Shown piece by piece: positions 1 to 32,613 of a stretch of DNA of 32,613 nucleotides (position 1 is its first letter; each line of letters starts with the position of its first letter). Source of the stretch: Ruminiclostridium sp. (GTDB taxonomy: Bacteria > Bacillota > Clostridia > Oscillospirales > Ruminococcaceae); assembly GCA_024682455.1 (NCBI GenBank), contig JAIKZF010000002.1:1-32613 (forward strand), given 5' to 3'. The notes beneath the pieces are model-generated. The model was not told where the DNA came from and ran no database searches. It was given only the letters and a program-made list of their open reading frames with translations. The position numbers and the translations under genes were made by a program.

Positions 1-3000
1 TACAGCATGGACGAGGTGAACGGAGGCTATGTGACGGGCTATGACCCCGACAGAGTTCCCCCGAGATTCAGGGAGATGAGCCGCCGGTTCGCGGTGCTGG
101 GGAATATGAAGTTCCGCGAGGCGTGGTTCAATTATACAGGCAGGCAGAGACGTTACTTCGACGGCACTGTGTTCTCCGAAGCTCACCTGAACGATTACCC
201 CATTTTTTCCAGCACTCTCCACTCTCTGCACAGGCTGTATGATGATCTGGAGCTTGACTACCTGATAATCGACGAGTGCTCGCTTATGAAGCGCTATCAC
301 GGGCTTACCGGTATGTGCAGGACGAAGCACATTATCCTCGTCGGCGACGAGAACCAGCTCCAGCCCGTTATAACCGCTCCGATGCTTGCAAAGCTCAATT
401 CCGTGAAGCGTGATCTGCATCATACGTACCCCAGGGAGGAGCTCAAAGAGATATATCTCGGCGAGGGCAGCTTTATGGCAGCCTGCGACGGGCTGTTCGG
501 AGACAGCGCGTCGCGCGTGCTCCTGAACGAGCACTACCGCTGCCACCCGTCGATCGCCGCATTTTTCAATAAGACGATCTACAATGACGAGCTCGATATA
601 AAGACCAATGACGACGGGCAGTTCCGCGTCAGGGTAAAGTGGTATGAGGGCGATTACTTCGAGAGAGAAGCCGAGACCAATCGCGACAACGACTATGTGG
701 AGATCGACGCCGACGATCAGACAGAAGCGGACGAAGCTCCCATGACGGGACGCGTGGTGAAGTCGAAAAAGCTCAACCGCAGACAGACCGACATCTTCAT
801 CAGGGAGGAGCTCCCGGAGCTCAGGGCGATGCTTGAGGCTTACCCGACCCGCTCCGCCTGCGTGATATGTCCACACAAGGATCCGATAGAGGTGCTTAAG
901 CAGGAGCTCGACCGGCTCGACGAGGAGGAACGGGACCGTATCGCCGCGCTTGAGGGCGAGGGCAATGCCGGTGATGACGACGGCGGGGAGCAGACGGGCT
1001 TCTACAATGCCGCGTACGGAGACGCCGCCGCGCTCACCGAGGAGGATCTGAACGTTTACGGGCAGCTTTCGAGCCTTACGATACACAAGTCGCAGGGAAA
1101 GACCTACGACTACGTATATATCCTGACCTGCCGCGACGATGTGGACAGCATGAGCGCTTCGTCGGTATGGGGACAGGAATTCAGAATGGTGAATGTGTCC
1201 GTGTCCAGAGCGCGCAGGGAGGTCTGCGTGATAACGTCGTCGCGCTGGCTGCCTCCGCTGCCGCCCGTTACGGGTTTCAGGGCTCTCCCCGCGGATTATT
1301 CAAGACCCGGCTACGGACTGTCATACGACCACCGCACTCTTCTTGCCAATCCCAACGACTTTTTCATGATCAGACTGTTCAGATATGTCAAGGACGCGTA
1401 TTCCGACCCGAAATACAGCGGACTTCTCGACGGACGGGACTACGGCGGCAGGTTCGGATTCCATAAATCGGGCATTACATCGGTTTTTGACAGAGTGCCC
1501 GAATACAAGAGAAGATACAATACCCGCACCACCATGAGCACCTTCCGCGATTCGGCGCTGGAGCTGTGCCTGTATGACGAGCTGGAGCGCAGGCTCCCGG
1601 ACGATGTGAGCGTGATACGCGAGCTGCCGCTGTCGGCTCTGCCGCACAGCTCCATTCACGACAGGTACGCAAGACTGTACAGGCTCGACTTCGCCGTATG
1701 CAGGGGCAACAGGTTCCTGTTCGGAATAGAGGTGCAGGGACAATACCACAGATATAACCCGAATGCCGGCAAGCTCGCCGAGCAGCGCAACAAGGACGAA
1801 TACAAGCACCGCTTCCTGCGGGACTGCTTCGATACCGACGAGCCTCCTGTCCTGTACTTCAACGCCGACGGCAGTACGTCGGACGAATATGACAGCGATG
1901 AGGATTACGGCATAAAGAAGCTGCTCACGGAGCGTCTCAATGAGCTGAAACATCATAATGACGCCGCCGTGCCGGAGCTTATCAGGGATTCGTACAATAC
2001 CGAGGCGATAGAGAGAGCTCTGACCGCTGACGTATTCGCCCGCAGGCTCGCGAGGGCTGCCGGGAGTCTGGATAAGCTGACCTACGGACTTTCCGGGACA
2101 GGACTTGCCGCGATGTCGGGAGACAACGTGCGGTTCGGCGAGCTTTACGGCCTTTGCCGGTACGGAGCCGTGCGCGCCTTTGATTACAGTATCATGTACA
2201 GCGTGATATTCTCGGACTTGGGCAGGGACCCGGCTGCGGATATCATTCATATACTGTCGCTGGGAGCGGGCTCCTTCCTGGACGGCTGGGCGGCAAAGTA
2301 CGCCTCGCTGTCGCCGTACGAGCCGATAACGCACGGTATGCAGTACATCATAAGCTACACGGGCGCGGAGCCGAGAGAACGGGAATACCGTTTCGTCGAG
2401 CAGGGCATGAACGGCAATATGTCCGCCGAGCTTGTCGGGGAGGATATGCTGAGGGTGCTTGTTGAGCGCGGGAACAGCTTTACCGGCGACGATAAGTCAG
2501 CGGATATACCGTTGGTGCTGATGTTCCCGGAGCCTCTGAACAATATGCCTCCCGCTCAGTTCGATCTGCTGACCGGGATTCTCGGAGAGCTGGTATACAG
2601 CCGCCGCACGTTATATATCTGCGTGCTGCACGATATCACTGCGGAAGCCGACGGCGCGGATCCTGCCGAAAGGATAGTCTCCGCCGTGAACCATGACGGG
2701 AGCTTCGCCGATATATGCTCGGACATAAGGGAATTGGTCGGCAGAGACGCGTATGAGGAATTTGAGCGTGCGGTGATCGACCGTGCAGGCGAGAACGACA
2801 ATGCGCTGAACGGTTCGGAAGAGCAGCCCGATCTCACCAAGAAGCTCGCGCCGGTCGGCAGGAACGGCGCTCGCGCCGATCCGTCCGTCTCGTACTGGAG
2901 ACCGCGGTACTGCGGGAAAAAACTGGATGTGCCGCTTACCGACATCAATAAGGATTTCAGGAATTATGACGGCGAGAGACTGCTGCATGAGCTGAAAGAA

Positions 3001-3090
3001 CGCTGCGGCTCTCTCGGCGAGGCGGTTACCTGCGCAGGCGGGACCGCGTTCCGGGTAATAAGACTGAGCAAGAGCGGAAAAACCAGATAA
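1..3090 (+). CDS. SF1 (Upf1/Dna2-like) helicase with PD-(D/E)XK-like nuclease domain, 5' partial
   Basis: The reading frame is open at the left edge, so the gene begins outside the window; residues are counted from the ATG at base 7. Superfamily 1 helicase motifs follow in order: Walker B DECS (D89-E90), motif III GDENQLQPV (113-121), HYRCHP (176-181), IHKSQGKTYDYVYI (from 359) and the arginine-finger motif VSRARREV (from 399). The Walker A motif must lie upstream. Residues about 515-610 resemble a PD-(D/E)XK or DUF2726-type nuclease, with LDF (D561), then EVQGQYH (E575, Q577), then a basic stretch with Lys. Residues 640-1027 match no family I recognise; LSLGAGS at 750-756 faintly recalls a Rossmann motif. 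By family, it would unwind and perhaps cut DNA or RNA. Only 16 bases separate it from the next giant gene, so the two are almost certainly co-transcribed. Helicase is secure; nuclease is probable. Confidence 0.85.
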   Translation, partial: YSMDEVNGGYVTGYDPDRVPPRFREMSRRFAVLGNMKFREAWFNYTGRQRRYFDGTVFSEAHLNDYPIFSSTLHSLHRLYDDLELDYLIIDECSLMKRYHGLTGMCRTKHIILVGDENQLQPVITAPMLAKLNSVKRDLHHTYPREELKEIYLGEGSFMAACDGLFGDSASRVLLNEHYRCHPSIAAFFNKTIYNDELDIKTNDDGQFRVRVKWYEGDYFEREAETNRDNDYVEIDADDQTEADEAPMTGRVVKSKKLNRRQTDIFIREELPELRAMLEAYPTRSACVICPHKDPIEVLKQELDRLDEEERDRIAALEGEGNAGDDDGGEQTGFYNAAYGDAAALTEEDLNVYGQLSSLTIHKSQGKTYDYVYILTCRDDVDSMSASSVWGQEFRMVNVSVSRARREVCVITSSRWLPPLPPVTGFRALPADYSRPGYGLSYDHRTLLANPNDFFMIRLFRYVKDAYSDPKYSGLLDGRDYGGRFGFHKSGITSVFDRVPEYKRRYNTRTTMSTFRDSALELCLYDELERRLPDDVSVIRELPLSALPHSSIHDRYARLYRLDFAVCRGNRFLFGIEVQGQYHRYNPNAGKLAEQRNKDEYKHRFLRDCFDTDEPPVLYFNADGSTSDEYDSDEDYGIKKLLTERLNELKHHNDAAVPELIRDSYNTEAIERALTADVFARRLARAAGSLDKLTYGLSGTGLAAMSGDNVRFGELYGLCRYGAVRAFDYSIMYSVIFSDLGRDPAADIIHILSLGAGSFLDGWAAKYASLSPYEPITHGMQYIISYTGAEPREREYRFVEQGMNGNMSAELVGEDMLRVLVERGNSFTGDDKSADIPLVLMFPEPLNNMPPAQFDLLTGILGELVYSRRTLYICVLHDITAEADGADPAERIVSAVNHDGSFADICSDIRELVGRDAYEEFERAVIDRAGENDNALNGSEEQPDLTKKLAPVGRNGARADPSVSYWRPRYCGKKLDVPLTDINKDFRNYDGERLLHELKERCGSLGEAVTCAGGTAFRVIRLSKSGKTR

Positions 3091-3106
3091 AGGGAGAAAT
3101 GCGTTT

Positions 3107-6100
3107 ATGAAGATAAATAAGGGCGATATACTGCTGGGGCTGTACAAGGTCACAGAGGATCCGATAACGATAGGCGGCTCGTCGCTTGTATGGAAGGTAC
3201 ACCACATAAAATGGGACATAGATATGGCGCTGAAGCAGCCTACGGACGATATCGCGGGAAGCATCGCCAATATGGAGCAGTTCGAGCATGAGTGCATGCT
3301 ATGGGCGTCGCTCGGTATGCACCCGAACATAGTGACCTGCTATTATGTGCGCAGGATATCGGGCACGCCGATGATATTCTCCGAGTGGTGCGGAGGCGGA
3401 AGCCTTTCCGACCGCATAGAGGACGGCACGCTCGCGGCTGACAGCTCCCGTATCCCGTATATCGCGGCGGACATAATGAAGGGGCTCTACTATGCCCATA
3501 ACTGCCGTCAGAAAATAATCCACAAGGACATAAAGCCCCGCAACATAATGCTGACGGACGACTGGACAGCAAAGATAACCGACTTCGGGAGCACCACGGT
3601 AACGACGGATCCTACGACCGAGAGATATATGTCCCCCGAGCATACGCTCCTTACGAGTGATCTGGCGCAGTACGGAGCCTCTGAGCTCACCTCCGCGTCG
3701 GATATCTATTCGTGGGCTGTGACCGTACTGGAGATGTATCTCGGCAAGGAGACCTGGAAGCTGGGAAAGCGTCCGCAGAACATACTCAGAAAGCCTGCCG
3801 CCGTAAAGGTCATACCCGGGGAAATGATCGGACTGCTCGACCGCTGCCTCAGAAAGGATCCCAGGGACAGACCCGACGAGACCGAGATACTGAAATGCCT
3901 CGGCGAGATCATCGGCAACGCGTCCGTGACCGTGGTAACGCGCGAGTCGCTTTTCGAGTCTGCCGATTCGCTCAATAACCGCGCTCTGAGTATGCTCGAC
4001 CTGGGGCTGGGCGATAAGTCGGCGGAGTGCTGGCGCGAGGCTCTGAGAGTATCGCCGCGGCACGCCCTGTCGCTTTACAATTACTCCCTGTTCAGGTGGA
4101 AGAACGGCCTCATCGACGACGAGGCGCTCTATACCGTGCTTCGGGACATATCCGATGACGAAAAGGCTGTCAAAAAGCAGATAAAGGAGCTTGACAAGTC
4201 GAGAAAGGTCGTATGCAGCATTGAGGTTCCCGACGAATACAGTATTCCGCCCGCAGAAGATGACGGCGAGCCAGTTACCCACCAAGCTCCCGTACTGCGC
4301 TTCGGTAAAATGGACAGACGCTTCGTGCTTTACGTGGAGTATATAAATGAGAAGTGCCGGCTGTACGATGCCAAGAGCGGAGAATTGATACTGGAATGCG
4401 AGACTGCGGGCTTTGATGACAGCGGTATCGAGTGGATGCCCGACGGTATGCCCGCCGTATTGGAGAAAAAGCGCGATACCGGCAGCGGCGTGTCGGAATA
4501 TAAATACAACAGCCTGTTGTTTGAGCTTGACAAGGTAAACGTATTTGTTTACGAGGATTGCTGCAACGCCTTCTTCGATCTCATAGTACATATCTCCGGG
4601 AAAAACGGCGGGTATGACCGCGAGTTCAGATTTACGCCTTTCAGCGGACCGGCTGCGATATATGGGGCAGGTCACAGCATATATGCCGCCATGTACGTGA
4701 ATGTGGGCGAGTACATACAGATCGTGTCCATCTCTCTTGAAGACCGCGCCGAGTATCTGTTCAGTATGGTAGATACCGCCGAGGTCATCGGAAGGTATAC
4801 CGAGATGTATACGGCTTTATGTGACAAACTGCGCAGACGCGGCACCTATTCCGCAAAAGGTAAAGTGATAAACCGCATGATGAATCTCCCCGATCTCGGC
4901 AGACGCAGGGAGACATTCGCGCTGCGCAGGGTGATAGCGGATAAGGCGGGCTATGGCGAATCGCAGATATCTCAGGCTGTATGGTATGAGCATCTGGACT
5001 GCGCTTACAAGGTAGCCATATCGGCTTCGGGCAGATTTACCGCGGCAGTGACCGAGGACGAGAGCTCGCCCCTTGATCTTATGCTGTATCTTGTTGATCT
5101 GGAAAAGAACGAGGCGCGCTATGTATGCATCGAAAGAGGTATGTATATCAGCAAGGTCGCCTTTATACACGATCACGTGATAGCGATCTGGTTTTTCGAT
5201 TCGGAATACCTTTTTATAGCAGATGAGGAGTCTTCCGTTCCGACATATATGATGTATTTTGATCCCATATCGAATTTCGTCTCCGATAAGATCAGGGTAA
5301 GTCAGATCCCGGAAGATGAGAACGGCGGACAGCCCGCGGACGACGCGATAAACAGCTTTATGCATGAAAGGGACTACTTCTGCTGGGCGGTCGACGATTA
5401 TAAGCAGTATGTCGCCGCGATCAAGAAAAACGGCGAATTCTCGGTATACAGCCTGAACACCGTTCTCGACGGGCTCAGCGGCGAGCAGGTGAGCGACGGG
5501 GACGACGAAAGGCTGAGACGTATTCTGGACGGTGAGGAGGAACAGACCGAGGGTTACAGCCGTGAATGGCTCAACGAACAGATAAGCTCGGCGACCCACG
5601 CCGAAAATAAATTAGCCCGGATGAGCGGGGATATAATAGACGATTTATCTGAGCCGGAAGAAGAAACAGAGTATGACGATGACTTTGACTTTGACGATGA
5701 CTATGACTATGACGACGAGCCAGAGGAGGAAACGAATAAGCAGAAGCAGGAAAACCTCGCCGAGATAGCCCGGAGCGTAAACGATCTCCGGCGCGAGCTG
5801 CACGAGAGGATAAAGGGTCAGGATCACGCGGTTGACGAGTTCTGCGACGGCATCTTCAACGCATACGCGGGCAGCGGCTCCGACCCGGAAAGAAAGCGCC
5901 CCAGAGCAGTATTCACCTTCGCGGGGTCGCCCGGCTGTGGCAAGACGCTTATGGCAAAGACCGCGGCAAGGGTACTCTTCGGAAAGGAGCCGCTGTTCTT
6001 CTCCATGACGGATTATTCCGGTCCGCAGTCTCATGAGGGTTTGATCGGCATTTCCTCGTTTTACAAGAGCAGTCAGCCCGGAAAGCTCACAATGGCGGTG

Positions 6101-8719
6101 CTTCAGGATCCGGATAACATACTGGTGATCGACGAGATCGAAAAAGCTGACGAGAACGTTATTATGCTGTTCTATCAGATGCTCGATGAGGGCAGACTGG
6201 TGGACGCTTCTCTCTCGGGCAGGTATGCGAAGAGCGGAGAACGTGACAGCGAGGAGATGGGAGAGCTTATCCGCAAGACGAAGGGCGTGGTCTCGTTCGA
6301 GAACACCATAATCATCTTCACGACAAATGTCGGCCGCGATCTGTATGAGAGCTCCTCCGCGATGAACAGCGCCCTGATACCGAAGAGCACGCTGATAAAC
6401 GCGCTTGCTACGGAGACCGACCCGATAACCGGCAAGCCCTTCTTCCCCACGGCATTCGTAAGCAGGCTGTCCACGGGATATCCGATACTCTTCAACCGCC
6501 TTACTCCCGACGCGCTCATCTCCATAGCACACCGCAATTTCACGCTATGCGCGGAGGCTGTCGAGAGAAAGTGGGGCATTTCCTGCACCGCCGACAACGA
6601 TGTGTACGCGGCTCTCCTGTATTCGGAGGGCGGCAGAGTGGACGGCAGACGGTTTGAGACAAAGGTAGACCGGCTGATACCGGCGAACCTCAGGTCGGTG
6701 CTCCCGTTTGCCGAAAACCATGACATTTCAAGAGTGCGCTTTTCCGTTTCGATGAAGGACGCCCCCGCGCAGGCGGCGGCTCTGTTCGACCCCGAAAAAT
6801 CGCGCACACGCGTTCTCGTATACGCGGATACGGAGTTTTCGGACAAGCTTCGCAAAGCGGGAGGGGAGAGCTTTAACTTCCTGTGCTCCGACCGTGTCTC
6901 CGATATCCTGGAGCTCGCGAAGAACAGCGAACCCGACCTTGCGCTCATAGATATCTCGATGAAAAGCAGCGATGCGAAGGAGGACAACGGCATGGTCACC
7001 GTCGCGGGAAGAACTGTCGCCGCGTCGCCGAGCGCGAGAAAGTGGAGATTCGGCAAGACGCTGTTCGAGGAGCTTGCCGAGATATGCCCGTGGCTGCCGC
7101 TTTATATGCTGGAGCCCGTAGATCAGAGCTACGGCGGCGAGCTGATATCGTACTTCATGAAGAACGGCGCACGTGACCTGATAAAGGAGCCTGCCGGCGA
7201 CGAGGAACTGAGCGCTATGTCCCAGGCTCTTATGACCGCCAGAAAGAACACCTACATGATAGCGCAGGCGGAGAAGCTCTCCTCGACGAGCAAGTCTCTT
7301 GCCTTTGACTGCTCGCCGGTTATTACAGAGAACGGCGTAAATATACGGCTCGAAAGGCTGCGTCTTATCGCGTCGCCTCCCGCCGAGGATATCCGGCTCG
7401 CTGTCAGCGCGGCGGAAAGGCCTACCGACCGTATGGACGATGTTGTGGGGCTTGACGGAGCCAAGAATGAGCTGCGCGGACTGATACGCTATCTTAAGGA
7501 TCCCCGCGGCTACGCGGCGAAGGGCTATCCGGTGCCGAAGGGCGTGCTGCTGTACGGCTCTCCCGGAACGGGCAAGACCATGCTTGCGAGAGCGGTGGCG
7601 GGCGAGTGCGGAGTAACGTTCATCGCGAAGTCCTCCGGCGAGTTTGCGTCCGCGTACAACGGAGTGGGAGCCGAAAAGATACGCGGCATATTCGAGAGCG
7701 CTCGCCGCAACGCTCCGGCGATAATCTTCATCGACGAGATAGACACGATAGCCGCGCAGCGTTCCGCGGGCTCGCATAACGACACTCTTAACGAGCTCCT
7801 AGCGCAGATGGACGGCTTCAAGGTCGACCTCAAGCGCCCGGTAGTGCTCATAGCTGCCACGAACTACGGTATTGAGCCCGGTGACGGCGGCATAGGCGTA
7901 ATAGACGAAGCTCTCCGCAGACGTTTCAGCAGGTGCGTGAAGGTAGAGCAGCCCGATCTGAACGCCCGCAAGGAGCTGTTCACGGTGCTTCTCGGAAAGA
8001 TCTGTGGCTGCACGGTGGACGACGCGGAGATAACAGCCGCCGCCGAGCAGACTGCCGGCGTAAGCCCCGCGATCATCAAGAAAATGGTCGAAAAGGCAAT
8101 GTGGAACGCTCTGGACAACGACAGACCGCTGGACAACGAGCTGCTTGACGAGGCTGTGCTCAGCGAGCTGTACGGCAGCGTCAGCGAGCTTACCGTGGAC
8201 GAGGTCAGGAGCACCGCGATACACGAGTGCGGACACGCCCTTATGTACTATATCAATCACGGCAGCGCTCCGGCGTATGTTACGGCGGTGTCGAGGTCGA
8301 ATTACGGCGGCTATATGCTGCCGGCGGAAAACGCGCGTAAAAAGGCGTATTATACCGGCGACGATCTCCGGGCGCGCATCAGGGAGCTGCTCGGAGGCAG
8401 AGCCGCTGAGATAGTGTTCTTAGGCGAGAGCAGCGGTATCACCACGGGCGTTGCCGACGACCTCAAGAGAGCGACCGCGATAGCGGAGGACTATATAATG
8501 AGGTACGGCATGGACACCGTTGTCGGTATGGCTGTACGCGGCAAAAGCTCCGATGAGATCATCGCGCGCGTGAACGCAATGCTGGCGGAGGAAATGGAAA
8601 ACACGATCTCTGTTATCGAATCTCACCGCGAGAAGGTACAGGAGCTCGCGGACAAGCTGATCGGGAAGAAATATCTGAACGCCGGGAATATAGAGTCCGT
8701 ACTGAAAGACATAGTATAA
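3107..8719 (+). CDS. Giant Ser/Thr kinase - beta-propeller - ClpB-like AAA+ - receiver-like - FtsH-like AAA+/M41 protease fusion
   Basis: This 1,870-residue protein starts at an ATG behind AAGGGAG. Residues 1-270 are a Hanks-type kinase: IGGSSLVWKV loop, Lys43, HKDIKPRN (D141), DFG (159-161), SPE (176-178). Residues 285-345 look TPR-like and about 385-830 probably form a WD40-type propeller. An acidic linker (about 845-876) follows. A ClpB-D2-like AAA+ module has GSPGCGKT (940-947) and VIDEIEKAD (D1009-E1010). A receiver-like domain (about 1235-1375) has D1282 and K1360. An FtsH-like AAA+ module has GSPGTGKT (1484-1491), FIDEID (D1543-E1544), pore aromatic Y1517 and arginine fingers. The M41 protease has HECGH (1706-1710) and a third zinc ligand near D1785 in TGVADDL. 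No membrane segment is visible, unlike FtsH. All catalytic motifs look intact. I infer an ATP-driven, signal-gated cytosolic protease; its substrate is unknown. Confidence 0.88.
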   Translation: MKINKGDILLGLYKVTEDPITIGGSSLVWKVHHIKWDIDMALKQPTDDIAGSIANMEQFEHECMLWASLGMHPNIVTCYYVRRISGTPMIFSEWCGGGSLSDRIEDGTLAADSSRIPYIAADIMKGLYYAHNCRQKIIHKDIKPRNIMLTDDWTAKITDFGSTTVTTDPTTERYMSPEHTLLTSDLAQYGASELTSASDIYSWAVTVLEMYLGKETWKLGKRPQNILRKPAAVKVIPGEMIGLLDRCLRKDPRDRPDETEILKCLGEIIGNASVTVVTRESLFESADSLNNRALSMLDLGLGDKSAECWREALRVSPRHALSLYNYSLFRWKNGLIDDEALYTVLRDISDDEKAVKKQIKELDKSRKVVCSIEVPDEYSIPPAEDDGEPVTHQAPVLRFGKMDRRFVLYVEYINEKCRLYDAKSGELILECETAGFDDSGIEWMPDGMPAVLEKKRDTGSGVSEYKYNSLLFELDKVNVFVYEDCCNAFFDLIVHISGKNGGYDREFRFTPFSGPAAIYGAGHSIYAAMYVNVGEYIQIVSISLEDRAEYLFSMVDTAEVIGRYTEMYTALCDKLRRRGTYSAKGKVINRMMNLPDLGRRRETFALRRVIADKAGYGESQISQAVWYEHLDCAYKVAISASGRFTAAVTEDESSPLDLMLYLVDLEKNEARYVCIERGMYISKVAFIHDHVIAIWFFDSEYLFIADEESSVPTYMMYFDPISNFVSDKIRVSQIPEDENGGQPADDAINSFMHERDYFCWAVDDYKQYVAAIKKNGEFSVYSLNTVLDGLSGEQVSDGDDERLRRILDGEEEQTEGYSREWLNEQISSATHAENKLARMSGDIIDDLSEPEEETEYDDDFDFDDDYDYDDEPEEETNKQKQENLAEIARSVNDLRRELHERIKGQDHAVDEFCDGIFNAYAGSGSDPERKRPRAVFTFAGSPGCGKTLMAKTAARVLFGKEPLFFSMTDYSGPQSHEGLIGISSFYKSSQPGKLTMAVLQDPDNILVIDEIEKADENVIMLFYQMLDEGRLVDASLSGRYAKSGERDSEEMGELIRKTKGVVSFENTIIIFTTNVGRDLYESSSAMNSALIPKSTLINALATETDPITGKPFFPTAFVSRLSTGYPILFNRLTPDALISIAHRNFTLCAEAVERKWGISCTADNDVYAALLYSEGGRVDGRRFETKVDRLIPANLRSVLPFAENHDISRVRFSVSMKDAPAQAAALFDPEKSRTRVLVYADTEFSDKLRKAGGESFNFLCSDRVSDILELAKNSEPDLALIDISMKSSDAKEDNGMVTVAGRTVAASPSARKWRFGKTLFEELAEICPWLPLYMLEPVDQSYGGELISYFMKNGARDLIKEPAGDEELSAMSQALMTARKNTYMIAQAEKLSSTSKSLAFDCSPVITENGVNIRLERLRLIASPPAEDIRLAVSAAERPTDRMDDVVGLDGAKNELRGLIRYLKDPRGYAAKGYPVPKGVLLYGSPGTGKTMLARAVAGECGVTFIAKSSGEFASAYNGVGAEKIRGIFESARRNAPAIIFIDEIDTIAAQRSAGSHNDTLNELLAQMDGFKVDLKRPVVLIAATNYGIEPGDGGIGVIDEALRRRFSRCVKVEQPDLNARKELFTVLLGKICGCTVDDAEITAAAEQTAGVSPAIIKKMVEKAMWNALDNDRPLDNELLDEAVLSELYGSVSELTVDEVRSTAIHECGHALMYYINHGSAPAYVTAVSRSNYGGYMLPAENARKKAYYTGDDLRARIRELLGGRAAEIVFLGESSGITTGVADDLKRATAIAEDYIMRYGMDTVVGMAVRGKSSDEIIARVNAMLAEEMENTISVIESHREKVQELADKLIGKKYLNAGNIESVLKDIV

Positions 8720-8770
8720 AAAAGACTTCCGGATAACGGCTTAATGCCGCGTATCCGGGAGTCTTTTTTT
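8717..8770. terminator. Bidirectional Rho-independent terminator
   Basis: A long hairpin with stem CCGGATAnnGGC / GCCnnTATCCGG is flanked by AAAAAAGACT on the left and AGTCTTTTTTT on the right. It lies between two convergent genes and would give a U-tract on either strand, ending both the kinase-protease operon and the permease-kinase gene. Confidence 0.93.
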
Positions 8771-8773
8771 CGT

Positions 8774-11677
8774 TTATCCGAGGACCTCGGTCAGAGTGTT
8801 TATGAGCTCGTTTATGTCGATCGGCTTGGCTATATGGCCGTTCATTCCCGCCGCCTTGGCTTTCTGCACGTCCTCGCTGAAGGCGTTGGCGGTCATCGCT
8901 ACGATCGGTATTTTCGAGAAGTTTTCGTCGGGCATGCATCTTATCCTGCGGGTCGCCTCATAGCCGTCCATGATCGGCATCTGGATATCCATAAGAATGC
9001 CGTCGTAGTAGCCGGGCTCGGAGGCTTCGAGCATATCGAGAGCCGCCTGACCGTTCTCGGCGGTCTCTGTCTCAAACCCGAGCTTCCGCAGTATTTTTGC
9101 GGAGATCTCGCGGTTTATCATAACGTCGTCCACCAGGAGCAGCCTCATACCCGTGAAGTCCGTTTTCTTCTCCCCGGCGGCGGTCTCGCTCTTCGCTTCC
9201 GTTTGTATCTCGTCGGAGCACTTTGTCAGGGAGAGCGATACGATGAACTCGGAGCCCTTTCCCTGTGCTGTTCTGACGGATATGGTACCGCCCATCATAT
9301 CAATTATGCTCTTTGTGATAGCCATGCCGAGGCCGGTGCCCTGTATGCCGCTTACCGTTGAGGTGCGCTCACGCTCGAAAGCGTCGAATACCTTCTCGGC
9401 GAATTCCGGCGACATACCTATGCCGTTGTCCTTTACGTGTATCTCATAGGAGCAGCTGCTGCCGCGGAGCGAGGTCTGGCGCAGCGTGACCGAAACGGCT
9501 CCGTCTGCGGGAGTGAACTTATAGGCGTTGCCGACAAGATTGATGAGCACGCGGCTCAGGCGGTTCCTGTCGCACATGACATTATAGACTCCTACCTCGG
9601 TGTACGTTACGGTATAGTCGATGTTCTTCTCCCTCATCTGCGCGGAGAAAAGGTCGCGGATATCGTCCATGAGCGAGCGCAGATCCGTCGGCGAGAGCTC
9701 CGGCTCCATTCTGCCGCTTTCTATGCGGCTCATTTCGAGTATATCGTTTATGATAGCCAGCAGATGTCTGCTGGAGCCGTCAATTTTGCCGAGATATTCC
9801 CTTGTTTCCTCCAGCGTCAGCTTTTCGTCCTTTGCAAGCTCCACATAGCCGATTATCGCATTCATAGGCGTGCGGATATCGTGGGACATATTCGAGAGGA
9901 AGGCGCTTTTTGCCTTGCTGCTTTCCTCCGCTTTGATCTTCTGAGCTTCGGTATTGCGCTCCCTCTTGTTGAGTATCTTGTATATATTGAATATCAACAC
10001 AAGGCTGAACATTATCAGGAGCATCTGAATAAAGCTGCTGCGGGTGAAAGTATCGTCTATGCGGTTGAGCTGCTCGCTCAGGTGAGCTGCTTCCTCCGCG
10101 GCGTCGTTTTCGCTCATTATCACACCGTGCTCTGCCATTTCGGAGTTATAGTATGTGCTCACGTTATCCACAATGTCCTGCGTCTCGGAGATCGAGACCT
10201 GCCTTACCCACATCAGCGAGGTAAAGAATATCAGGAACAGCAGCGCCAGCCATACGACCGTGGAGGTGCCGAAGCGGTGGTTTTTGTCCTTGTTGAAGAT
10301 AAAGCGGAAGTACACGATTCCGAGTATCCCCCAGAACGCCAGCAGCAGGTACGACTCGGCGGAAAGGGAGCTGCCCGCGACAAGGTCAGGTATAAGCAGG
10401 AGCCCGATCAGGGCGGAAATGACGACGCCCGCGATACCGGAGAGCTTCACCTTTTTGTTGCTGCTCAGCTTTGAGCATTTGTATGCCGCCGCGGAGGTGT
10501 AGGCGTAGGCTATCGTAGTGCCGACGGTAATGACATCGACCACCCAGCCTATCGCCGTTCTTCCGAGGAACGGAATGACCGTTGACAGCGCGAGTATGGC
10601 GAATATCGCCGTGCGGGGTATTCCCGTAGGTGTGAGCCTACCTAGCGAGGCGGGTAAGATGCCGTCCTTCGCCATTGCGTACAGAAGGCGGCTGGAAGCT
10701 ATGATGCTGCCTATTATGCCCGTGCAGACCGCGCCCGCAAGAGCAAAGCCGAGTATAATCATTCCCGTGTCGCCGCAGGCTGTCTTCATGGCGTAAAATA
10801 CCGGCATACTCTCGACGCCGGTCGCCGAACCGAGATCCGCGATATAAGCCGCGCTGTTCGCGTAGCCTTCCGGTACCGAGGTGGTCGCTATCAGGACGAG
10901 CAGTATATAAGTCGCGGCTCCGGCGATTATCGCAGTCACCATTATCACGAGTATGCGCTTTATCGGGAATTTGTATTCCTCGGTGGAATTGGACACCGAC
11001 TCAAAGCCGACGAAAGCCCACGGGGCGAGAGCGGTGATGCCGAGTATCTGCGAGGCATCGCTCACGTTCGGCGCAAAGGCGGGATCGAACAAATTGTCCG
11101 CGTTGTTGCCGTTCATGACGGCAAGAGTGAAGCATACGACTACTCCGATAAAAAGCGCGGCGGCGAATATTAACTGGAGAAGTACTGCACCTCGCTTTGA
11201 GTACATGCAGACCGCGCCGAATACCGTCATAACGACGATCTCGGCAAGTATCTCGCCGCAGTACACGTCATAGCCCGCTATGGTGTACAGGTACCATATC
11301 TGCAGCGCTCCGCCGAAGAGGCTTCGCACCACAAGCGCCAGGGCGGTGACGTTCGCCCAGAGTATCGACATATACGCGAGTATCATAAACCACGCACTGA
11401 GGAAGCCGTGGTCGTCGCCGAACATTTCCTTCGCGAATGTAAAGGTTCCGCCCGATTCGGGGCAGAATCGCATCATATATCTGTAATTCACGGCTATAAC
11501 GAGCATGATGACCGCGCCTATCGTCATTCCGACGGTCGTTCCGGCGGGACCCGCCATTGGCAGAAAGGTGGTCCCCGGCATCATGAACGCTCCCCAGCCC
11601 ACTATGCAGCCGAACGATAACGCCCATGCCGCGGCGGGGGATATGTATGGATTCAGTCTGCCGCTTTCAGTTTTCAA
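8774..11677 (-). CDS. APC-family amino-acid permease fused to a hybrid histidine kinase
   Basis: The 967-residue protein starts at a TTG preceded by GAAAGG; the next ATGs lie inside the first membrane helix. Residues 1 to about 450 are an APC-superfamily permease with roughly 12 hydrophobic helices, including the early GWGAFMMPG motif. Two more helices enclose an extracytoplasmic loop of about 70 residues. A coiled linker leads to the kinase: H-box SHDIRTPMNAIIGY (H599), N-box (N717 in GNAYKF), G-boxes DNGIGM and GTGLGMAI. The C-terminal receiver has D850-D851, phospho-acceptor D897 in LMDIQMPIMDG, and K951. Transporter-kinase fusions are known in the CbrA group, which uses a sodium-solute symporter; here the transporter half is APC. 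I infer that it senses or imports an amino acid and relays phosphate to a partner encoded elsewhere. No DNA-binding output domain is present. Confidence 0.92.
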   Translation of the reverse strand: MKTESGRLNPYISPAAAWALSFGCIVGWGAFMMPGTTFLPMAGPAGTTVGMTIGAVIMLVIAVNYRYMMRFCPESGGTFTFAKEMFGDDHGFLSAWFMILAYMSILWANVTALALVVRSLFGGALQIWYLYTIAGYDVYCGEILAEIVVMTVFGAVCMYSKRGAVLLQLIFAAALFIGVVVCFTLAVMNGNNADNLFDPAFAPNVSDASQILGITALAPWAFVGFESVSNSTEEYKFPIKRILVIMVTAIIAGAATYILLVLIATTSVPEGYANSAAYIADLGSATGVESMPVFYAMKTACGDTGMIILGFALAGAVCTGIIGSIIASSRLLYAMAKDGILPASLGRLTPTGIPRTAIFAILALSTVIPFLGRTAIGWVVDVITVGTTIAYAYTSAAAYKCSKLSSNKKVKLSGIAGVVISALIGLLLIPDLVAGSSLSAESYLLLAFWGILGIVYFRFIFNKDKNHRFGTSTVVWLALLFLIFFTSLMWVRQVSISETQDIVDNVSTYYNSEMAEHGVIMSENDAAEEAAHLSEQLNRIDDTFTRSSFIQMLLIMFSLVLIFNIYKILNKRERNTEAQKIKAEESSKAKSAFLSNMSHDIRTPMNAIIGYVELAKDEKLTLEETREYLGKIDGSSRHLLAIINDILEMSRIESGRMEPELSPTDLRSLMDDIRDLFSAQMREKNIDYTVTYTEVGVYNVMCDRNRLSRVLINLVGNAYKFTPADGAVSVTLRQTSLRGSSCSYEIHVKDNGIGMSPEFAEKVFDAFERERTSTVSGIQGTGLGMAITKSIIDMMGGTISVRTAQGKGSEFIVSLSLTKCSDEIQTEAKSETAAGEKKTDFTGMRLLLVDDVMINREISAKILRKLGFETETAENGQAALDMLEASEPGYYDGILMDIQMPIMDGYEATRRIRCMPDENFSKIPIVAMTANAFSEDVQKAKAAGMNGHIAKPIDINELINTLTEVLG

Positions 11678-11715
11678 GTTCTCACAGCCTTTCGCGTTCT
11701 TTTTATCCGGACAAT

Positions 11716-11744
11716 ATTATACCACATATAGAAGAAAAATGCAA
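11716..11744 (-). promoter_or_regulatory. Promoter of the permease-histidine kinase gene
   Basis: Read on the - strand, TTGCAT and TATAAT are separated by exactly 17 bases, and the start codon lies about 38 bases beyond the -10. The whole element sits inside the first copy of the 94-bp tandem repeat. Confidence 0.8.
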
Positions 11745-11895
11745 TGGGAGATGGAAATAAATATATATGCAAAGCTTCCCGGGGCATTAATGGCGGCGCG
11801 GGCTCCGCGCTTATACCACATATAGAAGAAAAATGCAATGGGAGAAGGAAATAAAAATCTAAGCGGAACTGTCCGTGGAATTAACGGCGGCGCGG
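11717..11895. repeat. Two-copy tandem repeat, 94-bp period, carrying a promoter
   Basis: Copies begin at 11717 and 11811. The first 35 bases are identical, and similarity returns at the far end (GGCGGCGCGG in both), with a diverged middle. The repeat lies in the 351-bp gap between the divergent permease-kinase gene and the surface-glycan operon, and each copy contains the same -35 element and 17-bp spacer. Confidence 0.9.
11810..11838 (-). promoter_or_regulatory. Second, slightly degraded copy of the permease-kinase promoter
   Basis: The second repeat copy has the same TTGCAT, 17-base spacer and a -10 of TATAAG instead of TATAAT. It could be a weaker tandem promoter giving a longer leader, or a relic of the duplication. 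Confidence 0.45.
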
Positions 11896-11920
11896 CGTAC
11901 AGCTTTTTGAGGGTCTTGTA

Positions 11921-11949
11921 TTGACTTTTGGACTGTATTTTGTTATAAT
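11921..11949 (+). promoter_or_regulatory. Promoter of the surface-glycan operon
   Basis: TTGACT (11921-11926), a 17-base spacer and TATAAT (11944-11949) form a near-consensus sigma-A type promoter. It would give a leader of about 73 bases before the first gene of the operon. Confidence 0.85.
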
Positions 11950-11956
11950 ATAATTT

Positions 11957-12009
11957 GGTGTTTTATGCGGACCCGCCGGTCGGAGCGCGGCATAAACGAA
12001 AAAAACACC
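11957..12009 (+). other. Leader hairpin in the glycan-operon 5' UTR
   Basis: GGTGTTTTATGC (11957 on) can pair with GCATAAA and, past an A-rich bulge, AACACC (ending 12009). The loop is GC-rich. It lies just before the GGAAACGGAG ribosome site. It has no T-tract, so it is not an obvious terminator; it may stabilise the message or tune translation. Confidence 0.45.
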
Positions 12010-12028
12010 GGGAAACGGAGATGACGGA

Positions 12029-12400
12029 ATGAAAAAGCTACTGCCGTATCTGGTGCTGCACCTGATAATCTTCATATACACGCTTGGCGGAATATGCTCG
12101 AAGACCGCCGCAGGTAAGGAGTTCCTGTCGTTTGAGTGGATATTCTTCTATGGGCTGCTCCTTTTTATTCTGGCAGTTTACGCCGTGCTGTGGCAGCAGA
12201 TACTGAAAAAGCTGCCCCTCAATGTCGCCTACTCCAACAAGGCCGTAGGCGTTATCTGGGCGATGATGTGGGGAGTGACGATATTCGGAGAGAAAGTCTC
12301 GGTCGGCGGCATCATAGGCGCGGTGCTTATCCTCGCGGGGATAGTGCTTATGTCCGCGGGCGGCGGGGAAGAGAAGAAGGAGACCGACGGCGATGAGTGA
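12029..12400 (+). CDS. EamA/DMT-type half transporter, ArnE-like
   Basis: This 123-residue protein has four hydrophobic helices and a charged C-terminal tail, the size and shape of the small EmrE/ArnE branch of the drug/metabolite transporter superfamily. It contains ANNVAYS-like residues in the third helix region (LPLNVAYSNKA), followed by GEKVSVGGIIGAVLILAGI, the typical last helix. The start has GGAG eight bases upstream. It overlaps the next gene, which encodes a second half-size member, by 8 bases. ArnE and ArnF of enterobacteria form a pair that moves undecaprenyl-phosphate-linked aminoarabinose across the membrane. By context with a sugar aminotransferase and a YfhO protein, I infer that this pair flips a lipid-linked amino sugar. 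Drug efflux is the alternative. Confidence 0.8.
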   Translation: MKKLLPYLVLHLIIFIYTLGGICSKTAAGKEFLSFEWIFFYGLLLFILAVYAVLWQQILKKLPLNVAYSNKAVGVIWAMMWGVTIFGEKVSVGGIIGAVLILAGIVLMSAGGGEEKKETDGDE

Positions 12401-12749
12401 AATGTTTATCTTCTCCTGCATAATGGTACTGAGCTCGTTCATAGCCTCGGTATCCCAGATAATGCTGAAAATAAGCAGCAGGAAAAAATATCCCTCGCCC
12501 TTGCGGGAGTATCTGAATCCGCTGGTGATATCGGCTTACGCGCTGTTCTTCGGCTGCACACTGCTGTCGATGTACGCGCTTAAGGTCGTGCCCCTGTCGT
12601 TCTCGCCGATACTTGAGGCAAGCGGATATGTATTTGTGGCTCTCCTCAGCTACTTCTTCCTTAAAGAAAAGCTCACCGGGCGTCAGCTCCTAGGCATGGC
12701 GCTCATAGCGGCAGGGATAACCGTAAGCTCATTATTCAACGGAGGATAA
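12393..12749 (+). CDS. EamA/DMT-type half transporter, ArnF-like partner
   Basis: The 118-residue protein has four predicted helices and resembles the preceding protein in length and design without being a close copy. The signature PLSFSPILEASGYVFVALLS followed by FLKEKLTGRQLLGMALIAAG is typical of the EamA C-terminal half. AAGGAG lies about ten bases before the ATG, inside the preceding gene, and the 8-base overlap implies coupled translation and a 1:1 ratio, as expected for a heterodimer. It probably acts with its neighbour in the cytoplasmic membrane as a lipid-linked sugar flippase; this function rests on context. Confidence 0.8.
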   Translation: MSEMFIFSCIMVLSSFIASVSQIMLKISSRKKYPSPLREYLNPLVISAYALFFGCTLLSMYALKVVPLSFSPILEASGYVFVALLSYFFLKEKLTGRQLLGMALIAAGITVSSLFNGG

Positions 12750-12755
12750 GACGAT

Positions 12756-13895
12756 ATGATACCTTTCAACATACCCCCGCTTACCGGTAAGGAACCGGAA
12801 TATGTGCAGAAGGCGATAGCGAGCCGTAAGATCTGCGGCGACGGGGAATTCTGCCTCAAGTGCACGAAATGGTTCGCGGATACCTACGAAACTCCCGTGC
12901 TGCTCACGCCGTCCTGTACTCACGCTCTTGAAATGGCGGCTATCCTCTGCGGCATAAAGGAGGGCGACGAGGTCATACTGCCGTCCTATACCTTCGCCTC
13001 CACAGCGGACGCGTTCGTCATGCGCGGCGCGAGGCTCGTCTTTGTCGATATACGTCCGGACACCATGAATATCGACGAGACTCTCATTGAGGAAGCTGTG
13101 ACCTCTGAGACCAAGGCCATAGCGGTCATGCACTACGGCGGCGTCGCCTGTGAAATGGAAAAAATAAACGATATCACGCACAGGCACGGTCTGTATGTAG
13201 TTGAGGACTCGGCGCAATGCGCAATGGCGCGCTATAAGGGCAGACTGCTCGGCACCCTCGGCGATTACGGCTGCCTGAGCTTTCACGAGACGAAGAACTT
13301 CTCCATGGGAGAGGGAGGCGCCATTATCATAAACCGCGCCGACGATCTCGAACGCGCGGAGATAATACGCGAGAAGGGCACGGACAGGAGCCGCTTTTAC
13401 CGCGGTCAGATAGATAAATACACATGGCGCGACGCAGGCTCGTCCTATCTGCCGAACGAGTTCGGCTGCGCCTATCTGTACGCTCAGCTGGAGCTGGCGG
13501 AGAAGATAACCGCCGAGCGCGTCAGACTGGCGGATACATACCGTGAGCGGCTCTCGGAGCTTGAGAAGCGCGGGGACGCCGAATTCCAGCGCATTCCCGG
13601 ATACTGCGAACCCAACGGGCATCTGTTCTATATCAAGACGGAAAACCTCGAAGTCCGCACGCGGCTCATCGCCTTTCTCCGCGATAAGGGGATAATCGCC
13701 CCGTTCCATTATGTGCCGCTTCATTCCGCGCCCGCCGGACAAAAGTACGGTCGGTTCAGCGGCGAGGACAGGTACACGACCCGCGAGAGCAGCCGTCTTG
13801 TTCGCCTGCCGATGTACTACGGCCTGACGGAGAGCGACCAGAGCTTTGTCTGTGAATGTGTAAATGAGTTTTTCGGGATAGGTGGAACGAAATGA
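12756..13895 (+). CDS. DegT/DnrJ/EryC1/StrS sugar aminotransferase, WecE/RffA-like
   Basis: This 379-residue protein matches the PLP-dependent nucleotide-sugar aminotransferase family and is close in length to E. coli WecE (about 376). The N-terminus IPFNIPPLTGKE, the substrate-binding TPSCTHALEMAA, the YTFASTADAF region, VEDSAQ (PLP-contacting Asp) and the Schiff-base lysine K180 in FHETKNFSMGEGG are all visible. The family transfers an amino group from glutamate to a 4-keto-6-deoxy sugar nucleotide; WecE makes dTDP-4-amino-4,6-dideoxygalactose. The exact sugar here cannot be read from sequence. GGAGG lies about ten bases before the start, 6 bases after the previous stop, and the end overlaps the next gene as ATGA. 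Together these suggest an amino-sugar donor for surface modification. Confidence 0.9.
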   Translation: MIPFNIPPLTGKEPEYVQKAIASRKICGDGEFCLKCTKWFADTYETPVLLTPSCTHALEMAAILCGIKEGDEVILPSYTFASTADAFVMRGARLVFVDIRPDTMNIDETLIEEAVTSETKAIAVMHYGGVACEMEKINDITHRHGLYVVEDSAQCAMARYKGRLLGTLGDYGCLSFHETKNFSMGEGGAIIINRADDLERAEIIREKGTDRSRFYRGQIDKYTWRDAGSSYLPNEFGCAYLYAQLELAEKITAERVRLADTYRERLSELEKRGDAEFQRIPGYCEPNGHLFYIKTENLEVRTRLIAFLRDKGIIAPFHYVPLHSAPAGQKYGRFSGEDRYTTRESSRLVRLPMYYGLTESDQSFVCECVNEFFGIGGTK

Positions 13896-16879
13896 CTGCT
13901 GTACTTGAGAATCTGAACAACAGGATAGACAGCGCGGTAAAGACTGTCACAGCTGACAAAAAACGCGCGTTCATAGCCGGTATGGTCGTTTATACCGTAT
14001 TCTTCGCGCTGTTTTTCAGTATGACCTTGCTCAGGAGCCTTCTGGAATACGGCTCGGTGCTGGGCGGGGACAGCGTTTCGCAGTATTACCCGTTCCTGTT
14101 TGAGTTCAGGAGAAATGTCGGAGCCTTTTTCTCGGGGCTTGCGAACGGTTCTTCCGTATTTATCATGGCGGAGCCGAATTACGCTTTCGGCAGCGACGCG
14201 CTGACCTGCGTGACGGCGGACTTCCTGCCGTTCCTCCCGTATTATATCTTCACGCCGCTTATACCCGAGGAGGGGCTGATGCTTTACTACGGTATCGGCA
14301 CCGTGCTGATGGCGTACATTGCGGGAACAGCCTTCGTCTATATGTGCTCGTACTTTGAGCAGAGCACGCTTGCGGCGGGCTTTTTCGCCGTACTTTATAT
14401 ATTCTGCGGGAGCTGCTGGTTCACGATACTGTTCAACCAGCAGTTCATATATATGCTTATAGCCTTGCCGCTGATGATAGTCGGCATAGACAAGATCATA
14501 CGCGACAGAGGCTTCGTGCAGTTCGTTCTTGTGACGGGGTGGCTCGCGCTGGGCGGAACGGCGCTCCTGATCTATACTTTGCCGTTCGTTGTCGTATTTG
14601 CGGCTATAAGGGTGTTCTTTGTATACAAGAGCGCGCCGTTCGCCAATCTCGGGAAATACTTCCTGCGCGGAGCGGGCGCGGCGATACTCGGTATATGCAT
14701 GGCGGGGTTCCTTCTGCTGCCGGGAGTATCCGAGCTCCTCACGGGCACGCGCCTGACGACGGGTTCGCAGGTGTTTTCTGCGGAAATGCTTATCCCGGAT
14801 TTTGAATACCTGATCTATACGTTCAATCCCAACGATATGTATGATGAGACAGCCGTGTGCTCGGCGGTGATACCTTTTACGATACTGCTTCTCTCGCGCA
14901 GATCGCGGACAGCGGAAAAGAAGACGTATATGCTCGTTATGATGCTCCTGATGGCGCTGCCGGTGATATGGTACGGACTAAACGCGTTCAGGTACGAGCT
15001 GGTGCGCTGGGGCTTCGTACCCGCGCTGCTCATGAGCTACGTCTGCGTTTCCGAGCTCCGGTCATTTGCGGAGGCTGACAAGCGCAGCATTATCTCGTTC
15101 ATCGGAGTGCTGGCTCTGTACCTGTTCATGGTCTTTATCAGAGAGAAGACCGCGTCCGTGGTGCTGCCGTTTGTCGTTGGTATGCTGACGGCTGTGCCTT
15201 TGTTCAGACGACTTACAGATCTTTTGATCGCCAGGGTGATAAGACCCGCGGTCAGCGCGGTCAAGACTCATGCCGTTCTCAGATATGCCGTTATAATAGT
15301 CGTGGCGGTAGCGGCTCTGACTGTGGCTGTATTTATGATATTCAGAAGATATAACTATATCATCTCTCTTATCATTGTCTGCCTGCTTGTACCGGCGGCT
15401 TATGTGCTGCACTCGAAGAAAAAGGAATGGCGGCGCCTGACTCAGGCGGTGCTGAGCGTGGGACTGGTCGTGTCCGCGGTACTGTACTATTCCGTTTCTT
15501 ACAGAATGGGCTTTTATCCGAACGAGATAGCCGAGCCCAGAGCAAGAGCACTCGATAAGATAGCCGAGCTGTCGGCTGCCGACAACACGTCCTTCGGACG
15601 GTTCTGGGCGAACCATGAGTACTATGACAATATAAGCAATGACTTTGAGGATGATGAAGAGGACTCAGCCTCCGAAAACGAAAAAAACGACCAGCCGCGC
15701 AAGATCGTGCCCGCAACAGCGACCGAGTGCGTCGATTACGCGTTTATGGGCAATGTACCGGATATCGGTATTTTCAACAGCGTTATGAACGGCGATTATC
15801 TGAAATTCCTCTCCCGCTGCGGCCAGGACGGTACCTCAATGGTGTCGAACGTCTTTGTGAACGGATTCAGCCGCAAGGAGGTGCTGCACTCGCTCTTCGG
15901 AGTCAGATACCTGTACGCGCCCTATGAGATCGGCAATATCTACGGAGCCGACAGGATAGATCTCGGAAGCGATGTCGCAGAGGACGTCTACCTGTATGAG
16001 AACAGGTACGCGCTTCCTGCTGGCGTGACCTATTCCGGCACTATGAGCAGGGAACGGTATGATTCCTTTGATATGGCGACCCTGCCCTATGCCGTGATGA
16101 ACGAGGTATATCTCGCGGGAGCTCCGGAAGGTCTCGGCACGCCGGACAGCGACAAACAGTATTCGTTCCGCTGCGATATAACTCACGAAAAGGTATCCCG
16201 CGGCTCGCAGAAGAATTACAGCGAGGCCTATGACAATACGGTCACTATCAGGGACGACGTTTCGGACTGCTTCCTTTATCTCTCGTTCGAGAACGTCAGA
16301 GTGTTCAGCGTTGTCTCATGGGACAGAATGCCCATGAACATCATAACAGATACCGGTGATGAGATCACGGCTCAGGTGCATAATTCCAACTCCAATTTCG
16401 AGTGGGCGTATGCGGCGGACAAATACTGCATAGCTCTCGGCTATCAGGAAAAGGACGTGGATACTCTGACCTTTATCACGCCGTTTGAATACGAAACGAT
16501 GTACGTCACGGCTGTGCCTGCCGGGGTCTACACGGGCGCTTACGAGAAGCTCACCGCGGAAGCCGCGGAGAATGTCAGACTTTCGCCGAACGCTCTGGAC
16601 TGTGACATAAACGTGTCGGAGGATAAGGTGCTCTGTATCAACCTGATGTACAGCAAGGGCTGGAAGGCCTTTGTCGACGGCGAACAAGCGCCTGTATACA
16701 AGGCTAACGAGCTGTTTCTCGGCATACCGCTCAAGGCGGGTGCGCATAAGATAAGGCTCGAATACACGACTCCGCTGTTATTTGAGGGAACTCTGCTGTC
16801 CCTCGCGGCGATAGCTGTATTCGTCGTGCTGCTGATCGTCGGCAGACGGCGGAAAAAACGCGCTGCGGCAGCGCAGTAA
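13892..16879 (+). CDS. YfhO-family polytopic membrane protein (probable surface-polymer glycosyltransferase)
   Basis: The 995-residue protein begins with a cytoplasmic segment and a helix at about 26-47, followed by the YfhO hallmark GGDSVSQYYPF (58-68, with D60), about a dozen further helices to residue 540, a large extracytoplasmic region (about 545-955) and a final helix near 960-985 ending in a basic tail. This is the GT-C-like layout of PF09586. In Bacillus and Listeria, YfhO acts with CsbB and GtcA to add sugars to lipoteichoic acid on the outer face of the membrane. The start overlaps the aminotransferase stop by 4 bases. I infer it receives the flipped amino sugar and attaches it to a wall or lipid polymer. 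The acceptor is unknown, and no CsbB/ArnC-like enzyme to load the carrier lipid is in the operon. Confidence 0.88.
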   Translation: MTAVLENLNNRIDSAVKTVTADKKRAFIAGMVVYTVFFALFFSMTLLRSLLEYGSVLGGDSVSQYYPFLFEFRRNVGAFFSGLANGSSVFIMAEPNYAFGSDALTCVTADFLPFLPYYIFTPLIPEEGLMLYYGIGTVLMAYIAGTAFVYMCSYFEQSTLAAGFFAVLYIFCGSCWFTILFNQQFIYMLIALPLMIVGIDKIIRDRGFVQFVLVTGWLALGGTALLIYTLPFVVVFAAIRVFFVYKSAPFANLGKYFLRGAGAAILGICMAGFLLLPGVSELLTGTRLTTGSQVFSAEMLIPDFEYLIYTFNPNDMYDETAVCSAVIPFTILLLSRRSRTAEKKTYMLVMMLLMALPVIWYGLNAFRYELVRWGFVPALLMSYVCVSELRSFAEADKRSIISFIGVLALYLFMVFIREKTASVVLPFVVGMLTAVPLFRRLTDLLIARVIRPAVSAVKTHAVLRYAVIIVVAVAALTVAVFMIFRRYNYIISLIIVCLLVPAAYVLHSKKKEWRRLTQAVLSVGLVVSAVLYYSVSYRMGFYPNEIAEPRARALDKIAELSAADNTSFGRFWANHEYYDNISNDFEDDEEDSASENEKNDQPRKIVPATATECVDYAFMGNVPDIGIFNSVMNGDYLKFLSRCGQDGTSMVSNVFVNGFSRKEVLHSLFGVRYLYAPYEIGNIYGADRIDLGSDVAEDVYLYENRYALPAGVTYSGTMSRERYDSFDMATLPYAVMNEVYLAGAPEGLGTPDSDKQYSFRCDITHEKVSRGSQKNYSEAYDNTVTIRDDVSDCFLYLSFENVRVFSVVSWDRMPMNIITDTGDEITAQVHNSNSNFEWAYAADKYCIALGYQEKDVDTLTFITPFEYETMYVTAVPAGVYTGAYEKLTAEAAENVRLSPNALDCDINVSEDKVLCINLMYSKGWKAFVDGEQAPVYKANELFLGIPLKAGAHKIRLEYTTPLLFEGTLLSLAAIAVFVVLLIVGRRRKKRAAAAQ

Positions 16880-16901
16880 ACCTTAAAGCGCGAATATAAA
16901 T

Positions 16902-17010
16902 AATGTGTCCTCAACAACTGCCGTTTGGCAGTTGTTGTCCCCAATCCTGTTTTACAGGATTTGGGTTCGCTGTAAAACGCGCTTTCAGCGTGTTTCACAG
17001 CGGACACATT
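16902..17010. other. Cruciform-like non-coding element: closed stem with three hairpin arms
   Basis: AATGTGTCC (16902-16910) pairs perfectly with GGACACATT (17002-17010). Inside this closing stem are three hairpins: CAACAACTGCC/GGCAGTTGTTG (16912-16937, perfect 11 bp), CCCAATCCTGT/ACAGGATTTGGG (16939-16965, one bulge) and a 15-bp imperfect stem (16969-17001). The arms are separated by only one to three bases. It lies after the YfhO gene and before the terminator, so it would be part of that transcript. I do not recognise an Rfam class; a MITE-like repeat or structured RNA is possible. Confidence 0.7.
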
Positions 17011-17142
17011 CCTTGATGTCAAGCTCATTTCGCCCTTCGGGCGAACAAAAGTGCAAGGAAAATTTGAATTTTAGGTGATTTTCCTTACTCTTTTGCAACC
17101 GCGAATCAGCTTCAAGCTGCGCTATGAAGCTGATTCGCGGTT
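17011..17142. other. Further hairpin cluster next to the cruciform element
   Basis: CCTTG (17011) and CAAGG (17054) bracket a hairpin TTCGCCC-TTC-GGGCGAA (17029-17045). GGAAAAT/ATTTTCC (about 17057-17083) follows, then a perfect 17-bp stem between 17097-17113 and 17126-17142 (AACCGCGAATCAGCTTC and its complement, 12-base loop). None has a T-tract. No open frame with a ribosome site is seen in this stretch. Confidence 0.65.
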
Positions 17143-17164
17143 GATGAGCAGACATTGAATATAA

Positions 17165-17231
17165 CGGGCGGAGAGCCCGCGGCAACGCCGTAAGGCGCTG
17201 CGCGGAAGGCTCTCCGCCCTATTTTATTTTA
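17165..17231 (+). terminator. Terminator of the glycan operon
   Basis: GGGCGGAGAGCC (17165-17176) pairs with GGCTCTCCGCCC (17208-17219) around a GC-rich inner hairpin, and is followed by TATTTTATTTT. It also sits at the 3' end of the convergent anti-sigma gene and may serve both strands. Confidence 0.85.
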
Positions 17232-20200
17232 CGGAAAATTCTATCTCGCCGAACATCAGTCTGCCCGTTTCGTTGTCGATGTACTCGACGCAGTACCGGT
17301 CGCCGAAGCCCGTCAGCCCGTATACATGGTTTTCCTTGAATATATCGGTCACTTTCGCCGATTCGCCGGTGACGAAGTTCACGGCTATGCGCCCGTACGA
17401 TGTCACCCGGGTGATGAACCAGTCTCCCCACAGCAGATGATTGAGGTATGTGGAATCTGTTTCGCCTCTCCTTCTCCCGAGCAGCTCCCGGAAGCTGAAC
17501 ACCTTTGTCAGCCCGTCGGACTTCCTTGTGACCGAAACTCGCGAGAAATCGCTGACATCGGCGTTCAGGGCGGCGGTGTTATAGTACGAGCGCGCGAAAT
17601 ATTCGCTGTTTTCGACGGTCATGCGCATAAGACCCTCATACAGCTCCGGAGCCTCGGTCGTCTCGCCGGTGTCGAGATCGTATCTGTACCCGCCTGCCAC
17701 CTGCTCCGTCATCGTATATTCGATATAGCTGCCGTTCAGCCGCACGAGATTCGTCGCGTAGCCGTAATTCCAGTTTATCCCGGGCTCGGCATCGGGGGTA
17801 AGGAGCTTTTTCGTATGCCTGTTGTACGCGTGCAGCGTGTCGCCGCCGACGAGCACCCAGTCCTCGTTCATGTCCGCTATGGCGGACCACGATCCCGTTG
17901 TTATATATTCCGTCTCAAAGGTGTGCATATCAATGCGCATCATTCTGTCGTCGTTGCGTATCGTCTCGAAGAGGTCGTTTTCGTCGGCGAGCAGGGAAGC
18001 CCCGGTCTGCTTAAGCATATCCGTCGCGCCGACAGCTTTTCCGTCCTTCACGAACACGAATATCTCATAAGAGTTGCACTCCACCGTGTCCGTGAAGCCG
18101 AGCTGCTTGCGTATCACATAGTCGCACCGCTCATTGCCGACGTATCTTACCTGATAGTCGGCTCCGCTGAAATAATCCCGTGCGCGGAGGGCTTCGAGCC
18201 TTTCGCCCTCCAGCGTTTCCTCCGCCCATTTCTTCTGATACTGCCAGTTCTCTTCGTTCTCGTAGCCGTCTATCATTTCGTAGTCGTAGTCCGCGGTGAC
18301 GTCATCGAGGGCGAGGAGCGGCTTTACGGTCAGACTTATCGTTTTTTCGGGCTGCTTCACCTCGATCATGCCCTCGGGCGGTTCGTCACTCGCCTCATCG
18401 TTCTCCGGTATCACGAACTCCGCGGTGCAGGTCACGGAGCAGTACGGGTCGCCTCCGTCGGGGCGCGTGTCGTCGAACGTCATCGTTAAGCTGTATCTGC
18501 CGGGAGCCAGCGGCGCGAACGCGTCCCACAGCACGGTCTCTTTCACCGTGCTGCCGTGCCTTATCACGTTCTCCGTGCTGACGGTCGAGTCAAAGACGTG
18601 CTCCCAGCCGGTCTCCTCCGAGTACACGTTTATTGAGTACGGGCGCTCCGACATTATTATCCCCATATCCCTGTCGGAGCCGTAATTGCCCTGCTTTACG
18701 GCAGCTATAACGCCTCTCGGGGAGACCTCCTCAACGGTCATGGTAAGTCCGAGGATATTCGGCGTGTCCTCGGTTATGTCGAACTCCGCGTAGAGATTGA
18801 ACACCGCCAGTTCAGCGTCGGTCTCGGTGCTGTAAGCGTGTACGGGCTTGCGGACGCGGTAATGCCCGGGCGCGAGAGCCTTCAGCGGTCTTCCGCCGTC
18901 CGTGAACGGAACCTCCGACCGCACAAGCGTGTTCTCGCTGACAATGTTGTCGGCGGGACCGGGCGTCAGCATATCCTTCCATGCGCTGTCCTTGTCATAG
19001 GTGTGCCATTCTCCGTCGGAAAACTGCGTCTGGAGCTCATACCCGTAGACTATTTTCAGATAAAATCTGTCCGTGTATTCTCCAATCAGCTTATAGTCAA
19101 GGAACATCGAGTTCGTGGTCACATATTCGGGTTTTGCCGAAACGCAGCCCGCGCCGGTCTTTTTCAGATACCCGGCAGTTTCTGCGTCGCGTTCGGAGAG
19201 CGCAGCCGTGGTGTCGGCTGAATTGTCGCCGGACGGATATTCCCGCCGGCAGTATTCCTTTATCATCTGCGCTTGCGGAGAATCGGAGCGCCAGACGCTT
19301 GTATCAGGGGAAGAGATATAGAATAAGAGACTTCCCGTGGATGCTCTGTTGATAAGGAGTATATATTTTTCCCCGACGTCTGCCTGATGCTTCTTCATAG
19401 CAACATAAATATTTTCGGCTATATCATCGGCGCCCTTGTACCTGTGAAGTACGAGGCAGTCATAAGATGTTCTGTCCTCTGCGATATCTATATCTATATC
19501 CGTTATTTCCGCTTCCACGATATATTCGGCTTCCCGTGCCGCTTCCTCCGGATCATCGGTCCTTGTGACCCTTGGCCCTATATCTTCATCACTCTGGGAG
19601 GGTATCAATCCGTTATCGCTGAGGTATCGTTTCAGCTCATCGACATTGCCGAAGCCGGTCTCCGTTTCCCGGAGCCCCGTTCCTGCCGACAGTATCGTTC
19701 CATTTTCATCGGTGACGAAGAATATGTCGGAAGCAAGATAATACCTGTCGGTATCAAAGAATACCGCCCTTTTTTTCACCACGGGAAGGATAAAGTACCC
19801 CTCTTCCTTTATCGGGGACTCTTCATATATATAGGGGCTGCCGGAAACATAAAGCTCCGTTTCCCGGGGTATGGAACTTCCGGCTAATGTTTCCATGCAG
19901 GTAATGCCGTAGACCGTGTCCTGATCATCCGACCGGAGTAAGCGGTCGCATTTCGCCCAGATCACCGCGTAACTGCTCCCGACAAGATACTCGAGACCCG
20001 AATTTCCGCCGGGTTCGGCAATAATGTCTGTGGTCTCCGATACGGAGCTGTCCTCGCCGGTATTGCCGCTGACGGGTCCGGTGGAGGCAGGCGCGGTTGT
20101 CACGGCGCTCGTCGTGGTCGATGAGGGTCTTTCGGGCTCCCGCACCGCGATCTTATCCCAGTTCATTACCAGCAGCACTATCCCGCCGACAGCAAGGAAC

Positions 20201-20394
20201 AGCGCCGCCGCGATACCGAGCGCGCGGGTCATCATGTATATGCGCAGGTCGCGCCGGCTTATATCCGCGCCGTCCTCGCGGGACTGCGCGGAGCCGCCGT
20301 GCACAGCGTATTCTTTTTCCTTCGGCATGGCTTCGGTGACAAATCTGTCTCCGAGCTCGCCGAGAATGTCCATTACAAGCTCTTCACGCCTCAT
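17224..20394 (-). CDS. Membrane-anchored ECF anti-sigma/sensor protein with large extracytoplasmic Ig-like region
   Basis: I place the start at the ATG at 20394, where ATGA overlaps the sigma-factor stop; this gives 1,056 residues. An upstream ATG at 20514 in the same frame lies inside the sigma gene and is less likely. Residues 1-50 are a short cytoplasmic, charged domain beginning MRREELVMDILGELGDRFV. One membrane helix spans about 56-78, followed by a Thr/Ser-rich linker and about 950 extracytoplasmic residues. Two segments with the signature LAPGHYRV (about 509) and LAPGRYSL (about 630) look like bacterial Ig-like domains, and the last 350 residues look beta-rich. By position it should hold the adjacent sigma factor inactive until a surface signal arrives. 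The N-terminal domain has no recognisable zinc motif, so the anti-sigma role is inferred from coupling and topology. Confidence 0.82.
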   Translation of the reverse strand: MRREELVMDILGELGDRFVTEAMPKEKEYAVHGGSAQSREDGADISRRDLRIYMMTRALGIAAALFLAVGGIVLLVMNWDKIAVREPERPSSTTTSAVTTAPASTGPVSGNTGEDSSVSETTDIIAEPGGNSGLEYLVGSSYAVIWAKCDRLLRSDDQDTVYGITCMETLAGSSIPRETELYVSGSPYIYEESPIKEEGYFILPVVKKRAVFFDTDRYYLASDIFFVTDENGTILSAGTGLRETETGFGNVDELKRYLSDNGLIPSQSDEDIGPRVTRTDDPEEAAREAEYIVEAEITDIDIDIAEDRTSYDCLVLHRYKGADDIAENIYVAMKKHQADVGEKYILLINRASTGSLLFYISSPDTSVWRSDSPQAQMIKEYCRREYPSGDNSADTTAALSERDAETAGYLKKTGAGCVSAKPEYVTTNSMFLDYKLIGEYTDRFYLKIVYGYELQTQFSDGEWHTYDKDSAWKDMLTPGPADNIVSENTLVRSEVPFTDGGRPLKALAPGHYRVRKPVHAYSTETDAELAVFNLYAEFDITEDTPNILGLTMTVEEVSPRGVIAAVKQGNYGSDRDMGIIMSERPYSINVYSEETGWEHVFDSTVSTENVIRHGSTVKETVLWDAFAPLAPGRYSLTMTFDDTRPDGGDPYCSVTCTAEFVIPENDEASDEPPEGMIEVKQPEKTISLTVKPLLALDDVTADYDYEMIDGYENEENWQYQKKWAEETLEGERLEALRARDYFSGADYQVRYVGNERCDYVIRKQLGFTDTVECNSYEIFVFVKDGKAVGATDMLKQTGASLLADENDLFETIRNDDRMMRIDMHTFETEYITTGSWSAIADMNEDWVLVGGDTLHAYNRHTKKLLTPDAEPGINWNYGYATNLVRLNGSYIEYTMTEQVAGGYRYDLDTGETTEAPELYEGLMRMTVENSEYFARSYYNTAALNADVSDFSRVSVTRKSDGLTKVFSFRELLGRRRGETDSTYLNHLLWGDWFITRVTSYGRIAVNFVTGESAKVTDIFKENHVYGLTGFGDRYCVEYIDNETGRLMFGEIEFSVK

Positions 20395-20951
20395 ATCCCG
20401 ATACCCTCCTTTTCCAGATATCCGCGCAGCTTCTCGCGTACGCGGTGCAGAGTGACGGCTACCCTGTCCTCGGTGGTGAGCAGAGCGTCCGCTATCTCCT
20501 TGTATGAGCTGCAATAGAAGTACCGCCGCACGAACATCACGCGCTTTTCCTTGGGCAGCGTCAGCAGGAACGCTTCTATCGCCGCGAGTACTGCTTTGCG
20601 GTCCGCCTCGCCCTCGACGCTGCCGGGCGCGGGAAGAAAATCCGCGACCTCGTCAAAGCCTACGGCTCCGAAGCCGCTGCCGCCTTTGAGCGTATTCCGC
20701 CGTCTGCGCAGGTCGAGCGCCAGATTGCGGACTATGCGCAGCACGAAGGCTCCGAGCCGCGCGGGGCGCTCGGGCGGTATTGAGTTCCAGACCTTAAGGT
20801 ATGTATCGTTGACACATTCCTCGCTGTCCTCGCGGCTGCCGAGTATGCCGTACGCCGTGCTCCGGCAGCAGCCGCCGTACTTTTTGTCCGTTTCGGCTAT
20901 CGCGCTTTCCGAGCGCGCGAAATACAGTCCGATTATCTTGCTGTCGTTCAT
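20391..20951 (-). CDS. ECF-type RNA polymerase sigma factor
   Basis: The 186-residue protein has sigma-70 region 2 (about 20-90, with REDSEECVNDTYLKVWNSI and the lead-in to FVLRIVRNLALDLRRR) and region 4 (about 125-180, LPKEKRVMFVRRYFYCSSYKEIA followed by a helix-turn-helix, VAVTLHRVREKLRGYL). Region 3 is absent, as in all ECF factors. GGAGGCAAAGGAA precedes the ATG. Its stop overlaps the start of the membrane protein by ATGA, the standard arrangement for a sigma and its anti-sigma. Sequence style resembles the ECF30-like group common in Clostridia; that subgroup label is my impression. It would redirect RNA polymerase to envelope-response genes, probably including its own operon. Confidence 0.93.
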   Translation of the reverse strand: MNDSKIIGLYFARSESAIAETDKKYGGCCRSTAYGILGSREDSEECVNDTYLKVWNSIPPERPARLGAFVLRIVRNLALDLRRRRNTLKGGSGFGAVGFDEVADFLPAPGSVEGEADRKAVLAAIEAFLLTLPKEKRVMFVRRYFYCSSYKEIADALLTTEDRVAVTLHRVREKLRGYLEKEGIGI

Positions 20952-20994
20952 TTCCTTTGCCTCCCGCGCCTGTATTGTGGTCTCTGTATATAAA

Positions 20995-21021
20995 GACGTA
21001 TTCCCGGGCAGAAAACTTACA
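20995..21021 (-). promoter_or_regulatory. Possible autoregulated ECF promoter
   Basis: On the - strand TGTAAG (21016-21021) is followed after 17 bases by CGTC (20995-20998). This resembles ECF-type -35 and -10 elements, and it lies about 45 bases before the sigma-factor start. It is not a good sigma-A promoter. This supports autoregulation by inference only. Confidence 0.45.
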
Positions 21022-21077
21022 CTTTTTCCGAAAAAATTTCATTATCACATTCCGCAGTCATTCAGCGCGGAACGCAA

Positions 21078-21114
21078 CAGCACCGCCATACCGGCTTCGC
21101 GGCTGACGGTGCTG
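21078..21114. terminator. Hairpin after araD, possible terminator
   Basis: CAGCACCG (21078-21085) pairs with CGGTGCTG (21107-21114), extended by nearby GC pairs. On the - strand it follows araD, but the sequence after it is TTGCGTTCC rather than a strong U-tract, so it is a weak terminator candidate. The rest of the 211-bp gap up to the sigma gene holds only the putative ECF promoter. Confidence 0.4.
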
Positions 21115-21162
21115 CTGTGTATTGGAGAACAAGAACTAATATTTCCGATATTGCCGGGACTG

Positions 21163-21855
21163 TCAGCCCTGTCCGTAATAGGCATTGCTGCCGTGCTTTC
21201 TCAGGTAATGCTTGTCGAGGAGCTCCTGCTGCATGGGAGGTATGCCGGGAGAAATGGACTGCGCGTGGTAGTTCATGAACGCCGCCTCTTCAAGCACCAC
21301 AGCGTTATGTACGGACTCGTGAGCGTCCTTGCCCCATGTGAACGGGCCGTGGCTCATAACGAGAACGGCGGGTATAGACATCGGGTCGATGCCGTCAAAG
21401 GTCTCGATTATGACCTTTCCGGTCTCCTTTTCGTACTCTCCCGCGATCTCCCCGGGGGTCATATAGCGCGTGCAGGGTATCTCGCCGTAGAAATAATCGC
21501 CGTGTGTCGTGCCGAGAGCTGTGATCCCCTTGCCCGCCATTGCGAACGACGTCGCCCAGCGGCTGTGGGTGTGGCAGATGCCGCCGATGTCCCTGAAAGC
21601 GCGGTACAGCTCAAGGTGGGTCGGCGTGTCGCTGGAGGGCTTGTATTTTCCCTCGACCTTCTCGCCGGTTTCAAGGCTCACGACCACCATATCGTCGGCG
21701 GTCATTCCGTCGTATTCAACGCCCGAGGGCTTTATCACGAACATACCGCTCTCGCGGTCGACACCGGAGACGTTTCCCCATGTGAATGTGACGAGCCCGT
21801 GCTCCGGGAGCATAAGGTTCGCTTCAAGAACTTCCTGTTTCAGCTTTTCAAGCAT
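21163..21855 (-). CDS. araD: L-ribulose-5-phosphate 4-epimerase
   Basis: The 230-residue protein matches the class II aldolase/AraD family in full length. Zinc ligands H95 and H97 (CHTHSRW) and H169 ([10 protein letters not shown]) are present, as are D76 (SSDTPTH), D120 (THGDYFYG) and C-terminal tyrosines Y226-Y227 (NAYYGQG), which fit the E. coli enzyme closely. It interconverts L-ribulose-5-phosphate and D-xylulose-5-phosphate, the last step that feeds arabinose carbon into the pentose phosphate pathway. AAGGAGGG precedes the ATG, and the gene lies 13 bases after araA in the same operon. UlaF or SgbE paralogues use the same reaction, but the araA neighbour settles the role. The kinase AraB is not in the operon. 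Confidence 0.96.
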
Positions 21856-21868
21856 TTCCGCGCCCTCC

Positions 21869-23335
21869 TTACTTTTTCAGCTCAGCCATTGCGTCGAGCA
21901 TTTCAAGCCGCTGCTCGAACGAGCCGAGATCGGTCTTGTCATCTATTATGACAAGCTCTGTGTCCGTCATCTTCGCGAACAGGCGTATATCCTCGGCGGT
22001 GAGAGCCGTCGATACAACGGCGTGGTGAGCGCCTCCCGCGTATATCCATGCCGCGGCTCCGGTCGCGAAGTCGGGCTTTATTTTCCACATCAGTCTTGCC
22101 ACGGGGAGCTTCGGCATGGGCTCGGGCTGCTTCACAAGCTCAATCTCCGCGCACACGAGGCGGAAACGGCTGCCCATGTCTATCATCGAGACCGCTATGC
22201 CCCTGCCGGAAATACCGTCGAATACAAGGCGGGCGGGATCCTCCTTGCCGCCGATGCCGAGCGGGTGTACCTGTATCTTCGGCTTCGTTCCCGCGAACAC
22301 GGGCGATACCTCCAGCATATGCGCCGCGAGCTCAAGCTCGCTGCCCTCTGTGAGGTCGTAGGTATAGTCCTCCATGAAGCCGGTCGCGCCGGGTCTGTCG
22401 GCGGTCATCTTCTGCATCACAGCTCCGAGAGCCGCTGTCTTGTAGTCGCCCTCGGGACCGAAGCCTATGCCCTTCGCCATGATGTTCTGCGCCGCGATGC
22501 CGGGGAGCTGTTTCAGGCCGTGCAGATCCTGGAAAGTATCGGTGAACGCCGAAATATTTTCCTTGGCGATGAATTTGTCGAGAGCCGCCTCATATTTTGC
22601 CTGCTCGCGTACGGCGGCGATATTGTCGGTATCCATATCGTATTTGTCGGTGTATTCCTTCATCTTCGCGTCGATCTCGGCTTCCGAAACGCCGTCGATC
22701 AGCTTTACGAGGTCGCCGATACCGTAGTAGTTCACGTTCCAGCCGAACTTTATCTCGCTCTCGACTCTGTCGCCGTCGGTAACGGCAACGTCACGCATAT
22801 TGTTGCCGAACATTGCGACGCGCATACCCTTGCAGAAGTCGACTGCCGCGGCCGCGTAAGCGAAGCGGCGTATCTTCGCGATAACGGACTCGTGCTTATA
22901 GTAGCCCGCGACCACCTCGCGCTTTATACCGAGTCGGGTGCATATAAAACCGAACTCCCTGTCGCCGTGAGCGGACTGGTTCAGGTTCATGAAATCCATA
23001 TCTATGCTGTCATAGGGCAGCTTTTTGTTGTACTGCGTGTGCAGGTGGAGCATGGGCTTGCGGAGCGCCTGGAGCGCGCGTATCCACAACTTTGCCGGAG
23101 AGAACGTGTGCATCCACATGATGACAGCTATGCAGTCCTTATCGGCAGACGCCTTTGAGCAAAGCTCCTCCGCCTCGGCAGCGGTCTTTACGATAGGGGT
23201 ATGTTCGACCCCGGCGATATCTCCGAGCTTTTCGCTCAGAAAGAGCGCCATTTCCTTGCTGTCCTTCTCAGCCTGCGCGAGCGTTGCCTCGCCGTACAGA
23301 TCCTGACTTCCCGTGATAAAATAGATCTTTTTCAT
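21869..23335 (-). CDS. araA: L-arabinose isomerase
   Basis: I set the start at the ATG at 23335 ([15 protein letters not shown]), with GGAGG nine bases upstream; an in-frame ATG 69 bases earlier lacks such a site and would add a tail the family does not have. The 488-residue length fits the family (about 500 in E. coli). Metal and catalytic residues E295 (GFGPEGDYK), E322 (GFMEDYTYD), H339 (AHMLEVSP) and H438 (GGAHHAVVS) are in place, with spacing equal to that of the E. coli enzyme (E306, E333, H350). The manganese-dependent cytoplasmic enzyme converts L-arabinose to L-ribulose. The promoter region carries two AraR-like boxes and a phased direct repeat, so arabinose-dependent control is likely. 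It is first in an araA-araD operon. Confidence 0.97.
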
Positions 23336-23404
23336 CCTGTTATCCTCCGATAAGTATGATTGAATTGGTATAAGCGGCATTACAACTTTCCGGAATAATG
23401 CCAT

Positions 23405-23420
23405 AATTGTAAATACAAAT
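23405..23420. promoter_or_regulatory. AraR-like operator, araA-proximal
   Basis: AATTGTAAATACAAAT fits the palindromic AraR pattern ATTTGT-N4-ACAAAT with one mismatch, in its left half. It lies just downstream of the araA -10, where a bound repressor would block transcription. AraR itself is not encoded in the window. Confidence 0.6.
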
Positions 23421-23433
23421 CATTCTATTTATT

Positions 23434-23463
23434 ATTATAATTGTAATACCATGTTATAATCAA
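23434..23463 (-). promoter_or_regulatory. araA promoter
   Basis: On the - strand TTGATT (23458-23463) and TATAAT (23434-23439) are 18 bases apart, in an AT-rich stretch. The araA start lies about 99 bases beyond the -10. The AraR-like box follows the -10 immediately and a 10-base direct repeat precedes the -35. Confidence 0.6.
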
Positions 23464-23466
23464 TGT

Positions 23467-23497
23467 AGAATAATCTTGTAAATATGGAGAATAATCT
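23467..23497. repeat. Phased direct repeat upstream of the araA -35
   Basis: AGAATAATCT occurs perfectly at 23467-23476 and 23488-23497, a 21-base period equal to two helical turns. On the - strand it ends three bases before the araA -35, the usual site of an activator such as an AraC-family protein that binds paired direct half-sites. Confidence 0.55.
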
Positions 23498-23543
23498 CGG
23501 AGGCGGTGTGAACGTTTTCGGGATTTTGTCCGGCAGTTCTCGA

Positions 23544-23559
23544 AGATGTACGTACAAAT
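23544..23559. promoter_or_regulatory. AraR-like operator, distal
   Basis: AGATGTACGTACAAAT matches the AraR consensus ATTTGTNCGTACAAAT at all but two positions and contains the perfect core TGTACGTACA. It lies 139 bases from the proximal box, a distance compatible with looping, and about 40 bases upstream of the -35 of the divergent STAS operon. Confidence 0.7.
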
Positions 23560-23599
23560 TGCAGGAGCTTTGTTTGGCGGCAGTACGACGATAAAACCA

Positions 23600-23628
23600 T
23601 TGACAAAACGGTTCATTTAGTGTATAAT
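23600..23628 (+). promoter_or_regulatory. Strong promoter of the STAS-acyltransferase-phosphatase operon
   Basis: TTGACA (23600-23605), a 17-base spacer and TATAAT (23623-23628) make a perfect consensus promoter. It rules out an in-frame upstream ATG at 23620 as the STAS start, because that codon overlaps the -10. Confidence 0.93.
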
Positions 23629-23691
23629 CTATATGTGATTTCACCGGACAGAGACTGTCCGATAAACGAAAACGGAAAGGAAGATCTTACT

Positions 23692-23991
23692 ATGAATATT
23701 AATAAGACATTGAACGGAAGCAACCTTACTATCGCGATCGACGGAAGACTCGATACTACAACATCGCCGCAGCTTGAGACGGAGATCAAGCAGTCTGTGG
23801 AGGGCATAAAGTCGCTGGTTATAGATATCTCCCAGCTCGAATACATATCCTCGGCGGGACTGCGCGTGCTCCTTTCGGCGCAGAAGATCATGAACAAACA
23901 GGGCGAGATGACAGTAAGAGGCGCGAATGAGGCTATAATGGAGATCTTCGACGTTACCGGCTTCGTTGATCTGCTCAATATCGAGCAATAA
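23692..23991 (+). CDS. STAS-domain anti-sigma factor antagonist (SpoIIAA/RsbV-like)
   Basis: The 99-residue single-domain protein begins MNINKTLNGS, after GGAAAGGAAG. It shows the STAS fold pattern: LTIAIDGRLDTTTSPQLE, LVIDISQLEYISSAGLRVL, then the closing EIFDVTGFVDLLNIE. Alignment with SpoIIAA places the phospho-acceptor at S54 in YISSAGLR. Proteins of this family, when dephosphorylated, bind an HPK-like anti-sigma kinase and free its partner. Its neighbour two genes on is a PP2C phosphatase of the type that dephosphorylates such antagonists. No RsbW/SpoIIAB kinase is encoded in the window, so the target is unknown. The strong promoter implies high expression. Confidence 0.92.
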   Translation: MNINKTLNGSNLTIAIDGRLDTTTSPQLETEIKQSVEGIKSLVIDISQLEYISSAGLRVLLSAQKIMNKQGEMTVRGANEAIMEIFDVTGFVDLLNIEQ

Positions 23992-23996
23992 TTACT

Positions 23997-25142
23997 GTGT
24001 TCTCAATAAAAACGCTTTTTTCGGATGAACCCTGCAATACCGGACGTCAGCCCGAGATAGACCTTTCGAGGACGGGTATGCTCTTCGAGCTTGTCCTGTG
24101 CCACTGCTTCATTGCGTGCACCTCGGACGAAAGGCTGCTGCACGGGCTTCCGTTCGTCATGGATTCGGTCATAGGCGGTCCTATGGGAGCACCGGGCTTT
24201 ATGGTGGTAATGGGGCTCGGTATGATCTATACCAGGCACAATACCCCGAGAGACTTCGTAAAGCGAGGGCTCAGCCTCGGCATTACGGCTTATCTGCTCA
24301 ATCTGTGCCGCTTTACGATACCGTTCCTGATAGGCTACGCGATAACCGGCGATTATGATTACTATATGTCGGATATCGTCTATCTGACGCTGGAGAACGA
24401 TATCCTGATGTTCGCGGCGCTGGCGTTCCTGCTGATGGCACTGCTTGTGTATCTGAAGCTGCCTCCGTGGGCGATACTCGTCACAGGCTTTGCCATGTCG
24501 GGGCTGGCGACTCTGCTCAACGGCATAGACCTCGGCAATGACGCGGCGAACATTTTTGTCGGCTACTTCTTCGGCACCGAGGACGCGGCAGGGCGTGTAT
24601 GCTCGTACTTTACGCTGTTCAACTGGTTCGTGGTGACGGCGTTCGGGTATTGCTACGGATATTATTACAGCAGACTTAAGGATAAGACGAGGTTCCACCT
24701 GATATTCGCCGTGCCGTCGTTCTTGCTGTCGATAGTATATCTTTACATAGGAGTGACGCAGCGCACCGGCGTGTTCGGCGAGGGGCAGCTTTGCTATTAC
24801 CATATCACGACTTACGATATCCTCGGGTCGCTGTTCGCGGCAACGGCACGCATGGGGATATTCTACGCGCTGTCATTCGTTGTTCCCGGCTTTATCAAGT
24901 GCTTCGCGAAGGAGGCGGGTGCGAACGTCACCTCGGTATACTGCATACAATGGGTGCTGGTCATGGTCATTTCGTCGCTTGTACTGCGCATAGCCACGGG
25001 GACTACGGAACTGCAGGATCTTGAGACCGTGCTGCTTGCCGAGGGTATAACCGCTGTGTCCTTTATCGGCGCGCATTACTATAAGAAATTCAAAAGAAAC
25101 AGGTTAGAAAAACGTGAAAAAAAGATTAACGCTCACAGCTAA
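23997..25142 (+). CDS. Multi-pass membrane acyltransferase-like protein
   Basis: The 381-residue protein starts at a GTG five bases after the STAS stop; no good ribosome site is visible, so translation is probably coupled. The beginning (EIDLSRTGMLFELVLCHCFI) and PGFMVVMGLGMIYTR resemble the first helices of acyltransferase-3 or heparan-alpha-glucosaminide acetyltransferase (DUF1624-type) proteins, and about ten to eleven hydrophobic helices follow, with a basic C-terminal tail. Such proteins move acyl groups onto extracytoplasmic sugars or lipids. The family call is moderate. Its last 29 bases overlap the phosphatase gene. Lying between an anti-anti-sigma factor and its phosphatase, it may be a sensor or an effector of the same pathway; that is inference. 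Confidence 0.65.
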   Translation: MFSIKTLFSDEPCNTGRQPEIDLSRTGMLFELVLCHCFIACTSDERLLHGLPFVMDSVIGGPMGAPGFMVVMGLGMIYTRHNTPRDFVKRGLSLGITAYLLNLCRFTIPFLIGYAITGDYDYYMSDIVYLTLENDILMFAALAFLLMALLVYLKLPPWAILVTGFAMSGLATLLNGIDLGNDAANIFVGYFFGTEDAAGRVCSYFTLFNWFVVTAFGYCYGYYYSRLKDKTRFHLIFAVPSFLLSIVYLYIGVTQRTGVFGEGQLCYYHITTYDILGSLFAATARMGIFYALSFVVPGFIKCFAKEAGANVTSVYCIQWVLVMVISSLVLRIATGTTELQDLETVLLAEGITAVSFIGAHYYKKFKRNRLEKREKKINAHS

Positions 25143-26712
25143 AGCCCTGCTCGCGATGGTGGCATTGTCCGTCCTCATGATCCTGTTTACCTGCGCCGGG
25201 ATAGCCATGCGCTATTACAACGAGACCAAGGCGTATTACAGCAGGTCGGCATTCGCATATACGCGTACTGCCGCTGAGTTCATCGACGGCGATACCATAG
25301 CGCGCTACTATGAGACCGGCGAGAAGGACGACTACTACTATAATGTGCTCAACTATCTCCGCGCTGCGCAGAAGGAAAGCAATCTGAAATACTACTATGT
25401 TTTCGTTCCGCTGGAGGACGAGGTGGTCTATATATGGGACGCCGACAACAGCGGCGACGCCTGTGAGCTCGGATATCATGAGCAGTACATGGCGAACGGC
25501 AAGGAGAACGCCGCGCAGTCGTTCAGAAAGGACCCGATAGAGGAGATCACCATAAACTCCGACGCGACCTACGGTTATATCGCGTCCGCCTGCTCACCGG
25601 TATTTGACAGTGCCGGCGAGCCTGTGGCTCTTGTCGCCGTGGATATGGCAATGGAGGGCTTTATCCAGGCGCTCGTCAGCTTTATGGCAGCCGCGGCGCA
25701 GACTATCCTTGTGGTCATATTTGTGGCGATACTGCTGCTGTATTATTTCATGCGCCGTTACATGATCAAACCGATAGAGATTCTGAATTCTTCGGCGAAA
25801 AAAATGGTAGAACATCTTGAAGCCGACGAATACACAAAGATAGATATACGTACCGGCGATGAGCTTCAGGAGCTCGCCGGCTCGTTCAACCAGATGAACG
25901 GCGAGCTGCGTGACTATATCCGCAAGCTGACCGTCGTGACCGCCGAGAAGGAGCGTATCGGCGCCGAGCTGAACGTCGCCGCGCAGATCCAGGCGGATAT
26001 GCTGCCGTCTATCTTCCCGCCGTTCCCGGACCGAAACGAATTTGATATCTACGCCACCATGGATCCGGCGAAGGAGGTCGGCGGTGATTTCTATGATTTC
26101 TTCCTCATCGACGACGACCATATCGCGCTCGTAATGGCGGACGTTTCCGGCAAGGGCGTGCCCGCGTCGCTGTTCATGGTCATCGCCAAGACTCTCATAA
26201 AGAACCACGCCCAGCTCGGGGAATACTCCCCTGCAAAAGTGCTCATGCAGGCGAACGAGCAGCTCTGCGAGGGCAACGAGGCCGAGCTGTTCGTTACCGT
26301 CTGGCTGGCGATACTTGAGATATCGACCGGAAAGGGCAGGGCAGCGAACGCCGGTCACGAGCACCCGGCGCTGCGGCGCAGGGGCGGTAAGTATGAGCTG
26401 ATCGAGTACCGCCATTCTCCCGCTGTCGCTACCATGGAGGGCATCAGATTCCGGGAGCACGATTTTGAGCTGCACCCGGGGGACAGCGTGTTCGTATATA
26501 CCGACGGCGTTCCCGAGGCTACGGACGCGCATAACGAGCTGTACGGAACGGAGCGTATGCTTGAAGCGCTGAACCTTGATCCGGAAGCTTCGCCTAAGAA
26601 TATACTTGAAAATGTCAAAAACTCGGTCGACAAATTCGTAGGCGACGCCCCGCAGTTTGACGACCTGACCATGCTCGGCTTTACCTACTTCGGAGCCGGC
26701 GGAGAAAACTGA
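25114..26712 (+). CDS. Membrane sensor PP2C phosphatase, RsbU/SpoIIE-like
   Basis: The 532-residue protein starts at a GTG inside the end of the preceding gene. Helix one spans about 10-32, an extracytoplasmic Cache-like sensor follows (about 33-190), helix two lies at about 192-214, then a HAMP domain (about 215-270), a short coiled linker and a SpoIIE/PP2C catalytic domain (about 310-530). Metal-binding motifs EVGGDFYDF, MADVSGKGVPASLFM, NAGHEHP, VYTDGVPEA and FDDLTML are complete, so the enzyme should be active. By family it dephosphorylates a STAS antagonist, presumably the one encoded at the head of this operon, in response to an external ligand. A 29-base overlap and shared promoter support this pairing. 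A terminator follows. Confidence 0.93.
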   Translation: MKKRLTLTAKALLAMVALSVLMILFTCAGIAMRYYNETKAYYSRSAFAYTRTAAEFIDGDTIARYYETGEKDDYYYNVLNYLRAAQKESNLKYYYVFVPLEDEVVYIWDADNSGDACELGYHEQYMANGKENAAQSFRKDPIEEITINSDATYGYIASACSPVFDSAGEPVALVAVDMAMEGFIQALVSFMAAAAQTILVVIFVAILLLYYFMRRYMIKPIEILNSSAKKMVEHLEADEYTKIDIRTGDELQELAGSFNQMNGELRDYIRKLTVVTAEKERIGAELNVAAQIQADMLPSIFPPFPDRNEFDIYATMDPAKEVGGDFYDFFLIDDDHIALVMADVSGKGVPASLFMVIAKTLIKNHAQLGEYSPAKVLMQANEQLCEGNEAELFVTVWLAILEISTGKGRAANAGHEHPALRRRGGKYELIEYRHSPAVATMEGIRFREHDFELHPGDSVFVYTDGVPEATDAHNELYGTERMLEALNLDPEASPKNILENVKNSVDKFVGDAPQFDDLTMLGFTYFGAGGEN

Positions 26713-26759
26713 TACATACCAAAGGGCGCATACAGGTAAGGGCTGCTCTGAAAAACTTT

Positions 26760-26805
26760 ACGCCATAGTATCTCTGATATTCGGTCAGGGATGCTATGGC
26801 GTTTT
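26760..26805 (+). terminator. Terminator after the phosphatase gene
   Basis: ACGCCATAG-T-ATC-T-CTGA pairs with TCAG-G-GAT-G-CTATGGCGT around a short loop, followed by TTTCG. The stem is long with mismatches and the T-run is short. The rest of the gap to 26902 holds no clear element apart from the AGGTGA ribosome site of the next gene. Confidence 0.7.
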
Positions 26806-26902
26806 CGCTGACATTCCGGCAGCGGAGTGCTGTAATTTGACTGATAACGGCTGCGGGCATATTGACCGGATCCTGTATGATATATTGACGAGGTGATCTG
26901 CA

Positions 26903-27598
26903 TTGAAAATAGAGAATAATATCATAAAGCATTATCTGAAAAATGTATATTTTATAACCGGTACAGCCTATGCGGGAAAATCAACGACGGTAAAGATGCT
27001 TTCCGACCGTTATGATATGGTATTCTGCGGAGAAAACTATCACAGCCGCGTATCTGATATTGTGGCGTCTCCGGACGTGCAGCCGGATATTTGTTATCTT
27101 AAAAGCCTTACCGATTGGAGAGATTTTGTGACTCGCTCTCCGGAAGAATATGAACGGTGGATATACGGTGTGGGCAGGGAAGCCGCGGAGTTTGAAATAG
27201 CGGAGCTCATTTCGTTATCAAGGGATAAAAAGGTCATCGCCGATACCAATATACCGCTGGAGCTGCTGAAGGAAATTTCGGACTATCACCATGTTGCGGT
27301 AATGCTTTCGCCACAGTCCATGAGCGTTGAGCGTTTCTTTGACCGCAGCGACCCCGATAAGCTCTTTCTGCTGAACGTTATTGACAGCTGCGACGATCCC
27401 GGGGCGGTCATGGAGAATTATAAGCGCGGACTTGCGCTTATCAACAGCCAAAAGCACTATGATGAGTTTGCGGAGAGCGGTTTTTTTACGGTTGTGCGGG
27501 AAGATAACGGGAAAGACACAAGAGAAGAGGTGTGTGAGCTCATAGCAGATCATTTTCAATTAACCCCGGCGCGGAGTCCGCGCACCCAAACCGTATGA
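26903..27598 (+). CDS. P-loop kinase-like protein of unknown substrate
   Basis: The 231-residue protein starts at TTG with GAGGTGA six bases upstream. A beta strand and Walker A motif (YFITGTAYAGKST, about 16-28) sit near the N-terminus, as in shikimate kinase, adenylylsulfate kinase and other small-molecule kinases; KKVIADTNIPLELL (about 109-122) is a plausible Walker B/second-strand region with acidic D114. A conserved-looking ERFFDRSDPDK segment could be a lid. I recognise the fold class but not the family, so no substrate is given. It stands alone between two terminated units. The last ten or so residues (ARSPRTQTV) look unstructured. Base composition is somewhat more AT-rich than the upstream operons, which may mean a different history. 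Confidence 0.65.
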   Translation: MKIENNIIKHYLKNVYFITGTAYAGKSTTVKMLSDRYDMVFCGENYHSRVSDIVASPDVQPDICYLKSLTDWRDFVTRSPEEYERWIYGVGREAAEFEIAELISLSRDKKVIADTNIPLELLKEISDYHHVAVMLSPQSMSVERFFDRSDPDKLFLLNVIDSCDDPGAVMENYKRGLALINSQKHYDEFAESGFFTVVREDNGKDTREEVCELIADHFQLTPARSPRTQTV

Positions 27599-27798
27599 TG
27601 AACTGCTTCAATTGACGCGGTTTCTGCCTCGCTGCCGTTATTCTCTGCCGATTAAAAAATTGTTCGGAGCCCGCGTACCATGCCGTATGCTGAACAGCGC
27701 TGATAAGCTTTTGGGCTATGAGTATTTAAACTAAATTGATCTGTATTCGAAAAAAATTTAATAATATTTTTTAGTATTAAGTTGATTTTAGGTTCGGC

Positions 27799-27807
27799 TG
27801 CTATAAT
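27799..27807 (+). promoter_or_regulatory. Extended -10 promoter of the beta-helix lipoprotein gene
   Basis: TGCTATAAT is a full extended -10 motif, 47 bases before the start codon, in an AT-rich stretch; no good -35 lies at 17 bases. The rest of the 255-bp gap after the kinase-like gene shows no supported feature. Confidence 0.55.
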
Positions 27808-27853
27808 ACAGTTAAAGAAAACGGAAACGTTAAAAACGGAAGGAGAGTTCACC

Positions 27854-29479
27854 ATGAAAAAATATATGACAACTATTATGGCGCTCATGATGGCGGCTTC
27901 TCTTGCAGCCTGTGGAACAAGTACAACAAATACCGGCTCGGAGCAGACCACAACTGCCGTTGTAGAGCAGATTTCCGAAGCCGGACAGACGACAGTTCCG
28001 GAAACAGAACAGACGACAGCGGAATCTACCGGACAGAGTGACGATTCTGACGAAAACGAAAAGCCCGAGGGAGCTCCTCCGGATATGCCTGAGGGCGGAA
28101 CTCCTCCCGCAAAGCCCGACGGGAACGGCGGCCCCGGCGGTACACCTCCGGACGGCGATCCTCCTGCCAAGCCCGACGGGAACGGCAGCCCCGGCGGTAC
28201 TCCTCCGGACGGTGATCCTCCCGATATGCCCGGAGGCGGCGGATTCGGCGGCGGCAGTCGCTCCGAGGTGATCTACGGCGGCTCGACAGAGATAACCGCT
28301 GCGGCGACCGAGGACGGTAAGACCTACTCTTCCGATACAGCCGACCAGAGCGCACTTATGATAAGCACCTCCGATGCCGTGACAATAAGCGCTCTGACAG
28401 TCACAAAGACCGGCGACTCCGACGGTGGCGACAACTGCAATTTCTACGGACAGAACGCGGCTGTGCTCGTCAAGGGCGGCACGACGACCACGATAACGGG
28501 CGGTACTATCACTTCCGACGCTTCGGGCGCGAACGGCGTGTTCTGCTACGGCGGCAACGGCGGTCAGAACGGCGCGTCCGGTGACGGAACCACGCTCATT
28601 ATCAGAGACACGACCATAACCACTACCGGCAGCGGCTCCGGCGGCATTATGACCACGGGCGGCGGCGTTACGGAGGCGTACAACCTGACCGTCACCACGA
28701 GCGGGCAGTCCTCGGCTCCGATACGCACCGACCGCGGCGGCGGAACCGTTACCGTTGACGGCGGAACTTACACCTCGAACGGGCTCGGCTCTCCCGCTAT
28801 ATATTCGACTGCGGATATTACCGTGTCGAACGCGGAGCTTGTTTCAAATCTTTCCGAGGGCGTGTGCATTGAGGGGTTAAACTCGATCACACTCAACAAC
28901 TGCGACCTTACCGCGAACAATACAAAGCGCAACAGCAACGCGAAATTCTTCGACACCATTATGATCTATCAGTCGATGTCGGGCGACGCGGCGAGCGGTA
29001 CTTCCTCGTTCACGATGACAGGCGGCAGCCTTACAAGCAAGAACGGCCATGTTTTCCACGTTACCAATACCAGCGCGATAATCACGCTTTCGGGTGTTAA
29101 GATCACCAACGAGGACAGCGACAATATTCTCATCTCGGTATGCGACGACGGCTGGAACGGCGGGAACAATACCGCAGTGCTGAACGCTTCGGGTCAGGTG
29201 CTTGAGGGAGCGGTACTTGTCGGCAGCAATTCCGAACTTACGCTGAACCTTTCCGATAATTCGTCGTTTACGGGCTACATTGACGGCAAGATCACGAACA
29301 CCGCGGGAGACACGGTCTCCACAGAGGTCGGCACAGTCTCCGTAACTCTCGGAAGCGGCTGCACATGGACTCTCACCGGCGACAGCTATGTCACGAGCTT
29401 TGACGGCGACGCCGCAAGCGTGATATCCAACGGCTATACGCTTTATGTGAACGGCGTAGCGCTTACGGGAACGAACTGA
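27854..29479 (+). CDS. Secreted lipoprotein with Pro/Gly-rich stalk and beta-helix domain
   Basis: I choose the ATG at 27854, behind AAGGAG, which opens with a type II signal peptide (MKKYMTTIMALMMAASLAAC; lipobox LAAC, Cys20). An earlier in-frame ATG overlaps the promoter region. The 541-residue product has a Thr/Ser/Glu-rich segment after the lipid anchor, a Pro/Gly/Asp stalk (about 75-135) with a duplicated 19-residue unit, and then about 400 residues of repeating Thr/Ser/Gly/Asn-rich beta strands typical of a right-handed parallel beta-helix. Related secreted proteins are adhesin-like or carbohydrate-binding; no polysaccharide-lyase active site was recognised. It is probably displayed on the outer face of the membrane. 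Function beyond that is unknown. Confidence 0.8.
   Translation: MKKYMTTIMALMMAASLAACGTSTTNTGSEQTTTAVVEQISEAGQTTVPETEQTTAESTGQSDDSDENEKPEGAPPDMPEGGTPPAKPDGNGGPGGTPPDGDPPAKPDGNGSPGGTPPDGDPPDMPGGGGFGGGSRSEVIYGGSTEITAAATEDGKTYSSDTADQSALMISTSDAVTISALTVTKTGDSDGGDNCNFYGQNAAVLVKGGTTTTITGGTITSDASGANGVFCYGGNGGQNGASGDGTTLIIRDTTITTTGSGSGGIMTTGGGVTEAYNLTVTTSGQSSAPIRTDRGGGTVTVDGGTYTSNGLGSPAIYSTADITVSNAELVSNLSEGVCIEGLNSITLNNCDLTANNTKRNSNAKFFDTIMIYQSMSGDAASGTSSFTMTGGSLTSKNGHVFHVTNTSAIITLSGVKITNEDSDNILISVCDDGWNGGNNTAVLNASGQVLEGAVLVGSNSELTLNLSDNSSFTGYIDGKITNTAGDTVSTEVGTVSVTLGSGCTWTLTGDSYVTSFDGDAASVISNGYTLYVNGVALTGTN
28112..28225 (+). repeat. 57-bp in-frame tandem duplication in the lipoprotein stalk
   Basis: Two nearly identical units (28112-28168 and 28169-28225) encode the 19-residue segment AKPDGNGxPGGTPPDGDPP twice. 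The differences are mostly silent, so the unit may expand or contract and change stalk length. Confidence 0.85.
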
Positions 29480-29500
29480 TAAATTCTTTTCTTCATAAAA

Positions 29501-29540
29501 ACAGCGCCGGAGAGCTTAATGCTTTCCGGTGCCGTTTGTG
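29501..29540 (+). terminator. Terminator after the beta-helix lipoprotein gene
   Basis: GCGCCGGA-G-AGC pairs with GCT-T-TCCGG-T-GC around TTAAT, followed by GTTTGTGTG. The stem is good but the U-tract is interrupted. Confidence 0.7.
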
Positions 29541-29549
29541 TGAAATATA

Positions 29550-29578
29550 TTGATAATCAACAGGAAATGTGCTATAAC
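29550..29578 (+). promoter_or_regulatory. Promoter of the 41-residue small-protein gene
   Basis: TTGATA (29550-29555), a 17-base spacer and TATAAC (29573-29578) with an extended TGC before the -10 make a credible sigma-A promoter immediately upstream of a short open frame with a ribosome site. Confidence 0.7.
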
Positions 29579-29602
29579 TAAAAACGAATGAAGGATCACA
29601 TA

Positions 29603-29728
29603 ATGGAACGATTGCTTTTAGCAATAACAAAAAATCGGGCTATGCTTGATAAGGTCGGTGAGCTTGCGTGGAATCAGAGAGAGTACAGGACGCTGCTGCT
29701 TATCAAAGAAATAATGCAAAACGGATAA
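29603..29728 (+). CDS. Small protein of 41 residues, unknown function
   Basis: The frame from ATG 29603 to TAA 29728 encodes a 41-residue basic, probably helical peptide beginning MERLLLAITKNRAMLDKV, with a Leu/Ile-rich second half. GAAGGA lies seven bases before the ATG; an in-frame ATG five codons earlier lacks such a site. It has its own promoter (29550-29578) and a terminator that begins within its last codons, so it forms a complete tiny transcription unit. It resembles no family I know. A regulatory peptide, a small-complex subunit or a dual-function small RNA are possible. Confidence 0.6.
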   Translation: MERLLLAITKNRAMLDKVGELAWNQREYRTLLLIKEIMQNG

Positions 29729-29752
29729 CCGAACTTTCCGGTTATCCGTTTT
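29718..29752 (+). terminator. Terminator of the small-protein gene
   Basis: AAAACGGATAACCG pairs with CGGTTATCCGTTTT around a seven-base loop, a perfect 14-bp stem ending in TTTT. It overlaps the stop codon of the small gene and could also work on the opposite strand for purF transcripts. The remaining bases up to 29841 hold no clear element. Confidence 0.88.
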
Positions 29753-29841
29753 GCTGTATCAAAGACATTTCATAGCTGTTCCGGATCCTCCGCTGCTGTA
29801 AGAGGGCAGGATCGAGATTATATCGTACACATTATTTCAGT

Positions 29842-31254
29842 TTATTTATGTATTTTCTCTTCAAATTTATTTTTTTCTCCGCAGCCGCTCACGTCAATGG
29901 GGTATTTTCCCGTAAAGCAGCCGTCACATACTCCGCAGCCTGTCAGGCTGTGTGCGTCGTCGACCGAAAGATACGCTAGACTGTCGGCTCCTATCTCAGC
30001 GGCTATCTGCGCGGTATCCGTGAACCTGCACGCTATCAGGTTTTCCTGCGAATCTATGTCCGTGCCGAAATAACACGGGAACCGAAACGGCGGCGAGGAT
30101 ATGCGAACGTGGACTTCCTTTGCGCCCGCGCTTTTCAGCAGCCCCACTATACGCGCGCTCGTCGTTCCGCGGACTATCGAGTCGTCGACCATGATGACGC
30201 GTTTCCCGGAGACCACGCTCGACACCGCGTTGAGCTTTATCCGGACAGCGTCGCGGCGCTCCGACTGCTTAGGCTGTATGAAGCTGCGCCCGATGTAGCG
30301 GTTTTTCACAAAGCCTGTCGCGTAGGGTATGCCGCTTTCCTCGGAATAACCGAGAGCCGCGTCTATGCCCGAATCGGGGACTCCGATAACGATGTCCGCG
30401 TCTGCGGGAGAGCTCCTCGCGAGCATTCTTCCCGCGTCGGTTCTCCATTTCTGAACAGGCTCGCCTTCAAGCAGTGAATCGGGTCTCGCAAAGTAGATGT
30501 ACTCGAAAACGCACATTGTCTGTGGTCTGCCGCAATGGGCGGTAATGCTGGTCACGCCGTCCGCTCCGATGACCGTGATCTCGCCGGGGCGTATGTCGCG
30601 CACTACCGTGCCTCCGACGCTCTCTATTGCGCAGGATTCCGACGCGGCTATATATCCGTTCGCGGTCTTGCCGAGTACAAGCGGCCTGAAGCCGTTCGGG
30701 TCGCGGAATGCGATAAGCTTTGTCGCGGTCATCAGAACGCACGAGTACGCGCCCCTGATCTCGTTCATCGCAAGCTCGACCGCTTCTTCCGTGGAGCCGC
30801 ATTTCAGACGCGCCGCGACTATCGAGTAGGCTATCGCCTCGGTATCGGACGTGCCGTGGAATATCGCGCCGTTCAGCTCGAATTTTCGCCTGAGCTGCTC
30901 GGAATTTGTGAGATTTCCGTTGTGCGCGAGCGACATATTGCCCTTGATGTGGCGGACGACAAGCGGCTGGATATTGTTTGTTCCGGCTCCTCCGGTCGTC
31001 GAGTAGCGCACGTGACCTATCGCGATATTGCCCGTTCCGAGCGCCTGCAATTCCGCCTCGTCAAAGACTTCGTGGACCAGTCCCGTTCCCTTGCTGTGCC
31101 GCATAACTCCGTCGTCGCAGACAGAGATGCCGACGCTTTCCTGACCGCGGTGCTGCAGCGCGTACAGCCCGAGATATACCTCATGCGCCGCGTCGATCGG
31201 GGTGTTGCTGTATATCCCGAAAACGCCGCATTCCTCGTGAATACAGCCGATCAT
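29842..31254 (-). CDS. purF: Amidophosphoribosyltransferase (PurF)
   Basis: The 470-residue protein has a short propeptide (MIGCIHEE) before the N-terminal nucleophile C9 (CGVFGIY), the glutaminase motifs YALQHRGQES and GHVRYSTTG, AHNGNLTN, and the PRPP-binding loop VIMVDDSIVRGTTS (D357-D358). C248, C394 and two of C440/C443/C446 match the iron-sulfur ligands of the Bacillus-type enzyme. The cytoplasmic enzyme uses glutamine to make 5-phosphoribosylamine from PRPP, the committed step of purine synthesis. Its ATG overlaps the TGA of the upstream glutamine synthetase gene (ATGA), and no strong ribosome site is seen, so translation is probably coupled. No other pur gene lies in the window. Confidence 0.97.
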   Translation of the reverse strand: MIGCIHEECGVFGIYSNTPIDAAHEVYLGLYALQHRGQESVGISVCDDGVMRHSKGTGLVHEVFDEAELQALGTGNIAIGHVRYSTTGGAGTNNIQPLVVRHIKGNMSLAHNGNLTNSEQLRRKFELNGAIFHGTSDTEAIAYSIVAARLKCGSTEEAVELAMNEIRGAYSCVLMTATKLIAFRDPNGFRPLVLGKTANGYIAASESCAIESVGGTVVRDIRPGEITVIGADGVTSITAHCGRPQTMCVFEYIYFARPDSLLEGEPVQKWRTDAGRMLARSSPADADIVIGVPDSGIDAALGYSEESGIPYATGFVKNRYIGRSFIQPKQSERRDAVRIKLNAVSSVVSGKRVIMVDDSIVRGTTSARIVGLLKSAGAKEVHVRISSPPFRFPCYFGTDIDSQENLIACRFTDTAQIAAEIGADSLAYLSVDDAHSLTGCGVCDGCFTGKYPIDVSGCGEKNKFEEKIHK

Positions 31255-32613
31255 CTCACATCAAACAGCAGCTCGCCGTAGGTGGGTATCGCCCAGTACT
31301 CTTTCGCAGTCAGCTTTTCCGCGTCGTCGATATACTTGCGGAGCTCCGCCATTACGGGAATGACTTCGTCCTTGCAGGCAAACGCGCACTTGATTACATC
31401 GGATTCGCTTACCGCTTTTTCGAGCTTCGCTTCAAGCTCCAGGAGAGCTGCATAAGCCTTGTTCATCAGCTGCGAGAGCTGTGAGGAGATGTTCTTTTCA
31501 AAGTCGGAGGTCAGATCCTTATCAAGGTAGCGAACGTACTTGCTTATGCTCGGGAGAAGGTCGTGGTACGCCATATCTACCATTGTGCGGGCTTCTATCT
31601 TGATGAGCTTTTCGTAAGCCTCGAAAAGAATTTCGTTTCTGGACTTCATCTCAGCCTCGGAGAATACCTTGTGCGATGTGAAGAGAGCCACGTTCTTTTC
31701 GTCGAGCCAATGCGCAAGCGCGTCGGGAGTTGTTTTCAGGTTCGACAGTCCGCGCTTTTCTGCTTCCGCGATCCACGCGTCGTCGTAGCCGTTGCCGTTG
31801 AAGATTATGCGCTTGTGCTCCTTGATGACCTTCTGAATGAGGTCATGCAGCGCTCCGTTGAAGTCTGTCGCGTTTTCGAGCGTATCCGCGAACTGCTTCA
31901 GTTCCTCTGCCACAGCGGTGTTGAGAACCACGTTCGAGCCGGAAACGGAAGCGGAGCTGCCGAGCATTCTGAACTCAAACTTATTGCCTGTGAACGCGAA
32001 CGGAGAAGTCCTGTTGCGGTCGGTAGCGTCCTTCGGGAACTTCGGAAGAACGTGCACGCCGACCTTCATCAGCTCTTTTTCCTTGCTGCCATAAGGGGTG
32101 TCGTTCTCGATAGCTTCGAGTATTTCCGTCAGCTCGTTTCCGAGGAATACCGAGATGACCGCGGGAGGAGCCTCGTTAGCGCCGAGTCTGTGGTCGTTGC
32201 CGGCGCTTGCGACTGAAATTCTCAGTAAGTCCTGATAATCGTCAACAGCCTTTATCACCGCGCAAAGGAAGAGCAGGAACTGAGCGTTCTCATACGGTGT
32301 GTCGCCGGGTTCGAGCAGGTTCACGCCTGTGTTTGTGCTGATCGACCAGTTGTTGTGCTTGCCGGAGCCATTCACGCCGTCGAAAGGCTTCTCATGCAGC
32401 AGGCAAACAAGTCCGTGCTTCTTCGCGACCTTCTGCATGATCTCCATTGTGAGCTGGTTGTGATCTGCCGCGATGTTTGTTGTCGCGAAGATCGGAGCAA
32501 GCTCATGCTGCGCGGGAGCTACCTCGTTGTGCTCCGTTTTCGCGAGTATTCCGAGCTTCCAGAGCTCCTCGTTGAGGTCTTTCATGAATGCCTGAACGCG
32601 GGGCTTTATCACG
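31251..32613 (-). CDS. glnN: Glutamine synthetase type III, C-terminal part
   Basis: The gene enters from the right edge, so its start is outside the window; at least 453 residues of a family normally about 700 long are visible. Type III signatures include KTEHNEVAPAQHELAPIF, GVNGSGKHNNWSIS, GNDHRLGANEAPPAVIS and DRNRTSPFAFTGNKFEFR, followed by the C-terminal helical region special to GlnN. The enzyme makes glutamine from glutamate, ammonia and ATP, typically as a large double-ring complex. The stop codon overlaps the purF start. The C-terminus (EYWAIPTYGELLFDVR) fits the family end, so the gene is complete on this side. Confidence 0.96.
   Translation of the reverse strand, partial: VIKPRVQAFMKDLNEELWKLGILAKTEHNEVAPAQHELAPIFATTNIAADHNQLTMEIMQKVAKKHGLVCLLHEKPFDGVNGSGKHNNWSISTNTGVNLLEPGDTPYENAQFLLFLCAVIKAVDDYQDLLRISVASAGNDHRLGANEAPPAVISVFLGNELTEILEAIENDTPYGSKEKELMKVGVHVLPKFPKDATDRNRTSPFAFTGNKFEFRMLGSSASVSGSNVVLNTAVAEELKQFADTLENATDFNGALHDLIQKVIKEHKRIIFNGNGYDDAWIAEAEKRGLSNLKTTPDALAHWLDEKNVALFTSHKVFSEAEMKSRNEILFEAYEKLIKIEARTMVDMAYHDLLPSISKYVRYLDKDLTSDFEKNISSQLSQLMNKAYAALLELEAKLEKAVSESDVIKCAFACKDEVIPVMAELRKYIDDAEKLTAKEYWAIPTYGELLFDVR

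Follow-up and report, generated by a model that had tools for sequence, protein, structure and literature searches.

A candidate soluble protease that joins a Ser/Thr kinase, two unlike AAA+ modules and an M41 zinc site in one Ruminiclostridium chain

The stretch of DNA analysed here (the window; 32,613 nucleotides) is the entire contig C94 of a 1.94-Mb draft genome of Ruminiclostridium sp., which is 86% complete and lies on 109 contigs. Near its beginning, downstream of a truncated SF1 helicase gene (P0002), it encodes a protein, P0001, that is predicted to join a kinase, two different AAA+ motors and a zinc protease in a single molecule (Table 1). A preliminary description of the locus had proposed that these domains are read in one frame of 1,870 residues, in a set order and with every visible catalytic motif intact, and all three points are borne out: the frame is uninterrupted; Pfam returns Pkinase, AAA_2, AAA and Peptidase_M41 in that order, each above its gathering score; and K43, D141, the DFG motif from D159, K946, K1490 and HECGH at 1706-1710 are all in place.

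Table 1. Features of the window and of one related gene cassette (residue ranges are approximate)
Feature	Coordinates	Strand	Residues of P0001	Evidence and remarks
SF1 helicase gene (P0002)	1..3090	+		AAA_11/AAA_12; 5' end lost at contig start, frame open to base 1
Kinase-TPR-middle-AAA_2-receiver-like-AAA-M41 gene (P0001)	3107..8719	+		One frame, 1,870 aa; Pfam; ortholog L124
Hanks-type Ser/Thr kinase	3134..3916	+	10-270	Pfam Pkinase 1.1e-33
TPR-like segment	3944..4156	+	280-350	TPR_16, E 0.02
Middle region	4184..5611	+	360-835	Fast evolving, 37% to ortholog
Acidic linker	5612..5746	+	836-880	22 Asp/Glu in 45
Clp-D2-type AAA+ module	5765..6721	+	887-1205	K946, D1009-E1010, N1074, R1120, R1181
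Degenerate receiver-like domain (predicted)	6800..7192	+	1232-1362	D1282
FtsH-type AAA+ module	7430..8146	+	1442-1680	AAA 3.2e-42; K1490, D1543-E1544
M41 zinc protease domain	8174..8704	+	1690-1866	Peptidase_M41 8.4e-25; H1706, E1707, H1710, D1785
Frame reading as amino-acid permease, histidine kinase and receiver	8774..11677	-		From sequence
Related cassette: kinase-LRR, unassigned gene, FHA-kinase, PP2C, kinase-TPR, core	L020:3-12943	one strand

The kinase domain has the motifs of the Hanks type, with the catalytic Lys (K43), the HxD motif (HKD, ending in D141), DFG (from D159) and SPE all intact, as judged by Pfam and an alignment with a pseudokinase paralog, described below. The TPR-like segment behind it is also detected in relatives, by TPR_2 at 0.0021 in the ortholog and by TPR_1 at 2.6e-7 in a relative whose kinase and protease are split (L019). 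The middle region had been labelled propeller-like, a label that we could not confirm: Pfam gave no match to it, a two-row profile returned a single PDB match at 0.88 that we take as chance, and a single-sequence fold reached a pLDDT of 37.1. Its fold may be called propeller-like at most. Between the two AAA+ modules lies a receiver-like domain that appears to be degenerate, with an Asp at the phosphoacceptor position in 49 of 56 aligned rows and an acidic pair and Lys that are not conserved. Its profile matches the YycF receiver at 1.1e-5 (hmmsearch), a value that a de novo designed protein reaches as well; Response_reg is found in 13 and OKR_DC_1_N in 14 of 52 members (Pfam, E up to 1), and single-sequence hhalign against the window's own receiver gave a probability of 0.7 out of 100. 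No membrane anchor is predicted in P0001, whose highest 19-residue hydropathy is 1.24 vs 3.28 in the FtsH of the same genome. Pfam found no Clp_N in P0001, where the kinase occupies that place, and the best NCBIfam match, FtsH_fam, covers residues 1436-1851 only, at 307.3 bits vs an equivalog cut-off of 600; none of the best 25 of 45 matched NCBIfam families reached its cut-off. As judged from motifs, hydropathy and a predicted fold of the core, P0001 is an anchor-free chain with two unlike AAA+ modules in series, an M41 domain at the end and an intact kinase in front.

An error of assembly, or a frameshift that joined separate genes, might in principle produce such a chain from a draft genome of this many contigs, and kinase and core do occur as separate genes in relatives, but this explanation is extremely improbable. 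Because the frame is unbroken, the same chain recurs in a second species and both genomes carry a fused paralog besides, P0001 is a genuine single chain and no assembly error. The second instance came from a search for homologues of the same architecture, which yielded an independent ortholog, L124, in another species of the genus (G201), 55% identical over 1,759 aa and through the joints between the domains. The contig of L124 begins inside the gene, which leaves the first ~124 residues, K43 among them, outside the sequence; as far as that sequence reaches it keeps HKD and DFG, and the 1.4 kb that its contig holds 3' of the gene show no conserved neighbour. Identity between the two proteins is 63% in the kinase (145 residues), 75% in the TPR segment, 37% in the middle region, 68% in AAA_2, 58% in the receiver-like domain, 78% in AAA and 55% in M41. 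A phage or plasmid origin of P0001 was rejected, since tblastn matches were partial only: among the matching records (3,366 plasmid and 247 phage), none covered 80% of the query at a single site.

The second fused protein of the source genome, P0004 (1,555 aa, contig C5), likewise has an ortholog in G201, L123, at 53% identity over 1,584 aa and with flanking neighbours conserved at 83% and 69%. Both proteins lack the ATP-site Lys, the catalytic Asp (HGG and HTA replace HKD) and the DFG Asp, and both have intact AAA+ and M41 residues; between them, identity is 41% in the kinase-like domain, 34% in TPR, 36% in the middle region, 68% in AAA_2, 79% in AAA and 73% in M41. By these substitutions the domain is a predicted pseudokinase, in a paralog that has been retained in both fusion-bearing species, and the paralog would most likely serve in regulation, either as a subunit of a mixed ring or as an allosteric partner.

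Behind the head, the part of P0001 from AAA_2 to M41 forms a core that recurs in other genomes. A single-protein scan of genome contigs with P0001 found no relative, whereas an alignment-based scan did, with a three-row profile that runs from AAA_2 to M41 and omits the kinase (A2). Among the best 80 loci listed, at least 29 (L019-L047) match about 800 or more of 990 residues, and 27 of these 29 matches reach the M41 end; the other 51 match less. The core is present in 9 of the 71 genomes of the genus, the source genome included (in three of the nine, the listed match was the second half and a local profile search added the first), and in 2 of the 200 genomes of the family of L019, counting the genome of L019 itself. 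For the order and the class, where two candidates were scored per genome, the counts are lower bounds: at least 13 of 345 genomes and, with a different profile, at least 3 of 391.

The residues expected of working motors and a working protease are kept almost throughout an alignment of 56 rows, which includes P0001 and some near-copies and whose named rows are mostly Clostridia, with Tannerella, Acidobacteria and Myxococcota also represented. Among the Walker, sensor and arginine-finger residues, K946, T947, D1009, E1010, N1074, R1120 and R1181 are found in 55 rows, K1490, D1543, E1544 and N1586 in all 56, and each of the zinc-site residues H1706, E1707, H1710 and D1785 in 54. The two rows without a zinc site, L036 and L043 from Tannerella, end before the M41 part and could be either unfoldases without a protease or broken genes; the row without AAA_2, L041 (9422-13597), encodes the Clp-type and FtsH-type halves of its core in separate, consecutive frames. 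Pore-loop aromatics are common, if not universal (Tyr, Trp or Phe at 986 in 48 rows and at 1517 in 44). The Pro-Gly of the second region of homology (RPGRF), present in all nine canonical FtsH proteins compared, is absent from 55 rows, L039 being the sole exception. Its loss from the FtsH-type motor is a signature of the family, and the arginine-finger geometry of that motor may therefore differ. An AAA-M41 tree, which carries long-branch warnings, parts 54 cores from the nine canonical FtsH by a 97/100 branch, with L039 as the core nearest to FtsH. Hydropathy segments above 1.6 occur in 7 of 55 relatives of P0001. FtsH-sized M41 frames (610-772 aa) were found in all 14 core-bearing genomes tested, and the source genome has an FtsH too, so the core family is no replacement for FtsH. 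On these comparisons we consider the TM-less core of AAA_2, receiver-like, AAA and M41 domains to be a family of its own, with no member described in the literature that we found.

The heads of this family appear to be exchangeable. N-termini, taken from the first Met close to the beginning of the frame, were scanned in 51 of 55 relatives, with very short or cut ones omitted (the second copy in L022, L138, L141 and L143). Only three have a kinase or pseudokinase head (L124, L123 and L017), and the other 48 gave no kinase match. Four carry an RNase H1 N-terminal domain (Cauli_VI, best 2.2e-14), one Clp_N (0.00055) and one BUD22 (0.00046), and most of the 51 had no Pfam match. A profile of 22 N-termini that we judged alike weakly matches ClpA (best 0.00058, over a 31-residue stretch) and Hsp104 (0.011); unrelated proteins follow close behind (troponin C, 0.044), which makes the label of a Clp_N-like head tentative. 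The N-terminal head has been swapped among members of the core family.

In two loci the kinase stands beside the core as a gene of its own. In L019 (Lachnospiraceae RUG14162) a separate 1,120-aa kinase-TPR gene, with its kinase at 143-404 (3.9e-31), shares the strand of the core and ends 88 nt ahead of it; residues 3-350 of P0001 match this gene product at 38.5% over 379 aa (3e-67), with no significant match past residue 350. In L020 (Clostridiales RUG199) the kinase-TPR gene (Pkinase 5.1e-31, TPR_2 4.7e-7) lies 38 nt upstream of the core and is 36% identical over 372 aa (1.5e-60). The same row of genes in L020 (Table 1) includes an FHA-kinase (FHA 2.1e-15, Pkinase 5.8e-39) and a PP2C (PP2C_2 3.3e-9), and may possibly be a phospho-signalling protease cassette. 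On the minus strand of L020 a further kinase-TPR gene has WD40 repeats after the TPR (9.4e-20), and no WD40 match was found in the two kinase-TPR genes immediately upstream of the L019 and L020 cores. The kinase-TPR proteins have N-terminal stretches with repeated Thr in acidic surroundings, which could serve as FHA ligands.

A homologous kinase gene adjoins the core in these 2 of the 54 core loci searched, and three others of the 54 are the fused proteins themselves; at least 1 kb of DNA lies upstream of 48 of 55 cores, with flanks short in some. In a kinase tree, a 100/100 branch sets the kinases of the four fused proteins and of the three split genes against nine other kinases, with the L042 kinase, encoded upstream of a sister-group core, falling among the others. 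A tree of the cores places the four fused proteins together (100/96) and groups them, with moderate support (90/89), with L019, L020, L027, L040 and L042. Within this sampling the histories of kinase and core thus match, and the P0001 gene is best understood as a gene pair in fused form.

The interpretation that we favour, at a probability of roughly 0.6, is that P0001 is a soluble, self-contained AAA+ protease under phosphorylation control through its own Ser/Thr kinase head. By analogy with known AAA+ proteases we assume a hexamer with stacked rings, in which the AAA+ modules would bring P0001 chains together as a Clp-like ring on top of an FtsH-like protease ring. Clients would be sensed or captured by the head, made up of kinase, TPR and middle region. 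The moment at which a client is threaded through both motors, the Clp-type and then the FtsH-type, to be cut at the zinc site would be set by phosphorylation, whether on the head or linker, on the client or on the pseudokinase partner. P0004 would join in one of the two capacities proposed for it above. That phosphorylation gates both unfolding and proteolysis within a single chain had already been suggested for this protein; the parts and their intact motifs are there, and the gating itself is what we infer. Phosphorylation control gains from the split pair (2 of 54 loci), from the FHA-kinase and PP2C in one of these loci and from the kinase tree, and it loses from the 48 of 51 relatives without a kinase match at their N-termini, on which account the family as a whole does not depend on a kinase head.

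The kinase might instead mainly mark clients, with the phosphorylated clients pulled into a machine that is not itself gated. A precedent is McsB-ClpCP (PMC8370763), in which the arginine kinase McsB marks proteins for the Clp protease ClpCP. HKD and DFG are retained in L124 as far as it is seen, and the TPR segment and fast-evolving middle region (37% identity vs 78% in AAA) look like a client-binding surface. However, the FHA-kinase, the PP2C and the repeated Thr of L020 suggest signalling within the machine just as much, and because FHA and PP2C neighbours accompany the core in that one locus, we prefer a kinase acting on the machine and regard client marking as unlikely, though worth keeping in view. 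Beyond the single protein, we propose tentatively, and with less assurance than for phosphorylation control of P0001, that the cores are a family of soluble two-motor AAA+ proteases with exchangeable regulatory heads, and that in this genus the active-kinase and pseudokinase paralogs may form a mixed, kinase-gated degradation machine.

Several known systems share parts of this design. With the FtsH (M41) family P0001 has in common HExxH with a distal Asp and an AAA module with Walker A and B; it differs from FtsH, m-AAA and i-AAA in being anchor-free, in the Clp-type AAA+ module in front, in the receiver-like spacer and in the lost Pro-Gly, and it stays below the FtsH_fam cut-off in a core family that the 97/100 branch sets apart. 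Like the class I Clp/Hsp100 proteins (ClpB, ClpC, ClpA, ClpV) it has a D2-type AAA+ module, a Walker B of the FDEIEKA type and a sensor-2 Arg, and some core relatives share a Clp_N-like head with them by weak profile matches, but P0001 contains one Clp-type module only and carries its protease in the same chain, M41 in place of ClpP. The kinase has the full catalytic motifs of Hanks-type kinases and, unlike them, is fused to a protease. Among kinase-TPR-WD40 proteins, the nearest comparison is with the split relatives, which are kinase-TPR proteins, one of them (L020, minus strand) with WD40. McsB-ClpCP shares with P0001 the idea of kinase activity feeding an AAA+ protease, although there the components are separate proteins, the kinase is of an unrelated type and the protease is the serine protease ClpP. 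The FtsH ternary systems of Kaur et al. 2020 (PMC7159879) resemble P0001, in the portion of that paper available, in being regulated and in having a double AAA+ protein that includes an FtsH-type module; their two modules are both FtsH-type with the first inactive, and their partners are MoxR and vWA, whereas P0001 has in first place a Clp-type module whose Walker residues are intact. That portion of the paper makes no mention of the term M41, and the available extracts of PMC1262709 and PMC8195603 describe neither a chain nor a core of the P0001 type.

The preliminary description knew of no protein with this domain order, and our search of the open-access literature agrees: it brought up no description of a chain of a kinase, two AAA+ modules and M41, nor of an AAA_2-receiver-AAA-M41 core. 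Regulated proteolysis in bacteria normally relies on separate adaptors, kinases, unfoldases and peptidases. If the proposed mixed machine exists, a single complex would sense, phosphorylate, unfold and cut. P0001 and its split relatives would offer a direct way to test phosphorylation control of an AAA+ protease, and the core suggests that motors of the Clp and FtsH types can be placed one behind the other, raising the question of how a single substrate is shared between two unlike rings.

The upstream helicase invites another reading. Mokosh is an anti-phage system that consists of a kinase plus a helicase, and P0001 might cooperate with the SF1 helicase in a similar defence. The helicase stop codon lies 16 nt before the P0001 start codon; the PADLOC profile MkoA matches the P0001 kinase (8.4e-21) and, with another part of the profile, the helicase (1.9e-17), for which PADLOC reports partial MkoA/MkoC matches; and a CARF (Csx1-like) gene lies ~1.3 kb upstream of each of two nearly headless cores (L022:9404-12298, the second copy of that locus, and L141:7488-10382). 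The PADLOC kinase and AAA models also match the kinase of L019 and other cores, however, so these matches are not specific. Helicase homologs (E up to 1e-40) were found in 2 of the 71 genus genomes, the source genome and G184; the latter, whose homolog also carries DUF2726 (1.9e-5) after the helicase part, gave no core match, and G201 (80% complete), which carries both fused proteins, gave no helicase homolog. Because of this distribution a role in defence is a minor rival, and we consider it quite improbable. The site of the pseudokinase paralog has conserved neighbours, which also speaks against defence, as does a scan of viral sequences (profile A5), in which none of the best 80 of 343 loci had the full core in one gene: 79 match the FtsH end only, as judged from their ranges, and the wider one, L196, consists of two separate genes.

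Other neighbours accompany cores with different heads. YbjN-like genes (~160 aa), some in two copies, lie near 11 of 52 core loci, beside cores that lack a kinase head (L018, L021, L023, L025, L030, L045, L047 and L126-L129); of 15 members, 12 match Pfam YbjN at E up to 1, with 1.5e-8 as the best value, and a profile of them has one PDB match, at 0.27, taken as chance. All six YbjN-positive genomes among the 71 of the genus are among the nine core-positive ones (hypergeometric 5.9e-7, for genomes that are not independent), with the YbjN gene on a different contig from the core in G193 and G201. We found no YbjN gene in the source genome of P0001 and rejected it as a partner of P0001 on that account; YbjN would partner other head types at most. 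In G201 a YbjN-like gene (L180:6179-6655) adjoins an AAA gene with AAA_lid_6 rather than a core. A PP2C gene suspected from a motif near L025 and L044 was dropped, as Pfam gave no match. Directly upstream of a Tannerella core gene lies an Hsp70-like gene (L040:6832-9474; HSP70 5.3e-62). Finally, L186 (8091-12965) carries its FtsH-type AAA+ module in duplicate, one copy after the other, and hence three AAA+ modules per chain, behind a head that by eye resembles the RNase-H1-N-like heads.
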